Shown here one piece after another: positions 1-64,000 of a stretch of 64,000 bases of DNA. The position numbers and the translations under genes are program-made. The notes beneath the pieces are model-generated. The model saw nothing but the letters and a program-made list of their open reading frames with translations. It did not search any database and had not been told where the DNA came from. The DNA comes from Variovorax sp. PAMC28562 (GTDB lineage Bacteria > Pseudomonadota > Gammaproteobacteria > Burkholderiales > Burkholderiaceae_C): contig NZ_CP060296.1 of assembly GCF_014303735.1 (NCBI RefSeq), positions 2,429,501-2,493,500 of the forward strand, given 5' to 3'. Every line of letters begins with the position of its first letter. Position 1 is the first letter of the stretch.

Positions 1-23
1 AATGCGGCCCTCGTCTTCAGCAT
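1..23 (-). CDS. Start of an unidentified gene, cut by the left edge
   Basis: An ATG on the minus strand at 23-21 is preceded by AAGGAG (33-28) with a 4-base spacer, a good ribosome binding site. Only seven codons (MLKTRAA) fit before the window edge, so the product cannot be named. It would be the next gene downstream of the glycosyltransferase/deacetylase operon on the same strand. The call rests only on the ribosome binding site and start codon. Confidence 0.35.
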
Positions 24-333
24 GCGTCTCCTTGAAGTTCAATCTCAGTATCGATCATTCGCCAATTCATTCGTCATTGCCCTGGCGGCGTCGGCTTGCG
101 TCCGGACAGTGCGAGTTGCAGCCGGTACATGCATCGCTGCCGCGACCCAGCGTGCGTCGTACATGGCGGTGAGCATGAGTCCCGACTGTTCCGGCGTGCC
201 ACGCGCGGGTGATGCCGACAGCGGTTGGCGCGTGAAGATCGATCATGCAGCCGACGACATGGTGAACTTCATCGTAGCGAGTGCAAGGCTCAGGCCATGT
301 TCGGGCGCACGATCGGCTGCACTTTCGGCTGTA
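24..333. other. Gap with no convincing gene
   Basis: About 310 bases between the deacetylase stop and the left-edge start. On the minus strand a 43-codon frame (ATG at 176, stop at 45-47) reads without stops but has no good ribosome binding site and no recognisable family. A short upstream piece in the same frame ends in TGA at 245-243, so this could be a decayed or very small gene. The plus strand here is only part of a long antisense open frame. I see no hairpin or promoter I would defend. Confidence 0.4.
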
Positions 334-1257
334 TCACCATCGAAGTTCTTCTGGCGCGCCGCGCAGGGAGTCCGTCAGGTCGACTGGCATTCGCGAGCGC
401 GCGGCAGGGTCGCCGAATACGCGCGACAGGGGTGCCACGACGATGCCCGTCGTTGCGTGCAGCGCATCGAGGTCGAGCGCCCGCAGGGTCGCGTACTCGC
501 GCCTGCGCGATTCATCGTGGGGCGTGGACTGGCCTTGCAACCCATGCGGTGCGTCACCGAGCGACGGGTGGCACATCAGCACGTCGCCGCTGCGGCATTG
601 CCGCAGCCATTGCGCAAAGGCGTGCCGGTAGTCGCCCTCTGTGGCCGGAAAGGGGTACACGCCGAGCAAGCACCGACTCATCGGAACGCCGTGCTGTTCC
701 GCGAGACGCTGCAGCGCGCCACCGCCGAGCGCATGGATCACTCTCGCCTTGGCGTCGGTCTTGCCGCGCGGCAGCCATCTTGGCTCGGCAGGCGCCGTGT
801 TGCGCAACCACGGCGGTGCCGCCCGGTACCGGCCCATCAGTTCTGCAATGAGCAGATCGCGCACACCCGGCAGTTGGTGCACGTGTCGATGCCCGTCGAC
901 GAACGCAGGCGCGCGCCCCATCCGGTCTTCGAAGCTGTTCAACTGAAAGCGGATCTCGTCGCGCAAACGGTTGCCCTGCAGCAGACCCAGATAGGCCATC
1001 GCGATGAGCGACACCAGGCTGCCGTCGCGGCCGCCCGGCGCCGATGGAAAGTCCAGGTCGAGGTGCAGTCCAATGTCGACATGCTCGGCATCGAGCTGCC
1101 GCAAATCGGGCGACCCGGCATGCCAGAACTTGCGCCGCACCATGCAGCCGATGGCGGAAATCTTGCCAAGTTCGGCAAGTTCGAGTGCCGCCGCATCGAT
1201 GCCCTCGCTCAGGCCGAAGTCGTCGGCACAGATGCACAAGAAGCGTTCGTCGCTCAT
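334..1257 (-). CDS. YdjC/ChbG-family carbohydrate deacetylase (NaxD/HpnK-like)
   Basis: A 307-aa protein of the YdjC (ChbG/HpnK/NaxD) metal-dependent deacetylase family. Visible motifs are CADDFGLSEGID near residue 8 (metal-binding Asp pair), a GLHLDLD histidine near residue 65, GHRHVHQLPG in the middle, and a C-terminal CHPS. Family members remove N-acetyl groups from sugars; NaxD acts on undecaprenyl-phosphate-linked GalNAc for lipid A modification. The start ATG at 1257 overlaps the stop of the GT39 gene (ATGA), so the two are translationally coupled. With the adjacent GT2 and GT39 it likely deacetylates a lipid-linked amino sugar before transfer. The exact sugar, and a hopanoid-related role (HpnK-like), cannot be excluded from sequence alone. 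Confidence 0.85.
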   Translation of the reverse strand: MSDERFLCICADDFGLSEGIDAAALELAELGKISAIGCMVRRKFWHAGSPDLRQLDAEHVDIGLHLDLDFPSAPGGRDGSLVSLIAMAYLGLLQGNRLRDEIRFQLNSFEDRMGRAPAFVDGHRHVHQLPGVRDLLIAELMGRYRAAPPWLRNTAPAEPRWLPRGKTDAKARVIHALGGGALQRLAEQHGVPMSRCLLGVYPFPATEGDYRHAFAQWLRQCRSGDVLMCHPSLGDAPHGLQGQSTPHDESRRREYATLRALDLDALHATTGIVVAPLSRVFGDPAARSRMPVDLTDSLRGAPEELRW

Positions 1258-2876
1258 GACGCATCTCCAGTCGACGGGCGTGCTGGCTTGCCGAATGCGA
1301 CGCAGCCCGCACTTGGACGCTGCGGGCCATCGAAGCGCCAGATGGCTGCCTCCTGGTTGTGCGCAACCGGAACAAAGCGCTGGTCGAGGAGCCAGGGCGA
1401 CGTGAGAAACGAAGCCGACGAGCCGACGATCCAGGTGCGCTTCGGCATGCAGAGCACGCGCGGGAGATCTTCTCGATTTACCAGCGTGGTGGCCGCCCTG
1501 GCGGGCTCGAATCGGCCCGCGTCGCTCAACTCGTTGCGCCAGTTGTCGTGCAGCGGCAAGGCAGGATCCTGCCAGTCGCTCACGACCATGACCGTGTGCT
1601 TCAGCTTCCAGTAGAACGGGATCTCGTAGTAGTAGGCATCGAGCATCACGACCTGATCGTCTGCTGCGATGCGCTCCTCGGCGGGCAGATACAGCCGCGC
1701 GCCGGGCGGCGTGCCCAGCCGGTCTGCAACGATCACCGAAGCAACGCAGATGACGGCGGCAACGCCGGTCGTCCACTGCAGCTTAGGGCTCGTCATCCAC
1801 CGCGTCGGTGTCGTGGCACGCAAGGCTCTCGCGATGAACCATGCGAGCGGTGGCAGGGCTGGGAGCACATAGCCGATGAGCTTGGATTTCGGCAGGGAGA
1901 AGAACACCACGATCACGATGAACCAGACGAGCATCAGCCAGTCGACATCGGAAAATGCGGCGCTTGCAGTGGTGGCGGCCGAGGTGTGGCCGCTGTGCCG
2001 ACGCGCAACGGCTTGCCAACCTATCCAGCCGATCCACGGCAAGGTCAGCCCGACGATCACCGGCCCATAGAACCAGAACGGATGCGCGTTGTTGAACCCC
2101 GCTGCCGCGAAGCGTCTGAAGTGCTGCGTCACGACGAAGTAGTCGTAGAAAGCGGGATAGCGCACCTGCATGGCAACAAACCAGGGCGCCGCCATCGCCA
2201 GAAAAATACACCAGCCCGGCCACCAGGCGAGCATCCATGCTGCGCGAAACCGCCCGGTCACGAGGCACCACGCCAGAAAGATGGCGCCGGGAAGCACGAA
2301 CCCGATCAGCCCTTTCGCCAGCACGCCCAGTGCTGCCGTTGCAAAGGCCAGGGCGAGTGCGCGGCGCCAGGCGCCACCGTGCTCTTTTGCGAGCGCCGCG
2401 TGTGCTGCGGCGAGCACGGTCGCGGCGATGCAGCCGGCCACCAGCATGTCGAGGTTGGCGAACTGCGCACCGACGTAGAAGAACGGCATCGTCAACAGCA
2501 CGACCGTGGCGACCGATGCGCTCACGCCGTCGGCCCAGCGCCGCGCGAACATGAGCAACGCACTGGCGGCCAGCGTTGCGCCGAGCACCGATGGCAAACG
2601 CGCCGGCCATTCCGACACGCCGAAGACCGACATCGACGCGGCACCGATCCAGTAGAACAACGGCGGTTTGTGAAAGAACGGAAGACCATCGAGCCGCGGC
2701 ACCAGCCAGTCGCCGGAGCGAATCATTTCGAGCGCAACGCCAGCGTAGCGGCCTTCGTCCGGGGCGGTGAAGCGTCGGAAGCCCGCCGTCGCCGCAAGCC
2801 ATAAAAAGATGATCGCAATGGAGATGAAAGTGCTGCGCCGATTCGACTGCCTGATCGAGTTCCGAAGCGACTTCAT
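1254..2876 (-). CDS. GT39 (ArnT-like) membrane glycosyltransferase
   Basis: A 540-aa polytopic protein of the PMT/ArnT clan (GT39/GT83). The N-terminal helix is followed by FTAPDEGRYAGVALEMIRSG, whose DE pair matches the catalytic acidic motif of the first periplasmic loop, then FFHKPPLFYWIG, typical of ArnT-type enzymes. Many hydrophobic helices follow, then a C-terminal soluble domain. Such enzymes transfer a sugar from undecaprenyl phosphate to lipid A or another envelope acceptor on the periplasmic side. The ATG at 2876 shares one base with the stop of the upstream GT2 gene, and the end overlaps the deacetylase start by 4 bases. The acceptor is inferred from family and neighbours. Confidence 0.85.
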   Translation of the reverse strand: MKSLRNSIRQSNRRSTFISIAIIFLWLAATAGFRRFTAPDEGRYAGVALEMIRSGDWLVPRLDGLPFFHKPPLFYWIGAASMSVFGVSEWPARLPSVLGATLAASALLMFARRWADGVSASVATVVLLTMPFFYVGAQFANLDMLVAGCIAATVLAAAHAALAKEHGGAWRRALALAFATAALGVLAKGLIGFVLPGAIFLAWCLVTGRFRAAWMLAWWPGWCIFLAMAAPWFVAMQVRYPAFYDYFVVTQHFRRFAAAGFNNAHPFWFYGPVIVGLTLPWIGWIGWQAVARRHSGHTSAATTASAAFSDVDWLMLVWFIVIVVFFSLPKSKLIGYVLPALPPLAWFIARALRATTPTRWMTSPKLQWTTGVAAVICVASVIVADRLGTPPGARLYLPAEERIAADDQVVMLDAYYYEIPFYWKLKHTVMVVSDWQDPALPLHDNWRNELSDAGRFEPARAATTLVNREDLPRVLCMPKRTWIVGSSASFLTSPWLLDQRFVPVAHNQEAAIWRFDGPQRPSAGCVAFGKPARPSTGDAS

Positions 2877-3940
2877 CACTTCTTGTTGCCTCCCAGACCA
2901 GTGCCCGTGACGCTCCTGACCACGTAGAGCGGCCGACCCTTCACCTCCTCGAAAACGCGGGCAACGTACTCGCCGACGATGCCGGTCGAAATCATCTGCA
3001 CGCCGATGAAGAACATCAGGCTCACCATGATGGTCGACCAGCCCGAGACAGCATCCCCGACCACGAAGTGATCGATGATCAGGAACACGCCGTACGCGAA
3101 CGCAGGCACAGCCATCAACAGCCCGAAGATGCTGACCAGCCGCAGTGGCCAGGTGGTGAAAGACGTCAGTCCATCGACTGCCAGATGTACCAAGCGCAGC
3201 ATGTTGAAGGTGCTGACGCCTTGCGCCCGAGGCGCCGGCGTGTAGGGCAACGGCACCGCATTGAAGCCGACCCATGCATACAAGCCCTTCATGAACCGGC
3301 TGCGCTCGGGCAGGCTCAGCAGCGCATCCACCACCTTGCGATCCATCAACCGGAAATCGCCGGCATCCTCCGGCAGTTCGAAGCGACCGGACGAGTTGAC
3401 CAGCTTGTAGAAGAGCTGGCTGCCCCAGCGCTTCAGAGCGGCCTCGTCGGTGCGTGCTTCTCTCACCGCGTAGACGACATCGGCGCCGGCCGACCACTTC
3501 TCGATCATCGAGCCGATGAGCGATGGCGAATGCTGCAGATCACCGTCGAGCAGGATGACGGCGTCGCCCCGCGCTGCCTGAAGGCCTGCGGTCAACGCTG
3601 CCTCCTTGCCGAAGTTGCGTGACAGCGAGACACAGCAAAAGCCTTCGAGCTCGCACCATGCGGCAACCACCGAAGCGGTGTTGTCGGTGCTGCCATCGTC
3701 GACCACGATGATCTCCCAGCGCAGACGCGTGGCCCACAGGATCTCTTCGAGGCGGGGCAACAGCACGCGCAGATTGGCCGCCTCGTTGAAGCAGGGGATA
3801 ACGCACGACACGCTGCGTGCTTCGGCTGCGTCGATGTGTTGGGGAGCCGGCGTTACGTCGGTTTTCGACGTGGCCGCGTCGATGGCGTCGATGGTGGCGT
3901 CGCGGACCAGTCTTGGCCCGACATGAATCGGCGGCCTCAT
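2876..3940 (-). CDS. GT2 undecaprenyl-phosphate glycosyltransferase (ArnC/GtrB-like)
   Basis: A 354-aa protein with a cytoplasmic GT2 domain: SCVIPCFNEAANL, IVVDDGSTDNT, LSRNFGKEAALTAG and the DGDLQHSP metal-binding motif, followed by two C-terminal transmembrane helices (WPLRLVSIFGLLMAVPAF and the ISTGIVGEYVARVF region). This is the layout of DPM1/GtrB/ArnC enzymes that load a sugar onto undecaprenyl phosphate. The ATG at 3940 overlaps the stop of the upstream small membrane protein (ATGA). An in-frame extension to 4120 exists but lacks GT2 similarity and would overlap that gene, so I use 3940. The operon suggests it makes the donor for the ArnT-like enzyme. Confidence 0.88.
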   Translation of the reverse strand: MRPPIHVGPRLVRDATIDAIDAATSKTDVTPAPQHIDAAEARSVSCVIPCFNEAANLRVLLPRLEEILWATRLRWEIIVVDDGSTDNTASVVAAWCELEGFCCVSLSRNFGKEAALTAGLQAARGDAVILLDGDLQHSPSLIGSMIEKWSAGADVVYAVREARTDEAALKRWGSQLFYKLVNSSGRFELPEDAGDFRLMDRKVVDALLSLPERSRFMKGLYAWVGFNAVPLPYTPAPRAQGVSTFNMLRLVHLAVDGLTSFTTWPLRLVSIFGLLMAVPAFAYGVFLIIDHFVVGDAVSGWSTIMVSLMFFIGVQMISTGIVGEYVARVFEEVKGRPLYVVRSVTGTGLGGNKK

Positions 3941-4182
3941 GATGCCGCGGCGAGCCAGGTCGCGATCAGAGGCGAGAGCAGGGTAGCCGGTGCCGCACCG
4001 GCTACCACTGCTGCAAGGTACGGCCGCTCCGCGCGCGCATGCCAGCCGGCCCACAGCACGGCCGCGGCGCACAGCGCACTGCCCCACAACGCGAAGACAC
4101 TTCCCGCAAGGAGTGCCCATGAATTGGGATCGTCACCTGCGGCGATCCATTGCAACAACGCCGTGTTGATGGCATTCGTCAT
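3937..4182 (-). CDS. 81-aa membrane protein resembling a truncated PAP2 N-terminus
   Basis: The start at 4182 is supported by AAAGG about 9 bases upstream. The product has two predicted helices and begins MTNAINTALLQWIAAGDDP, which resembles the first helix pair of BcrC/YbjG-type PAP2 undecaprenyl-diphosphatases. It stops exactly where the first catalytic motif (K-x6-RP) should appear, so it has no phosphatase active site. Its stop overlaps the GT2 start (ATGA), so it is translated as the first gene of the coupled set. It may be a retained fragment, a small partner or flippase-like helper, or simply a leader whose translation drives GT2. The PAP2 resemblance is my reading and needs an alignment. 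Confidence 0.65.
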   Translation of the reverse strand: MTNAINTALLQWIAAGDDPNSWALLAGSVFALWGSALCAAAVLWAGWHARAERPYLAAVVAGAAPATLLSPLIATWLAAAS

Positions 4183-4262
4183 CTCGAAACCTTTCGACCG
4201 AAAACAAGGGATCTGCCTGCACACGCGCGCGGACAGGAGTCGACGTCAGGCGACGTCGCTTG

Positions 4263-4712
4263 TCAGGTCGTCACAGGTGGGGCGGTGTGCGGCGGCTGGG
4301 TCCGCCAGAGCACAGTGGGCGGCGGCGCGCCGCTGGTGTAGGGCACGCGCTCGACGAGCGTGCGCTCGATGGGGACGAGCAGCCGGACCAGCGCGACTGC
4401 AAGCGGCAGCAGCAAGAGCACCAGTGCCATCAACACATCGAGTCCATGCGCAAAGGCATTGGGCACATCGATGTGCGCGGCGGCCGGGACATACAGCGTG
4501 GTCTCCAGCTCCTTGCTGTGATCGTCCCGATCGTCCGGCGAAAACAGCGCCATCGCTTCGACGTTGCGCACGCGAAAACCCGGCTCGTCTTCCCAGCCGT
4601 CTTGCCGGAAATGAGTGAAGAGAAAGGGCTGCAGAACGGTCAGTACGACACCCGCCAGGCACCACCACACGAAGTGTGTTGCGACAAGGCGACGAAGAAG
4701 AATGGTGGGCAC
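4263..4712 (-). CDS. 149-aa hypothetical membrane protein containing a repeat-derived segment
   Basis: Starts at a GTG at 4712. Hydrophobic segments lie near residues 8-28 and 88-112, flanking a polar, probably periplasmic loop, with a Pro-rich tail. I do not recognise the family. The loop segment FLFTHFRQDGWEDEPGF (residues about 29-46) is encoded by a 70-base stretch that recurs, 55 of 70 bases identical, in the intergenic region at 6170-6239. The protein ends 80 bases before the 81-aa gene on the same strand and may be the first gene of the glycosyltransferase operon. The ribosome binding site is weak and the gene call is moderate. Confidence 0.55.
   Translation of the reverse strand: MPTILLRRLVATHFVWWCLAGVVLTVLQPFLFTHFRQDGWEDEPGFRVRNVEAMALFSPDDRDDHSKELETTLYVPAAAHIDVPNAFAHGLDVLMALVLLLLPLAVALVRLLVPIERTLVERVPYTSGAPPPTVLWRTQPPHTAPPVTT
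4561..4630 (-). repeat. 70-base repeat, copy A (inside the 149-aa gene)
   Basis: Aligns without gaps to 6170-6239 with 15 mismatches in 70 positions. The core CGTCTTCCCAGCCGTC is identical in both copies. Both copies have the same orientation and the same open reading frame on the minus strand (LFTHF-x-QDGWED-x-P-x-FRVRN). Flanking sequence is not similar, so this is a mobile or dispersed segment rather than a gene duplication. Confidence 0.7.
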
Positions 4713-4842
4713 GCAGAGATTCTATGAGGCACTTCCAATTAGTACCTGAACGTGCTAGTCAGCTTGGGAAATAAATTTTGCAGAGATTGCTGGTGCCGGC
4801 TTGGGCCGTCTTCAGCTGCGGCAGTTGCGCTAGATGAGCCGG

Positions 4843-5544
4843 TTATGCCGCGACCCCGAAAAGTGAGCCGATACCGAAGGTAATGGCCATCGCCAAACCC
4901 GCCCAGAAGGTCACGCGCCATGCCGCAGTCAGCACCGGCGCCCCGCCGGCCCGCGCCGACACCACGCCCAGCAGCGCAGAGAACGCCAGCGACGCCAGGA
5001 CCACCAGCGCGATCAATAGCGCAGGCGACGCGAGCCAGGCGACCAGCAGCGGCAGCGCCGCACCGATCGAAAAGCTCGCCGCCGACGCGAGAGCAGCCTG
5101 GACCGGCCGGGCGCTCAGAGTGGTCGAGATGCCCAGCTCGTCGCGCGCGTGAGCGCCGAGCGCATCGTGTGCCATCAGCTGGCGCGCGACTTCTGCAGCG
5201 AGTGGCCTGTCGAGTCCGCGCCCGACATAGATTGCAGCGAGTTCGCGGTGTTCGGCGCTCGAATCTGCATCGATCTCGGCCATTTCCTTTTGCAGGTCGG
5301 CGGCTTCGGTGTCGGCCTGCGAGTGCACTGAAACGTATTCGCCGGCGGCCATCGACATGGCGCCCGCGACCAAGCCGGCGAGCCCGGCTACCAACACGCT
5401 GTGAGGCGTTCCGTGCGCTGCGGCAACGCCGAGGATCAGGCTCGATGTAGAGACGATGCCGTCGTTGGCGCCGAGCACTGCGGCACGCAGCCAGCCTATG
5501 CGCTCGCTCCGATGCCGTTCGTGGTGTCGAGTGAATGCTTTCAT
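4843..5544 (-). CDS. VIT1/CCC1-family metal transporter
   Basis: A 233-aa protein of the VIT1/CCC1 (DUF125) family, which moves Fe(II) or Mn(II) across membranes. The signature LGANDGIVSTSSLILGVAAA lies near residue 19. It is followed by a hydrophobic segment with MSMAAGEYVSV, a Glu/Asp-rich cytoplasmic helical region (residues about 75-135, likely metal-binding), and three C-terminal helices. The ATG at 5544 overlaps the cytochrome b561 stop by 4 bases (ATGA), so the two are co-translated. With b561 and FetAB nearby this is an iron-handling neighbourhood. The substrate metal is inferred from the family. Confidence 0.85.
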   Translation of the reverse strand: MKAFTRHHERHRSERIGWLRAAVLGANDGIVSTSSLILGVAAAHGTPHSVLVAGLAGLVAGAMSMAAGEYVSVHSQADTEAADLQKEMAEIDADSSAEHRELAAIYVGRGLDRPLAAEVARQLMAHDALGAHARDELGISTTLSARPVQAALASAASFSIGAALPLLVAWLASPALLIALVVLASLAFSALLGVVSARAGGAPVLTAAWRVTFWAGLAMAITFGIGSLFGVAA

Positions 5545-6110
5545 GTGCCCACCTTGTCTTTGGAGCGCAGAAACGGAAGCATCCGCTGCAACGTGCCGTC
5601 GCGTCGCAGGTAGTGATGAAACAGTGCCGCGGCGACGTGCAGACCGATCAGGTAGTAGCCGACGACGCCCAGCGTCTCGTGGATTTTTTCGATCTGGTGC
5701 GCCAGCGTCTTGTCGGGTCCGATGAGCGGAGGAAGGGTCACGCCGAAGAACGGGATCGGTTGGCCCGATGCGCTGAGCGTGAGCCAGCCGAGCACGGGCA
5801 TGGCGAGCAGCAATGCATACAGCGCGAGATGCGTCACGCTCGCCACGGCGTTCTGCCAGCGAGGAATTCCCGGCAACGCTTGGGGCACAGGGCCCGACAA
5901 ACGGTTTGCGACTCGCAGCACTACGACGGCGAGGACCGAAAGCCCCAGCATGTAGTGCCACATCAGCAGTGCTTGGCGCGGGTCGCTGTTTTCGGGGAAG
6001 AAGTCAGTGAGATTGATGCAGGCGTAGACCGCGATCAGCTGCAGCACGATCAGCCAGTGCAATGCGATCGATAGTGAGCCGTAGCGTCGGGCGGTGTTTC
6101 TGAGGGTCAT
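5541..6110 (-). CDS. Cytochrome b561
   Basis: A 189-aa di-haem membrane cytochrome of the bacterial b561 (YodB/CybB) family. Four hydrophobic helices carry candidate haem-ligating histidines at IALHWLIV (near residue 18), LMWHYMLG (near 52) and in the last helix GLHVAAALFHHYL. These proteins pass electrons from ubiquinol to oxidants such as superoxide, or act as reductases. The gene is the first of a two-gene set with the VIT transporter. About 190 bases separate it from fetB; that gap holds the second copy of the 70-base repeat. Pairing with a metal transporter suggests metal redox work, which is inference. Confidence 0.85.
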   Translation of the reverse strand: MTLRNTARRYGSLSIALHWLIVLQLIAVYACINLTDFFPENSDPRQALLMWHYMLGLSVLAVVVLRVANRLSGPVPQALPGIPRWQNAVASVTHLALYALLLAMPVLGWLTLSASGQPIPFFGVTLPPLIGPDKTLAHQIEKIHETLGVVGYYLIGLHVAAALFHHYLRRDGTLQRMLPFLRSKDKVGT

Positions 6111-6169
6111 GGATTTCGAAGCCTGAAATGAGGGGTGGAAAGGCGCGAGGCGCGCACGAATCTAACGAG

Positions 6170-6239
6170 GCGTTGCGAACGCGAAAGCATGGCCCGTCTT
6201 CCCAGCCGTCCTGAGAAAAGTGTGTGAAGAGGAAGGGCG
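6170..6239 (-). repeat. 70-base repeat, copy B (intergenic)
   Basis: Second copy of the 4561-4630 segment, lying in the gap between fetB and cytochrome b561, roughly 60 to 130 bases upstream of the b561 start. The minus-strand frame is still open and would read LFTHFSQDGWEDGPCFRVRN, but it has no credible start or family outside the repeat, so I treat it as non-coding here. Confidence 0.7.
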
Positions 6240-6303
6240 CGAGACGTCGCGCCTGATTTGCCTTGGGCGCAAGCGAGCGTGATGCCTGTCGATCCAATCG
6301 ATG

Positions 6304-7104
6304 TCACCGCTTCATTTCCATACGATCGGTGCGAAGCCGCTGTCGACTGTCGGTGACTGCGCGCGCCGCCAGGTACACGGCGCCGGCCGATGCCAGTCCG
6401 CCCGCGCCGGTCAGAAGAAAGAGCAGCAATATCTGGTACTTCACGGCCTCGATCGGGTCCATGCCGGCGAGCAGTTGGCCGGTCATGATTCCGGGCAGCG
6501 TGATGATGCCAGCGGCCGACATCTGGTTGATGATCGGAATCATGCCGCGTCGGATGGACGATCGTGTCAGTTCGCCCAGCGCCTCGCGCAGGGTGGTCCC
6601 TAACGCCAGCTGCGCTTCGATGGATTGCCGGCGATTCACGACGCCTTCGAAGAAGCTGTCGAGCCCGAGCGTTGCCGAATTCAGAACGCTGCCCAGCACG
6701 ATGCCCATCAACGGAATGGCATAGCGCGGGTCGTACCAAGGCTCTGGCCGGATGGCGGTCATCAACGCCATCACAACTGTTGCCACGCTCGAGATGCCGA
6801 CGACAGCAAGGCCGATGCGGTAGTTGCCATGTTGCTGCAGACGGCGCTCTGGCCGTACCGCTACTTCCCGCGCTGCTGCGCCGATCATCAGGAGCACCAC
6901 GACGACAGTGACGGTCGGCGACTGCAGGCGAAAGACGACTCGCAAGAGCAGCCCCACCAGAAGCAGCTGGACGACCATTCGCGCGGCCGCCCACAGCACC
7001 TGTCGATGCAGGCGCAGCCGCAGAACCATCGAAGCAACTGCATTCGCCAGCACCAACACGGCGGCGAGCGCCACGTCGGTCAACCCAAGATGGACAGCGG
7101 TCAT
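6304..7104 (-). CDS. fetB: FetB/YbbM-type ABC exporter permease
   Basis: A 266-aa permease of the UPF0014 (FetB/YbbM) family, with about six to seven hydrophobic helices and the characteristic cytoplasmic stretch NRRQSIEAQLALGTTLREAL, followed by the PGIMTGQLLAGMDPIEAVKY region. In E. coli FetAB exports iron and raises peroxide tolerance. The ATG at 7104 overlaps the fetA stop by 4 bases. Together with VIT and b561 it extends an iron-homeostasis cluster. The family call is firm; the transported substrate in this organism is inferred. Confidence 0.88.
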   Translation of the reverse strand: MTAVHLGLTDVALAAVLVLANAVASMVLRLRLHRQVLWAAARMVVQLLLVGLLLRVVFRLQSPTVTVVVVLLMIGAAAREVAVRPERRLQQHGNYRIGLAVVGISSVATVVMALMTAIRPEPWYDPRYAIPLMGIVLGSVLNSATLGLDSFFEGVVNRRQSIEAQLALGTTLREALGELTRSSIRRGMIPIINQMSAAGIITLPGIMTGQLLAGMDPIEAVKYQILLLFLLTGAGGLASAGAVYLAARAVTDSRQRLRTDRMEMKR

Positions 7105-7718
7105 GACGCGCGCAGCTGCCGGTCGACGACCGCATAGTGCCGTTGCGCCACGCGATGGGCCTGGTCCCGTGAGTGCGTGACCCACAGCACCGACAAGCCC
7201 TGGTTCACATACTTCTGCAGTAACGATTCCATTGCCATCGTCGAAGTCGCATCCAGTGACGCTGTGGGTTCATCGAGCAACAGCACTTTGGGCTCGCGCG
7301 CGAGCGACCTGAGCAGCGCAAGGCGCTGACGTTCGCCGGTTGACAACCGGTCGACATCGGCATCGAGCGTTGCGTTCGGAAGCCCAAGCAGGGGCTGCAG
7401 CAGGCGCATCGCGTCGAGCATGGGCCGCGGAAAATGCGCAGCCACCTTCGGTGCCCACCAGGCCGGCTCGGCGGTTTGGTACACCACCTGGCTGCGCCAC
7501 TGCGGCGCAGTCCACGAGTCGCGTTCGCGGCCGTTCAACCGGACCTCTCCGACGCCCGGGTCCAGATCGGCAACCAGGCGCATGAAGAGAGTTTTGCCCG
7601 CGCCTGAAGGGCCCATGAGCGACACACATTCGCCGCGCTCGATGTGCAGATCGAAAGGGCCGCCATGGGCCGAGCGCAAGCCGCGCACGCTCAGCTGCGG
7701 TAAAGGCAAGTCAGTCAT
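7101..7718 (-). CDS. fetA: FetA/YbbL-type ABC exporter ATPase
   Basis: A compact 205-aa ABC ATPase: Walker A GPSGAGKT near residue 37, Q-loop VVYQTAEPAWW, signature LSTGERQRLAL, Walker B VLLLDEPTASLD and the switch His in WVTHSRDQ. It is the first gene of the fetAB pair. A PmrA-box-like element (7729-7745) ends 11 bases before this ATG. That is too close to be this gene's own promoter, so it more plausibly serves the divergent acyl carrier protein gene. Confidence 0.88.
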   Translation of the reverse strand: MTDLPLPQLSVRGLRSAHGGPFDLHIERGECVSLMGPSGAGKTLFMRLVADLDPGVGEVRLNGRERDSWTAPQWRSQVVYQTAEPAWWAPKVAAHFPRPMLDAMRLLQPLLGLPNATLDADVDRLSTGERQRLALLRSLAREPKVLLLDEPTASLDATSTMAMESLLQKYVNQGLSVLWVTHSRDQAHRVAQRHYAVVDRQLRAS

Positions 7719-7728
7719 TCCGTCTCAA

Positions 7729-7745
7729 CTTCAGTGAACCTTAAG
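7729..7745 (+). promoter_or_regulatory. Degenerate PmrA-box-like site before the acyl carrier protein gene
   Basis: Reads CTTCAG-TGAAC-CTTAAG on the plus strand (CTTAAG-GTTCA-CTGAAG on the minus strand). Each reading has one mismatch to the enterobacterial PmrA consensus YTTAAK-N5-YTTAAK. It lies in the 104-base gap between fetA and the acyl carrier protein gene, 77 bases before the latter's start. Two perfect matches nearby raise its credibility. Confidence 0.5.
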
Positions 7746-7822
7746 CAAAGCACAGCGAACATTCTGATTCGCCGAGATCGCAGTTGCCCAAAAGCTGCGC
7801 TGGCTTGCCATAGGAAACCGAT

Positions 7823-8098
7823 TTGACTTCGACAACCCTCGTCCGTATTGCATCCATTCTCGAAAAAGATTTCCATGCCGACCCGCTGCTTGTACTGCCG
7901 TCGACTGCGCTTGCTGAACTCGGCCTGGATTCGCTGGCACTCATGGAATTCGTCTTCGCGGTGGAGGACGAGTTCGAACTTCGCATTCCTGAGGATCGCC
8001 TCGATCCACGCGAGGCGGGCATCACGTTGCAGCGCTTGTGCGAAGTGATCGACGGGTTGGTGGCCGCAAGACCAGAGCTTTCGACAAAATCCAAATGA
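7823..8098 (+). CDS. Orphan acyl carrier protein
   Basis: A 91-aa protein with the acyl-carrier fold and the phosphopantetheine site LGLDSLALMEFV (attachment Ser37). The start is a TTG at 7823 with AGGAA about 7 bases upstream. It stands alone, away from fatty-acid synthesis genes: fetA is divergent and the COG4705 gene convergent. The PmrA-box-like site upstream links it to the two-component system and to the N-acyltransferase/LplT operon at 12.8-17.7 kb. OlsB-type N-acyltransferases take acyl groups from acyl-ACP, so a dedicated donor ACP is a reasonable hypothesis. No ketosynthase or adenylation domain is nearby. Confidence 0.85.
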   Translation: MTSTTLVRIASILEKDFHADPLLVLPSTALAELGLDSLALMEFVFAVEDEFELRIPEDRLDPREAGITLQRLCEVIDGLVAARPELSTKSK

Positions 8099-8141
8099 CC
8101 GACTGACGGCAGGTTCGCCGCACTCTGCATGAGCTTCTTGC

Positions 8142-8909
8142 TCACCGCGTGATGCGCTCCGCACGTTGCGGCAGCAGGACGACGCAAACAAGGATGAAGG
8201 CAGCCAGTGCAGCGCTGGCGGTGTAGCGGCTCATCTCGAGGCCACCGGCCGCATGGGGCTTGTCCAGCAGGTCGCCCACGGTGGCGCCCAGTGGCCGCGT
8301 CAGGATGAACGCCACCCAAAACAAGGCCGTGCGCGAAATGCGCGTCCAGAAGTAGGCCGCTCCCACGAGCGCCAAGCCGACCGCAAACACGATGGCTCCC
8401 CCTTCGTAGCCGAGTCCCAGTCCGGCAGTCGGATCGGCTGTCCAGTCGCCGAGGGCGGTGCCGAGCGTCTGTGAAAACATGATGGTTGCCCAATAGAACA
8501 ATTCGGCCTTGCGCGTCGTGATAGCCGAAACGGATACAGATCCGAGCGTCCGTTGCCAGAGCGCCAGGGTCCCGATCACCAGCAACAAAAGAATCGTAGA
8601 CCCGCCGAGGTATCCGATTCCCAGCGAGCGGTCGAGCAGATCAGCGAGGGTGGTTCCAACGGTCGTGGTGGCCACGATCACGCCCCAGAAAAGAAATGGA
8701 TGAAACTTCGTCGTCCTGATCTGGGCGGCCACCGCGACGATGAAGACGGTCGCGAAGATGGCCGTCCCAATGAGGTAGCCGAGGTGCATCGACATCGTCA
8801 CGGCGTCGCCAGCCGTTTCCCCGAGTGTCGTCGCGGCGATCTTCACCACCCAGAACCAGAAGGTGACCTCGGCAACTTTTCCGAGTTCGATGTGGGGAGG
8901 CTGGTTCAT
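8142..8909 (-). CDS. COG4705-family membrane protein with four internal repeats
   Basis: A 255-aa polytopic protein of the uncharacterised COG4705 family. Four related segments recur, each in a helix followed by an acidic residue: AATTLGETAGDAV, ATTTVGTTLADLL, SQTLGTALGDWT and TRPLGATVGDLL. The pattern suggests a fourfold internal duplication forming a channel- or transporter-like core with conserved Thr/Gly/Asp. The start ATG is at 8909. A near-consensus PmrA box lies 64-80 bases upstream in its orientation. The substrate is unknown. Its place beside a PmrAB-like system suggests a role in envelope stress or cation response, which is inference. Confidence 0.8.
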   Translation of the reverse strand: MNQPPHIELGKVAEVTFWFWVVKIAATTLGETAGDAVTMSMHLGYLIGTAIFATVFIVAVAAQIRTTKFHPFLFWGVIVATTTVGTTLADLLDRSLGIGYLGGSTILLLLVIGTLALWQRTLGSVSVSAITTRKAELFYWATIMFSQTLGTALGDWTADPTAGLGLGYEGGAIVFAVGLALVGAAYFWTRISRTALFWVAFILTRPLGATVGDLLDKPHAAGGLEMSRYTASAALAAFILVCVVLLPQRAERITR

Positions 8910-8972
8910 GGATGGTTCTTTGCGAGCGGTCGGCCCAAGGCTGGGCGGAACACCCAGCTTCGTCGACCTGTG

Positions 8973-8989
8973 CTTATGAAATCCTTAAG
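8973..8989 (-). promoter_or_regulatory. PmrA-box-like site for the COG4705 gene
   Basis: Minus strand reads CTTAAG-GATTT-CATAAG, one mismatch from YTTAAK-N5-YTTAAK, ending 64 bases before the COG4705 start. It is separate from the perfect box at 9004-9020 in the same divergent promoter region. Confidence 0.6.
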
Positions 8990-9003
8990 GCGGCGATTTC
9001 TAG

Positions 9004-9020
9004 CTTAAGGCGCCCTTAAT
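9004..9020 (+). promoter_or_regulatory. Perfect PmrA box in the divergent promoter region
   Basis: CTTAAG-GCGCC-CTTAAT matches the PmrA consensus YTTAAK-N5-YTTAAK at every defined position. It ends 44 bases before the ATG of the PAP2-like gene, whose reading direction leads straight into the response regulator and kinase genes, so it may also autoregulate the two-component system. Confidence 0.75.
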
Positions 9021-9064
9021 GATTGGTGCGGGACCATCGTCGCCATGCTTCTTCAAAGATCGGG

Positions 9065-9637
9065 ATGACGCTGGACAACCTGGCTGTCTTCGAGTTGATG
9101 TCCGCGGGCTCGCACGCCTCGGCGGTCACGCTCGCCTTGGCTTCTGTGCTCGCGCGTCTTGCGGACTGGAGCTTGCCTCTCGCCGCAGTGATTGCGTGGC
9201 GGCGAGGGGACAGACGGTTGCGCGTCGACTTGCTGTGTGTGCTGCTTTCAGCAGCAATAGCCTACGCAGTGGTTCTCGTCATCCGCACGAGCGTTTGTGT
9301 GCCCGGGTTGGCGAGCGCCAGCTGGACCGCCTTCTCAGGATGCTGGATGGGCCCGGGATCTCCCAACGCACAGGTCGTGCTCTGGTGGAGCGTCGCGCTG
9401 GCCTTGGTGCCGTTCGGCCGGCTCGCCTGGCTGAGTTTCCCGCTGTTGACGGTCGGGCTCGGCGCGGGCTGGAGCCTGGTGTATCTGGGGCAGGTCTTCC
9501 CGCTCGACGTGCTGAGCGCGTTTCCGGCTGCCGCGGCCGGAGCGCTCGTCACGTGGGCTCTGCGCGCTGTGGTCAGGCCGGCCTGTCATCGGCTTGTTCG
9601 TCGCTCCCTTGCATTGACTCCCTGGCGCCACGCCTGA
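9065..9637 (+). CDS. PAP2-like membrane protein lacking catalytic residues
   Basis: A 190-aa polytopic protein. It begins MTLDNLAVFELMSAGSHAS and shares the helix layout and the tail YLGQVFPLDVLSAFPA with PAP2 undecaprenyl-diphosphatases (usual form SRxYLGxHxPxDVLxG). The catalytic residues are gone: the KxxxxxxRP position reads RTSVCVPG, the PSxH position reads GSPNAQV, and the R and H of the third motif are replaced (SLVYLGQVFP). It is therefore probably a non-catalytic homologue. A perfect PmrA box precedes it and the response regulator follows 24 bases downstream, so it is likely co-expressed with the two-component system. The ribosome binding site is weak. Confidence 0.7.
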   Translation: MTLDNLAVFELMSAGSHASAVTLALASVLARLADWSLPLAAVIAWRRGDRRLRVDLLCVLLSAAIAYAVVLVIRTSVCVPGLASASWTAFSGCWMGPGSPNAQVVLWWSVALALVPFGRLAWLSFPLLTVGLGAGWSLVYLGQVFPLDVLSAFPAAAAGALVTWALRAVVRPACHRLVRRSLALTPWRHA

Positions 9638-9661
9638 AGGTCGATCCCCGATACTGCGACC

Positions 9662-10318
9662 ATGCGACTGCTCGTTGTTGAAGACGACCCGATGATTGGA
9701 CGAGCGATACGTCAGGGACTCGTCGCGGCCGGCTATGCGGTCGACTGGGCGGAGGACGGGCGGATCGCGGAGCTCGCGCTGGCCAACGGTGTCTACGACC
9801 TGGTGGTGCTCGATCTGGGTCTCCCCGCGCGCGACGGCATGACGGTGCTCGAAGAACTCCGTCGCTCTGGCAACCATGTTCCGGTCATCATCGTGACGGC
9901 CAGGGACGCCGTGGATCAGCGCATTGCCGGACTCAATGCGGGCGCCGACGACTACCTGTTGAAGCCTTTCGATCTGGATGAATTAATCGCTCGCGTGCGT
10001 GCGCTGTTGCGGCGGCGCGCCGGCGTCGGCTCGTCGCTTTTGACGGCAGGTGCCTTGAGTCTGGACACCGTGCGAAAGTCGGTCACGAAGGAGGGCGCTC
10101 CTGTGTCGTTGTCGGTGCGGGAGTTCGCTTTGCTCGAGGTCCTGATGCAGCAGCCCGGAGCGGTGCTCTCGCGCGAGAAACTCGAGGAATCCATCTACGG
10201 ATGGGACGACGATATCGGCAGCAACGCGATCGAGGTGCACCTGCACAACCTTCGCAAGAAGCTTGGCGCACAGGCCATCGTGAACGTGCGTGGCGTTGGC
10301 TACAGGTTGGCGGAGTAG
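9662..10318 (+). CDS. OmpR-family response regulator, PmrA/QseB-like
   Basis: A 218-aa response regulator. The receiver has the acidic pair VVEDDP, the phospho-acceptor Asp in YDLVVLDLGLP (near residue 52), VTARD and the Lys of LLKPFD. A winged-helix DNA-binding domain follows, with LSVREFALLEVLMQQPGAVL and the recognition-helix region NAIEVHLHNLRKKLG. Length and motifs match the PmrA/QseB/BasR subgroup. Four sites fitting the PmrA half-site pattern lie within 5 kb, two of them perfect, which supports PmrA-like specificity. It is followed 4 bases later by its kinase and lies 24 bases after the PAP2-like gene. Exact orthology to PmrA rather than QseB is not provable here. Confidence 0.88.
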   Translation: MRLLVVEDDPMIGRAIRQGLVAAGYAVDWAEDGRIAELALANGVYDLVVLDLGLPARDGMTVLEELRRSGNHVPVIIVTARDAVDQRIAGLNAGADDYLLKPFDLDELIARVRALLRRRAGVGSSLLTAGALSLDTVRKSVTKEGAPVSLSVREFALLEVLMQQPGAVLSREKLEESIYGWDDDIGSNAIEVHLHNLRKKLGAQAIVNVRGVGYRLAE

Positions 10319-10322
10319 CTCG

Positions 10323-11660
10323 GTGAGATCACTGCGTGGCGACCTGATGAAGTGGCTGCTCGGGGCATTGGGCTTCGGCTCGCTCGTGCTCGTGATGGTC
10401 GCGTACGTCGTGACGCTCGGCGAAATGAACGAGGTGCTGGACGAGAACCTGAGAGAGGTCGCCGAGGCGGTGGCGCAGTACCACGCGAGCGCGCAGGTGA
10501 CGGCCAAGCCGCGGCCCGCGATGCCAGGCGGCCAAAGCGACGATGACGGCGACCTGGTGAGCCTGGTCTGGCAACGTGACGGCACACCCGTTTTTTCTTC
10601 CAATCCGCGCTTCGCCTTGCGTTTCACGGATGTGCCAGGGCCGGGTCGTTTCGAGGTCGCTGGCGAGGAATGGCGGACCTACACCGTGGTGCTGACCGAC
10701 ACCGTGGTGCAAGCGGCGCAGCGTACGACCGCGCGTCACCAGATGGCCGTTGAATCGGCGTCGAAACTCTTCATTCCGTTGGTTGCGTTGATCATCTTGC
10801 TCGCCGGACTCATCGTTGTCGCGCTGCGGCGTGGCATGCGTCCATTGGACGAAGCCACCGGCCAGATCGCGCGTCGCAGCGCGCTCAGTCTGGAGCCGAT
10901 CGCCAGCGAAAACATGCCACGCGAGATGCAGCCGTTGGTCGCCGCGTTCAACGAACTGATGCAGCGGCTGTCCAATGCCTTTTCGATGCAGCGTCGCTTC
11001 GTGGCGGATGCTGCGCATGAACTTCGCTCGCCCGTCACGGCGCTGCGGCTGCAGCTCACCTTGCTGGACCGCGCCGCCGATGCTGCGGGGCGCCTCGCCG
11101 CGTCCGCTGACCTCCGGCTGGGCATCGAACGCTCCGAGCGTCTGGTCGAGCAACTGCTGCAGCTTTCACGTGCCCAACCCGATGTGGACCTGCACCATGT
11201 CGAGCGTCTGAGTCTCGGCGATCTGGTGCGCTCCGTCGTCGCAGAATTCCATCGTGAGGCCGTGGCTCGCGGCATCGACCTCGGCGCGTCGACGACCGAA
11301 GGCATCTCTGTGGATGGCGACGCCATGCAGCTGAGAGTCTTGCTCAACAATCTGGTGCGAAACGCCTTGCGGTACTCACCCGACGGCAGCCGTGTCGATG
11401 TCGTCTCGGCCGTCGAAGAGGGGCGGCCGGTGCTGCGGGTGATCGACAACGGTCCTGGTATTCCGGCGGCTGACCGAGACCACGTCTTCGAGCGCTTTCG
11501 TCGCGGCAGTGCATCGCATGTGCGCAAAGGCGATCCCGCGGGCAGCGGCCTGGGCCTGGCCATCGTGCATGCCATCGCGCAACGCCATGGCGCCATCGTG
11601 AGTCTGTACTCCAGCCCGGAGGCGGCGCCGGGCCTCGAGGTCCGGGTCATGTTCGGTTAG
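10323..11660 (+). CDS. Sensor histidine kinase, PmrB/QseC-like
   Basis: A 445-aa kinase starting at a GTG at 10323, 4 bases after the regulator stop. It has a transmembrane helix near residues 12-32, a periplasmic domain of about 115 residues, a second helix near 150-172, a HAMP-like segment, the dimerisation His in AAHELRSPVTALRLQL, the N box LLNNLVRNALRYSPDG, DNGPGIP and GSGLGLAIV. The start of the periplasmic domain carries two ExxE pairs (EMNE, EVAE). Such pairs bind Fe(III) in enterobacterial PmrB, but similar acidic helices occur in QseC-type sensors, so metal sensing is only a hypothesis. It presumably phosphorylates the adjacent regulator. Confidence 0.88.
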   Translation: MRSLRGDLMKWLLGALGFGSLVLVMVAYVVTLGEMNEVLDENLREVAEAVAQYHASAQVTAKPRPAMPGGQSDDDGDLVSLVWQRDGTPVFSSNPRFALRFTDVPGPGRFEVAGEEWRTYTVVLTDTVVQAAQRTTARHQMAVESASKLFIPLVALIILLAGLIVVALRRGMRPLDEATGQIARRSALSLEPIASENMPREMQPLVAAFNELMQRLSNAFSMQRRFVADAAHELRSPVTALRLQLTLLDRAADAAGRLAASADLRLGIERSERLVEQLLQLSRAQPDVDLHHVERLSLGDLVRSVVAEFHREAVARGIDLGASTTEGISVDGDAMQLRVLLNNLVRNALRYSPDGSRVDVVSAVEEGRPVLRVIDNGPGIPAADRDHVFERFRRGSASHVRKGDPAGSGLGLAIVHAIAQRHGAIVSLYSSPEAAPGLEVRVMFG

Positions 11661-11675
11661 CCGCTTGTCGCGCCC

Positions 11676-12518
11676 TCAATGTTGCGCGTCGTTCGCCTTG
11701 AGTTCGAGGTAGGTCGCTCGATCGATCTCGTGCAGCTGCCGCGGATACTTCTCAGTGGCTGAGAACCATGCATTGCGCGCGCTTTGGGCGTCCTTGCCTG
11801 CATTGACGTGCGCGTCCACCGCCAGAAAGTAGCGCATCGCATTGCGCTCGACGAGCCCGTGCGTGCCGTGGACATAGTCTGGTGTGCCTTCAGGTGTCTG
11901 TCCAACGACGGTGAAGCCGACCTTCGATCTCCCGAACGTCGCAAGGTAGGCCTGCAGGGCAGTGTGGGCCATGAAGTTCTCTTCGTATGCATACGAGAAA
12001 TGCAGAAAGCTGTGGGACGCATCGGCGGGCACGGCCTCCACCACGATGCGGTAGTTGCTCGTGCCCAAAGGTCCGGACGATGCGCCGAGACTCACCTCCA
12101 GATGCTGCGAGGTGTTGTCGATGAGCTTGAACGCAAACGGGAGGTGAAATGAGTTCTCTACAGGCTGGTCGTACTTCCGCACGACGCTCAGCGTGATCTC
12201 GTCGCCAGAGGCGCCGTTTGACACAGTGCACTTGCGGTTGTTGATATGCAGCAGCATGGCTTCGCACCACTGAAACGGTGTCCCAAGCGCCTGCGCGAGC
12301 ATGGGCAAGGGCTGATCGACGATCGCATAGACGTCGCCCTTGAGTCCGTTGGACGTGTCGCTTGACTTGAGCAGCATGGGCCGCTTAAAGGACGAGCTGG
12401 CCAAGTCGGCCCGCATCAAACCCAGCAAGGTCGAAAGACGCGCCCCATCGGAGGCACTAACCGGTAGAGCCAAGGCGCAGATCGCGCACGCGGCAATGGC
12501 ACCGCGCCAGCGTCGCAT
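11676..12518 (-). CDS. Exported protein of unknown function
   Basis: From the ATG at 12518 the protein has 280 aa and a clear signal peptide (RRWRGAIAACAICALALPVS, likely cleaved after ASA/SA near residue 22). In-frame starts at 12572 and 12581 would bury the signal, so I prefer 12518, although no strong ribosome binding site is seen. The mature part includes LKGDVYAIVDQPLPMLAQAL and a Cys pair (WCEAML and NNRKCTV), and looks mostly beta/alpha. I do not recognise the family; a START-like lipid-binding fold is conceivable but unproven. It is divergent from the diiron/ATP-grasp/acyltransferase operon and shares the perfect PmrA box at 12626-12642. It is probably a periplasmic member of the same regulon. 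Confidence 0.72.
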   Translation of the reverse strand: MRRWRGAIAACAICALALPVSASDGARLSTLLGLMRADLASSSFKRPMLLKSSDTSNGLKGDVYAIVDQPLPMLAQALGTPFQWCEAMLLHINNRKCTVSNGASGDEITLSVVRKYDQPVENSFHLPFAFKLIDNTSQHLEVSLGASSGPLGTSNYRIVVEAVPADASHSFLHFSYAYEENFMAHTALQAYLATFGRSKVGFTVVGQTPEGTPDYVHGTHGLVERNAMRYFLAVDAHVNAGKDAQSARNAWFSATEKYPRQLHEIDRATYLELKANDAQH

Positions 12519-12625
12519 CGGTGTGCGGTCTAAAACGGGGCCAGTTCGACACAGGAACGCAAGGACTCGCATTGAAAGCAAAAAAAGGGACAGACGTGAG
12601 AAGACATTAGTGTCGGAAGCTTCGG

Positions 12626-12642
12626 CTTAAGGAACACTTAAT
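12626..12642 (+). promoter_or_regulatory. Perfect PmrA box before the five-gene operon
   Basis: CTTAAG-GAACA-CTTAAT matches YTTAAK-N5-YTTAAK exactly and has the same half-sites as the 9004-9020 box with a different spacer. It lies in the divergent gap, 130 bases before the operon start at 12772 and about 108 bases before the exported-protein start at 12518, so it could serve either or both. Confidence 0.75.
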
Positions 12643-12771
12643 CTGCCCACCGTGTCTCATCCATGCTCTGCTTCCACAACGAGCAGCCGGACAGATACAG
12701 AGCATCCTGTCCCACGACGACAAGGGAGGTTAGAGAGCACGCTCCGTTTTCGACACTTAGAGGAAAAAAGA

Positions 12772-13689
12772 ATGGACGTTGAATCCGATCGCATGTCGAG
12801 TGAGCGACTCCATCGTCATTTGGCAGCGTTCAATGTGAGTCGATTGGAGCCGGGTCTGCCGTCATCGAACTGGGAGGACGACCTCCATCGGGAATACGCG
12901 CATCGCGTCACGGAAGGGCGTGATCTTGAAACACTGCGCCTTGCAGTCGAACCGCTAGGTTTCGAATCCGCAGGTGACAGTGACCACTTTGTTCGTTGGT
13001 TCGAGAATCTTGCTGTCGTAGGTCCCGGGCAAGGACATCCGCTTTTCGCCTGGCTTGCGGAAAAGGCCGACCTTGCGCAAATGCGATGGTTCCTCACGCA
13101 GGAAGCGTCTGGCGAGGCGGGATTCGAAGACCTGCTTGCCTACGCGCAGGTGAAGCTGCCGCCTCGAGCCAAGCTGGAGTGCGCCCGCAACTTCTGGGAT
13201 GAAATGGGCCACGGCAAGCAAGGCGCCATGCACAGTCAAATGCTGGACAACATGGTGAACGAACTCGGTCTTCAACCCGCCGTTGCCACGACCGTTTGGG
13301 AATCCCTTGCGCTGGCCAACACGATGGTCGGTCTTGCGACCACGCGCCGCTATGCGTACCACGCGCTCGGCGCGCTCGGGGTCATCGAACTGACTGCGCC
13401 GGGTCGCGTGAAGCAGGTGGCAGCTGGCATGCGGCGTCTCGGATTGAGCGGCCACACCCGCGCCTATTTCGATTTGCATGCAGCGCTGGACATCTCGCAC
13501 GCAAAGGCGTGGATTCGCGAAGTCATCCGTCCGTTAGTTGAGGCCAACCCGGCGTGCGCGCAGGCGCTGGCTGAGGGTGGATTGATGCGGCTTCGGTGCG
13601 GCGAGCGTTGCTTCGAGCGCTATTTTGAAGACTTGCGTTGTGACAAGCAGGCTGGCCACGCGCCTGCCGTTGGGCTTGCCCTGTGCTGA
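12772..13689 (+). CDS. Haem-oxygenase-like diiron (iron-containing redox) protein
   Basis: A 305-aa protein of the 'iron-containing redox enzyme' group with the haem-oxygenase-like diiron fold. Candidate metal ligands are E111 (LTQEASGE), E144 and H147 in FWDEMGHGKQ, H154, E206, and H236/D240/H243 in LHAALDISHAKAW. Such enzymes oxidise amino acids, fatty acids or other small molecules with O2. The ATG at 12772 is chosen because GAGGAAAAAAG lies just upstream; an in-frame extension to 12652 has no such site. It is the first gene of a tightly packed five-gene operon with methyltransferase, ATP-grasp, N-acyltransferase and LplT-like genes. The substrate is unknown; oxidation of an amino-acid head group or acyl chain is my hypothesis. 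Confidence 0.82.
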   Translation: MDVESDRMSSERLHRHLAAFNVSRLEPGLPSSNWEDDLHREYAHRVTEGRDLETLRLAVEPLGFESAGDSDHFVRWFENLAVVGPGQGHPLFAWLAEKADLAQMRWFLTQEASGEAGFEDLLAYAQVKLPPRAKLECARNFWDEMGHGKQGAMHSQMLDNMVNELGLQPAVATTVWESLALANTMVGLATTRRYAYHALGALGVIELTAPGRVKQVAAGMRRLGLSGHTRAYFDLHAALDISHAKAWIREVIRPLVEANPACAQALAEGGLMRLRCGERCFERYFEDLRCDKQAGHAPAVGLALC

Positions 13690-14651
13690 GCACCATAAGC
13701 GCAGCGGCTGTGCTGCGTCTGGTTGCGGACAGAGGCTACCGTTTTACCGCGGTCACACCACTCACCCATCAACGCGTGAAAGACAAACGTGGCGCGGATC
13801 CCGGCCAGACCCTGCGGGACGTCTTCGGTTGGAACACGCCGTTCTCGGCGCGAGCGCTGCCTCCGGCGCTTTTCAGCGAGATGGCCCGCGCAGGCCTGCT
13901 GCAGCCGGTGGGGTCGCTCTGGCGCAGTACCCTCCGCATCGCCAGCATCGACGACGATTTGTTCCTGCACTCGGCTTACCCCACTGTCGGGGCAGATGCT
14001 GTGTTCTTTGGCCCCGACACCTACCGGTTTGCCCGCTTCATGAAACAGGCGCTGGGTCAGCGTGTTGCGACCATGTGCCGTGGCACGCTCGTGCGCGTAT
14101 TGGACATTGGTTGTGGCAGCGGTGCCGGGGGCATTGTGGTGTCGCGTGCGTTGGCGGCAGCGGGCATGACATCGACGTTGACCATGAACGACATCAATCC
14201 GGCCGCATTGGCTCTCACCGCCGCAAATGCAGAGGTTGCCGGCGTCGCGGTGACGCTGGCGCTCGGCGATGCGCTGTCGGCGGTTGAAGGTAATTTCGAC
14301 CTGATCGTGTGCAACCCGCCGTACCTGGACGACGAAGGACAGCGAAGCTACCGTCATGGCGGCGCAAATCTTGGCCGCGCGCTCGGGCTGCGCATCGCGG
14401 CGGCCGCGCTGCAGCGGTTGGCGCCTGGCGGGCAGTTGCTCTTCTATACCGGGGTGGCCATGGTCGACGGTGAGGACCCCTTCCTGGCTGAGATGGTTCC
14501 ATTGCTCACGGCGGCCCGCTGCGACTGGCGTTACGAGGAAATCGACCCCGACGTATTTGGCGAAGAAATCGAGCGACCAATTTATGCGCACATCGACCGC
14601 GTTGCGGCCGTCGGCCTGGTCGCCACGTGCCCGTTCGAGCAGGCCAATTGA
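13683..14651 (+). CDS. Class I SAM-dependent methyltransferase with NPPY motif
   Basis: A 322-aa methyltransferase of the 'small'/HemK-like type: SAM motif VLDIGCGSGAGG near residue 140, acidic NDINPAAL, and catalytic NPPYLDD near residue 206. A helical N-terminal domain of about 130 residues precedes the Rossmann domain. The GTG start at 13683 overlaps the diiron gene by 7 bases. NPPY enzymes methylate planar or amide nitrogens (Gln, adenine, guanine). Here the operon context suggests a small-molecule or lipid head-group target rather than a release factor, since prfB is elsewhere in the window. This is inference; an amide-N or protein target remains possible. Confidence 0.82.
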   Translation: MLSTISAAAVLRLVADRGYRFTAVTPLTHQRVKDKRGADPGQTLRDVFGWNTPFSARALPPALFSEMARAGLLQPVGSLWRSTLRIASIDDDLFLHSAYPTVGADAVFFGPDTYRFARFMKQALGQRVATMCRGTLVRVLDIGCGSGAGGIVVSRALAAAGMTSTLTMNDINPAALALTAANAEVAGVAVTLALGDALSAVEGNFDLIVCNPPYLDDEGQRSYRHGGANLGRALGLRIAAAALQRLAPGGQLLFYTGVAMVDGEDPFLAEMVPLLTAARCDWRYEEIDPDVFGEEIERPIYAHIDRVAAVGLVATCPFEQAN

Positions 14652-14680
14652 GGCGCGCAATTGCCACTGAGCATGCGCCG

Positions 14681-15757
14681 ATGAATGGCGGAGATGCGCG
14701 CGTCGCTGGGACGTCGGAGTGCAGTTTGCTCGAGCGCATGCCCAAATGGCTTATCTGCGTGCCTATCGTTGCGCAGTGGCTCTGGCTGTCGTTTCGGTAC
14801 GGCAGCGCTACGCTGCCCTCGGCCGCCAATCCGAACATCACCGCAGGTGGTCTGGTCGGCGAAGGCAAGCTCGAGTACTTCAAAGGCATGGGGCCGTTAG
14901 CGAGATCCGTCATCGCCCCGCACTGCGCGGTGTTCAACGACGGTGCGCTCTCGGAGTCGTCGTTGGCGATCGCAATGAAGAGAGCCGGCTTGGCCTTTCC
15001 GATCGTGGTCAAGCCGGACCTTGGGTTGTGTGGTTATGGCGTTCAGCTGCTTGAAGACATGACTGCGCTAAGGACCTATCTTTCGCGATTTCCCATCGGA
15101 GAAACCGCCGTGCTTCAGCGCTACTTGCCGCAAAAGGGCGAGGCAGGCATTTTTTATGCGCGCGATCCCCTCAGTGACAGCGGCCGCGTGATCGGCTTGG
15201 CACTGCGTTATTTTCCTTGTGTGATTGGGGATGGGTACAGCACTGTGGCAGAGCTGATCGCGGCGGATCCACGTGCACAACGGGTCAGATCTTCGCCGCG
15301 ACATGTATGTCCCGTGCCGCTGACGGCGGTGCCATGCGCTGGTGAAGAGGTGCGTCTGGCGACCATCGGGTCGACTCGTGTGGGCGGACTGTATCGCGAC
15401 GGTGCAGCGCACATCACGCAGCAACTCACGAAAGCCATCGATGCGGTGGCCCGCGACATGCCCGAATTTCACTTCGGACGCTTCGACGTGCGATTCGACA
15501 ACTTGGAGGAACTCTCTGCCGGGCGTGGTTTTACCGTCATGGAGATCAACGGCGCAGGATCAGAAGCGATCGAGGCATGGGACCCCGGCACGGATGTGCT
15601 GCAAGGGTTTCGCATGATATTTGCGAAGCAACGACTTTTGTTTGCGATTGGCGCTGCGCAGCGCAATGCCGGAACACGGCCGATCGGCCTGTTGGAACTT
15701 GCAAGACTCAACCGGCGCCAGATCCGACTGATCAGGCTCTATCCGCCTTCTAATTGA
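14681..15757 (+). CDS. ATP-grasp ligase-like protein
   Basis: A 358-aa protein from the ATG at 14681; in-frame GTG 14627 and TTG 14648 are alternatives and no ribosome binding site decides. The N-terminus has a hydrophobic stretch WLICVPIVAQWLWLSF then SAANPNITAGGLVGEGKLEY. The ATP-grasp core shows FPIVVKPDLGLCGYGV, FGRFDVRF and VMEINGAGSEA, the last carrying the metal-binding Glu and Asn. ATP-grasp enzymes activate a carboxylate as acyl phosphate and join it to an amine or thiol, as in D-Ala-D-Ala ligase. The hydrophobic N-terminus suggests membrane association. Between the methyltransferase and the N-acyltransferase, it may build or extend the amino-acid part of a lipid. The substrate is unknown. 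Confidence 0.82.
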   Translation: MNGGDARVAGTSECSLLERMPKWLICVPIVAQWLWLSFRYGSATLPSAANPNITAGGLVGEGKLEYFKGMGPLARSVIAPHCAVFNDGALSESSLAIAMKRAGLAFPIVVKPDLGLCGYGVQLLEDMTALRTYLSRFPIGETAVLQRYLPQKGEAGIFYARDPLSDSGRVIGLALRYFPCVIGDGYSTVAELIAADPRAQRVRSSPRHVCPVPLTAVPCAGEEVRLATIGSTRVGGLYRDGAAHITQQLTKAIDAVARDMPEFHFGRFDVRFDNLEELSAGRGFTVMEINGAGSEAIEAWDPGTDVLQGFRMIFAKQRLLFAIGAAQRNAGTRPIGLLELARLNRRQIRLIRLYPPSN

Positions 15758-15764
15758 GTGCCGA

Positions 15765-16541
15765 GTGCCGACCCACGCCACCTTGATCACACAGTGGGCC
15801 GACTCCGAAGCCGAAGTTCGCGAGGCTCAGCGCCTACGGTATCTGGTGTTTGCACAGGAAATGGGCGCGCGCCTCACACCACCCGCGGGCACTCCGTCCG
15901 GAGTCGACGCGGATCGATTCGATCCTTACTGCGACCACCTGCTTGTGCGTGCAGTTGGTTCCGACCACGCCTCAGGGCTGCTCATCGGAACCTACCGCGT
16001 GCTGACGCCAATGGCCGCTGAACGCGCCGGCGGTTTCTACACTGACACTGAGTTCGACCTCGCACCGTTGCAAGCGCTGCGCAGTCGCGCAGTAGAACTT
16101 GGCCGCTCGTGTGTGCATCCGGCCTGGCGATCTGGAGCCGTGATCATGGCCTTGTGGACTGCGCTGGGACACTACATGGTCAGGCGCGGACTGGACACCA
16201 TGATCGGTTGCGCCAGCATTGGCCTCGATGATCACGGCGCGACGGCCAGCCGGCTGTGGCGCCGTCTGTGTCATACCCATCTGGTCGAGCAGCAATGGCG
16301 AGTCCAGCCGCGCGTTCCCTTGCCGCTTGCCGCTGCAAACGACGGCGATCACAGTGACGCGCCCTGCGATGCGCCGCCACTGATCAAAGGGTATCTGAGA
16401 TGCGGGGCCCGTCTGCTCGGCCCTCCCGCGTTCGACGTGAAGTTCAATACCGCGGACCTGCCTCTGATCCTGCGAATGGACGACGTGACGTCGAAGTATC
16501 GCCGGCACTTTTTCGACATGACTACAAGTGCGGCCTTGTGA
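15765..16541 (+). CDS. OlsB-like GNAT N-acyltransferase
   Basis: A 258-aa acyltransferase of the OlsB/haemolysin-like GNAT family. It shows REAQRLRYLVFAQEMGARL near the N-terminus, GTYRVL, and the signature ELGRSCVHPAWRSGAVIMAL followed by GCASIGLDD. OlsB transfers a 3-hydroxyacyl group from acyl-ACP to the amino group of ornithine, giving lyso-ornithine lipid; related enzymes use Gln, Gly or Lys. The GTG at 15765 follows the ATP-grasp stop by 7 bases, and the stop overlaps the LplT-like start (GTGA). No OlsA-type O-acyltransferase is adjacent, so the product may stay a lyso-aminolipid or be completed elsewhere. The amino acid used is unknown. Confidence 0.85.
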   Translation: MPTHATLITQWADSEAEVREAQRLRYLVFAQEMGARLTPPAGTPSGVDADRFDPYCDHLLVRAVGSDHASGLLIGTYRVLTPMAAERAGGFYTDTEFDLAPLQALRSRAVELGRSCVHPAWRSGAVIMALWTALGHYMVRRGLDTMIGCASIGLDDHGATASRLWRRLCHTHLVEQQWRVQPRVPLPLAAANDGDHSDAPCDAPPLIKGYLRCGARLLGPPAFDVKFNTADLPLILRMDDVTSKYRRHFFDMTTSAAL

Positions 16542-17686
16542 AAAAGCGGGTGCTGCTGCCAGTGTTGCTGGCGCAATTTTTCAGCTCACTCGCGGACAAC
16601 GCACTGCTGACAGTTGCCATTGCGCTACTCATTTCGCGAAGTGCACCGGACTGGATGACACCGGCGCTCCGCGTAGCTTTCTATGCTTCTTATGTGTTGC
16701 TCGCGGCTTTTGCTGGCGCAGTGTCGGATGCCGCCCCAAAAGGCCAGGTCATGCTGATCACCAATCTGGTCAAACTCGGTGGCTGCGGACTTTTGGCTTG
16801 GGGCGTACAGCCGCTGCTTTGCTATGCGCTGGTGGGCCTTGGGGCCGCCGGCTATGGACCGGCCAAATACGGCATCCTGCCTGAATTGTTGTTGCCTGAA
16901 GATCTGGTTGCGGCGAATGGCTGGATCGAGGCGACTACGGTCGTATCGATCGTGGCCGGTCTGGCACTGGGCGGTGTGCTGGTCGAGACGGCAAGCGCGT
17001 TACCGGTCATCGCCGCAATTTTCCTGGCCTCCGCGATCGTCACGGTCTTGATTCCGCGAAGCCACGCCCGAAATCGCGCAGCGCTGGCAAATCCGCGCCA
17101 ACTGATTTTGTGTTTTGTCGATGCACTTGCCCTGCTGTGGCACGACCGGCAAGCACGCACCTCGCTGGCCGTCACCAGCCTGTTTTGGGCGGCGGCGGCA
17201 GTACTTCAATTCATGGTGTTGCGCTGGGCTGGCGAACGACTAGGACTGCCCCTTTCACGAGCCGCCTTGTTGCAACTCGCCGTAGCGATCGGAATGGTGG
17301 CTGGAGCCATTGGAGCGGCACGTTTCGTAACTCTGAAGCGAGCGATGCGCACACTGCCACTCGGCGTGCTGCTCGGGGCACTGGTCACCCTCATGGCGTT
17401 CGCGACAGACGTCACTGTCGCTTTCGGATTGCTGTTGCTGATCGGAGCCTTGGCTGGGTTGCTGCTGGTGCCAATGAATGCCGTGCTGCAGAGCCGCGGC
17501 TTGCTGCTAATGCAACCTGGCCAATCGATCGCAGCCCAAAATTTCTATGAGAGCCTGGCGTCGTTGTTGATGCTCGGGCTCTACGGGCTGCTGGTTGCGA
17601 TGCAACTGCCTCTCATCGGCATATTGGTGGGCTTCGGCGCATTGTTGATGGTGGCGTCGGCCTGCGTGGTTTTCGCCGGCGCCTAA
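16538..17686 (+). CDS. LplT-like lysophospholipid transporter (MFS)
   Basis: A 382-aa protein with about 12 hydrophobic helices, starting at a GTG at 16538. The N-terminus LLAQFFSSLADNALLTVAI and the motif GYGPAKYGILPELLLPEDLVAANGWIE (only its central part is quoted here as AKYGILPEL) match LplT. In E. coli LplT flips lysophospholipids inward for reacylation by Aas. Here no Aas is fused or adjacent; instead the partner is the OlsB-like enzyme, whose direct product is also a lysolipid. The 4-base overlap with that gene supports shared function: moving a lyso-aminolipid across the inner membrane, which is inference. Confidence 0.87.
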   Translation: MKKRVLLPVLLAQFFSSLADNALLTVAIALLISRSAPDWMTPALRVAFYASYVLLAAFAGAVSDAAPKGQVMLITNLVKLGGCGLLAWGVQPLLCYALVGLGAAGYGPAKYGILPELLLPEDLVAANGWIEATTVVSIVAGLALGGVLVETASALPVIAAIFLASAIVTVLIPRSHARNRAALANPRQLILCFVDALALLWHDRQARTSLAVTSLFWAAAAVLQFMVLRWAGERLGLPLSRAALLQLAVAIGMVAGAIGAARFVTLKRAMRTLPLGVLLGALVTLMAFATDVTVAFGLLLLIGALAGLLLVPMNAVLQSRGLLLMQPGQSIAAQNFYESLASLLMLGLYGLLVAMQLPLIGILVGFGALLMVASACVVFAGA

Positions 17687-17892
17687 TCTAGCTGCGCTGT
17701 TCGCTAACGCACATGGCCGTGCCTGCGTTCAGGCGTAGCAGGCCCGTGGCGCCGCGTCCAAATTCGCGAGCACGAATAACTGTCGCTTTGGTGAACGTGG
17801 CGGGGAGCGGAGGATTCGACGCTTAGACGTCGGCTGCGACGCATCACGATGTGCCGCTGTCTACACGGTGGCAACACGAGCCCGCAAAAGCA

Positions 17893-17923
17893 AAAGCCCG
17901 CTACCAAATTGATAGCGGGCTTT
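17893..17923 (-). terminator. Rho-independent terminator after tRNA-Thr
   Basis: A near-perfect inverted repeat (AAAGCCCGCTACC on the plus strand against GATAGCGGGCTTT, 5-base loop) lies just past the 3' end of tRNA-Thr on the minus strand. The T-rich continuation reads TTTTGCTTTT. The 200 bases between it and the LplT-like stop hold nothing I can identify. Confidence 0.8.
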
Positions 17924-17935
17924 CCTTGACTGCAT

Positions 17936-18011
17936 TGGTGCCGGAGAGATGAATCGAACACCCGACCTTCTCATTACGAATGAGCTGCTCTACCGACTGA
18001 GCTACACCGGC
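17936..18011 (-). tRNA. tRNA-Thr (anticodon CGT)
   Basis: A 76-base cloverleaf with encoded CCA. Acceptor GCCGGTG pairs with its 3' partner, the D-arm contains AGCTCAGTCGGTAGAGC, the anticodon loop is TTCGTAA, and the T-arm contains GGTGTTCGATTCATC. It resembles E. coli tRNA-Thr(CGU). A terminator follows at 17893-17923. Confidence 0.95.
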
Positions 18012-18022
18012 TTAGCCTTCGA

Positions 18023-19039
18023 TTATAGCGGGTCGTGGTAGCGGGTCAGGCGCTCGACTTCGTTTTTCGAACCCAGGGCCACAGCTACGCGCTCGTGCAG
18101 TTTGGTGGGCTGCAATCCGAGAATTCGCTCGCGGCCGTTGGTGGCGGCACCGCCGGCCTGCTCGACCAGCCAGCTCATTGGGTTGGCCTCGTACATGAGG
18201 CGCAACTTGCCGGGCTTGCCGGGTTCGCGCTTGTCCCACGGGTACATGAAGACGCCGCCGCGCATCAGGATGCGGTGCACGTCGGTCACCATGCTGGCGA
18301 TCCAACGCATGTTGAAATCTTTTCCGCGTGGGCCTTCGGTGCCGGCCAGCATCTCGTCGATGTAGTGCTTGACCGGGGCATCCCAGTGGCGCATGTTGCT
18401 CATGTTGATCGAGAACTCCTGGGTGTCTTCAGGGATGCGCAGGTTCTCTTGCGTGAGCACGAACGAGCCTTGCTCGCGGTCGAGCGTGAACATCGCGACG
18501 CCATCGCCGACCGTCAACACCAGCGTGGTCTGTGGGCCGTAGATGCAGTAGCCCGCAGCCACCTGGTTCTCGCCCGGCTGCAAGAAGTCGGACTCCTGCA
18601 CGCCGTGCTCGCCTTCGGGCTTTTTCAGCACGCTGAAGATGGTGCCGATGCTGACGTTGACGTCGATGTTGCTGGAGCCGTCGAGCGGGTCGAACAGCAG
18701 CAGGTATTCGCCTTGCGGATAGCGATTGGGCACCACGTAGATGCTGTCCATCTCTTCACTGGCCATGGCCGCCAGATGGCCGCCCCATTCGTTGGCTTCG
18801 ATCAGCACTTCGTTGGCGATGATGTCCAGCTTCTTCTGGATCTCGCCTTGCACGTTCTCGCTTTCGGCCGAACCCATGATGCTGTTTTCACCGCCGAGCT
18901 GGCCCTTGTTGACGGCCAAGCTGATGCTCTTGCAGGCGCGCGCCACGACTTCGAGCAGCAGCCGCAGTTGCGCTGGAATCTTTCCGTCGACGCGCTGCTG
19001 TTCGACCAGATAGCGGGTAAGTGAAATGTTCTGTGCCAT
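18023..19039 (-). CDS. fbp: Fructose-1,6-bisphosphatase class 1
   Basis: A 338-aa class I FBPase that hydrolyses fructose 1,6-bisphosphate to fructose 6-phosphate in gluconeogenesis and the Calvin cycle. Visible motifs are [40 protein letters not shown] (Mg2+ and phosphate site, near residue 115), [20 protein letters not shown] and the C-terminal KNEVERL. Length matches the family. It is the last gene of a minus-strand set prfB-HAD-pepN-fbp, 33 bases after pepN. Confidence 0.97.
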
Positions 19040-19072
19040 GAATGCTTCTTTAAAACTTGGTACGTCAGTGCA

Positions 19073-21775
19073 TTACGCGGCCAGGGCGCGCGTGACGACC
19101 TCGTGTGTGTCTTTGCTGAGGTCGGGCTTGACCGCGACACGGGCGATGGCCTCGCGTGCTGCGCTTCGGTATGGCTCGGCCAGCTTGCTCCAGCGGTCGA
19201 GGCCGCGTGCCAGGCGCGCCGCTACCTGCGGGTTGATGGCGTCGAGCTCGATCACGCGGTCGCTCCAGAACACATAGCCGGCCGCATCGGGCCGGTGGAA
19301 TGCGCCGGGGTTGCCACTGCAATAGCTGAAGATCACGCTGCGCGCGCGGTTCGGGTTCTTGATGGAGAAGTCCGGGTGCTTCATCAATTGCTTGACCAGC
19401 GGCAGGATGTCGCCGTTGCGGTCGGGCGCGCCAGCCTGGAGCGAGAACCACTTGTCGATGACCAGCGCCTCGTCCTTGAAGATCGCATGAAAACGCGCCA
19501 GCGCCTGAGCCGCCAGCGCATGGCCCGACGACACCAGTGCGTTGAGTGCGTTGAAGCGATCGGTCATGTTGCCGGCGTCCTTGAAGCGCTGCAGCGTTTT
19601 ACCCGGCCACACGGTGTCGTTCGACTCGCGCGCAGCGATGCAGAGGTACGTCAACGCCATGCCAGCCAGCGCGCGTCGGCCCGACGATGTCGGATCAGGG
19701 CTGTAGGCGCCGGTGTCCTGGTTCTCTTCGTAGATACGCTGCCAGTCGGAGAAGAGGGCGGTCGCCAATTGCACGCGCATGGCTTCGCGCACGGCATGCA
19801 CCCGCTGCGGATCGACCACTTCCAGCTGCTCTGAGATGTAGGTTTCTGATGGAAGCGCGAGCACCAGTTCCTTGAAAGCAGCGTCGAGATTCGGGTCGCG
19901 CAGCACGCCGCGCATCGCGTCGACATACGCTTCGTTCAGAGCCGGACCGGTGGCGTTGGCATCGCCGGTGATTGCCTGGATGGCCGAGCGCAAACCGAGG
20001 CGCTGGCCGGCTTCCCAGCGATTGAACGGATCGACGTCGTTAGCCAGCAAGGTGAGCAACTGCGTGTCGCTGTAGTCGAAGTCCAGAATCACCGGCGCGC
20101 TGAAGCCGCGCAGGATCGACGGCACGGGTTCGGCGTCGAGGTTGATGAAAGTGATCTGCTCGCGCTCTTGCGTCAGCACCAGCATGCGCGTGCCGTGTAC
20201 CGCTTCGCTTTCGCCTTCGAGTTGCAACGGCAGCTCATGCCCGTCGGCGCTCAGCAAGCCGAGGTTGACCGGAATCACGAACGCCTCTTTGACGGGCTGG
20301 CCCGGCGTCGACGCGCAGCTCTGCGCGAAGCTCAATGTGTAGCTGCGCTGGGCCGCGTCGTAGTTGCCTTGTGCCGCGAGGCGCGGCGTACCAGCCTGCG
20401 CGTACCAGCGCTTGAACTGCGGCAGCAGGCGTGCAAGGTCGGAATCGGGGTTGGCATCGGCAATCGCCTGCGCAAAATCGTCGCAGGTCACGGCCTGGCC
20501 GTCGAAGCGCTCGAAGTAGAGCGTGATGCCGCGTTCGAAGCCTTTGCGGCCCACCAGCGTCTGCATCATGCGAACGACTTCGGCACCTTTTTCGTAGATG
20601 GTGACGGTGTAGAAGTTGCTGATCTCGATGTAGCTGTCGGGCCGCACCGGGTGCGCCATCGGGCCGGCATCTTCGGGGAACTGCGCGGTGCGCAACACGC
20701 GCACGTCTTCGATGCGCTTGACCGCGCGGGCCGATGCGTCGGCGCACAGGTCCTGGCTGAATTCCTGGTCGCGGAAGACGGTAAGGCCTTCTTTCAGCGA
20801 CAGCTGGAACCAGTCGCGGCAGGTCACGCGGTCGCCCGACCAGTTATGAAAGTACTCGTGGCCGACCACGCTTTCGATGTTGCTGTAGTCGGCGTCGGTA
20901 GCCGTCGCCTGATTGGCCAGAACGTACTTCGTGTTGAAGATGTTCAGGCCCTTGTTTTCCATCGCACCCATGTTGAAGTCGCTTGTCGCAACGATCATGA
21001 AACGGTCGAGGTCGAGCGGCAGGCCGAAGCGCGCTTCGTCCCACAGCACGGAGTTGACCAGCGAGTTCATCGCGTGCTCGGTCTTGTCGAGATCGCCGGC
21101 ACGCACATAGACCTGCAGCAGATGCTCCTTGCCGTTGCGCGCGGTGATGCGCTGCTCGCGTGCCACCAGCTTGCCGGCAACCAGCGCGAACAGATAGGCC
21201 GGCTTCTTGAACGGGTCGACCCACTTGGCGAAGTGGCGTCCCTCGTTGCCCGGCCCTTCCAGATCGCCGTGTTCGACCAGGTTGCCGTTCGACAGCAGCA
21301 CCGGGTAGGCGTACTTGCTGGCGCGCAGCGTGACGGTGTAGCTGGCCATCACGTCGGGTCGATCGAGGAAGTACGTGATGCGGCGAAAGCCCTCGGCCTC
21401 GCACTGCGTGAAGAAGGTGTCCTCGCTCACGAACAGGCCCATCAGCTTGGTGTTCTTGATGGGGCAGCAGGTCGTGAAGATCTCGAGCTCGAAAGCATCG
21501 GGCAGGGCGTCGATGACCAGCTGGTCGCCTTCGATGCGGAACGATGCGCCGTGGTTGTCGACCAGCACGCGTGCCAGGTTCAGTTCGTCGCCGTCCAGGC
21601 GCAGGGGCTGCACCGGCACTGCTGGATTGCGGCGCATGCGCATGCGGTTGAGCACGCGGGTTTTGTTCGGGTCGAGGTCGAAGGTCAGTTCGACCGTGTC
21701 GATCCAGTAGGCGGGCGCGACATAGTCTTCGCGGCGAATGGCGACCGGTTGGCCTTGTGCATCACGCAACAGCAT
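19073..21775 (-). CDS. pepN: Aminopeptidase N (M1 family)
   Basis: A 900-aa M1 zinc aminopeptidase of the E. coli PepN type, which removes N-terminal residues from peptides in the cytoplasm. It has the GAMEN exopeptidase motif (NMGAMENKGLN, near residue 265) and the zinc site HEYFH, with the third ligand Glu in LSLKEGLTVFRD about 19 residues on. The start at 21775 (MLLRDAQGQPVAIRREDY) matches the usual PepN beginning; a longer frame to 21931 overlaps the HAD gene and reads as non-homologous sequence. The first 14 bases overlap the end of the HAD gene. Confidence 0.96.
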   Translation of the reverse strand: MLLRDAQGQPVAIRREDYVAPAYWIDTVELTFDLDPNKTRVLNRMRMRRNPAVPVQPLRLDGDELNLARVLVDNHGASFRIEGDQLVIDALPDAFELEIFTTCCPIKNTKLMGLFVSEDTFFTQCEAEGFRRITYFLDRPDVMASYTVTLRASKYAYPVLLSNGNLVEHGDLEGPGNEGRHFAKWVDPFKKPAYLFALVAGKLVAREQRITARNGKEHLLQVYVRAGDLDKTEHAMNSLVNSVLWDEARFGLPLDLDRFMIVATSDFNMGAMENKGLNIFNTKYVLANQATATDADYSNIESVVGHEYFHNWSGDRVTCRDWFQLSLKEGLTVFRDQEFSQDLCADASARAVKRIEDVRVLRTAQFPEDAGPMAHPVRPDSYIEISNFYTVTIYEKGAEVVRMMQTLVGRKGFERGITLYFERFDGQAVTCDDFAQAIADANPDSDLARLLPQFKRWYAQAGTPRLAAQGNYDAAQRSYTLSFAQSCASTPGQPVKEAFVIPVNLGLLSADGHELPLQLEGESEAVHGTRMLVLTQEREQITFINLDAEPVPSILRGFSAPVILDFDYSDTQLLTLLANDVDPFNRWEAGQRLGLRSAIQAITGDANATGPALNEAYVDAMRGVLRDPNLDAAFKELVLALPSETYISEQLEVVDPQRVHAVREAMRVQLATALFSDWQRIYEENQDTGAYSPDPTSSGRRALAGMALTYLCIAARESNDTVWPGKTLQRFKDAGNMTDRFNALNALVSSGHALAAQALARFHAIFKDEALVIDKWFSLQAGAPDRNGDILPLVKQLMKHPDFSIKNPNRARSVIFSYCSGNPGAFHRPDAAGYVFWSDRVIELDAINPQVAARLARGLDRWSKLAEPYRSAAREAIARVAVKPDLSKDTHEVVTRALAA

Positions 21776-22457
21776 CGAGAGTCTCCAGAAAATTTGAATG
21801 GGCGAGTTCGTCGTAGTCGTGCACGGCGGCGATGACGTGCGGGCCGGCGAGCTCTGCAGGCGTGTGCGTGCTGCAGACGGCAACGGCGCGCATGCCGCCA
21901 CGCCGTGCGGCTTCGATGCCGAAAGGCGCATCTTCGAAAACGATGCAGCGCGCAGGTGCCACGCCGATGCGGCGCGCAGCTTCTAGAAAGATCTCGGGGG
22001 TCGGCTTGCCGGCAAAGCCTTCGTCGCCACCGACGATGGCCAGCGGCAGCGGGTCCATCCTGAGCCGCGACATCGCGAACTCGATGTTGTGTTTGTCGCC
22101 GGCTGTGCCGACGGCGATCTTCAGCCCGCGTGCCACAGCGGCCTTGGCGAAAGCGCCGAAGCCTCCTACCTCGCGGAACTCCGCCGCGAAGAGCTCGCGG
22201 TAGATCAGCTCTTTCTCGTGCGTGATTTCCGCGCTCTCAACCTCGGTCACCTCGCGCTGCATCAGCTCGCGCGCGCATTCGACGGCGGTGCGGCCGGTGG
22301 TGCGGCGCATCAGGTCCGGCACGTCGATCGTCATCTTGCGGCGGCGCGCGTACTCGACCCATGCCTTGGCATGCCAGGGCATCGAGTCGATCATGGTGCC
22401 GTCCATGTCGAAGATGAGCGCTTCGACGGGGCCTGTCCAGAGCGTATCGGCCGCCAT
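21762..22457 (-). CDS. HAD-superfamily phosphatase, beta-phosphoglucomutase-like
   Basis: A 231-aa HAD hydrolase with motif I FDMDGTMIDS near residue 16, a helical cap (about residues 30-95), motif II in IAVGTAGD, and motifs III/IV in GKPTPEIFLEAARRIGVAP and VFEDAPFGIEAA. This fits the beta-phosphoglucomutase/sugar-phosphatase subgroup, but the exact substrate cannot be told. The ATG at 22457 shares one base with the prfB stop, and the gene end overlaps pepN by 14 bases, so it is in the prfB-pepN transcription unit. Confidence 0.87.
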   Translation of the reverse strand: MAADTLWTGPVEALIFDMDGTMIDSMPWHAKAWVEYARRRKMTIDVPDLMRRTTGRTAVECARELMQREVTEVESAEITHEKELIYRELFAAEFREVGGFGAFAKAAVARGLKIAVGTAGDKHNIEFAMSRLRMDPLPLAIVGGDEGFAGKPTPEIFLEAARRIGVAPARCIVFEDAPFGIEAARRGGMRAVAVCSTHTPAELAGPHVIAAVHDYDELAHSNFLETLDAVA

Positions 22458-23561
22458 CAGACGCCTTGCTTCAACGACGCTTCGATGAAGACATCGAGAT
22501 CGCCGTCGAGCACCTTCTGCGTGGCCGACACTTCGACGTTGGTGCGCAGGTCCTTGATGCGGCTGTTGTCCAGCACGTAGCTGCGAATCTGGTGACCCCA
22601 GCCGACGTCGGTCTTGGTGTCTTCGAGCTTCTGCTGGGCTTCCTGCTGCTTTCGCAACTCGAAGTCGTACAGGCGCGAGCGCAGCCGCTTCCAGGCCACG
22701 TCGCGGTTGCTGTGCTGGCTTCGGCCGTCCTGGCACTGCACCACGATGCCGGTCGGGATGTGCGTGAGCCGCACCGCCGAGTCGGTCTTGTTGATGTGCT
22801 GCCCGCCCGCGCCGCTGGCCCGGAAGGTGTCGACCCGCACGTCCGACGGGTTGATGTCGATCTCGATCGAATCGTCCACTTCGGGGTACACGAAGATGCT
22901 GGCGAAGCTGGTGTGGCGGCCGCCCGACGAGTCGAAAGGCGACTTGCGCACGAGGCGATGCACGCCGGTTTCGGTGCGCAGCAAACCGAAGGCGTAGTCG
23001 CCCTCGACCTTGATGGTCGCGCCCTTGATACCGGCGGTGTCGCCCGGCGTTTCGTCTTCGATCTGCGTCTTGAAACCCTTGCGCTCGGCGTACTTCAAAT
23101 ACTGGCGCAGCAGCATGCTGGCCCAGTCGCAGGCTTCGGTGCCGCCGGCGCCGGCCTGGATGTCGACGAAGCAATTGAGCGGGTCGGCCGGGTTGTTGAA
23201 CATCCGGCGGAATTCGAGCTGCTTGATGTCGGCTTCCAGCTTGGCGGCGTCATCGGAGATGGCTTGCAGGCCATCCATGTCGCCGTCTTCCTTCGACATG
23301 TCGAAAAGCTCGGTGTTGTCGGACAGCCCGCTGGTGAGCTTGTCTAGCGTGACGACCACGTCGTCGAGCGCCTTTTTCTCGCGGCCCAGCTCCTGGGCTT
23401 TCTTGGGGTCATTCCAGACCTTGGGATCTTCGAGCGATGCGTTGACCGTCCTCAGACGTTCGGCTTTGGCATCGTAGTCAAAGATACCTCCGTAAATCGA
23501 CCGTGCGCACGCTCAGGTCGGCAAGGCTGGCGCTGATTTGGTTGATTTGCTCTGCATCCAT
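22457..23561 (-). CDS. prfB: Peptide chain release factor 2 with programmed +1 frameshift
   Basis: RF2 recognises UGA and UAA and triggers peptide release. The reading starts at ATG 23561 ([19 protein letters not shown]), runs 27 codons to an in-frame TGA at 23480-23478, then needs a +1 shift to continue as [14 protein letters not shown] through to 22457. Downstream are the SPF anticodon-like tripeptide in [11 protein letters not shown] and the GGQ motif in [14 protein letters not shown]. Total length, about 367 aa, is normal. The shift lets RF2 level control its own synthesis. A gene finder working in one frame would call only the second part (from 23359) and lose the N-terminus. Confidence 0.95.
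23478..23493 (-). other. prfB: prfB programmed frameshift signal
   Basis: On the minus strand GGAGG-TAT-CTT-TGA-C: an internal Shine-Dalgarno-like GGAGG three bases before the slippery CTT, followed by the TGA stop and C. This is the classical RF2 recoding arrangement; the ribosome slips from CTT to TTT and continues at GAC. Confidence 0.95.
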
Positions 23562-23608
23562 GGGGTGTCCTGACGGTGTTCGGGGAAACCGGGTATTTTC
23601 TCACGGCT

Positions 23609-24841
23609 TCATGAAACGGCGGCGGCCACCTCCAGAGGCAGAGTGACCCGAAAGACCGCACCGGCGCCGGGTTTGCTTTCGACGCTGATTTCGCCACCGT
23701 GGGCCCGCACGATCTGACGTGTGATGTAGAGCCCCAGGCCGAGACCAGCGGCGTGCTTTTTGCTGTCGGCGGTGCGTTCGAATTGTTCGAAGATGCGCTC
23801 CTGATCCGCCGTTGCAATGCCCATGCCGCCGTCACGCACCGTCATGAAAGCCTGCGGCGCTGCAGCCGCGAAACCGGCGCTGGCGGCATCGACACCGACC
23901 CCCACCCGCACCGGTTTGCCGCCGCCGTAGCGCAGCGCGTTGGTCAGGAGGTTGGTCAGCACCTGTTCGACGCGGAACTCGTCCCATATGCCTTGCACCG
24001 GCCCGGCGGCGTGCAGCGTGATGGTCGAGCCCGCAGCCTCGGCCTGCTGCCCCAGGCTATCGACCACGCGCGCGGCCATCGCCGCCAGATCGAAGGGCCT
24101 GGGCTGGATCGACAGGGCGCCGCTGCGCAGCCGCGTGACGTCGAGCATGTCGTCGATCAACCGCACCATGTTCTGGATCTGCCGCTGGTCGCGCTCGATC
24201 ATGGCCGGCAGCTTGGCGGGCTCGAAAGGCGCCAGATTGCCTTTGGTGAGATGCAGCTTGCGCACCTGCGTTTCGAGATACAGCGTGTTGAGCGGCGTGC
24301 GCAGTTCGTGCGACACCATCGACATGAAGTCGTCGCGCATGCGTACCGCGCGCTGCAGTTCGCACTGGGCAGTCTGTAGCTGCTGCACCAGTTGCTCCGT
24401 TTGATGATGGGCCGCTGCCAGCGCGTCCATCTCGTGCTTCAGTGCCTTGCGGTGACGGTGCAGGTCGACGAAGACGTTGACCTTGCTGATGACCACGTGA
24501 CCATCGAGCGGCTTCTGCAAGAAGTCGACCGCGCCACTTTCGTAGCCCTTGAAAGCGTAGTTGAGTTCGCTGCCCGCGGCACTGACGAAGATGATCGGGA
24601 TGTGCCGCGTGCGCTCCGTGCCACGCATCATCTCGGCCAGCTCGAAGCCATTCATGCCGGGCATCTGCACATCGAGGATGGCGAGCGCGAACTCGTGCTC
24701 GAGCATCAGCGCCAGCGCCGCATCGGCAGAGGTCGCCTGGTACACGGTTCGCAGAGGACCACGAACGAGCGCGTCGAGCGCCATCAGGTTTTCCGGAAGG
24801 TCGTCGACGATCAGCAGTTTGCTTTCGACGTCAGTGAGCAT
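23609..24841 (-). CDS. Receiver-histidine kinase hybrid (REC-HisKA-HATPase)
   Basis: A 410-aa soluble protein. It has an N-terminal receiver (LLIVDDLPEN, phospho-Asp in FALAILDVQMPG, VSAAGSE, FLQKPLD), a coiled linker (about residues 130-165), HisKA with SHELRTPLNTLYLE near residue 178, the N box LTNLLTNALRYGG, and a G1 box reading DGGMGIA, where the usual Asn is Gly, then GLGLGLYI. It is the last gene of the hybrid kinase-CheR-CheB operon and overlaps cheB by 11 bases. It probably receives phosphate from the upstream kinase and passes it on. No DNA-binding output is present. Confidence 0.9.
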   Translation of the reverse strand: MLTDVESKLLIVDDLPENLMALDALVRGPLRTVYQATSADAALALMLEHEFALAILDVQMPGMNGFELAEMMRGTERTRHIPIIFVSAAGSELNYAFKGYESGAVDFLQKPLDGHVVISKVNVFVDLHRHRKALKHEMDALAAAHHQTEQLVQQLQTAQCELQRAVRMRDDFMSMVSHELRTPLNTLYLETQVRKLHLTKGNLAPFEPAKLPAMIERDQRQIQNMVRLIDDMLDVTRLRSGALSIQPRPFDLAAMAARVVDSLGQQAEAAGSTITLHAAGPVQGIWDEFRVEQVLTNLLTNALRYGGGKPVRVGVGVDAASAGFAAAAPQAFMTVRDGGMGIATADQERIFEQFERTADSKKHAAGLGLGLYITRQIVRAHGGEISVESKPGAGAVFRVTLPLEVAAAVS

Positions 24842-25424
24842 GAGGCGAATCCAAGGGGTCCAGTCGACGAAGTAGCGAGCTCAATCCGAGCAACGGCAGC
24901 ACGGCATCCGGCGTGTGGCGGGCCAGCGCGGCCAGCGGCATGGTCGGCACATGCGCTTCAAGCGGATCTTGCACCGCGGTGAAACCGCCGAGAGAATGAA
25001 TGTGCGCCATGCCGCGCGCGCCGTCTTCGTTGGCGCCGGTGAGCAGCAGCCCGGCCAGGGCACTTTGGTAGGCGTCGGCGGCCGAACTCATCAGCACATC
25101 GATCGACGGGCGGGAGAAAAGTACCGGGGGTTCGCAGCTCAAGGAAAAACAGCGATCCCGCTCGATCGACAGGTGGTAGCCCGGCGGCGCGAAGTGCAGT
25201 GTTCCGGGGGCGAGCGGACGCTTGTCTTCGGCCTCGCAGACCGGAATCGAAAGACGCGGCGCAAAGACTTCGGCCAGACGGCTTTCGCGTCCTTCGGGCA
25301 AGTGCAACACCGTGACGATCGGCAGCCGCCATGTCTGCGGCAGACCGACAAGCAGGTTGAGCAGCGCGTCGATGCCGCCCGCCGAGGCGCCGATCACCAC
25401 GGCATCGATCCGTCGTGTCGTCAT
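24831..25424 (-). CDS. CheB-type methylesterase domain without a receiver
   Basis: A 197-aa stand-alone CheB catalytic domain: nucleophile Ser in VIGASAGGIDAL, the His in VTVLHLPEGRESRL, and the Asp region LLTGANEDGARGMAHI. Classical CheB has an N-terminal receiver that gates the esterase; it is absent here, so control must come from partners. It removes methyl or amide groups from glutamates of chemoreceptor-like proteins. The ATG at 25424 overlaps the cheR stop (ATGA). No MCP or CheA is in the window, so the substrate may be the neighbouring sensor kinase, which is inference. Confidence 0.88.
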   Translation of the reverse strand: MTTRRIDAVVIGASAGGIDALLNLLVGLPQTWRLPIVTVLHLPEGRESRLAEVFAPRLSIPVCEAEDKRPLAPGTLHFAPPGYHLSIERDRCFSLSCEPPVLFSRPSIDVLMSSAADAYQSALAGLLLTGANEDGARGMAHIHSLGGFTAVQDPLEAHVPTMPLAALARHTPDAVLPLLGLSSLLRRLDPLDSPHAH

Positions 25425-26283
25425 GAGGCTTTCCGGAACAGGCGCTCGGCCCGCACCAGCGGATCGAAGCGCGTCGCATAGCCGGAGAAATCGATGCTCT
25501 CCTTCGAACCCAGGCCGAGAAAGCCGCGATGGCACAGCGATTCGTGAAAGAGACCGAGCGCGCGGTCTTGCAGTTGGCGATTGAAGTAGATCAACACGTT
25601 GCGGCACGACACCAGCTGGGTCTCTGCGAACACGCTGTCGGTGGCCAGGCTGTGGTCGGCAAAGATGACGTTGGCGCACAGCGACGGGTCGAACCTGGCG
25701 GCATCGTAGGCGGCGACGTAGTAGTCGGAGAACGCTCGCGTGCCGCCGGCGCGTTGGTAGTTGAGCGTGTACTTTTGCAGCGTGTCGAGCGCGAAGATGC
25801 CCTGCCGCGCCTTGTCGAGAGAGGCCGAGTTGATGTCGGTCGCATAGATCCGGCTGCGGTCGAGCAGGCCCTCTTCACGGAGCAGGATGGCGAGCGAATA
25901 CACCTCTTCGCCGGTGCTGCACCCGGCGACCCACACCTTGATGGAAGGGTAGGTGTGCAGCACCGGAACCACCTGCCGCCGCAGTGCCAGGAAGTAGCTC
26001 GGGTCGCGAAACATTTCGCTGACCGGAATGGTGAGGTACTGCAGCAGCCGCGTGAACGTGGTGGGCTCGCGCAGCACCTGCTCCTGCAACGCGGAAACCG
26101 AGGACAAGCCCAGCTGCGTCAGCGCATAGGTCACGCGACGCTTTTGCGAGGCGCCGGTGTAGTCGCGAAAGTCATAGCTGTACTTGAGGTAGATGGCCTC
26201 CATCAGCAGGCGCAGGTCGATCTCGTCGTTGCCCGGTGGCACGAGCGCGGGAGGAGGGTGGGCGGAAGCCGGGGGCAGCGAGG

Positions 26284-26287
<4 letters not shown>
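25421..26287 (-). CDS. CheR-type glutamate methyltransferase
   Basis: A 288-aa CheR: N-terminal helical domain (DFRDYTGASQKRRVTYALTQ, used for receptor binding), SAM motif VWVAGCSTGEEVYSLAILL near residue 125, YATDINSASLDKA, and the signature VSCRNVLIYFN. It methylates glutamates in methyl-accepting proteins. The start at 26287 overlaps the hybrid kinase stop (ATGA). It is paired with the receiverless CheB, giving a methylation/demethylation pair tied to a transmembrane hybrid kinase rather than to a flagellar chemotaxis operon. Confidence 0.9.
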
Positions 26288-29835
<3,548 letters not shown>

Positions 29836-29976
29836 GGGAGATGGGTCGGAGGGCGGGGTGGGCAAAGCCGTAGCAGTCTGCCCGACCAAGGCGTCTGGCG
29901 CTGTCGGAAAAAGCCGCGCGTTCGCGGCTGCGCTCACGCGGTGCGAGGGAAGCGCGCGGACTGGCCCAGGCGGCTG

Positions 29977-30912
29977 TCAGCCTGCAAGAAAATCCTGGAT
30001 CAACTCGGCCACGCGTTCCGGCCGATCGTGATGCAGCATGTGACCGGCATCCTCGATGCGCGCAACCCGTGCGTCTTTGACCGACTTCAAGCGCGCGTGG
30101 TATTCATCCAATGAATAGCGGCCCTTCCACCATTTGCTCAGGCTGTCGTCAGCCGCTTCGACCGCCAGCAGCGGTGCGGTGATGCAGGCGTACAAGGCCA
30201 GCACCTCGTCGACCCGAAAGATGTGCGCGTTGATGATCTTGTGCGCCGCATCGCCCAGGATTTCCCAGCGCTCGTTGCCATCGGCGTTGAGGCTGGTGCC
30301 GGCCCAGTGACTCGCCAGCCAGTCCGCTTTGTCCTGGGTCAACTTCGGGTTGGTCTTCATCAGGCGGCGCGCCACGCCGTCGGCGGCCGGGTAGGCGGCC
30401 AGCGCCATTTCGCCGCGGTGCAGGCGCTTGAGTTCATCGATCCATTTGCCATAGCGCTGCGGCGCTTCGCTCGGCGCCAGGCCGGGCATGCCGAAGCCCT
30501 CGAGGTTGACGAGCCGGCGGATGCGCTGCGGCCGCACGCCGGCGTAGTGCATCGCGACGTTGCCGCCCATGCTGTGCCCGACCAGGTCGACCGCCACACT
30601 CTCCGGGGCCCCTGCCTGACCCACGTAATGGTCGAGCAGCCAGTCCAGATCGGCCAGGTAATCTGGCATCCAGTAGTTGTCGACGCCGCCACCTTCGGTC
30701 AGGCCGAAACCGCGCCAGTCGGGTGCGATAACGAAGCGCTCCTCGGCCAGCGCATCGACCACGAACTGCCATGAAGCGCCGACGTCCATCCAGCCGTGCA
30801 GCAGCACCAGCGGAGGCCGCGTGGCCGATGGCTCGCCCCAGAGCCGCACGTGGTAATCGAGGTTTCGCACGGGCACGAATTCGCTGCGGGAGACGCGGAG
30901 GGCTTGGTACAT
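29977..30912 (-). CDS. Alpha/beta hydrolase
   Basis: A 311-aa alpha/beta hydrolase. The oxyanion region is VLLHGWMDVGASW, the nucleophile elbow GHSMGGNVAMHYAG (Ser near residue 118), with acidic residue candidates in VEAADDS, and the catalytic His lies in IEDAGHMLHHDRPERVA near the C-terminus. The pattern fits the epoxide hydrolase/haloalkane dehalogenase-like esterases; the substrate cannot be given. The ATG at 30912 begins MYQALRVSRSEFVPV. It is monocistronic, with 141 bases of gap to the hybrid kinase and a divergent aldo/keto reductase upstream. Confidence 0.85.
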   Translation of the reverse strand: MYQALRVSRSEFVPVRNLDYHVRLWGEPSATRPPLVLLHGWMDVGASWQFVVDALAEERFVIAPDWRGFGLTEGGGVDNYWMPDYLADLDWLLDHYVGQAGAPESVAVDLVGHSMGGNVAMHYAGVRPQRIRRLVNLEGFGMPGLAPSEAPQRYGKWIDELKRLHRGEMALAAYPAADGVARRLMKTNPKLTQDKADWLASHWAGTSLNADGNERWEILGDAAHKIINAHIFRVDEVLALYACITAPLLAVEAADDSLSKWWKGRYSLDEYHARLKSVKDARVARIEDAGHMLHHDRPERVAELIQDFLAG

Positions 30913-31010
30913 GCCCTCGATGATATGCAGGCACCGGGCGCTGCGCTGTCGCACACGAGCCCCAATGCGGGCCTGCACGCGACAGCGCTGGCGGCGGTAG
31001 CATTCCGGCC

Positions 31011-32084
31011 ATGAAAAACATCCCATTCGAAAAAGTCAGGCTGGGCCAGAGCGATCTGCGCGTCACGCCGATTTGCCTCGGCACCATGACCTTCGGTGAG
31101 CAGGTCGACGAGCCCACTTCGCATGCCGTGCTGAGCCGTTCGCTCGAACGTGGCATCGATTTCATCGATACCGCCGAAATGTATTCGGTGCCGACGCGGC
31201 AAGAGACCTACAGCGTGACCGAAAGCATCATCGGTCGCTGGTTTGCTGCCAACCCCGGCGCGCGGCAAAAGCTGACGCTGGCGACCAAGGTGGCCGGCCC
31301 GTCGCGCGGCATGCCGTGGGTGCGCGAAGGCACCGGCATGGCGGCGGCCGACATCGTGGCGTCGTGCAATGCCAGCCTGAAGCGCATGCAGACCGACGTG
31401 ATCGATCTCTATCAAATCCACTGGCCCGAGCGCAACACGCCGTTGTTCGGACAGATCTATTTCGACCCGACCAAGGAGCGTACGCAGACTTCGATTCACG
31501 AGCAGCTCGAAGCGCTTGGCGGTCTCGTGAAGGAGGGCAAGGTCCGCTACATCGGTCTGTCGAACGAGACGCCGTACGGCGTGCACGAATTTGTCCGTCT
31601 CGCCGAGCAGCATTCGCTGCCGCGCATCGCGACGGTGCAGAACGTGTACAGCCTGATCAGCCGCGCACTGGAGAACGGGCTGGACGAAACCATGCATCGG
31701 CTGGACGTGTCGTTGCTGGCCTATTCGCCGCTGGCTTTCGGCCTGTTGACCGGCAAGTACGACGAGAGCGGCACTGAAGGCCCCGATGCACCCAAGGGGC
31801 GCATCTCGGGCTACGAGTCCGTACGCAAGCAACGCTGGGGGCGCCCAGATGCATTGCGCGCCTCGCGTGCCTACAACCGCCTCGCACGCGACAACGGCAT
31901 GACGCCGACGCAGCTGGCGCTCGCCTTCTGCTACACCAAATGGCAGGTTGCCAGCACCATCATCGGCGTGACGACGGTGGCGCAACTCGAAGAAGACCTG
32001 GATGCGTGGGGCACCACGTTGTCGCCCGAGGTGCTGGCCGAGATCGACAAGATTCGCTGGGATATTCGCGACCCGGCGATGTGA
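31011..32084 (+). CDS. tas: Aldo/keto reductase, Tas-like
   Basis: A 357-aa NADPH-dependent aldo/keto reductase that closely follows E. coli Tas: [20 protein letters not shown] with catalytic Asp/Tyr, the Lys in [42 protein letters not shown] and [16 protein letters not shown]. The fold is a TIM barrel of the expected length. The start ATG is at 31011. It is divergent from the alpha/beta hydrolase. Tas restored tyrosine prototrophy in E. coli under starvation; the natural substrate is uncertain. Confidence 0.9.
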
Positions 32085-32220
32085 TTCATCATCGACGGCG
32101 GTCGGCGACGGGCTCTGGTGGGCATCACTCACAAGGCGTGCATCGACTTGCTCGCTGCCCCACCGGTGCAATGCGCGCTGGCAGAATGAGCGACCTTTTT
32201 TGTCGAGGCCGGAGCCTGCG

Positions 32221-32877
32221 TTGAGTTCATATCTGCCATTCCCTGCCGCCGCCATCATTGCCATCGTCGCGGCCTACCTGATCGGCTCGCTGTCGTTCGC
32301 GGTGATCGTGAGCAAGGCCTTTGGCATGGCGGACCCGCGCAGTTATGGCAGCGGCAATCCGGGCGCCACCAACGTGCTGCGCTCGGGTAACAAAACGGCG
32401 GCGCTGGTGACCTTGCTGCTGGACGCAGCGAAGGGCTGGTTACCGGTTTTTTTGATCCGGCACTTCGGCGCGGAATGGGGCGTAGGTCCGGGCGTCGAAG
32501 GCATCGCCGCGGTGGCCGGGCTCGCAGCGTTTCTCGGCCATTTGTATCCGGTGTTCTTCTCGTTCAAGGGCGGCAAGGGTGTTGCCACAGCGATCGGTGT
32601 GATCGTCGGCATCGCGCCTTTGTTGGGGCTCGCGACGTGCGCGACCTGGATCGTCATCGCGCTGTTTTTTCGGTACTCATCGCTGGCCTCGCTGGCGGTT
32701 GCGTTCTTCGCACCGTCCTACTACCTGATCGGCGGCAACATCGCCTGGCCCTTGCATCGCACCGTACTGGTCGCGCTCATCCTCATGAGCTTGCTGCTGT
32801 TCTGGCGGCACCGTGAAAATATCCGTCGGCTCGCTGCCGGCACCGAGTCGAAGCTCGGCTCCAAAAAGAAAGTCTGA
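32221..32877 (+). CDS. plsY: Glycerol-3-phosphate acyltransferase PlsY
   Basis: A 218-aa membrane enzyme that acylates glycerol 3-phosphate from acyl phosphate, the first step of phospholipid synthesis. It has the three PlsY motifs: [33 protein letters not shown] and, later, RYSSLASL, with about five helices. The start is a TTG at 32221 with GGAG about 8 bases before it; no suitable ATG or GTG lies nearby. The gap to the AKR gene (136 bases) holds nothing recognisable. RidA follows 2 bases after the stop. Confidence 0.93.
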
Positions 32878-32879
32878 CC

Positions 32880-33233
32880 ATGCCCGAAATCACCCGCTTC
32901 CACGTCGGCCCACGCTTGTCCGAGACCGCCGTGCACAACGGCACCGTGTACCTCGCGGGCCAGGTGCCGGACGACACCACGCTGGACATGCGTGGCCAGA
33001 CCGCTGAAGTGCTCGGCATGGTTGAGCGATTGCTTGCGGAAGCGGGCAGCGACAAGTCGCGCATCCTGATGGCCCAAATTTTCTTGAATGACATTGCAGA
33101 CATCACGGTGATGAACGAGATCTGGGACGCATGGATTCCGGCAGGCCACACGCCGCCGCGCGCCACGGTGCAGGCCAAGATGGCGAATGCGGCCTACAAG
33201 ATCGAGATCGTCGTCACCGCCGCGCAGCTCTGA
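32880..33233 (+). CDS. RidA/YjgF-family protein
   Basis: A 117-aa RidA-type (YjgF/YER057c/UK114) trimeric protein. It has NGTVYLAGQVPDDTTLDMRG, a conserved core with ILMAQIFLNDIADI, and the active-site Arg in HTPPRATVQAKM. RidA hydrolyses reactive enamine/imine intermediates made by PLP enzymes; this shorter RidA subgroup may differ in substrate. It follows plsY by 2 bases and is likely co-transcribed. Confidence 0.9.
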   Translation: MPEITRFHVGPRLSETAVHNGTVYLAGQVPDDTTLDMRGQTAEVLGMVERLLAEAGSDKSRILMAQIFLNDIADITVMNEIWDAWIPAGHTPPRATVQAKMANAAYKIEIVVTAAQL

Positions 33234-33265
33234 GCGCGCGCCTTCGCAGGCGCTTCAGCATCGCC

Positions 33266-33913
33266 TCAGAAGCGTTTCTCCAGCACCATCTGATCGGCGT
33301 CGCGCCGCATCGAGAAGCGGTTGATGAAGCTGTTGCCGAGCAGGATGAATGGCATCGACTGCTCAGACACGATGGCGTCGACGTCGTACACCTCGACATC
33401 CCCGACTCGCACGGAATTGAGTCGCAGCCGGTAACCCGCCGTCACACCGTTGGCCGTGCTGACGCGCACTGGCGTGCCCTTGCTGTAGTCGAGCCCGATG
33501 CGCGTGGCATCGGCGGCCGACATCGCAACCGTGGTGGCGCCGGTGTCCAGCATGAAGTTGACCGTGCGACCGTTGATGGTGCCCTGCGACATGAAGTGGC
33601 CGCGGCTGTCGGCCGGCAGCACGATGCGGTTGCCGCCGCCGCTCGGGCCGCCGCCACCGATGCTGGCGGGCGTGTCCATTCGCAAGGCAATGCGCTTGCC
33701 GCCGGACTCGACTGTGGCCTGTTCGGCCTGCAGCGCGACCAGCTTCACGCCTTGGAAGGTCTCACCGACGGCAACAGTCTTGGGTGCGCCTCCGTTGACG
33801 ATCAGGATGGCTCGGCTGCCTATGGTGCCGGTGAGCATCACCGAGGTTTCGGCCTGCGCGAGCACGGAAGCACTCGCGAGCATCAACGCCGCTGCGAACC
33901 GCAGGCCGAACAC
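33266..33913 (-). CDS. Retropepsin-like aspartic protease, exported
   Basis: A 215-aa protein with a signal peptide (FAAALMLASASVLAQAETS, cut near residue 22) and a C-terminal retropepsin-like domain of the clan AA group (TIGR02281 type): active-site NFMLDTGATTVAMS near residue 123 and the hydrophobic-hydrophobic-Gly motif in FILLGNSFINRF. Between them is a small domain (residues 25-95) with a Gly-rich linker. One catalytic Asp per chain implies a homodimer. It probably acts in the periplasm; the target is unknown. The stop is one base from the yajQ gene end on the same strand. Confidence 0.87.
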   Translation of the reverse strand: MFGLRFAAALMLASASVLAQAETSVMLTGTIGSRAILIVNGGAPKTVAVGETFQGVKLVALQAEQATVESGGKRIALRMDTPASIGGGGPSGGGNRIVLPADSRGHFMSQGTINGRTVNFMLDTGATTVAMSAADATRIGLDYSKGTPVRVSTANGVTAGYRLRLNSVRVGDVEVYDVDAIVSEQSMPFILLGNSFINRFSMRRDADQMVLEKRF

Positions 33914-33914
33914 G

Positions 33915-34400
33915 TCAATCCCTGAAGTTGTTGAACGACAGCGGCATGTCGGGCACGTCCTTCTTGATGAGTGCCATGGCCGCCTGCAGATCGTCGCGCT
34001 TGGCGCCGGTCACGCGCACCGCATCGCCCTGAATGGCGGAGGTGACTTTCATCTTGCTGTCTTTCAACAGGCGCGTGATCTTCTTGGCCTGCTCGCTCTC
34101 GATGCCGCTCTTGACCTTGATGACCTGCTTGACCTTGTCGCCGCCGATCTTCTGCACGTCGCCCTTGTCGAGAAAGCGCACGTCGACGCTGCGCTTGGTG
34201 AGCTTGGCGCGGAGGATGTCTTCGACCTGCACGAGCTGGAATTCAGCGTCGCCGATCATGGTGATTTCCTTGTCCTTGAGCTCGACCGCAGCGGCCGTGC
34301 CCTTGAAGTCGAAGCGGGTGCCGATTTCTTTGGCGGTGTTCTCGACGGCGTTTTTGACCTCGGGCAAGTTGGGTTCGCAGACGGTGTCGAAAGACGGCAT
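33915..34400 (-). CDS. YajQ-family nucleotide-binding protein
   Basis: A 161-aa protein of the UPF0234/YajQ family, with the typical start [39 protein letters not shown] and the ending [20 protein letters not shown]. The ATG at 34400 is preferred over 34406 because AGGA lies 6 bases upstream of it. YajQ proteins bind nucleotides; in Xanthomonas and Pseudomonas a member binds cyclic di-GMP. It is divergent from murB. Confidence 0.93.
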
Positions 34401-34442
34401 GGACATTCCTGATTCTGGGGGACTGAGTGCGACAATTCTCCC

Positions 34443-35495
34443 ATGATCGTGGAGTCGAACGTCCCCCTGCAGCCTTACAACAGCTTTGGCATCGTCGCGC
34501 GCGCGCAGCATCTGGCGCGCATCACCGGCGAGGCGGATGTGCAGGCACTGCGCGACGATGCCGAGTGGCGCGATGCGCCGCGCTTCGTGCTCGGTGGCGG
34601 CAGCAACATCGTGCTCACCGGCGACGTCAAGCAGCTGGTGCTGAAGGTCGAGATCAAGGGTTTGCGGCTGGTCGAAGAAACGCCGCGCGCGTGGATCGTC
34701 GAGGCGGGCGCTGGCGAAAACTGGCACGACGTGGTCCGCTGGACCGTGGAAAATGGCTTTCCGGGGTTGGAGAACCTGGCGCTCATTCCCGGCACGGTCG
34801 GCGGTGCGCCGGTGCAGAACATCGGCGCCTATGGCGTCGAGCTGCAAGACCGCTTCGAATCGCTCGATGCGATCGACATAGACACCGGCCGCACCTTCAC
34901 GCTCGATGCCGCGCAGTGCGCTTTCGGCTATCGCGATTCGGTATTCAAGCACGTGCCGGCCGGCCCCAACGACTTCGGGTTGGCGGGCCGTGCACTGATC
35001 ACCCGCGTGCGCTTTCGCTTGCCACGGCCGTGGAAGCCGGTGCTCGGCTACGTCGATCTTGAAAAGAAGATGGCCGAGGCAGCCAACATCGAGCCGACCG
35101 CCATGCAAATCTTCGACTGGATCGTCGCGATCCGCCGTGCCAAGTTGCCCGACTGGCGGGTGCTCGGCAATGCCGGCAGCTTCTTCAAGAACCCGACAGT
35201 CACGCCCGAGCAGTGCGCCGACATCATCGCGCGCGATCCCAAGATCGTGCACTACCCGATGGACGACGGCAGCATCAAGCTGGCGGCCGGCTGGCTCATC
35301 GACGCCTGCGGCTGGAAGGGCAAATCGGTTGGCAACGCCGGCGTGTACGAGCGCCAGGCGCTGGTGCTGGTGAACCGCGGCGGCAATGCCGACCCGGTGA
35401 CGGGCGGTGAGGTGATGACGTTGGCCAAGGCCATACAGACCAGCGTGTACGAGCGTTTCGGTATCCGGCTGGAGCCCGAGCCGGTCGTGGTCTGA
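34443..35495 (+). CDS. murB: UDP-N-acetylenolpyruvoylglucosamine reductase
   Basis: A 350-aa type I MurB, the FAD enzyme that reduces UDP-GlcNAc-enolpyruvate to UDP-MurNAc for peptidoglycan. It has [18 protein letters not shown] (FAD site), [20 protein letters not shown], the catalytic Ser in [22 protein letters not shown], and the terminal Glu region RLEPEPVVV. The next gene starts 2 bases after the stop. Confidence 0.96.
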
Positions 35496-35497
35496 GC

Positions 35498-36382
35498 ATG
35501 CGTGCAGAGCGACCAGGGCGCGTCGCATCGACGCTCGTTCCCAAGGCGGTCGTCGACCTGCTGCACCCGAATTTTCGGCACCGCATCACTGGCTTGATGT
35601 GGGCGCGCCGCGGCTTGTGGGTGATCGCGGTGCTGTCGCTTTTTGTGCTGAATCGTCAATTCGGCACGCTCATCGCCGTGGTCATGTTGTGCCTGCTGCT
35701 GGCACAGGCGCTCAAGGCGCGGGAAACCAGCTTGCGCCGCCAGTTCGTGCGTGAAGCGGAGTTGCCGCGGTTCCTGGTGGGCAAGCTCATCCAGGCTTAT
35801 CCATCGATGGGCCAAAGGGATGCCGAGCTGGTGCTGCGCGGCCTGCGCCAGTTCTTCATGGCGCACCTGCGCAGCGACAGAAAGTTCGTCGCGATGCCAT
35901 CGAAGCTGGTCGATGCGGCGTGGCACGAGTTCATCCTGCACACGCAGGGCTACCAGCGCTGGTGCGAGGCGGCGTTCGGCGGCATGCTGCATCACAGTCC
36001 GGCCGAAGTGCTGGGTCGCGACGCGCGCCGCAACGACGGGCTGCGCCGCAGCTGGTACTGGGCCTGCAAGGAAGAGAGCATCGACCCGCGCAAGCCGAGC
36101 CGGTTACCGCTGCTCTTCGCGCTCGACGCCAAGTACGGCGTGGCCGGCGGCTTCACCTACGTGCCCGACTGCAAGGCGACGGCACGCCATGACGGTTCGA
36201 CTACTCAATGCGGTAGCGACTTCAGCAGCTCCGACAGCGGCTCGGGTGATGCCGGTGGCTTCGGCGGCAGCGAGTCGACGAGCAGTGGCAGCGGCGATGG
36301 CGGCTCGTCGAGCGACGGAGGCTCGTCCGGAGACAGCGGATCGGGCTGCGGCGGCGGGTGCGGTGGAGGCGGCGGCGACTGA
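35498..36382 (+). CDS. GRDP-like (glycine-rich domain) membrane protein
   Basis: A 294-aa protein. A hydrophobic region (residues about 40-68) is followed by a domain with [21 protein letters not shown] and [11 protein letters not shown], resembling the WH...Y...C...HH pattern of the glycine-rich-domain-containing protein (GRDP) family known from plants and bacteria. The last 60 residues are a Ser/Gly/Asp low-complexity tail ending in [11 protein letters not shown], where the Cys pair may bind metal or be lipid- or disulfide-modified. It sits 2 bases after murB, so it is probably co-transcribed. The function is unknown. Confidence 0.8.
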
Positions 36383-36415
36383 CCCGTCGCAGCCTTCAAG
36401 CCCTCTGCCGGCGGC

Positions 36416-36736
36416 TCAGCCGAAGTGGCAGATGTAGCTGTACGGCTCGCCGATCACGCGGATCTGGAACGACGCATTGCCGGGCACGCTGAATTTTTCG
36501 CCGGCGCCCGATTTCTTCCACTCGGTCGTGCCGGCCAGCTGGTATTCGCAAGTGCCGCTCACCCCCTCCATGATCTCCGGCGCGCCGGTGCTGAAGGTGA
36601 GGGTCGACGGCAGGATTACGCCGATCGACTTCTTGGTGCCGTCGGCTTGGGTGAAGCCGTGGCTCACGCATTTGCCGTCGAAGTAGACGTTGGCCTTGGT
36701 GGTGACGGTCACGTCTGCGAAGGTTTCAGTGGTCAT
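36416..36736 (-). CDS. ppnP: Pyrimidine/purine nucleoside phosphorylase (cupin)
   Basis: A 106-aa single-cupin protein of the PpnP (DUF1255/UPF0345) family: ANVYFDGKCVSHGFTQADG, SIGVILPSTLTFST, EIMEGVSGTCEYQL and the ending GEPYSYICHFG. E. coli PpnP phosphorolyses several nucleosides. The start at 36736 (MTTETFADVTV) fits family length; an in-frame start at 36793 adds an unrelated 19 residues. It is convergent with the GRDP-like gene. Confidence 0.9.
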   Translation of the reverse strand: MTTETFADVTVTTKANVYFDGKCVSHGFTQADGTKKSIGVILPSTLTFSTGAPEIMEGVSGTCEYQLAGTTEWKKSGAGEKFSVPGNASFQIRVIGEPYSYICHFG

Positions 36737-36794
36737 TGCGAACTCGCTTTTCAGGGGCCGCGATTTTAGTTGCCGCAGCGCCTGAAGATTCACA

Positions 36795-38234
36795 TCACCC
36801 CATGAAGCCGAGATTGCGCGTGCTGTAGTTCTTCAGGTTGGGAAGCACAGAAATCTGGTCGCTCGGCGACACGCCGAACCAGTTGGCTAGAGTGGCTCCG
36901 AACTGGTCGACGCCGGTGGTCGGCACCAGCCGACCTTGCCCCACGTCGTCGGGCCCGTCGTTGGCCAGCGTGGGCGCGGCGCCGATAAACGACTTGCCCT
37001 TAACGGCATCGCCCATGACGAACTGCACGCCGCCCCAGCCGTGGTCGGAGCCGCTCGAATTGCTGTTGAGCGTGCGGCCGAAGTCCGACGCGGTGAACGT
37101 CGTGACTTGCTGCGAGACACCCAGGTCTTTGGTCGCCTGGTAGAAGGCCGACATGGCGTTGGCCACACCCGCGAGCAGCAAGGCGTGCGTGCCACCGGCA
37201 CCGCCCAGGCCATCGTGGTTGTCGAAGCCCCCCATCGAGACGAAGAACACCTGCCGCTTGGCGCCGAGCGTGCTGCTGACGGAAATCATTTTGGCGACGA
37301 GCTTCAACTGATCGGCCAGCGAGTTGCCTGCGGGAAAAGTCGTCGCGACATTGGCACCGGCGAGTGCGCTGCTGAGCTCGTCGTTCGCGGTGAGCGCGCG
37401 ACGTGACACCGCGGCGTAGCTGTTCTCCAGCAACTGGGTACGCGTGTTCATCATCAAGCCGTTGAGCGCGGTCGAGCAAGCGGCTGATCCGAACATCGCC
37501 GACTTGATGCCAGCGACCGCGACTGGTCCGCTCGAAGCCACCTGGTATTGCGACATCTGGTTGCCCGACAGGTACACCGCGTTGCCAGCCACCGACACGC
37601 AGGTGAAGGTCGCGTTGCCGTTGCCGCCGGCCAGCAGGTCGCCCATGCGCCCGCCCCAACCCGACGATGCACCCTCGGGCGCCGAGGCCTGCCAGTACGA
37701 GGATTGATCGTTGTGCGAGAAGAGCTTGGGTGGCAGCGGAACCGAGCGCGCGTTGTACTGCGCCTTGGTCGTCGGCTGCACCAGCGTGCCTACGTTGAGC
37801 GCGATCGAAAGGGCACCTGTGTTGAAGATCGGCAGCAGCGGTGCGAGCGTCGGCGCCAGTGCGTACTGGCGGCCGTTTGGCAAGGCGATGGCAGGTGCGA
37901 GTACGGTCGACGCCAGCAGGTCGCGGCCGATCGCGATGTTGCTGCGCAGGCTGTTGTACATGTTGTAAGTGGGCTGGTCATAGGCGACCAGTGTGTTGGC
38001 GTAGTCGTTGCCGCCATACAGAAAAATGCAGACGAGTGCCTTGTAGTCGCCGGCCGTGGCGGCTGCCGCCTCGCCCATGGCAGCCAGGCTGAGCGCCCAT
38101 GGCGTGGCCGACGCCGCAATCGACAGCGCGCCGGTGCGACGCAAAAATTCACGGCGCGATGCGTTGTCGGGCTGGACGCCAGGGAAGTGAGCCGACGAAG
38201 GAGGGCGGCCGGATCGAAAAGAAGAATCTGTCAT
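36795..38234 (-). CDS. DUF1501 protein with Tat signal
   Basis: A 479-aa DUF1501 protein (alkaline-phosphatase/sulfatase-like fold). The N-terminus has a twin-arginine motif SRREFLRRTGALSIAASA and a cleavable hydrophobic stretch ending near AAAATAG, so it is exported folded. Core motifs are LVCIFLYGGNDYANTLVAYD, SHNDQSSYWQ, SMGGFDNHDGLG and NSNSSGSDHGWGG, which carry Asp/His metal candidates. It follows the DUF1800 gene by 8 bases; the two families almost always occur together. The enzymatic role is not established. Confidence 0.9.
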   Translation of the reverse strand: MTDSSFRSGRPPSSAHFPGVQPDNASRREFLRRTGALSIAASATPWALSLAAMGEAAAATAGDYKALVCIFLYGGNDYANTLVAYDQPTYNMYNSLRSNIAIGRDLLASTVLAPAIALPNGRQYALAPTLAPLLPIFNTGALSIALNVGTLVQPTTKAQYNARSVPLPPKLFSHNDQSSYWQASAPEGASSGWGGRMGDLLAGGNGNATFTCVSVAGNAVYLSGNQMSQYQVASSGPVAVAGIKSAMFGSAACSTALNGLMMNTRTQLLENSYAAVSRRALTANDELSSALAGANVATTFPAGNSLADQLKLVAKMISVSSTLGAKRQVFFVSMGGFDNHDGLGGAGGTHALLLAGVANAMSAFYQATKDLGVSQQVTTFTASDFGRTLNSNSSGSDHGWGGVQFVMGDAVKGKSFIGAAPTLANDGPDDVGQGRLVPTTGVDQFGATLANWFGVSPSDQISVLPNLKNYSTRNLGFMG

Positions 38235-38242
38235 GCGGCGCG

Positions 38243-40114
38243 TTATTTCTGGACGATGTATTCGGGGGATGCCAGCACGAGCGTGAGGGCGGCATAGACG
38301 CGGTTCAGCTTGCCGGTGTCGTTGTCGGCCGAGATCGTGTCGACGGCAGCCTTGAGCGTGGCCAGCGTGGCAGCAGACAGCTCGCCGCCCGCTAGCACCA
38401 GGTTGATTTCGTCGAGCAACGCCCCTGAATTGGCGGCAATGGCGGTCAGCGTGCCGTAGTTGGGTTTGAGGTCAGTGAGGATCTGGCCGGAGACCGCGCG
38501 CTGCATGAAATTGACGTAGCCCGACACCGTCGACTCGTTGGTGATTTGGAACTCCGGCCCGTTGAGGTTGTATTTGCCGAGGTCGCTGTTGGTCGGCACG
38601 TAGCCTGGCCTGAAAAAGTTGAAGACGGATGGGGAATGCATCGGGCTCTGGCCGAGGCCGTCGGCCGCGCTCGACAGGTCGCCGATGTTCCACGCTCCGC
38701 TCGCCGAAGTTGCGGCCCAGCCGCGCGCCCAATTCAGGAATCGCACGACCGGCTCGCGCAGCTTGCCGAACGCGATCGTCGTACTGATGAACGGATTGCG
38801 TGCCTCGTCGTCCAGGAGGATCTGACGAATCACCGCCTTCATGTCGCCGCGAACGCCGCTGCCGTTGTTGATGAAGGCATTGGCGACGCGGTTCACATAG
38901 GCCGGGCTCGGGTTGCTCGTGACCAGACGCTGAATGAGCTGGCGGCAGACAAAAGGCGGCATGTTCGGGTGATTGAAAAGCGTGTCGAGCGCGCGGTTCA
39001 GGCTGTCGAGGGCGCCAGCCAGCGTCTTGGGGCCCGCCGGGATCGTCGTTCCAAGGAATGTCTTCGCGCCTTCCTCAAAAAGCGAGTTCACCTGCACCAT
39101 CGGCCGGGTGAAGGCCACCGGTGTTTCCGTCCCGCTGCTGGTGTCGTTGAACCAGCCGGTGAACACACGGGCCAGCCCGCTGACGTCGGCCTGCGAATAG
39201 GTTTCGACCGGAGCGCCGTTGACCAGCACTTGCGTGCCGTCGTTGTTGAGCTTGTACAAACCTATGGTGAACAGCTGCATGATTTCACGCGCGTAGTTCT
39301 CGTCGGGTTCACTTCCTGTCGCCGGGTCGCCCAACTGGTTCCCTACATAGGTCAGATACGTGCCCATGGCCGCGCTGCGCGACACGTCGTACAACAGGGT
39401 GCGGTAGTTGCCGAACGCGTTGCCCTCCAGCACGTCCAGAAAGTAGCCCACCGAAAACTGTGGGTAGTAGGCGTTGAGGCCGTCGATGGACACGACGAAT
39501 ATCTCGCACAGCGCCAGAGTGATGCGTTGCCGCAGCAGGTCGGGACTCGAGATGAACTTGCGCCATACCGTGTTGTCGAGGCCGTCCGCGTGTCCGAGAT
39601 AGGCGGTTGACCCGTAGCCTTGGGACGAGAGCCAGTCGACGTTAGTCTGGCTGCGGGGCAGGGCGAACTGTGCATCGATCCAGGCCGAATAGCTCATCGC
39701 CTGCATCGCGGTGATCTGCGCCTTGGTGGCGCCCGGCGAGGCCTGCGAGAGGAAACGCGCCGCATCTTTGTTATTTGCGGGTGTGGTGTACGTGGTGGTC
39801 GCCGCACCTGCGACGATCGGCGAGTCGGGAATCGTGACACCCATGGTGGGTTGCGCGGCATCCGCGGTTTTCGTTGTAGTGCTGGGGGCGGCCAGGCCGG
39901 CAAAGCTGCCGCCGCCACCTCCACCCCCGCCGCCGCCCCCGCAAGCCGTCAACAACGCAGCAGCGCCCGCAGAAAGGGCGGCAATCGCGGCAATATCCTT
40001 GATTTCATCGATGGGCGAAGCCGGAGGAGCCGGCGTAACGGTCCCCTGATGAATTGACTGACTGGGCCCACTCTTTGCCTCGAACGGCGCCTCGAGGCAT
40101 TGAAGTTCTCTCAT
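38243..40114 (-). CDS. DUF1800 lipoprotein
   Basis: A 623-aa DUF1800 protein, first of the DUF1800-DUF1501 pair. A hydrophobic stretch ending ALLTAC is a lipobox, with Cys near residue 58 followed by eleven glycines, typical of betaproteobacterial lipoproteins. The 57 residues before it are unusually long, and a shorter start could exist, but no better in-frame start is evident. The body has RFLSQASPGATKAQI, DENYAREIMQLFTIGL, RQLIQRLVTSNPSP and HSPSVFNFFRPGY, all DUF1800 hallmarks. It is presumably exported and works with the Tat-exported partner. The biochemical role is unknown. Confidence 0.88.
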   Translation of the reverse strand: MRELQCLEAPFEAKSGPSQSIHQGTVTPAPPASPIDEIKDIAAIAALSAGAAALLTACGGGGGGGGGGGSFAGLAAPSTTTKTADAAQPTMGVTIPDSPIVAGAATTTYTTPANNKDAARFLSQASPGATKAQITAMQAMSYSAWIDAQFALPRSQTNVDWLSSQGYGSTAYLGHADGLDNTVWRKFISSPDLLRQRITLALCEIFVVSIDGLNAYYPQFSVGYFLDVLEGNAFGNYRTLLYDVSRSAAMGTYLTYVGNQLGDPATGSEPDENYAREIMQLFTIGLYKLNNDGTQVLVNGAPVETYSQADVSGLARVFTGWFNDTSSGTETPVAFTRPMVQVNSLFEEGAKTFLGTTIPAGPKTLAGALDSLNRALDTLFNHPNMPPFVCRQLIQRLVTSNPSPAYVNRVANAFINNGSGVRGDMKAVIRQILLDDEARNPFISTTIAFGKLREPVVRFLNWARGWAATSASGAWNIGDLSSAADGLGQSPMHSPSVFNFFRPGYVPTNSDLGKYNLNGPEFQITNESTVSGYVNFMQRAVSGQILTDLKPNYGTLTAIAANSGALLDEINLVLAGGELSAATLATLKAAVDTISADNDTGKLNRVYAALTLVLASPEYIVQK

Positions 40115-40264
40115 GTATTCGTCAACTTTTTGGTGAAAAACAAGCGGATTTTAAGAACCGTTATGCGTTTCTAATCCAAAACTGTGTAACGCGCAGTGTT
40201 TTTTCCTACACCTTTCTTGGTGAGTGTCCTACAGAAAACGCGAGAGACGTTACCTTCTGAAACC

Positions 40265-40831
40265 TCAACGCCAACCCCCGCGATGCCATCCCCCGCCGCC
40301 GCCCCAGCCTCGTGAATAGCCGAGGTTGAGCGAAAGGCCGATCGGTGATGCGTAGTACGGCTGTGGGTATGCGTAGCCGGGCTGTACGTACATCGGGGCA
40401 GGATAAGTAGCGGCATAACCGGGTTGCACGTAAACCGGAGCCGGGTAGGCGGTCTGATACACGGGAGCGCCGCCACTGCCGGACACAACGACGCCTGGCT
40501 CCGGCGTCACGTTTTGCCAGGCAGCAGGATCACTTGCGCGCTGACCGCTTTCCGCCGGTTCGATTTGCGATGACAGCACCGGGCTGGTCGTTACCCCCAT
40601 CGCGCTGATCTGAATCGGCATCGTGCGGCCGGGCGCCATGTCGGTACGCGTCGTGTAGCGGCGGCCAGCGTACTCGTACGTGACGTTGTAGCCGCCGTCT
40701 GCGAGTTGGGTGCTGGAAACCACACGCGCCTGCTCGATGTGCGATGCCGGCTGCGCATGCACAAGCGGTGCGCCCGAGCCGAGCGCCGCCAACAGGGTGA
40801 GAACTGCGATGTTGCGAGTTGAGATAACCAT
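40265..40831 (-). CDS. Exported Tyr/Pro/Gly-rich protein of unknown function
   Basis: A 188-aa protein with a signal peptide (RNIAVLTLLAALGSGAPLVHAQ, cleaved near residue 26) and ATG at 40831 with AGGAG upstream. A central domain has ARVVSSTQLADGGYNVTYEY and GRRYTTRTDMAPGRTMPIQ. The C-terminal third repeats PVYVQPGYA/PMYVQPGYA units and ends in a Gly/Trp/Arg/His cluster. Similar small envelope proteins are common in Burkholderiales but uncharacterised. The 150 bases toward the DUF1800 start hold only AT-richer sequence, likely promoter and terminator. Confidence 0.78.
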   Translation of the reverse strand: MVISTRNIAVLTLLAALGSGAPLVHAQPASHIEQARVVSSTQLADGGYNVTYEYAGRRYTTRTDMAPGRTMPIQISAMGVTTSPVLSSQIEPAESGQRASDPAAWQNVTPEPGVVVSGSGGAPVYQTAYPAPVYVQPGYAATYPAPMYVQPGYAYPQPYYASPIGLSLNLGYSRGWGGGGGWHRGGWR

Positions 40832-40948
40832 TTTTTTACTCCTGATGGCGAGGGCCTTCCCCGCGTTGAACTTGTTGGATGCGATTGTCGGCGTCAGGTT
40901 CAGTGCCCGCCGGTCGGCCACGTTCGCCTTTACCTGACGTTATTGAAT

Positions 40949-41317
40949 CTACTTGGGCAGTTGCGATGCTTCTTGCTGCCATTGCCCAGCGTCGAACCCC
41001 ACGGTGGTGGCGCCGTTCGTGCCTTCCCATGCGACTACCGGCCGCTTGATCAGGCTGGGATTCGCAAGCAGTACCGCCTTGGCCGACGCCGCATCGACCA
41101 CCAAAGCGCGAGCCGCGTCGTCCAGCCGTCGCCAGGTGGTGCCGCGACGGTTGACCAGCGTTTCCCATCCTGGATCGTCGAGCCACTGGTCCAGCAGCAC
41201 TTCAGGCACGCCGTCCTTCTTGAAATCGTGAAAGCGGCAGGCAAGGCCTTTGTCGGCCAGCCAGGCTCTGGCGCGTTTGACGGTGTCGCAATTGGGGATG
41301 CCGAAGAGGGTGATCAT
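40949..41317 (-). CDS. ArsC/Spx-family thioredoxin-like protein (YffB type)
   Basis: A 122-aa protein of the ArsC/YffB family. It begins MITLFGIPNCDTVKRARAWL with a single active-site Cys (CDT instead of the CXXC of thioredoxins), then FHDFKKDGV, NRRGTTWRRL and LIKRPVVAWEG (conserved RPV). YffB-type proteins are related to arsenate reductase but usually lack demonstrated arsenate activity; glutathione-dependent thiol chemistry is suspected. The start at 41317 matches the family; upstream in-frame codons overlap the divergent folC promoter. Confidence 0.88.
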   Translation of the reverse strand: MITLFGIPNCDTVKRARAWLADKGLACRFHDFKKDGVPEVLLDQWLDDPGWETLVNRRGTTWRRLDDAARALVVDAASAKAVLLANPSLIKRPVVAWEGTNGATTVGFDAGQWQQEASQLPK

Positions 41318-41366
41318 TTGCTGCGAATGATGCCGCTCCGGCGCGTCGGCGACAATCCATGGCTCC

Positions 41367-42671
41367 ATGGAAACCCTCGCCGATTGGCTCGCACACGCCG
41401 AGCGCCTGCACGCAAAGAACATCGATCTTGGCCTGGACCGCGTGCGCCGCGTCGCCGCGCGCATGGGTCTGAAGTTCGATTGCCCCGTCATCACCGTCGC
41501 CGGCACCAATGGCAAGGGCTCGACCTGCGCCATGCTCGAATCGATCCTGACGCACGCCGGCTATCGCACCGCGGTTTACACGTCACCGCATCTCGTGCAT
41601 TTCGAGGAGCGATTGCGGCTGGCGGGCGAGCAGGTCGAAGCCGCCAAACTGTTGCCGCATTTCGCCGCAGTCGAAACGGCGCGGGAAGAAATCAGCCTCA
41701 CATACTTTGAGCTCACCACGCTGGCGCTGATGCGGTGTGCCGCAGCTGAAAAGCCGGATATCGTCATCCTCGAGGTCGGTCTCGGCGGTCGTCTCGATGC
41801 GGTCAACATCATCGACGCCGACTGTTCGGTCATCACCAGCATCGATCTCGATCACATGGATTTCCTGGGTTCCGATCGGGAGAGCATCGGTTTCGAAAAG
41901 GCCGGCATCCTGCGCACCGGAAAGCCGGCCGTCGTGAGCGATCCGATGCCGCCGCAGAGCGTGATCGATCACGCCGAAGCGATCGGCGCCGACCTTTGGT
42001 TATTCGGCCGCGACTTCAATGTCTCTGGCGATCCTCAACAGTGGGGCTGGTCGGGTCGCGGCCGCCGCTACAGCGGCATGGCATACCCGGCCCTGCGCGG
42101 CGCCAACCAGTTGATCAATGCGGCAGGCGCTCTCGCCGCACTCGAAGCGGTGCGGCCCTTGTTGCCGATCACGGCGCAGGCCGTGCGAACCGGCCTCGCG
42201 ATGGTCGACTTGCCGGGCCGCTTTCAGATCGTGCCGGGCCAGCCCTCGCTGGTACTCGATGTGGCGCACAACCCGCATGCCGTCGCGGCGCTGGCCGAGA
42301 ACCTCGACGCGATGGGTTTCTTTCCGACCACGCATGCCGTTTTCGGCGTAATGGTGGACAAAGACCTGGCAGCGATGTTCGCGCGCATCGGGCCGCTGAT
42401 CGACCGCTGGTACTTCACGGACCTACCGACACCTCGCGCCGCCAAAGCAGTCGACATGATGGCACTCTGGCAAGCACAAAACACCCGTACCGACGTCGCG
42501 GCCACGGTGCATGCGGCACCGCTCGAAGCGCTCCAGGCGGCCATCGATCGCGCGGACCCCGCTGATAGAATCGTGGTCTTCGGATCGTTCTTCACAGTGG
42601 GCGGCGTGCTGGTGAACGGAACACCTCGTCTGCAAGCCAAACACCTGTTGTCAAGCGCCCGATCGGCCTAA
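41367..42671 (+). CDS. folC: Folylpolyglutamate/dihydrofolate synthase
   Basis: A 434-aa FolC, which adds glutamate to dihydropteroate/folates using ATP. It has the P-loop ITVAGTNGKGSTCAMLESIL near residue 40, the omega-loop SPHLVHFEERLRL, LEVGLGGRLDAVN, ITSIDLDHMDFLG and VLDVAHNPHAVAAL. It heads the folC-SPOR-cvpA-purF-metZ series typical of betaproteobacteria. Confidence 0.95.
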   Translation: METLADWLAHAERLHAKNIDLGLDRVRRVAARMGLKFDCPVITVAGTNGKGSTCAMLESILTHAGYRTAVYTSPHLVHFEERLRLAGEQVEAAKLLPHFAAVETAREEISLTYFELTTLALMRCAAAEKPDIVILEVGLGGRLDAVNIIDADCSVITSIDLDHMDFLGSDRESIGFEKAGILRTGKPAVVSDPMPPQSVIDHAEAIGADLWLFGRDFNVSGDPQQWGWSGRGRRYSGMAYPALRGANQLINAAGALAALEAVRPLLPITAQAVRTGLAMVDLPGRFQIVPGQPSLVLDVAHNPHAVAALAENLDAMGFFPTTHAVFGVMVDKDLAAMFARIGPLIDRWYFTDLPTPRAAKAVDMMALWQAQNTRTDVAATVHAAPLEALQAAIDRADPADRIVVFGSFFTVGGVLVNGTPRLQAKHLLSSARSA

Positions 42672-42736
42672 GCCGACAGTGCAGTCCGCGGCGCATTTTT
42701 CTTTTCTTTCGCTGCACACATCAGGGACCGACTTTC

Positions 42737-43699
42737 ATGGCGTTTTTCAAGTTCCGCAACCGCGGTTCTCAAGGCAACGAAGGGCGCAGCGCCAGCGTCG
42801 CGTCACCGCCGGCCGAGAGCGTCGAAGCCATGCGCCGCCGGGCCCGGCATCGCTTGCTCGGCGCCGCGGTGCTGGTGCTGGTCGGTGTCATCGGTTTTCC
42901 GCTGCTATTCGACACGCAACCGCGGCCGGTTTCGGTAGATATTCCCATTGAAATTCCCGATCGCAACAAGGTCAAACCACTGACCGTGCCGACCACCCCG
43001 GCGCCTACGTCCGCTGCGCCGGACGGGGACGGCGGCAAAGGAAGTGCCAGCACACGCATCGCTGCCGCATCGTCATCGAGCGCCATGATCACAGAGGCCG
43101 CCGATGGCAACGAGATTTCGGCGAGCAAACCGGTGACGACTACGCCAGCTCCCAAGCCTGAGTCCAAGCCTGATTCCAAGCCCGAGGTGAAGGCCGAAGC
43201 CAAGCCCGAGCCGAAGCCAGAACCAAAGCCCGAGCACAAGCCGGAAGTCAAGCCCAAGCCTGAAGTGAAAGCTGAAGCCAAGTCGAAGCCTGAACCGAAG
43301 CCAGAGGCCAAAGCAGAGCCAAAACCCAAGCCGACGGAAGTGAAGGCGGCCTCCAGCGAGGACGGCGCCCGCGCCCGCGCCTTGCTCGAAGGCAAGGTGG
43401 CCAGCAGCGCCACTGCCACGACGGCCACCGCCGCTGCGACTTCCAAGTCGCCCGCGGCTTCCGACGAGACGGGCCGTTTCGTGGTCCAGGTCGGCGCCTT
43501 TGCAGATGCGTCCAAGGCACGCGAAGTTCGGCAAAAGCTCGAAAGCGCCGGTCTGAAAACTTATACCCATGTGGCCAAGACAGCCGACGGCGAACGCACG
43601 CGTGTGCGCATCGGCCCCTTCGCCACGCGCGCCGATGCCGATCGCGCAGCAAGCCGCGTCAAGAGCCTGTCGTTGGCGGCTTCGGTGCTCACGCTGTAA
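42737..43699 (+). CDS. SPOR-domain (DedD-like) cell-division protein
   Basis: A 320-aa protein: short cytoplasmic N-terminus, one transmembrane helix (LLGAAVLVLVGVIGFPLLF, residues about 38-57), a long Lys-Pro-Glu periplasmic linker with repeated KPEPKPE/KPEVK units (residues about 135-195), and a C-terminal SPOR domain (RFVVQVGAFADASKAREVRQ ... TRVRIGPFATRADADRA). SPOR domains bind denuded glycan strands at division septa. Position between folC and cvpA matches dedD. The linker repeats make its length likely variable among relatives. Confidence 0.92.
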   Translation: MAFFKFRNRGSQGNEGRSASVASPPAESVEAMRRRARHRLLGAAVLVLVGVIGFPLLFDTQPRPVSVDIPIEIPDRNKVKPLTVPTTPAPTSAAPDGDGGKGSASTRIAAASSSSAMITEAADGNEISASKPVTTTPAPKPESKPDSKPEVKAEAKPEPKPEPKPEHKPEVKPKPEVKAEAKSKPEPKPEAKAEPKPKPTEVKAASSEDGARARALLEGKVASSATATTATAAATSKSPAASDETGRFVVQVGAFADASKAREVRQKLESAGLKTYTHVAKTADGERTRVRIGPFATRADADRAASRVKSLSLAASVLTL

Positions 43700-43713
43700 T
43701 CGCCCACGCTGCA

Positions 43714-44199
43714 GTGGCCTTGCTCGACTGGATCGGTATTGCAGTGCTCGTGGTGTCGGTGTTGCTCGGCTTGATGCGCGGGCTGGTGTTCGAGGTGATT
43801 TCGCTGGCGGGCTGGATTGCCGCCTTCTTGTGCGCGCAGTGGTTTGCCGGGCCGGTGGCGGACTGGTTGCCGATTGGTGAGGCCGGTGCCGTGTGGCGCT
43901 ACCCGGTCGCCTTCGTGCTGGTGTTCATCGCGGTCGCTTTTGCTGTGGGGCTGGTGGCTTCATTGACGCGCCGGATGATCACCGCGGTGGGGTTGCGACC
44001 GGTGGACCGCACACTCGGCGCCGCTTTCGGTCTGGTGCGTGGCGCCGTCGCGTTGATGGTGGTGGCGGTGGTGGTTCATTTGTTGGCGTTGAGCGGCGGA
44101 GCCTTGTGGAAGGAGTCGCGCGGCGCCATTGTTCTTGATACGGCCTTGCAGGGCGTGAAGCCCGTTTTGCCGGAAAAGTTGGCCAGTTACCTTCCTTGA
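43714..44199 (+). CDS. cvpA: CvpA family membrane protein
   Basis: A 161-aa inner membrane protein with four helices, starting at a GTG at 43714 (VALLDWIGIAVLVVSVLLG). It has GLMRGLVFEVISLAGWIAAF, typical of CvpA, and RTLGAAFGLVRGAVALMVV. CvpA is linked to colicin V production and biofilm or bile tolerance; its biochemical role is unclear. It lies 13 bases before purF, as in E. coli. Confidence 0.93.
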   Translation: MALLDWIGIAVLVVSVLLGLMRGLVFEVISLAGWIAAFLCAQWFAGPVADWLPIGEAGAVWRYPVAFVLVFIAVAFAVGLVASLTRRMITAVGLRPVDRTLGAAFGLVRGAVALMVVAVVVHLLALSGGALWKESRGAIVLDTALQGVKPVLPEKLASYLP

Positions 44200-44212
44200 G
44201 AGGATTGTCTCC

Positions 44213-45715
44213 ATGTGCGGAATCGTCGGCGTTGTCAGCAACGCTCCTGTGAATCAATTGCTCTACGACGCCTTGCTGCTGCTGCAGCATCGCGGTCAGG
44301 ACGCAGCCGGCATCGTGACCTTGCTGGAGCGCAAGTTCTTCATGCACAAGGCCAAGGGCATGGTGAAAGACGTGTTTCGCACGCGCAACATGCGGGCCCT
44401 GCCCGGCAACATCGGCTTGGGCCAAGTGCGTTACCCGACCGCCGGCAACGCCTACAGCGAAGAAGAAGCGCAGCCGTTCTACGTGAACGCGCCCTTCGGC
44501 ATCGTGCTCGTGCACAACGGCAATCTGACCAACGCGCATGCGCTGCGGGCTGAACTTTTCTCGACCGATCACCGCCACACCAACACCGAGAGCGACTCTG
44601 AAGTGCTGCTCAACGTGCTCGCGCACGAACTCGAGCGCGCGACGCGCGGCGTGCCATTGCACTCCGAAGAAGTCTTCGCTTCCGTCACCAGCATGCAAAA
44701 ACGCCTACGCGGTTCGTATGCCGTGGTGTCGATGATCTCCGGACACGGCCTGCTGGCGTTCCGCGATCCGTACGGCATCCGCCCGTTGTGCATGGGACGC
44801 AACGCCGATGGCGTGATCATGGTGGCGAGCGAGTCGGTCGCGCTCGAAGGTTCGGGCTTCAAGTTCGAGCGCGACATCGCACCGGGCGAGGCGGTGTTCA
44901 TCGATCTGCAGGGCCAAGTGCATTCGCGCCAGTGTGCCGAGGCGGCGACCCTCAAGCCGTGTATTTTCGAGTTCGTCTACCTGGCGCGGCCCGATTCGAC
45001 ACTCGATGGCATTTCGGTCTACCAGGCGCGCCTGAACCTGGGCGAAGCGCTGGCCAAGCGCGTGGTGTCGACGGTGCCGCCGAGCCAGATCGACGTGATC
45101 ATCCCGATCCCGGAATCGAGCCGGCCGAGCGCCACGCAGCTGGCGCATCTGCTCGGCATTCCGTACCGCGAAGGCTTCGTCAAGAACCGCTACGTCGGTC
45201 GCACTTTCATCATGCCGGGGCAGGGCATCCGCAAGAAATCGGTCCGGCAAAAGCTCAACGTGATCGCCAGCGAATTCAAAGGGCGCAATGTGCTGCTGGT
45301 CGATGACTCGATCGTGCGCGGCACGACGAGTCGAGAGATCGTGCAGATGGCGCGCGACGCCGGCGCACGCAAGGTCTATCTGGCCAGCGCGGCACCGCCA
45401 GTGCGCTACCCCAACGTGTACGGCATCGACATGCCGACCAAGGACGAACTCGTCGCACACGACCGCACTATCGAAGAGATCCGCGAACTCATCGGCTGCG
45501 ATGCGTTGATCTATCAGGACGTGGATGCCATGAAGCGAGCCATCGGTTCGCTCAATCCCAAGCTCGACGGCTTCGATGCCTCGTGTTTCGACGGTGTGTA
45601 CGTCACCGGCGACATCGACACCGAGTCGATCAACCGCATGAACGGCAGCCGACCGCGGATGGAGGAGACGGAAGAAGACTCCTCGCGGCTCGCGTTACCG
45701 AATTTCTCTGAATAG
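44213..45715 (+). CDS. purF: Amidophosphoribosyltransferase
   Basis: A 500-aa PurF, first committed step of purine synthesis (PRPP + Gln to phosphoribosylamine). The N-terminal nucleophile Cys2 is in MCGIVGVVSN. The glutaminase domain has LGQVRYPTAG and VLVHNGNLTN; the PRTase domain has NVLLVDDSIVRGTTSREIVQ. Length and order are standard. Confidence 0.97.
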   Translation: MCGIVGVVSNAPVNQLLYDALLLLQHRGQDAAGIVTLLERKFFMHKAKGMVKDVFRTRNMRALPGNIGLGQVRYPTAGNAYSEEEAQPFYVNAPFGIVLVHNGNLTNAHALRAELFSTDHRHTNTESDSEVLLNVLAHELERATRGVPLHSEEVFASVTSMQKRLRGSYAVVSMISGHGLLAFRDPYGIRPLCMGRNADGVIMVASESVALEGSGFKFERDIAPGEAVFIDLQGQVHSRQCAEAATLKPCIFEFVYLARPDSTLDGISVYQARLNLGEALAKRVVSTVPPSQIDVIIPIPESSRPSATQLAHLLGIPYREGFVKNRYVGRTFIMPGQGIRKKSVRQKLNVIASEFKGRNVLLVDDSIVRGTTSREIVQMARDAGARKVYLASAAPPVRYPNVYGIDMPTKDELVAHDRTIEEIRELIGCDALIYQDVDAMKRAIGSLNPKLDGFDASCFDGVYVTGDIDTESINRMNGSRPRMEETEEDSSRLALPNFSE

Positions 45716-45750
45716 TGCTCCGAATAACCTGCGAAGAAGCGAAAGAATCC

Positions 45751-46968
45751 GTGACCGATCGATCCTTGCCACCCGGACTGCACCGCGACACGCTGGCCGT
45801 GCGCACCGCGTTGCCGCGCAGCCAGCACGGCGAAAACTCAGAAGCCTTGTTCCTCACCAGCGGCTTCGTGCAGCCCGATGCAGAAACATCGATGCGCCGG
45901 TTCGCCGGCACCGAAGACGGCTTCACCTACGGGCGCACGTCGAACCCGACGGTTACCAGCTTCGAGCAGCGGCTCGCAGCGCTGGAAGGCACCGAAGCGG
46001 CCATCGGCGCATCGACCGGCATGGGTGCGATCCTCATGATGTGCATGGGTCTGCTGAAGATGGGCGATCACGTGATCTGCTCGCGTTCGATGTTCGGTTC
46101 TACGCTCAATCTGTTCGCCAAAGAGTTCGCGAAGTTCGGCGTCGAAACCAGCTTCGTTTCGCAGACCGATGTGACCGAATGGCGTGACGCGTTGCGTCCC
46201 ACCACCAAGCTGCTGTTCGCCGAAACGCCGACCAATCCACTGACCGACGTGTGCGACATCCGCGCGCTCGCAGACCTTGCGCACAGCGTGGGCGCGTTGC
46301 TCGCGGTCGACAACTGCTTTTGTTCGCCAGCGTTGCAGCGGCCGACCGAGTTGGGTGCCGATCTGGTGATTCACTCGGGCACCAAGTACCTCGACGGCCA
46401 GGGCCGCGTCATGGCGGGCGCGATTTGCGGGCCCTCGCGGTTGATCGTCGATGTGTTCGGGCCGGTGGTGCGTACCGCAGGCATGGCGCTTGCGCCGTTC
46501 AATGCGTGGGTCGTTTTGAAGGGCCTGGAGACGCTCGGCATCCGCATGCAGGCGCAGTGCGCGAATGCTTTGGCTGTAGCCGAATGGCTCGAAACGCAGC
46601 CGGCTGTTTCGCGCGTCTACTACCCGGGCTTGAAGTCGCATCCGCAGCACGAGTTGGCGATGCGCCAGCAGTCGGGGCAAGGCGGCGCGGTGCTGTCGTT
46701 CGACGTGCACGGCGGCGATCCGGAAACGGCGCGTGCCAATGCATTCCATGTCATCAACAGCACGCGCGTCGTCAGCATCGCGACCAACCTCGGCGATACC
46801 AAGACGATCATCACGCACCCCGGCACGACCTCGCATGGTCGCCTGACCGAAGCGCAGCGCCAGGCGGCCGGCATCGGGCAGGGCTTGATCCGCCTCGCGG
46901 TCGGCCTCGACCATATCGATGACATCAAGACCGACCTGCTGCGCGGGTTCGACACACTCAGTACCTGA
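45751..46968 (+). CDS. metZ: O-succinylhomoserine sulfhydrylase (MetZ)
   Basis: A 405-aa PLP enzyme of the Cys/Met metabolism family that makes homocysteine from O-succinylhomoserine and sulfide. It has [35 protein letters not shown], the PLP Lys in [18 protein letters not shown] and [24 protein letters not shown] ending (here [20 protein letters not shown]). The GTG at 45751 ([19 protein letters not shown]) gives the usual N-terminus; an upstream in-frame start at 45715 overlaps the purF stop. Downstream of purF this is a conserved order. Confidence 0.92.
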
Positions 46969-46976
46969 TCGCCTTC

Positions 46977-48365
46977 ATGACCGGCAAAGTTCGCACCCGC
47001 ATCGCTCCTTCCCCGACGGGTTTTCTGCACCTCGGCACCGCGCGCACCGCGCTGTATTCGTGGGCCTACGCGCGGCATCACGGCGGTGAGTTCGTGCTGC
47101 GGATCGAAGACACCGACGTCGCACGTTCCACGCAGGATTCGACCGACCAGATCCTCGCCTCGATGCACTGGCTCGGCCTGGACTACGACGAAGGCCCGAT
47201 CTATCAGATGCAGCGGTTGGCGCGCTACCAGGAAGTCATTGCACAGATGCTCGCGGCCGGCACCGCGTACCGCTGCTATTGCACCCCGGCCGAGTTGGAA
47301 GAAGTGCGTGAAGCACAACGCGCGCGCGGTGAGAAAACGCTGTACGACGGTCGCTGGCGCCCCGCGGCGGGCAAGGTGCTGCCACCGGTGCCGGAAGGCG
47401 TGCCGCCCGTGGTGCGCTTCTGCAATCCGACCAGTGGCGACGTGAGCTGGGACGACCTCGTCAAGGGCGAGATCACCATCAACAACCGCGAGATCGACGA
47501 CCTGATCATCCTGCGGCCCGATGGTGTGCCGACATACAACTTCGCAGTGGTGGTCGACGATTGGGACATGGCGATCAGCCACGTGTTTCGCGGCGACGAG
47601 CACATCAACAACACGCCGTGGCAGATCAACATCTTCAACGCGCTCGGCGCGCCGCTGCCGCGATTCGGCCACGTGCCGGTGATCCTCGGCGACGATGGGC
47701 AGAAGCTGTCGAAGCGGCGCGGCGCAGTGAGCGTGACGGCGTACGAAGAGAACGGCTACCTGCCCGAGGCGATGCTCAACTATCTGGCCAGGTTGGGCTG
47801 GAGCCACGGCGACGAAGAGCTCTTCACGCGCGAGCAAATGGTGAGCTGGTTCGATGGCTCGCATCTGTCCAAAAGCCCGGCGCAGTGGGACGCGGCCAAG
47901 CTGGCCTGGGTCAACGCGCAATACATCAAGGCGAAGCCCGACGATGCGCTCGCCCCGTTGGTTGCGGTGCAGTTGCAAAAGCGCGGCATCGTGGCCGACG
48001 ATCGGCTGCCTGCGATTTGCGCGTTGTTCAAAGACCGCTGCGACACCACGGTCGTGTTGGCCAACTGGGCTGCGGCGTTCTATGCCGATGTGACACCCGG
48101 CGAGGGCGACCGGGTGCAGCATGTGACCGAGGCGATCCGCCCGGTCGTCCTCGCGCTGGCCGACAAGCTTTCTGACGCGACGTGGGACAAGCCTTCGATC
48201 GGCGCCGCCATCAAGGAAGTGCTCGTTTCACATGGCATCAAGATGCCCGCGCTCGCCATGCCGGTGCGTGTTTTAACGATGGGAACGGCTCAGACACCAT
48301 CGCTCGATGCGGTGCTTGCGTTGTTCACTCGCGAAACCGCTGTCGCAAGGTTGAGAGCGGCTTGA
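46977..48365 (+). CDS. gltX: Glutamyl-tRNA synthetase
   Basis: A 462-aa class I synthetase. The HIGH-like motif is [19 protein letters not shown] near residue 9; the KMSKS-like motif is [20 protein letters not shown]. The usual Cys-rich zinc region is partly present ([10 protein letters not shown]). It lies directly before tRNA-Ala, tRNA-Glu and tRNA-Asp, so enzyme and cognate tRNA-Glu are neighbours. Only 8 bases separate it from metZ. Confidence 0.96.
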
Positions 48366-48380
48366 GTTTCAAGCTATAAT
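48351..48380 (+). promoter_or_regulatory. Sigma-70 promoter for the tRNA cluster
   Basis: TTGAGA (48351-48356) and a consensus TATAAT (48375-48380) are 18 bases apart. The -35 lies inside the last codons of gltX and the -10 just after its stop, ending 18 bases before tRNA-Ala. Confidence 0.75.
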
Positions 48381-48398
48381 TCGAGGCTCGACACCCGA

Positions 48399-48474
<76 letters not shown>

Positions 48475-48518
48475 TCAAGGTTGTCGAATCGGAAGTTATC
48501 GGATTAGTCCAAGGTTTT

Positions 48519-48594
48519 GACCCTATCGTCTAGAGGCCTAGGACACCACCCTTTCACGGTGGCTACCGGGGTTCGAATCCCCGTAGGGTCGCCA
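48519..48594 (+). tRNA. tRNA-Glu (anticodon TTC)
   Basis: A 76-base cloverleaf with encoded CCA: acceptor GACCCTA/TAGGGTC, D-arm GTCTAGAGGCCTAGGAC, anticodon loop CTTTCAC, T-arm GGGGTTCGAATCCCC. The T-arm is perfect. Confidence 0.95.
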
Positions 48595-48666
48595 AATCGG
48601 CTTCGGTCGATGAGGCAAAGCAAGTCGTCAGCACTTGGCTCTTCACAGAGTGAACGTTGTCTACCA

Positions 48667-48743
48667 GGAGTGGTAGTTCAGTTGGTTAGAATACCGGCCT
48701 GTCACGCCGGGGGTCGCGGGTTCGAGTCCCGTCCGCTCCGCCA
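48667..48743 (+). tRNA. tRNA-Asp (anticodon GTC)
   Basis: A 77-base cloverleaf with encoded CCA: acceptor GGAGTGG pairs with CCGCTCC (one G-U pair), D-arm AGTTCAGTTGGTTAGAATA, anticodon loop CTGTCAC, T-arm CGGGTTCGAGTCCCG. Last of the three-tRNA cluster; a terminator follows. Confidence 0.95.
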
Positions 48744-48765
48744 GTATTTTGGGATTTGCCCAATG

Positions 48766-48793
48766 AAAAAAGCCACCTTCGGGTGGCTTTTTT
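48766..48793 (+). terminator. Rho-independent terminator of the tRNA cluster
   Basis: AAAAAGCCACC, a TTCG loop, then GGTGGCTTTTTT: a perfect stem with a UUCG tetraloop and a run of T, 22 bases after tRNA-Asp. Confidence 0.92.
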
Positions 48794-48881
48794 GCGTCTG
48801 CACACCGTCCGAGTTGTATTCGAACCCCTTGGTTGCGCAGCAAAGTAGGTCCAAAATACACAAAACCCCTTCGCCGCTAGC

Positions 48882-49739
48882 ATGGACCGTTATCGAACCA
48901 TTGCGAACCCTCGTGAGTTGGACCCATCGTTCTCAGTGCCCTGTAAACGATGTGCCGGGCTGTTGCAGGAGTGGAACCGGTTTTGCCCGTTTTGCCTGGA
49001 AGATCAGTTCTCGCCGGTCGATGGAGATGCAGAAACAGATGCTGCAGCGGCAACCGAGTCTGCACGCCACATATCTGCGTCCAGTAAAGAGAACGACTCC
49101 ACCGGACTGGAATTCGCGGACACCGTCCACCCGGGCGCGGCGGAAGTCATCCCATTTTCCGGCCCGGCGGGCAAGGCGCTCAACGCAAAAGGAGACACCG
49201 GGATCTCACTGGCCCAGCCCAGCGACTACTGGCAGACAGAAGTGTTGGGCGTTGGGGGTAAGACGGACTGGATGGCGCGGCTACCGCCTAAAAATTTGAA
49301 GGCTGGAATCGCCTTGGCGCTGGTAGTGATGGCGGTCGCTTTCTTTGGCTCGGGGCAAGGCTATTTCGACAACCGGAGTGACCTCAAGGTCGGCACCGAG
49401 CGAGTGGAGACAGCCTTGAATCGCGGTGATCTGAGGAGTGCCGTCCAGCTTCTCGATGCGATCGAATCAAGTCATCCGGACGACCTCGCTGTCCAATCGC
49501 TCAGAGACGCCCTCGATCTGCGCATTCAGGAGCGGTCTACCTCTCGCAGCGAACTGCTGGATGCCACTTCTCGCATGGCGTCCAACGCGTCTGTATCGGA
49601 TGACTCAGCGCCAGGCGCCCTTGTGACGCCGGACGCACCGACTACCGACCCCCTCGAGCAAGCCACCGGCCCGCTTCGAGCCTCGCAGAAAGAGTGCAGT
49701 GTGGCGCTCGCCGCATTGGCACTGTGCCCAAAAGAATAG
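48882..49739 (+). CDS. Zinc-ribbon single-pass membrane protein of unknown function
   Basis: A 285-aa protein. The N-terminus has a CxxC...CxxC zinc ribbon (PCKRCAGLL, then RFCPFCLED). A polar, Glu/Asp-rich cytoplasmic part follows (to about 140), then one helix (AGIALALVVMAVAFFGSG), then a periplasmic region with a helical, tetratricopeptide-like stretch (ETALNRGDLRSAVQLLDAIE). The C-terminus ends KECSVALAALALCPKE. That closing C-x(8-9)-C motif resembles the end of the next protein (KNCTEQELVLGICKR). The TAXI protein gene begins 18 bases later, so they are an operon. The family is not recognised. Confidence 0.78.
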   Translation: MDRYRTIANPRELDPSFSVPCKRCAGLLQEWNRFCPFCLEDQFSPVDGDAETDAAAATESARHISASSKENDSTGLEFADTVHPGAAEVIPFSGPAGKALNAKGDTGISLAQPSDYWQTEVLGVGGKTDWMARLPPKNLKAGIALALVVMAVAFFGSGQGYFDNRSDLKVGTERVETALNRGDLRSAVQLLDAIESSHPDDLAVQSLRDALDLRIQERSTSRSELLDATSRMASNASVSDDSAPGALVTPDAPTTDPLEQATGPLRASQKECSVALAALALCPKE

Positions 49740-49757
49740 CCACTCGGAGGGAACCAC

Positions 49758-50831
49758 ATGCCCATCAGATTGCTGCTAACAGGCCTGTTGTGGATCTCTG
49801 TCGTTCTGTGCGCGACCGCGGCGCCTCGCGCGGAATACAAGATCGTCACCGCGACGAAAACGGGCACGTACATTCAGATTGGCCGTGACCTTGCGACGCT
49901 GGTCGCGGAACCCGCCGACATTGCGCTGGAAGTTCTCGAGTCGAAAGGCTCGGCAGAAAACATTCAGAGAATGCGATTCGAGCGGGGAGTCAAGCTGGCG
50001 CTGGTGCAGTCAGATGTCTATCAGGCTTTCCTGGACGAAGCCAAGGCCGGCAACACCGACGCCGTGGACATCATCAAGCCTCTGCGCCTCATCATGCCGC
50101 TCTATGACGAGGAGATCTATTTCGTCGCGCGCGCCGACTCGCCGCTCAACAGCATTCACGAAATCAAGAACAAGAAGATCGCCGTCGGGCCCTTGGGAAG
50201 CGGCACCGCCCTCACGTCGAGAACGCTGTATCAGCTGATGTTCGGGGAGCCACTGCCGCCTGCCAACACGCAGTATTTGACCAACGAAGAAGCGCTGGCC
50301 AAGCTCACAGTCGATAAGTCGATCGACGTCGCCATCATTGTCGCGGGGCAGCCGGCCAAGCTATTCACCGACATGAAAGCCGAAGCCCGCAATTACATCA
50401 AGATTCTGAAGCTGGACGATGCGGCACCCGAGGCTGCACGCGCAAAAAAAGCCTACTTTCCCGCTGTGATACGAGCCGCGAGCTACTCGACCTGGCTCAA
50501 GGAAGACGTGCCCACATTGACCGTCAAAGCTTACCTCGTCACCTACGACTACGGGCTGCAGTCGACAGTCATTAACCTGAATCGCTTCGCCGAGTCACTT
50601 TGTGCCAACTTCGACAAGCTGCAGGCCAACGGGCACCCCAAATGGAAACAGGTGCGACTGGAGCTTCCGCCACTGAACCAGGGGTGGCGCTATTACGCGC
50701 CAATGGAAAAGCGGATGCGCGCATGCATTGCGAAGCGCAGCACCGTCGGATTCGCTTCCGCTGGCGGGACGACGCCAGCGTCCAAGAACTGCACCGAGCA
50801 AGAACTGGTGCTGGGCATCTGCAAGCGCTGA
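49758..50831 (+). CDS. TAXI-type solute-binding protein with a C-terminal Cys motif
   Basis: A 357-aa TRAP-associated (TAXI) periplasmic binding protein. It has a signal peptide (RLLLTGLLWISVVLCATAAP, cleaved near residue 22), YKIVTATKTGTYIQIGRDLA (usual TAXI start), SKGSAENIQRM, VGPLGSGTALTSR and YLTNEEALAKL. No TRAP permease is adjacent, so it may signal through the membrane partner encoded just upstream. The last 20 residues, beyond the usual TAXI fold, carry KNCTEQELVLGICKR, matching the partner's end. The substrate is unknown (TAXI proteins often bind glutamate or dicarboxylates). Confidence 0.87.
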   Translation: MPIRLLLTGLLWISVVLCATAAPRAEYKIVTATKTGTYIQIGRDLATLVAEPADIALEVLESKGSAENIQRMRFERGVKLALVQSDVYQAFLDEAKAGNTDAVDIIKPLRLIMPLYDEEIYFVARADSPLNSIHEIKNKKIAVGPLGSGTALTSRTLYQLMFGEPLPPANTQYLTNEEALAKLTVDKSIDVAIIVAGQPAKLFTDMKAEARNYIKILKLDDAAPEAARAKKAYFPAVIRAASYSTWLKEDVPTLTVKAYLVTYDYGLQSTVINLNRFAESLCANFDKLQANGHPKWKQVRLELPPLNQGWRYYAPMEKRMRACIAKRSTVGFASAGGTTPASKNCTEQELVLGICKR

Positions 50832-50870
50832 GTCGGAATTCCGCCGGCCGCTAGGTCTGCCGCACGACTG

Positions 50871-51023
50871 CTAGAGACTGTTCCCGAGCACCACATAAAC
50901 CGTTAACCCGGTAACCATCGTGAGATGCAACGCGAACACAGCCCTCTTCTCGCGGGGCGTCATTAAAAATGCGGGCACACCTATAAGTACCGTCAAGATG
51001 GCGAGAGGAACGAGCGGATTCAT
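50871..51023 (-). CDS. Possible 50-aa small membrane protein
   Basis: An open frame on the minus strand reads MNPLVPLAILTVLIGVPAFL from an ATG at 51023, then a basic turn (TPREKRAVF) and a second helix ending in VVLGNSL. Two hydrophobic helices in a hairpin make it a plausible small membrane protein. The frame extends upstream to 51110 but the extra residues are not membrane-like. No strong ribosome binding site. Otherwise the 300 bases between the TAXI gene and the fasciclin gene hold nothing I recognise. Confidence 0.4.
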   Translation of the reverse strand: MNPLVPLAILTVLIGVPAFLMTPREKRAVFALHLTMVTGLTVYVVLGNSL

Positions 51024-51131
51024 AAAGCCGTGCGTGACCCGGATCACCGGGCCGATGAGGAAACCGGATCTGCCGCTACTTTTTACAGAAGCGACGGATC
51101 GAATCCCCACATTTTGACGGCTGGCGAGTCG

Positions 51132-51689
51132 TTACTTAGGCAAAAGAACTTTGTCGACGACGTGAATGACGCCGTTGGATTGCTTCACGTCGGCGATCGT
51201 CACGTTTGCCGTGCTGCCGTTTTCGTCGGTGATCATGACTTTCTTGCCACTCGATTTGGCTGTCAGCGTGCCGCCCGACACGGTCTTCAGCGAGGCCGTT
51301 CCCTTGCCGTCCTTGATGGCCTTCATCAGCATCTTCGAATCCATATTCCCGGCGACGACGTGGTAGGTCAGGATAGTGGTCAGCTTTTCCTTGCTCTCAG
51401 GCTTGAGCAACGTGTCGACCGTTCCGGCGGGCAGGGCGGCAAAAGCCTTGTTGGTCGGTGCGAAAACGGTGAACGGGCCTGGGCCTTTGAGCGTGTCGAC
51501 CAGACCGGCTGCCTTGACGGCCGCGACGAGCGTCGTGTGGTCCTTGGAATTGACCGCGTTGTCGATGATGTCCTTGGTCGGGTACATCTTCGCGCCACCC
51601 ACGGTCACCTGGGCGATGGCGGAGACTGCGCCGGCAGCCATGGCAACGGCGAGGGTGATGGAAGCGAAGCGGTGTAGATTGCGTTGCAT
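51132..51689 (-). CDS. Secreted fasciclin (FAS1) domain protein
   Basis: A 185-aa protein with a signal peptide ([19 protein letters not shown], cleaved near residue 27) and one FAS1 domain: [21 protein letters not shown]1 motif [15 protein letters not shown], the YH motif in ILTYHVVAG, and H2 [18 protein letters not shown]1 domains mediate adhesion or ligand binding outside the cell. It is last in the minus-strand series but has its own 91-base gap upstream. Confidence 0.92.
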
Positions 51690-51780
51690 TGGAGGAATCC
51701 TCTCGAAGTAGGCCGTCGCAAAGATGTGCGACAGCGCTTACTCATACGGTCCCCGGGGCCAATTGGATTCGCTCGACTGA

Positions 51781-52167
51781 TCAGGACGCCGCAAGAGATT
51801 CACTGGAATCGAAATCCAGTTCGACCTTGGCTCCGTTCGGGTCATGGCAAAAGAGCTGCCAGGTGCCGGACCCGACTTGTTGCCCCAGCTCGTATTTCCA
51901 TCCGCGCTGATCGAAGCGGGCCTTGACCTCGCTTAGACCTTCCGCCGTGAACGCCATGTGATCGATCACGCCTGTGCGCTGCGCCGGCACCGGTCGGCCG
52001 AAGTACATGTGCAGTACCGCCTGTGCGCCGGTGCCATACAGCCAGGCGCCAGGAAAGCCGAGGTCCGGCCGATGGCCGACGTGCAAACCGAGCAGGCCGC
52101 AATAAAAGTCCAGCGTCTTCCCTTCGTCCTCCGCGGTCACGGTGAAATGGTTCATTCCGACGATCAT
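51781..52167 (-). CDS. VOC-superfamily protein (glyoxalase/dioxygenase fold)
   Basis: A 128-aa single-domain VOC protein: NHFTVTAEDEGKTLDFYCGLLG at the start (metal-ligand His), VLHMYFG, VIDHMAFTAEGL (second His) and LFCHDPNGAKVELDFD with the terminal Glu. The set of two His and one Glu fits a metal-dependent isomerase, dioxygenase or resistance protein. It lies 21 bases after the SRPBCC-oxidoreductase gene and is likely in the same transcript. Confidence 0.87.
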   Translation of the reverse strand: MIVGMNHFTVTAEDEGKTLDFYCGLLGLHVGHRPDLGFPGAWLYGTGAQAVLHMYFGRPVPAQRTGVIDHMAFTAEGLSEVKARFDQRGWKYELGQQVGSGTWQLFCHDPNGAKVELDFDSSESLAAS

Positions 52168-52188
52168 CTTTGTCTCCGTTCCAGTTGG

Positions 52189-53670
52189 TTATGTAACGAG
52201 CACCAGTGCACCAACGCTGCCACGCGACTCCAGCCGTGCGTGCGCCTGCGCCGCTGACTCAAGCGAAAAGCGCTCGATCACCGGCCTTTTGATGACGCCA
52301 TCGGCCAATGCGTTCCACACCCGTTGCGCGCGATCGGCCAACTGCCCGGGGGCTGAGACGTAGTCGAACACCACGGGTCGCGAAAAGCTGAGCGACTTGG
52401 CGCCGAGCGTGTCCGACGACAGCGCCGTCAACGCGCCGCTGGCTTGGCCCAGGCTGATCCAGTGGCCGCGACTCGCGAGCGATGCGAGGTTCTCATCGCG
52501 CGCCGCTTCGCCGAGCCCGTCGATCAATAGATCGACGCCACCGCAGGCATGTTGCACCGCATCCGCAAAGCGGTAGTCGCGCGTGACGATGACATGCTCG
52601 CAGCCGTGATCGCGCGCGACGCGGGCCTTGGCCTCGCTCGACACCGTGCCCACCACGGTCGCGCCGAGGTGACGCGCCCATGCACATAGCAACAGCCCGA
52701 CGCCGCCCGCTGCAGCGTGAACGAGGATGCGCGTGCCGCGTTGCACGCGTCCCAAGTCATGGAGCAAGTAGTCGGCAGTGATGCCCTTGAGCAGCAGCGC
52801 TGCGGCGACGTCGTCTTCGATGGCGGGCGGCAAGCGCACCACCCATTCCGCCGGCACCGAGCGCACGCCGCAGTAGGCGCCAGGCACCGGACCGAGGTAG
52901 GCGACGCGGTCGCCCGCAAAAAAGCCATGGACGTTCTCGCCGACATCGAGCACGCCACCGGCGGCTTCCATGCCAGGCACGCCGGGCGACTCTCCGGACA
53001 CCGGCAGCATGGAGGGAATCCAGCCGCGCCGCAAATACACGTCGATGAAGTTGATGCCGATGGCGCGCTGCTGGATGCGAACTTCGCCGGCGCGCGGTGC
53101 TGCGGCCTCGCCGCTTTGCGGCTGCAGCACGTCCGGGCCGCCGTAGTGCGAGACGCCGACACGGCGCGTCGACACGGGCAAAGCGCGAGGCAACGAAGAC
53201 GTCGTGTTGCCGCCTCGATGAAGGTCACCGCCCTGCTGAAGATATCGCCGCAGATTGACGAAGCCGGCCTCGTACACGCCTTGCGCCACCGTTTCGCGCA
53301 GCTCGCGTTCGCGACCTGGCGGCGTGCCAAAGGTCGACTCCCAATGCCAGAAGGTCCGGCGGCCGTCGGTCACCGGCTTGAGGGTGAGCGTCGCCACATA
53401 GCGTTGCAACGGCAAGGTCGCCTCGACGATGCAGTAAGTGCTCTTGTGATCGTTGTCGGACAGCGTCAGCAACTGCTCGCGGATTCGGTTGCCGTCTTTC
53501 AGCGTGAAACTCCTGACGCAGCCTACCTGGTCGCCGCGATCGTTGCCTTCGATGCGACTCGACTCAACCACGGCGTGCCATTCGGCATGGCTGTTGAAGT
53601 CGCGCAGCACGGCCCACACGCGCTCGATCGGTGCATCGATGACGGTCGAGCGGACGACCTTCTGAAGCAT
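52189..53670 (-). CDS. SRPBCC-quinone oxidoreductase fusion
   Basis: A 493-aa two-domain protein. Residues 1-145 are an SRPBCC (polyketide cyclase/START-like) domain (VIDAPIERVWAVLRDFNSHA, VGCVRSFTLKDGNRIREQLL). Residues about 165-493 are a zinc-independent medium-chain oxidoreductase of the quinone reductase type (HYGGPDVLQ, GINFIDVYLRRGW, LVHAAAGGVGLLLCAWARHL, NADPH-binding). The frame is continuous through the join, a Gly-rich linker near 150. The N-terminal domain is a clear paralogue of the next upstream gene (53670-54110), sharing a stop/start base with it. Fusion of a lipid/polyketide-binding domain with an enone reductase suggests substrate delivery. Confidence 0.87.
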   Translation of the reverse strand: MLQKVVRSTVIDAPIERVWAVLRDFNSHAEWHAVVESSRIEGNDRGDQVGCVRSFTLKDGNRIREQLLTLSDNDHKSTYCIVEATLPLQRYVATLTLKPVTDGRRTFWHWESTFGTPPGRERELRETVAQGVYEAGFVNLRRYLQQGGDLHRGGNTTSSLPRALPVSTRRVGVSHYGGPDVLQPQSGEAAAPRAGEVRIQQRAIGINFIDVYLRRGWIPSMLPVSGESPGVPGMEAAGGVLDVGENVHGFFAGDRVAYLGPVPGAYCGVRSVPAEWVVRLPPAIEDDVAAALLLKGITADYLLHDLGRVQRGTRILVHAAAGGVGLLLCAWARHLGATVVGTVSSEAKARVARDHGCEHVIVTRDYRFADAVQHACGGVDLLIDGLGEAARDENLASLASRGHWISLGQASGALTALSSDTLGAKSLSFSRPVVFDYVSAPGQLADRAQRVWNALADGVIKRPVIERFSLESAAQAHARLESRGSVGALVLVT

Positions 53671-54110
53671 CAGCGACTACCGAAGTGGCGCTTCAAAGCA
53701 TCGAAGCCGCCCTGAAAAACACCGCCGCCTATCGACTCGGTCAACTCGCGCTCACGGTCCTCGTCGCAGTCGAATTCAGCGCTCCATTCGGCGAAGCAAC
53801 GCGTGCCGTCGGTTACCGGCGTCAGCTTGAGCGTGGCGGTGTAGTCGGTCACGCCCATCGGGCTTTCGAGGATCTCGTAGGTGCAGCTGTAGTCATAGTC
53901 GGACAGGGCGAGCAGGCGCTCGCGGATCGCGCCGCCATCGCGCAAATGAAAGTGCCGGATACAGCCGACACGATCGGCCGGCTGGCCGTTCTCGATCCGG
54001 CTGTCCGCGATCAGCGGATGCCACTGCGGCATGCCGTTGAAATCACGGACGCGCGACCAGACACTGTCGGCGCTCGCATCGATCACGCTGGAAACGTAGA
54101 CATTCACCAT
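53670..54110 (-). CDS. SRPBCC-family (polyketide cyclase-like) protein
   Basis: A 146-aa protein of the START/SRPBCC fold, starting MVNVYVSSVIDASADSVWSR. It has RDFNGMPQWHPLIADSRIE, VGCIRHFHLRDGGAIRERLL, and a C-terminal helix GGVFQGGFDALKRHF. It aligns over its whole length with the N-terminal domain of the following fusion (shared RDFN, VGC-R-F, D-G--IRE-LL-LSD, TL-L-PVTDG), so the two arose by tandem duplication. Such proteins bind hydrophobic ligands; the ligand is unknown. It lies 12 bases after the flotillin gene. Confidence 0.87.
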   Translation of the reverse strand: MVNVYVSSVIDASADSVWSRVRDFNGMPQWHPLIADSRIENGQPADRVGCIRHFHLRDGGAIRERLLALSDYDYSCTYEILESPMGVTDYTATLKLTPVTDGTRCFAEWSAEFDCDEDRERELTESIGGGVFQGGFDALKRHFGSR

Positions 54111-54122
54111 GCGCTGCTCCTC

Positions 54123-55820
54123 TTAGTCCTGCTTGGCCTTGGATGCGTTCGACGGTAGCGCAGCATGCGAGCCGCTCACATTGCCGACCAGCTTCTGGAT
54201 GTCGCCGCCCTCGATGCCGATTTCGCGCAGCAACTGGTCGACCAGCGGTGCCTGCGCCCGGAAGCGCAGCGCAGAGTTGACCAAACCATCGGCCAGGCCG
54301 ACGCCATCGCCATCGCGCCCACCACCGCTCGACGACCCGCCGAAGCCGTCGACCTGCAGGATCTTGATGCCCTCGATGCGCTCCATCGGTCTCACAGATT
54401 CGCGGATGATCCCCTCCGCTTTTTCGACCAGTCGCATGCGCAGCGCCGACATGCGCGCCTCGGGCGTGAGCATGTTGTGCGCTTCATTCATCAGGCGCGC
54501 CGCCTCAGCTTCGATCTCGGCACGGATGCGCAACGCCATCGATCGGATCTTGTCGGCATCGGCATCCGCTTCGGCCTGCGCGCGGATCGACGCGCCGCGG
54601 TTGGCGCTGGCATCGCTCTCCGCTTGCGCCGCCGACGTGAGCCGCAAAGCATCTCGCTCCGAGATCAATGCAGCCGCGATCAGCTCGATGGCTTTCTTGC
54701 GCTCGGCCATCTCGACCTCGCGCGCGGTGAACACTTTCTCTTCTGCCGAAACGGCTTGCGCCCGCGCCAGCTCGGCTTCTGCCTGGGCCTCGCTCTGTGC
54801 CTTGCTTTCGCGTGCGACCGCGATCGAGCGCTGTTGTTCGGCCAGCTCCAGCGACATGCGCCGCTCCAGTTCGGCGCTCTGAATGGCGCGCTCCTTGCCG
54901 ATGCGACCTTCTTCGATCGTCTGTTCGGAGCGGATACGCGCCGCGTCGATGCTCTGCTTGGCGGCGATCTGTGCGCTCTCTGCATGTTGCTCCCGCTGTG
55001 CCCGTTCGACCGCCACTTCGGAGCGCTGACGCGAGCGCGCCATCTCGACTTCGCGCTGCTGTGACAGCCGCGCGTGTTCGCTCTCGCGATCGATTTCGAG
55101 CGACAGCTTCTCGGCTTCGAGATTCTTGTTGCGGATGGCGATCAACGTGTCCTGTTCGACGTCGTTGCGCTGCTTCTTGCGGTGCTCGATCTGCTCTGTC
55201 AGCCGCGTCAAACCCTCGGCGTCGAAAGCGTTGCTCGGGTTGAAGAACTCCATGCCGGTCTGGTCGAGCTGCGTGAGCGAAGCGGCTTCGAGCTCCAGGC
55301 CGTTGTTGGTGAGATCTTCGGCCACCGCTTCGCGCACGCGCTTCACGTAAGCGCCGCGCTTTTCGTGTAGCTCTTCCATGGTCATCTCTGCCGCCGCGGT
55401 GCGCAGTGCATCGACGAACTTGCCCTCGACCAGCTCCTTGAGCTGATCGGGCTCCATAGTGCGCAGGCCCAGCGTCTGCGCGGCCACTGCCACCGAATCG
55501 GCATTGGCAGCCACCCGCACGTAGAACTCGGCGATCACGTCGACACGCATGCGGTCCTTGGTGATGAGTGCCTTGTCGCGGCCACGGCTCACCTCGATGC
55601 GCAGCGTGTTCATGTTGACCGGTATCACGTCGTGCACGATCGGCAGCACGAAGGCGCCGCCGTCGAGCACCACCTTTTGCCCGCCCAAGCCGGTGCGCAC
55701 GAAGGCGCGCTCTTTCGAGCTGCGCAAATAGAGCCAGTGAAGCAGCCAGACCGCGATGGCGACGACGATCGCGACAACGATCAGCCCGAGGATGAAACTA
55801 CCGAATTGGGAACCTGACAT
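54123..55820 (-). CDS. Flotillin-family (YqiK-like) membrane scaffold
   Basis: A 565-aa flotillin/SPFH protein. One N-terminal helix (GSFILGLIVVAIVVAIAVWLL) is followed by an SPFH domain (FVRTGLGGQKVVLDGGAFVLP, TKDRMRVDVIAEFYVRVA) and a long Ala/Glu-rich coiled coil (about 200-440). The C-terminal part has GIKILQVDGFGGSSSGGGRD and ends LVDQLLREIGIEGGDIQKLV. The ATG at 55820 is preferred because AGGAG is 9 bases upstream; 55826 is only 3 bases from it. Flotillins organise membrane microdomains. Its place inside a transporter/oxidoreductase series (15 bases after the previous gene) is unusual. Confidence 0.9.
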   Translation of the reverse strand: MSGSQFGSFILGLIVVAIVVAIAVWLLHWLYLRSSKERAFVRTGLGGQKVVLDGGAFVLPIVHDVIPVNMNTLRIEVSRGRDKALITKDRMRVDVIAEFYVRVAANADSVAVAAQTLGLRTMEPDQLKELVEGKFVDALRTAAAEMTMEELHEKRGAYVKRVREAVAEDLTNNGLELEAASLTQLDQTGMEFFNPSNAFDAEGLTRLTEQIEHRKKQRNDVEQDTLIAIRNKNLEAEKLSLEIDRESEHARLSQQREVEMARSRQRSEVAVERAQREQHAESAQIAAKQSIDAARIRSEQTIEEGRIGKERAIQSAELERRMSLELAEQQRSIAVARESKAQSEAQAEAELARAQAVSAEEKVFTAREVEMAERKKAIELIAAALISERDALRLTSAAQAESDASANRGASIRAQAEADADADKIRSMALRIRAEIEAEAARLMNEAHNMLTPEARMSALRMRLVEKAEGIIRESVRPMERIEGIKILQVDGFGGSSSGGGRDGDGVGLADGLVNSALRFRAQAPLVDQLLREIGIEGGDIQKLVGNVSGSHAALPSNASKAKQD

Positions 55821-55835
55821 GGACATCGTCTCCTG

Positions 55836-56666
55836 TTATCGCGTGATCTCGACAAAGCGTCGCGTGGTGTCGGTGAGCGCCGTCTCCGTCGGCAAGCGCT
55901 CCATCGAACTGGCGCCGTAGAAGCCGTCGCATGCGCGGCACTGTGCAAGCACGTACTGCGCATCTTTCGGCGTGGCGATCGGGCCGCCGTGGCACAGCAC
56001 GATGGCCTCGGGGTTGACTTCGCGTGCCGCTGCCGCCCAGCGGTCGATGCGGGGTACGCAGTCGGCCAGTGTCAGCGCCGTCTCGGCCCCGATGGCGCCG
56101 CCGGTGGTGAGCCCGAGGTGGCACACGACGATGTCGGCCCCGGCGCCGGCCATGGCGCGCGCTTCGTCTTCGTTGAAGACATAGGGCGTCGTCAGCAGAT
56201 CGAGCGCATGAGCGCGGGCGATGAGATCGACTTCGAGCGCGTAGCCCATGCCGGTCTCTTCGAGGTTGGCGCGAAAGGTGCCGTCGATGAGTCCGACCGT
56301 CGGAAAGTTCTGCACGCCCGAGAAGCCGAGCGTGATGAGCCGGCCCAGGAACTCGTCGGCGATCATGAAAGGATCGGTGCCGTTGACGCCGGCCAGCACC
56401 GGCGTGTGCTTGACCACCGGCAGCACCTCGCGCGCCATCTCGCACACGATCTCGTTGGCGTTGCCATAGGCCATCAACCCCGCCAGCGAGCCGCGGCCGG
56501 CCATGCGGTAGCGCCCCGAGTTGTAGATGACGATGAGGTCGATGCCGCCGGCCTCTTCGCACTTGGCCGACAGGCCGGTGCCGGCGCCCCCGCCGATGAG
56601 CGGCTTGCCCGACTCGATCTTGGCGCGGAAGCGTTCGAGCAATGTCGATCTTGCGATGCGTGGCAT
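55836..56666 (-). CDS. PEP-hydrolase-family TIM-barrel protein
   Basis: A 276-aa protein of the phosphoenolpyruvate hydrolase-like family (PEP mutase/TIM-barrel type). It has [80 protein letters not shown] and [13 protein letters not shown]. In many bacteria and fungi it is encoded beside a Tm-1-like (UPF0261) protein, as here with the fused version upstream; the pair's reaction is not established. Gap to that gene is 42 bases. Confidence 0.87.
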
Positions 56667-56708
56667 GGTGTTCGGTCTCCCTTGGTTTTTGGTTCTGGCT
56701 TATTCGAT

Positions 56709-58976
56709 TCAGGCGCGTCGCGCGTCGACCGGCGTGCGCGACACCTCGTGCCATGCGGCCACGAGCGCGGCAGAAAAAGCTTCGTCGTTGATGTGCAGCG
56801 GCAAGCGTTGCAGACGCCGGTCGGGCCCGGCGCGGAACCCTGCTTCGATGGTCGAGAACAGCATGCGGTCGGCCTCGGGATCGTGAAATGGCTGGCCGGC
56901 CTTGTCGATCGCGGAGACGCCGCCTTCGGGAATCAGAAAGCGCACGGGCCCGCGCATGGCGTTGAGCTTGGTCGCGATGAATTCGCCGATGGCGCGGCAG
57001 TCCTCGACCGTGGTGCGCATCAACGTCACGGTCGTGTTGTGGCGGTACAGTTTGCGCGCCTTGAAGCGCTCAGGCACCGTGTCCCACGCGCCAAAATTCA
57101 CCATATCGAGCGCGCCGCACGAGCCGACATAGGGCAGCGTTTGGCGGGCGAACACGTCGAGCCGGGTCGGGCCCGCCGACAGCACGCCGCCGACGATCTC
57201 GTCCGCCACTTCCGTGGTCGAGACGTCGATCACGCCGGCCAGCAAGCCCGACTCCGCGAGCTTTTCCATCGACTGGCCACCGACGCCGGTCGCGTGGAAT
57301 ACCAGGCAGTCGTAGCTTTCTTCGAGCGCCTTGGTCACGGCCTGCACGCAGGGCGTGGTCACCCCGAACATGGTGAGTCCCACGGCCGGCCGGGTGATGG
57401 CGGACACTGCCGGCGGATGCGCGACCATGCCGGCCAGCGCATTCGCTGCATTCGCCAGCACGCTCTCGCTGATTCGATTGATGCCCTGCACGTCGGTGAC
57501 CGAATACATCATGCAGATGTCGCTCGGTCCGACGTAGGGGCGCGTGTCGCCGCTGGCCATGGTCGAGACCATCATCTTGGGCAAGCCGATCGGCAGTGCG
57601 CGCATGCCTTGCGTTGCCATCGAGGTGCCGCCGGAGCCGCCTGCAGAAATGACCCCGCCGATGTCGCGACGCGTGCGCACGAAAGCTTCGAAGGCGAGCC
57701 CCATCGCTTCCGTCGCACGTCCGCGGTCATTGCTGAACACGGCCGACTCGCCGTCGGGGTGATGACGCGCAACCTCGCGCGGATGCATGCTGGCCGGCGA
57801 CGGCTTGCCCGAGGTCGACAGATCGACCGTGACGACACGCAAGCCGAGCTTTTCGATGCACTGGCGCAGAAAGCCGAGCTCGCGTCCCTTGGTGTCGAAG
57901 GTGCCCACGACATAGGCGGCGCGGTCGCTGCTGGCAGCCACCGGAAAGTCGAAGACGGCGGTATGGCCCCCTCTCCCGTTAGCGGTAGAAGGTTGGGGTG
58001 AGGGTCGATGCGAAGGCGACGGCGATGCGGAAGACGGCGACATCGCCTCCCGCGAAATATCCGTCACCGCCGCCGCAGTCCCCCCAGCGTTCCATCGCGT
58101 AAAACCGCGCACCGTCGCCGGCGCCAAGTCGCTGAGCGATGGCGCCCCATCGCCATGCGCACGCCGGACGGTGAAGACCTGCGTGCCGGTCGATGGCGCC
58201 GCACCGGCCGCCGGCAACTCCGCATCGAGTTCATCCCCGTGACCGCCCGAGCGCACACCCAGCAGTCGCTCCTGTAACTCGCGGTCCGCGGCAAGTGCCG
58301 CCGCCGGCATCTCCTGCGCGATGCGGCCATTGACCATCAAGCCGATCCGGTCCGCCACGGACAGTGCGACGCCCAGGTTCTGCTCGATCAGCAGCACCGC
58401 GATGCCGTCCGCCGCCAGCTCGCGCAGCGCCTGCGCAACCTGCTCGACGATCACCGGCGCGAGTCCTTCGGTCGGCTCGTCCATGACCAGCAGCTTCGGG
58501 TTCAGCAACAACGCGCGGCCGATCGCCAGCATCTGCTGCTCGCCGCCGGAGAGCTGCGCGCCGCCGTTGCTGCGCCGTTCCGCCAATCTCGGAAACATCG
58601 TGTAGACCCGGTCGACGTCGCGACGTCGGCTCGCCACCAGCCGCAGCGTTTCGTCGACCGACAGCGAAGGCCAGACGCGGCGACCTTGTGGCACGTAGGC
58701 GATGCCACGCTTCGTGATCTCGTTCGGCGCCATGCCGAGGATCTCTTCGCCGGCAAAGCGAATGCTGCCCCGCGCCGGAACCATGCCGGTGATCGCGTTG
58801 CACAGCGTCGTCTTGCCCATGCCGTTGCGGCCCACGATGCCGAGCACGCCGCGCTCCAGCGTGAGGCTCACGCCCTGCAACGCATGGGCGCGGCCGTAGT
58901 ACACGTCGAGCCCGTCGATGACGAGCGCCGTCGATTTGTTGGCCGCTGCATCGCGATCACCGCCGAACCAGGCCAT
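56709..58976 (-). CDS. Fusion of a LivF-type ABC ATPase with a Tm-1-like (UPF0261) protein
   Basis: A 755-aa two-part protein. Residues 1-240 are a branched-chain amino acid-type ABC ATPase (Walker A GRNGMGKTT near 52, signature LSGGEQQMLAIGRAL, Walker B LLVMDEPTEGLAP). Residues 240-345 are a low-complexity linker. Residues about 350-755 are a Tm-1-like UPF0261 domain (YVVGTFDTKGRELGFLRQC, GVISAGGSGGTSMATQGM, HATGVGGQSMEKLAESGL). The reading frame is unbroken. The linker includes PSPQPSTANGRGG, the translation of a dispersed repeat (57967-58005). Joining a transport ATPase to a UPF0261 enzyme suggests uptake and catabolism of one substrate. The start at 58976 shares one base with the livG-like stop. 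Confidence 0.87.
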   Translation of the reverse strand: MAWFGGDRDAAANKSTALVIDGLDVYYGRAHALQGVSLTLERGVLGIVGRNGMGKTTLCNAITGMVPARGSIRFAGEEILGMAPNEITKRGIAYVPQGRRVWPSLSVDETLRLVASRRRDVDRVYTMFPRLAERRSNGGAQLSGGEQQMLAIGRALLLNPKLLVMDEPTEGLAPVIVEQVAQALRELAADGIAVLLIEQNLGVALSVADRIGLMVNGRIAQEMPAAALAADRELQERLLGVRSGGHGDELDAELPAAGAAPSTGTQVFTVRRAHGDGAPSLSDLAPATVRGFTRWNAGGTAAAVTDISREAMSPSSASPSPSHRPSPQPSTANGRGGHTAVFDFPVAASSDRAAYVVGTFDTKGRELGFLRQCIEKLGLRVVTVDLSTSGKPSPASMHPREVARHHPDGESAVFSNDRGRATEAMGLAFEAFVRTRRDIGGVISAGGSGGTSMATQGMRALPIGLPKMMVSTMASGDTRPYVGPSDICMMYSVTDVQGINRISESVLANAANALAGMVAHPPAVSAITRPAVGLTMFGVTTPCVQAVTKALEESYDCLVFHATGVGGQSMEKLAESGLLAGVIDVSTTEVADEIVGGVLSAGPTRLDVFARQTLPYVGSCGALDMVNFGAWDTVPERFKARKLYRHNTTVTLMRTTVEDCRAIGEFIATKLNAMRGPVRFLIPEGGVSAIDKAGQPFHDPEADRMLFSTIEAGFRAGPDRRLQRLPLHINDEAFSAALVAAWHEVSRTPVDARRA
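57967..58005 (-). repeat. Dispersed intergenic-type repeat translated in a protein linker
   Basis: Minus strand reads ACCCTCACCCCAACC, then TTCTACCGCTAAC, then GGGAGAGGGG, with the CCCTCTCCC-GGTTGGGGTGAGGG arrangement familiar from widespread intergenic repeats of proteobacteria. Here it lies inside the ATPase/Tm-1 fusion and encodes PSPQPSTANGRGG. The repeat family assignment is from memory of its consensus. Confidence 0.65.
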
Positions 58977-59797
58977 CAGTGCTTGCTCCCCATGTAGATC
59001 GCCTGCACTTGTGCGTCGTTCTCGATCTCGTCCGGGCTGCCGGTGCGCAGCACACGACCGTTGTGCATGACGGTGACACGGTCGACCACGCGCAGTGCGA
59101 TGTCGAGGTCATGCTCGATCAGCACGAAGCTCATGTGCGCCGGCAGCGAGGTCAGCAGTGCAACGAGTTCGCGACGTTCCGCGGGCGAGAGGCCGGCAGC
59201 GGGTTCGTCAAAAAGGATGAGTCGCGGCGCACCGGCGAGTGCCATGCCGATTTCAAGCTGGCGTTGCTGGCCATGCGCCAGGTTGGCCACGCGCTCGTCG
59301 GCGATGTGGCTCAGCCGCGACCGATCGAGCAAGTCGTCGGTCGCGCGTGTCGAAGGGTGCCCGGCGCCCGCGCGCCGAAAGCTGAAACGGCCGCTGGCGA
59401 CGCCGCGCACCGCGAGAAAAAGGTTGTCCCGCACCGTCAGGTCGCGGAACAAAAGCGAAGACTGATAGGTGCGCCGCATACCCTTGCGAATGCGGTCTTG
59501 CGGAGCGAGGTCGGTGATGTCTTCGCCGAAGAAATAGATGCGACCGGCGGTCGGTGGAAAGTCGCCGGTGATCGCATTGAAGAGTGTGGTCTTGCCGGCG
59601 CCGTTCGAGCCGAGCACTGCGTACTTCTGGCCGGCCGTGACCGTGAGCGACACGTCGTCGACCGCGCGCAACGCGCCAAAGGCGCGCGTCACCCCGTCCA
59701 GCCGCAGCGCGTCGCCCGAGAGCAGCTGCGCGCCGTCGCGGCTGCTCGCAGCGGGGCCACGCACTGTGGCGCGGCGGAGCGGGGTGATCGTGGCCAT
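58976..59797 (-). CDS. livG: LivG-type ABC transporter ATPase
   Basis: A 273-aa ABC ATPase of the branched-chain amino acid (LivG) type: Walker A GSNGAGKTTLFNAITGDFPP near residue 61, RRTYQSSLLFRDLTV, signature ANLAHGQQRQLEIGMAL, Walker B LILFDEPAAGLSP, switch His in VLIEHDLDI, and the LivG C-terminal ending VQAIYMGSKH. Ser/Arg-rich N-terminal extension of about 30 residues. 10 bases after the binding-protein gene. Confidence 0.9.
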   Translation of the reverse strand: MATITPLRRATVRGPAASSRDGAQLLSGDALRLDGVTRAFGALRAVDDVSLTVTAGQKYAVLGSNGAGKTTLFNAITGDFPPTAGRIYFFGEDITDLAPQDRIRKGMRRTYQSSLLFRDLTVRDNLFLAVRGVASGRFSFRRAGAGHPSTRATDDLLDRSRLSHIADERVANLAHGQQRQLEIGMALAGAPRLILFDEPAAGLSPAERRELVALLTSLPAHMSFVLIEHDLDIALRVVDRVTVMHNGRVLRTGSPDEIENDAQVQAIYMGSKH

Positions 59798-59807
59798 CTT
59801 TAAAGCT

Positions 59808-61079
59808 TCAAGTCCTGCAGTCCGGCACGTCGCGCGTGCCCAGGCCCATCTTCTTGAACTCAGCTTCCGGCAGACCCAGCGTCTGCGAGATGTTAGGTAC
59901 CGACTTCACGACCTTGTTGTAGAACGAGCCGTCGGCAGCCTTGGCCACTTCGGTGATGTAGGTCGTGCCGACGCCGTTGCGGTTGGCGTCGATCTTCACT
60001 TCACCTGCCGGCCCCTTGAAGTTGGTCTTTTGCAGCGCATCGCGATACGCCTTCTGCCCGCCGGAGAGATCGCCCTTGACGACGTCGAGCGCATCGAGCG
60101 TTGCCTTGGTATTGATGTAGTACAGGTACGCGAAGAGGGAAGGGCTCGGGAAGCCGTCCTTGAAAGTGGCCTTGTAGTCGGACACGAACTTCTTCCACTC
60201 CGGCGTGTCGATCGAGTCGGCCATCGGGCCGGCGGAAGCCGTGCCCAGCAACGACTCACGGCGCTTGCCCTTGAAGTTGAGAACAGTCTGGTCGACCGTG
60301 ATGGAGCCGCCGATCATCGGCTTGTCGCCACCGGCCTGTTCGTATTGCGTCAGGAAGTTGACTGCGTCGGAACCGCCCAATACGACGACCAGGGCGTCGA
60401 TGTTTTTCGGGATCTTGGCGATGACCGACGCATAGTCCTTGGTGCCCAGCGGCACCCACGCCTTGTCGATCACCTTGCCGCCCTTGGCGCAGTAGCTCGC
60501 CATGAAGCCTTGCACCTGCGAATAGGGGAAGCCGTAGTCCTCGGCGATGAGGAAGGTCCGCTTGTAGCCCTTGGCCAGCGCGTGCTCGCCGAGGCCCACC
60601 ATCCACTGCGCGCCTTCGGTGTTGAAGCGATAGAAGTTGGGCGCAGGGTCTTGCAGCGTGGCAGCCTGTGCGCCGGCCGAGCCGTTGATGAAGGTGACGT
60701 TGGGCTGCGTCTTGGCGTAGTTCTTGACCGCGATGCCTTCGTCGCCCGACAGCGGGCCAATCATGATCTGCACCTTGTCCTGCTCGACTGCCTTGCGCGT
60801 CGAGTTGACGGCCTTGTCGGGTGTCGCGTCCGACGACACCTTGATGAACTCGATCTTCTTGCCGCCGGCCATGCCGTTCTTTTCCTTCAGCGCCAGGTCG
60901 GCACCGCGCATGCCGTCTTGCCCGGGTGCCGCGAACGGGCCTTCGAGCGAGGCCAGCAGGCCGATCTTCAAGACCTCTTGCGCCTGGGCCATGCCCGCGA
61001 GGCCGGCCATGGCCAACGCCGCTGCGGCACCGACGAGGCTGCGCGCGAATATCTTCTTGTGCTCTTGCTTAACCGTCAT
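59808..61079 (-). CDS. ABC transporter substrate-binding protein (LivK/Peripla_BP_6 type)
   Basis: A 423-aa periplasmic binding protein with a signal peptide (RSLVGAAAALAMAGLAGMAQ, cleaved near residue 33), then VLKIGLLASLEGPFAAPGQD, the usual start of the LivK/AmiC group, TRKAVEQDKVQIMIGPLSGD and VVVLGGSDAVNFL. The ligand is not deducible; the neighbouring amidohydrolase and Tm-1 domain suggest an amide or ring compound rather than leucine. Overlaps the permease gene by 11 bases. Confidence 0.9.
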   Translation of the reverse strand: MTVKQEHKKIFARSLVGAAAALAMAGLAGMAQAQEVLKIGLLASLEGPFAAPGQDGMRGADLALKEKNGMAGGKKIEFIKVSSDATPDKAVNSTRKAVEQDKVQIMIGPLSGDEGIAVKNYAKTQPNVTFINGSAGAQAATLQDPAPNFYRFNTEGAQWMVGLGEHALAKGYKRTFLIAEDYGFPYSQVQGFMASYCAKGGKVIDKAWVPLGTKDYASVIAKIPKNIDALVVVLGGSDAVNFLTQYEQAGGDKPMIGGSITVDQTVLNFKGKRRESLLGTASAGPMADSIDTPEWKKFVSDYKATFKDGFPSPSLFAYLYYINTKATLDALDVVKGDLSGGQKAYRDALQKTNFKGPAGEVKIDANRNGVGTTYITEVAKAADGSFYNKVVKSVPNISQTLGLPEAEFKKMGLGTRDVPDCRT

Positions 61080-62247
61080 GTCTCGCTCCTGTTGTGGTTT
61101 TCGAATGCGGCCTCTGCCGCGGCTGGGGACCTCGACCCGACAGGCGACTGCGCAGGTGTTGCCACAAGCCCAGCAAGCCGTCGGGTGAGAACAGGACGAT
61201 CGCGAGGAAGACCCCGCCGATCACAAGATTGAAGCGCTCGCGGTCGACCAGGTCGATGGCGAAGTTCTGCAAAAGTACGAAGACGACAGCGCCAATGAAC
61301 GCGCCGATCGGATGCTTCATGCCGCCGAGCACGGCGATGATGAGGATGTTGATCATCGCGCCGATACCGACGGTGCCTGGCGAGATGCGGCCGTTGTACC
61401 AAACCAGCAGCACGCCGCCGACGGCCGCCAGAAAACCCGCCACCGCATACGCCGCCACGCGGTGCGCGGTCACGTTGTAGCCCAGCGCCTGCATGCGCCG
61501 TGGGTTGTCGCGGATGCCTTGCAGCGCTATGCCGAAGGGTGCGCGAACGAGGTGCTTTACCAGGAAGTAGCCCGCGACCGAACAGGCCAGCACCAGGAAG
61601 TAGAACGGCATCGGCTCGCGCAGGTCGAGCCCGAAGACGATCGGCGCGGCGAGTTTGCTGAAGCCCTGGAAGCCGTTGAAGAGCGTGTAGTTCTGTTGCG
61701 CCAGATAGAAGAATGCGACACCCACCGCCAGCGTGATCATGATGGTGTAGATGCCTTCAGTGCGCACCGACAGCCAGCCGATGGCCGCGGAGAACATCGT
61801 CGACAGCGAGAGCGCCGCGATCACCGCCAGCCACCACGGCCAGCCCAGGCTGATTGCCGCGTTGCTGCTCGTACCGATGATCGCGACCAGGTAGGCGGCA
61901 AAGCCGGCCACCGTCATTTGCGCCAGCGACACCATGCCGCCGTAGCCGCCGAGGAAGGTCAGCGACAGCGCGACCAGACCGAGCGCGAGCGATTGCGCGC
62001 CAATCTGGAAGGTGAAGAACGGCGTGGCGAAGAACGGGTAGAGCAGCACCAACGCGGCAACCAGCACATGGCGCCAGCGCACCGGGCGGAACAGCACGCG
62101 CAGCCAGCGCGGGAGGTCGCCGTGCGCGGGCAGTGGTTCGGCCGGGCGTGTGGTGCTTGTGGTGCGCGTGGTGCTTGTGGCACGTGGCAGCACCGCGACA
62201 CCGGCGGTCGGCGACTTCATCGCCCGTCGCCACTGCGAAGCGCTCAT
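61069..62247 (-). CDS. livM: LivM-type ABC transporter permease
   Basis: A 392-aa permease with about 9-10 helices and LivM motifs: LGLVALSLTFLGGYGGMVSLAQ, FAAYLVAIIGT, ALQGIRDNPRRMQALGYNVT (the cytoplasmic ABC-coupling loop) and LLGLWQHLRSRLSG. The N-terminus is extended by about 50 polar residues including TSTTRTTSTTR, encoded by an 18-base tandem repeat. The start at 62247 overlaps the livH-like stop (ATGA). Confidence 0.9.
   Translation of the reverse strand: MSASQWRRAMKSPTAGVAVLPRATSTTRTTSTTRPAEPLPAHGDLPRWLRVLFRPVRWRHVLVAALVLLYPFFATPFFTFQIGAQSLALGLVALSLTFLGGYGGMVSLAQMTVAGFAAYLVAIIGTSSNAAISLGWPWWLAVIAALSLSTMFSAAIGWLSVRTEGIYTIMITLAVGVAFFYLAQQNYTLFNGFQGFSKLAAPIVFGLDLREPMPFYFLVLACSVAGYFLVKHLVRAPFGIALQGIRDNPRRMQALGYNVTAHRVAAYAVAGFLAAVGGVLLVWYNGRISPGTVGIGAMINILIIAVLGGMKHPIGAFIGAVVFVLLQNFAIDLVDRERFNLVIGGVFLAIVLFSPDGLLGLWQHLRSRLSGRGPQPRQRPHSKTTTGARHDG
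62147..62182 (-). repeat. Two 18-base tandem repeats in the livM-like N-terminus
   Basis: Units 62147-62164 and 62165-62182 match at 15 of 18 bases and encode TSTTRT/TSTTR-type repeats in the polar N-terminal extension of the permease. Frame-preserving length change is possible. Confidence 0.75.
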
Positions 62248-63203
62248 GCGGCTTTCCCCATCAATCCACGCGGCTTGAACGCGAGCGCGACGACCATGAT
62301 CACGAAAGTGAAGACCACGCTGTAGGTCGGCGCATAGGCGAGGCCGAATTGCTCCGCCAGGCCGATGAGCAATGCACCGATCGCAGCGCCGACCACGCTG
62401 CCCATGCCGCCGACGATGACCACGACCAGCGAAGCCAGCAGGTAGCGCGTGTCCTCGCCCGGCGAGATCGACAGGGCGGTGCCGCCCACCACGCCGGCCA
62501 ACCCGGCGAGCCCGGCACCGATCGCGAAGGTCAGCGCGAACACCAGTTGAACGTTGACGCCCGCCGCGGCCAGCATGCCGCGGTCGTCGACGCCGGCGCG
62601 GATCATCATGCCGATGCGCGTGCGCGCCAGCAGCAGCCAGAGGCCCACGCCGATGACGATCGATGCCAGCAACACGAACAGTCGGTAGGTTGGAAACTTG
62701 GCGACAAGAGGAAGGGTGGTCGAGCCGTAGATCCACGCCGGCGGATCGAAGGTGTAGATCTCGGCGCCCCAGATCCAGAGCATCAGATCGGCGAAGACGA
62801 TCGACAGGCCGATGGTCACCAGCGTCTGGCGCAGGTCTTGTCCCTGCATGTGACGGAACACCAGCAACTGCATCAGCAGCCCGAGGATCGCCGACGCGAG
62901 AAACCCGGCAATCACTGCGAGCACCCACGAGCCCGTGTGCTCGCCGACGAACCAGCCGACATAGGCGCCGAAAAGGTAGAGCGAGCCGTGCGCGAGGTTC
63001 ACGTTGCGCATCAGGCCGAACACCAGCGTGAAGCCACTCGCGACCAGAAAGTAGAGCGATGCCAGCGTGAGGCCGTTGAGCAGCGTCTTGAAGTAGAGCG
63101 GGTAGTTGTCGGAGATGGCCCAGACCGAAAACACCGCGATCGGCACGCCGAAGATTAGCCAGAGCGCGAGCGACTTGCGATTCATGCGCGCCATGCCGTT
63201 CAT
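62244..63203 (-). CDS. livH: LivH-type ABC transporter permease
   Basis: A 319-aa permease with about 8 helices: LLNGLTLASLYFLVASGFTLVFG, NLAHGSLYLFGAYVG, RIGMMIRAGVDDRGMLAAAGV (ABC-coupling loop, with the usual Arg-Ala pattern) and GMGSVVGAAIGALLIGLAEQF. The ATG at 63203 (MNGMARMNRKSLALW) overlaps the amidohydrolase stop by 4 bases, showing that the hydrolase and transporter are one transcription unit. Confidence 0.92.
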   Translation of the reverse strand: MNGMARMNRKSLALWLIFGVPIAVFSVWAISDNYPLYFKTLLNGLTLASLYFLVASGFTLVFGLMRNVNLAHGSLYLFGAYVGWFVGEHTGSWVLAVIAGFLASAILGLLMQLLVFRHMQGQDLRQTLVTIGLSIVFADLMLWIWGAEIYTFDPPAWIYGSTTLPLVAKFPTYRLFVLLASIVIGVGLWLLLARTRIGMMIRAGVDDRGMLAAAGVNVQLVFALTFAIGAGLAGLAGVVGGTALSISPGEDTRYLLASLVVVIVGGMGSVVGAAIGALLIGLAEQFGLAYAPTYSVVFTFVIMVVALAFKPRGLMGKAA

Positions 63204-64000
63204 GCGACGCGTTCCCAGGCACGCTCGGACGCGATGTCCGGCGCCTTGGCGAACACGCCGTCTTTCATCACCGCGAGGATGCGCTTGGGGTCGCGCAGGA
63301 TCGACAGGTTGGCCAGCGGGTCGCCGTCGATCAGGAGCATGTCGGCCAGATAGCCATCCTTGATGACGCCGAGTTCGTCGGGCTGCATCATGATCTGACC
63401 GCCGTAGAGCGTGGTCGAACGGATGGCTTCCATGGGAGTGAAGCCGAGGTACTTGACGAAGAACTCCAGGTCGCGCGAGTTCTGCGTGTGGGGCGTAAAG
63501 GCGAAACCGTAGTCGCCGCCCGGCAGCACGCGAATGCCACGCTTGTGCATTTTGGAGAGCGACTCGAGCGCGGCGTCCCATTCGATCTGGTAGCCCATGT
63601 CGGTCGCCATCGCGTTGGTGATGCCGAACGCTTCTGCCTCGTGCAGCATCGCGTAGAGGATGGCGATTCCCGGTGCGACGAAGACCCGGTCTTTCGCGGC
63701 TTCGAGCATGTCGAGCGCTTCGTTGTCGACGAAGCTGGCGTGGTAGATCAGATCGATGCCGTGCCGCAACGCCTGCTTGACGCTGTCTGACGAGCGGGCG
63801 TGCGCGATGCCGCGCTTGCCGCGGATCTTGACTTCGCGCATGGCCGCGGCGACTTCTTCATCGAGCATCCAGGTCGTCTCCGATGGCGACTGCGGCGTGA
63901 AGTTATCGCCCGACAGATTGAGCTTGACCGAGTCGACGCCGTATTTCAAAAACATCCGCACGGCCTTGCGCATTTCGTCCGCACCCGAGATGTTCACGCC
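63200..64000 (-). CDS. Amidohydrolase, cut by the right edge
   Basis: At least 266 residues of the C-terminal part of a metal-dependent amidohydrolase (imidazolonepropionase/prolidase-like group). It has GKRGIAHARSS and DLIYHASFVDNEAL, which carry metal-ligand histidines, LPGGDYGFAFTPHTQNSRDLE, where Asp should be the catalytic metal ligand, and the family ending GVIKDGYLADMLLIDGDPLANL. The N-terminal HxH metal motif lies outside the window. It is the upstream gene of the transporter operon, pointing to a transported amide, lactam or dipeptide substrate. Confidence 0.85.
   Translation of the reverse strand, partial: GVNISGADEMRKAVRMFLKYGVDSVKLNLSGDNFTPQSPSETTWMLDEEVAAAMREVKIRGKRGIAHARSSDSVKQALRHGIDLIYHASFVDNEALDMLEAAKDRVFVAPGIAILYAMLHEAEAFGITNAMATDMGYQIEWDAALESLSKMHKRGIRVLPGGDYGFAFTPHTQNSRDLEFFVKYLGFTPMEAIRSTTLYGGQIMMQPDELGVIKDGYLADMLLIDGDPLANLSILRDPKRILAVMKDGVFAKAPDIASERAWERVA

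Follow-up and report, generated by a model that had tools for sequence, protein, structure and literature searches.

To our knowledge, few enzymes that extend the head groups of bacterial amino lipids have been described. Ornithine lipids are synthesized by OlsB acting with OlsA or by OlsF, and in the ornithine-taurine lipid the second residue is held by an amide at the ornithine carboxyl. Ornithine-type amino lipids are ascribed to about half of sequenced bacteria in the portions of PMC11631085 and PMC12186959 at hand. The ornithine-taurine lipid of Gluconobacter cerinus, cerilipin, is an amino lipid plus a second residue, and the available parts of PMC4484230 and PMC12493201 name no enzyme for the ornithine-taurine link. 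We analyzed 64,000 nucleotides of Variovorax sp. PAMC28562 (the window), which hold a five-gene operon. Judging from the gene set and from the linkage of the same ligase to ornithine-lipid synthases elsewhere, its product is probably a previously undescribed membrane lipid whose amino-acid head group is modified.

The operon and its control

Five intact, open genes are tightly packed on the plus strand between positions 12772 and 17686, and they encode a diiron enzyme (HDO), a methyltransferase (MT), an ATP-grasp ligase (ATPg), OlsB and LplT (Table 1). The HDO ATG is preceded by GAGGAAAA, which resembles a ribosome-binding site. The HDO and MT reading frames overlap by 7 nt, the probable ATPg start at ATG 14681 leaves a 29-nt gap from the end of MT, ATPg and OlsB are 7 nt apart, and the GTG start codon of LplT at 16538 gives a 4-nt overlap with OlsB. 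The gene identities and the tight packing of the original prediction were borne out by the open frames, the family scores, and the motif residues and fold of ATPg. The gene set is not a product of chance, because the same genes occur together in many species and because HDO and ATPg each occur in 7 of the 61 related genomes, the same seven for both. The divergent open reading frame at 11676-12581 has no PDB relatives at E ≤ 1.

Table 1. Features of the operon and its regulatory surroundings, in window positions.
Feature	Position	Strand	Basis or remark
Second PmrA-type box, upstream of PAP2-like/response regulator/sensor kinase genes	9004..9020	+	YTTAAK-N5-YTTAAK match
PmrA/QseB-like response regulator, probable operon regulator	9662..10318	+	PRK10643
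QseC/PmrB-like sensor kinase	10290..11660	+	model match
PmrA-type direct repeat CTTAAG-N5-CTTAAT	12626..12642	+	129 nt upstream of HDO start codon
HDO, haem-oxygenase-like diiron enzyme, probable N-oxygenase	12772..13689	+	305 aa; PF14518
MT, HemK/PrmC-like class I methyltransferase	13683..14651	+	322 aa; PF05175, NPPY motif, N-terminal extension
ATPg, ATP-grasp ligase, unnamed family	14627..15757	+	longest frame; motif residues and fold
OlsB-type N-acyltransferase, operon-specific paralog	15765..16541	+	258 aa; PF13444
LplT-type lysophospholipid transporter, second genomic copy	16538..17686	+	PRK11195

The operon had been predicted to respond to PmrA-type signals, and a PmrA-type site upstream of it supports this for the present strain. 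The pattern YTTAAK-N5-YTTAAK, the PmrA box motif as cited in the accessible part of PMC10927774, has three matches in the whole 4.69-Mb genome, one of them upstream of the operon, and the reversed control pattern has none. The response regulator scores 251.6 bits against the PRK10643 PmrA model, under its cut-off of 330, and PmrA is still the best-scoring model. In this strain the operon is probably activated by the PmrA/QseB-like two-component system encoded next to it. The regulatory site is not seen at the other loci examined: a PmrA-type box was found within 600 nt upstream of the operon at 0 of 40 other loci, and no comparable regulator/kinase pair accompanies the operon there except for a weak one at locus L020 (40%/29% identity). 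Among the 29 box loci fetched from relatives, 17 have the same kind of motif between a related kinase gene and one that is DegP-like; in the relatives only the position of the box, and not its number, is informative, because the reversed control pattern is often equally frequent.

The operon OlsB scores 114 bits against Acetyltransf_5 (PF13444; cut-off 22.4) and stays under the curated L-ornithine N-acyltransferase cut-off NF052554 (170.8 versus 350 bits), as does a second, house OlsB copy located elsewhere in the window genome (157.1 versus 350). The house copy is present in all 37 same-genus genomes, four of them having fragments only. The operon-type OlsB is confined to the 7 genomes with the operon among the 37 same-genus genomes and the 61 relatives. 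A search for an OlsA/PlsC-type O-acyltransferase partner gave zero PF01553 matches within 500 kb of the operon. LplT scores 428.9 bits against PRK11195 (cut-off 297), and the other genomic LplT, which adjoins an alanine racemase gene, scores 560.8 bits. A phospholipid-repair operon centred on LplT was considered and rejected, because every other member of the operon is better conserved than LplT.

Distribution of the genes and partners of the ligase

A locus scan with two conserved peptides returned at least 50 loci, a lower bound. Counts refer to 49 loci, excluding the partial match L062, and matches covering less than 75% of the query were not counted, so that genes that are split or truncated, for example the L058 ATPg and the L046 LplT, are left out. 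Gene neighbours were determined from GC3-filtered genes and tblastn; clustering of open reading frames from all six frames gave mostly shadow frames at these GC-rich loci. The filtered caller missed genes in the low-GC loci L036 and L039, of which L039 was read directly and L036 by tblastn only. HDO is present at 31 loci, OlsB at 37 and LplT at 17, with some loci ending at contig edges. The predicted conservation of the block was thus confirmed in part: the genes occur together across species, and HDO, ATPg and the second OlsB track together, but the full set is found at 12 of 49 loci, LplT is not universal (17/49), and OlsB is not always adjacent. Within the genus the operon has a patchy distribution (7 of 37 genomes), and an eighth ATPg match among the relatives (G037, E 8e-4) was treated as noise.

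The genes are co-inherited. Gene-tree distances correlate for MT and ATPg (r 0.93) and for ATPg and OlsB (r 0.92), with none of 1000 permutations as high, and weakly for HDO and LplT (r 0.45, 43/1000 permutations). Five other loci have an OlsB immediately ahead of ATPg, and these copies group with the house OlsB of the window genome (98/100); at L047 OlsB precedes ATPg but falls outside the house-type group. Some loci, L039 among them, have HDO-MT-ATPg with no OlsB next to it. All 11 genomes tested that have this arrangement encode OlsB elsewhere, which is weak evidence because OlsB of any kind is common (51 of 61 relatives).

ATPg reaches no Pfam cut-off, and its best match is RimK (14.9 versus 21 bits). 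Its assignment to the ATP-grasp enzymes is based on invariant motif residues and fold comparison. Residues K129, R285, D287, E306 and N308 are invariant in 49/49 sequences (48 loci and the window), and D287, E306 and N308 are the Mg ligands expected for the ATP-grasp family. Foldseek places the fold closest to cyanophycin synthetase (CphA), GshAB, Ddl and RimK. A membrane helix was considered for the hydrophobic residues 39-58 (median KD 0.84, 49 sequences) and dropped, because a different segment of ATPg comes close to it in hydrophobicity.

In distant Pseudomonadota, a VTT-like gene is directly upstream of, or fused to, ATPg at 12 of 13 loci by tblastn; six of the 12 calls were checked with Pfam and all six were confirmed. 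The VTT-ATPg pairing is also carried on Azospirillum and Salinivibrio plasmids. In 10 of the 13 genomes, covering five of eight genera, ATPg has an OlsF-like paralog no more than 2.4 kb away, with spacings as short as 10 nt (G451) and 39 nt (G089). Random placement predicts this linkage in 0.12 genomes, a statistic that ignores relatedness. The linked paralogs score 404-435 bits against an OlsF cut-off of 620, and four of the 10 genomes encode a canonical OlsF above the cut-off elsewhere, so the linked gene is a second copy in those four. Three of the 13 genomes have ATPg without a linked OlsF-like gene, and one has it without VTT. The OlsF family search recovered OlsF-like genes at four loci where tblastn with an OlsB query had missed them.

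We tentatively propose that the ATPg family may be a general, unrecognized head-group ligase of bacterial amino lipids across Pseudomonadota, working with OlsB- or OlsF-type synthases and a translocator (VTT or LplT). It could belong to the missing enzyme class for extended lipids such as the ornithine-taurine lipid, and in Variovorax-type bacteria a diiron N-oxygenase and a methyltransferase might act alongside it, giving an N-oxygenated, methylated lipid. Gluconobacter is absent from the named rows among the 120 matches listed, where Komagataeibacter and Gluconacetobacter are present.

The diiron enzyme and the methyltransferase

HDO scores 147.7 bits against PF14518 (cut-off 28.9). A PDB profile search identified the lysine N-oxygenase HrmI as its nearest solved relative (E 9.5e-44), followed by SznF, FlcD and RohS, with BesC and UndA ranked lower, and HrmI also gave the best Foldseek matches to the HDO model. 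Residues E111, H154 and D240 are invariant in 32/32 HDOs (31 loci and the window), E144, E206, H236 and H243 are kept in 31/32, and all seven metal-ligand positions align with HrmI. One locus, L032, encodes a degenerate HDO. Model quality is limited, because the alignments behind the two structure predictions were homogeneous, with 16 and 19 sequences. Structure prediction, which had been suggested for the diiron and ATP-grasp pockets, returned the fold relatives; the HDO model is weak near the active site (pLDDT < 50 at 115-149 and 169-187). Its closest sequence and modeled-fold relatives indicate that HDO is probably an N-oxygenase of the HrmI-like kind. The original assignment to the diiron family stands and is narrowed to these relatives; the broader role as a lipid oxidase was not upheld.

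MT scores 55.4 bits against MTS (PF05175; cut-off 23) and keeps NPP in 36/36 sequences and the following Y in 34/36. It does not reach the curated PrmC/HemK score (65.4 versus 199.1), and it is under the curated cut-offs of all NCBIfam models among the matches listed. In 12 distant genomes MT adjoins a second HDO type (HDO2) in eight and a YqcI/GntA-type N-hydroxylase in one. A GCS2-type ligase gene is divergent beside HDO2-MT in three of the eight genomes, and no relatives of two ATP-grasp queries were recognized near the eight HDO2-MT loci.

Predicted pathway, alternatives and known systems

The amino-acid-lipid product of the original prediction gains support from the linkage of ATPg to OlsB here and to OlsF-like paralogs elsewhere. 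On this evidence, we put at about even odds that the operon both builds and transports a single-chain amino-acid lipid whose head group is modified. From its enzyme family, OlsB would N-acylate the alpha-amine of a basic amino acid (such as ornithine, lysine or arginine) to give a lyso-lipid with a free carboxyl. CphA, GshAB and RimK extend a C-terminal carboxyl by ligation. Linkage and fold suggest that ATPg would activate a carboxyl group, for which the free alpha-carboxyl of the N-acyl amino acid is the likeliest candidate, and join it to an amine or a second amino acid. HDO may N-oxygenate a side-chain nitrogen, with either the free amino acid or the head group as its substrate, and the HemK-like MT may methylate that nitrogen or a neighbouring one. 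LplT would then carry the product across the inner membrane. Because the surroundings of the operon have no gene for an OlsA-type O-acyltransferase, the product is likely to keep a single chain.

A somewhat unlikely alternative to a membrane lipid is that LplT exports a natural product, an N-acylated amino acid or dipeptide that is secreted as a signal, metallophore or antimetabolite. It would fit the recognized pairing of HDO with ATP-grasp enzymes in natural-product clusters, at least 25 of which, including mangotoxin, are distinguished in the available part of PMC13185094, and the roles of HDO relatives in the hormaomycin, belactosin, fragin and streptozotocin pathways, as far as our partial sources describe them. 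The patchiness within the genus points the same way, as does a ligase that some bacteria carry on plasmids; in Komagataeibacter HDO and MT accompany it there, and in one Variovorax the entire five-gene set is plasmid-borne. Against a secreted product, ATPg is linked elsewhere to VTT membrane proteins and to paralogs of the OlsF-like bifunctional amino-lipid synthases, and the transporter here is an LplT, not a drug exporter. It is more doubtful still that HDO-MT-ATPg serves an amino-acid or peptide pathway separate from an OlsB-LplT lipid pathway, the two sharing an operon for co-regulation only; this we regard as improbable. The freestanding HDO-MT-ATPg of L039, the HDO2-MT pairs lacking a recognized ATP-grasp neighbour and the frequent absence of LplT are what such a division would produce, but OlsB-type genes accompany ATPg in two different arrangements and OlsF-like genes do so in other bacteria, the gene-tree distances match, and the operon OlsB paralog is restricted to genomes with HDO and ATPg.

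The chemistry of HDO could also differ from that proposed. HDOs that share one set of ligands carry out different chemistries (PMC13108848, in the part available), and BesC is the sole NCBIfam model that HDO matches, weakly (20.8 bits, cut-off 500). HDO would then cleave C-C bonds, desaturate or decarboxylate an amino acid or acyl chain, as in BesC, MboA and UndA. The order of its solved relatives, with the HrmI group ahead of BesC and UndA, and the GntA-type N-hydroxylase beside its partner MT in another genome make this unlikely. The N-oxygenase link predicts an N-oxygenated kind of lipid, no report of which was found in the literature searched. If the membrane-lipid reading with this chemistry is true, the N-oxygenated, methylated amino lipid would be a new lipid class. 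For extended amino lipids, a concrete and testable entry point is provided by a ligase family found alongside ornithine-lipid synthases and translocator-like proteins.

The operon resembles ornithine lipid synthesis by OlsB/OlsA or OlsF in its PF13444 N-acyltransferase and in the OlsF-like paralogs beside the same ligase family elsewhere. It differs in having no O-acyltransferase match nearby and an OlsB under the ornithine-specific cut-off, and it adds an ATP-grasp ligase, a diiron enzyme, a methyltransferase and a translocator. Mangotoxin mbo and similar HDO and ATP-grasp peptide clusters, as presented in the part of PMC13185094 consulted, share a diiron oxidase beside an amino-acid ligase at the level of gene combination, whereas the operon adds an OlsB-type acyltransferase and LplT. 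HrmI and BelK, of the hormaomycin and belactosin pathways, share the sequence, fold and all metal-ligand positions of HDO, but identity is 26-27% in the fold alignment and HDO here lies within an acyltransferase operon. The operon LplT is above the curated cut-off for the lysophospholipid transporter, but it is the second copy in the genome and OlsB is the sole acyltransferase gene in the operon. The N-methylated ornithine lipids (OlsG, Singulisphaera; PMC12493201, in part) compare at the product level through a methylated head-group nitrogen, which is predicted from MT here, and the operon also has a diiron enzyme and a ligase. Cerilipin shows the kind of head-group extension that the ATP-grasp ligase could perform.

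The operon genes and their co-conservation

The five reading frames are all present and open as first described, and the genome is a single contig of 4.69 Mb whose closest named relatives are Variovorax. A ribosome-binding-site-like sequence lies upstream of the first gene, and the spacing of the five genes is typical of an operon. Family searches assign the haem-oxygenase-like diiron enzyme (HDO) to PF14518 and the N-acyltransferase OlsB to PF13444. The methyltransferase (MT) belongs to the MTS-type, HemK-like family, and the transporter exceeds the curated LplT cut-off. The third protein did not reach any Pfam family cut-off. It is named an ATP-grasp ligase because the motif residues K129, R285, D287, E306, and N308 are invariant in 49/49 sequences (48 loci plus the window) and because the structure predicted for it, with a mean pLDDT of 78, finds matches in cyanophycin synthetase, bifunctional glutathione synthetase, D-Ala-D-Ala ligase, and RimK.

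One genome per species was scanned with two conserved peptides, which yielded 50 loci with the ligase gene. The counts use 49 loci (L062 omitted) and are lower bounds, with some loci cut by contig ends. HDO is found at 31, MT at 35, OlsB at 37, and LplT at 17 of these loci. HDO, MT, ligase, and OlsB are found jointly at 23/49 loci, and the complete set at 12. Gene arrangement varies, with OlsB before the ligase or HDO and MT on the opposite strand at some loci; the OlsB counted at L052 and L053 is 1.7 kb away on the opposite strand. Among 61 related genomes, including that of the window, HDO is present in 7, the ligase in those 7 with one further, marginal match, and strong MT matches in the same 7 plus two more at 45–49% identity. 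The OlsB copy encoded elsewhere in the window genome (house OlsB) occurs in 37/37 genomes of the genus, with fragments only in G010, G012, G022, and G028. A second, closer OlsB paralog (≥70% identity) occurs only in the 7 operon-bearing genomes of the genus and is split into two pieces in G010. Pairwise distances of MT, ligase, and OlsB correlate at 0.92–0.95 (0/1000 permutations as high) and those of HDO and LplT more weakly at 0.45 (43/1000), values that are inflated by kinship between the sequences.

Coordinates of the operon and of associated features
Locus	Position	Feature	Context
Window	12772-17686 (+)	Five-gene operon	
Window		HDO/MT junction	overlap of 7 nt
Window	14681	Likely ligase ATG	gap of 29 nt after MT
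Window		Ligase-OlsB junction	gap of 7 nt
Window		OlsB/LplT junction	overlap of 4 nt
Window	9004	PmrA-type box	upstream of PAP2-like, RR, and HK genes
Window	12626	PmrA-type box	upstream of the operon
Third genomic site		PmrA-type box	flanked by another HK gene and a DegP-like (trypsin + PDZ) gene
L068	~4085	TTTAAG-N5-YTTAAG type box	
L120, L122-L124, L126, L129, L131-L134, L136, L138, L140, L141, L143-L145		TTTAAG-N5-YTTAAG type box	
Window	9023-9637 (+)	PAP2-type gene, probable start 9065	directly behind PmrA-type box, before RR and HK
Window	11676-12581 (-)	Gene with signal-peptide-like start (by eye)	divergent from the operon, box-bearing intergenic region in between
L032	5919-6653	HDO homolog lacking several metal ligands	beside otherwise intact-looking operon genes
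L088	10413-11633	GCS2-type ligase gene	divergent from HDO2-MT
L091	4357-5490	GCS2-type ligase gene	divergent from HDO2-MT
L093	5123-6238	GCS2-type ligase gene	divergent from HDO2-MT
L092	6517-9393 (-)	GntA-type N-hydroxylase, HemK-like MT, and EgtD-type methyltransferase	consecutive genes
L154	8236-9671 (-)	UPF0014 permease (presumably FetB-like) and ATPase gene	beside HDO-MT-ligase on a Komagataeibacter conjugative plasmid

Ligase neighbors and amino-lipid genes

The ties of the ligase to amino-lipid genes are the most informative new evidence. OlsB is directly upstream of the ligase at L037, L040, L041, L043, and L060, and these five group with the window genome's house OlsB in the OlsB tree (98/100). 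Operon-type OlsB proteins from the Variovorax group are set apart (98/97, 16 rows). L047 is a sixth locus with OlsB before the ligase, and its OlsB falls elsewhere in the tree on a long branch. At E ≤ 1e-30 the ligase family is present in 14/398 Pseudomonadota genomes, that is, 13 besides the window genome. Lipid scramblases and flippases are found among the VTT/DedA proteins. A VTT-like gene is directly upstream of the ligase on the same strand, or fused to it, at 12/13 loci (tblastn, 29–45% identity), and the Pfam VTT cut-off was exceeded in all six scanned (L170, L172, L178, L179, L181, and L182).

An OlsF-like protein is encoded within 2.4 kb of the ligase in 10/13 genomes and 5/8 genera, with six of the ten genomes from one genus. 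Random placement would give 0.12 genomes compared to the 10 observed. The separation is 10 nt in G451 and 39 nt in G089. The linked proteins reach 404–435 bits with the OlsF model (cut-off 620), and a canonical OlsF above the cut-off is also encoded elsewhere in 4/10 linked genomes. We did not detect a linked OlsF-like gene in the other 3/13 genomes, which have only weak matches elsewhere (61–76 bits). The second OlsF homolog of Vibrio cholerae is described as a proven ornithine-lipid synthase (PMC12186959). The interval between the ligase and the OlsF-like gene at L179 holds a small unassigned or DinB-type gene, an NRDE/TANGO2 gene, and a YHS-type gene, and by eye those at L181 and L182 resemble it. 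DinB-type and NRDE genes follow the ligase at the Salinivibrio loci L151 and L153.

The ligase is also found in 28 plasmid records. It is annotated inside a VTT-domain protein in 5/5 Azospirillum plasmid records (two regions viewed, one Pfam-confirmed). In the two Salinivibrio plasmid records viewed, the ligase gene and a VTT gene share 4 and 14 nt. On a Paracoccus denitrificans plasmid the VTT gene is ~1 kb away on the opposite strand, and on a Komagataeibacter medellinensis plasmid the ligase is divergent from HDO (51% identity) and MT (44%) genes.

Partners of the oxygenase and methyltransferase

An HDO profile searched against the PDB matched HrmI (E 9.5e-44), followed by SznF and BesC (E 0.002–0.003), and the single sequence also matched HrmI (3.5e-34). 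Foldseek with the HDO model placed four HrmI structures on top, with SznF, FlcD, and RohS among the next. HrmI and BelK are reported to turn the side-chain amine of lysine into a nitro group by oxidation (PMC10764440, PMC13108848). The positions of the SznF ligands given as E215, H225, E281, H311, D315, and H318 (PMC11705231), together with E111, are kept in the HDOs of the loci, bar one degenerate copy (L032). The predicted HDO structure is poor around the active site; therefore, the substrate was not inferred from the model.

The METHYLTRANSFERASE (MT) is found in the company of N-oxygenase-like proteins. It was present in 12/299 distant genomes searched. It adjoins a second HDO type (HDO2) in 8 of these (one PF14518-checked, the others by 39–49% identity) and a YqcI/GntA-type protein in 1. 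The latter protein reaches 236 bits with the GntA N-hydroxylase model (cut-off 145). Neither partner was recognized beside MT in the other 3/12. A GCS2-type (glutamate-cysteine ligase family) gene is divergent beside the HDO2-MT pair at 3/8 loci. In G012 and G024 (L069 and L070), of the same genus and without the operon, MT lies beside PurD-like (GARS) ATP-grasp and PF14518 genes, in the order HDO2-MT-ligase at one locus. Thus, the three functions recur with unrelated parts. A DUF1989-type gene stands upstream of the ATP-grasp ligase in place of HDO-MT at L042, L047, L048, L050, L052, and L053 (from clusters, three Pfam-checked). At L047, L052, and L053 a YqcI/YcgG-type protein also precedes the ligase (two Pfam-checked), and we take GrbE and DcsA to be members of this family. 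GrbE is described as related to arginine hydroxylases already known, DcsA among them (PMC11705231).

Regulation, proposed pathway, and known systems

The pattern YTTAAK-N5-YTTAAK, the motif cited for PmrA (PMC10927774), occurs at three sites in the window genome and the reversed pattern at none; in many relatives' genomes the box count is no higher than this reversed control. Of 29 box loci fetched from relatives, 17 have the box between a related sensor kinase (HK) and a DegP-like gene, and at L119 it adjoins a related response regulator (RR). This placement supports recognition by the regulator family of the window RR. A TTTAAG-N5-YTTAAG type box between the QseC/PmrB-like kinase and DegP-like protease genes is conserved genus-wide. 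The proposed PmrA-type control of the operon is likely in the window strain, where a box precedes it, but is not general, because the 600 nt preceding the first gene held no box at any of 40 other operon loci (0/40). The PAP2-type protein scores 33.6 bits against the undecaprenyl-diphosphate phosphatase model (cut-off 229), and its neighborhood with RR and HK is a predicted envelope-related regulon. The divergent protein upstream of the operon did not match any Pfam or NCBIfam family; homologs at 35–40% occur at ligase loci L026, L032, and L044.

In the favored scheme, OlsB would acylate an amino acid, the ligase would act at the free carboxyl of the acylated product, HDO and MT would carry out N-oxygenation and methylation, and LplT would move the product. 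The order of the steps, the choice of amino acid, the partner ligated to it, and the site of methylation are all inferred. No O-acyltransferase match was found near the operon, which suggests a single-chained product that would suit LplT.

This five-gene set is not described among the literature matches listed, in a search that covered mainly open-access papers. Ornithine-taurine lipid is reported as an extended amino lipid (PMC12493201, PMC4484230), and a link between it and the ligase family is speculation; of the 120 matches listed, those with a name do not include Gluconobacter. At least 25 kinds of HDO + ATP-grasp cluster are reported in PMC13185094. The pairing itself is therefore already on record there, and the window operon may be among those kinds.
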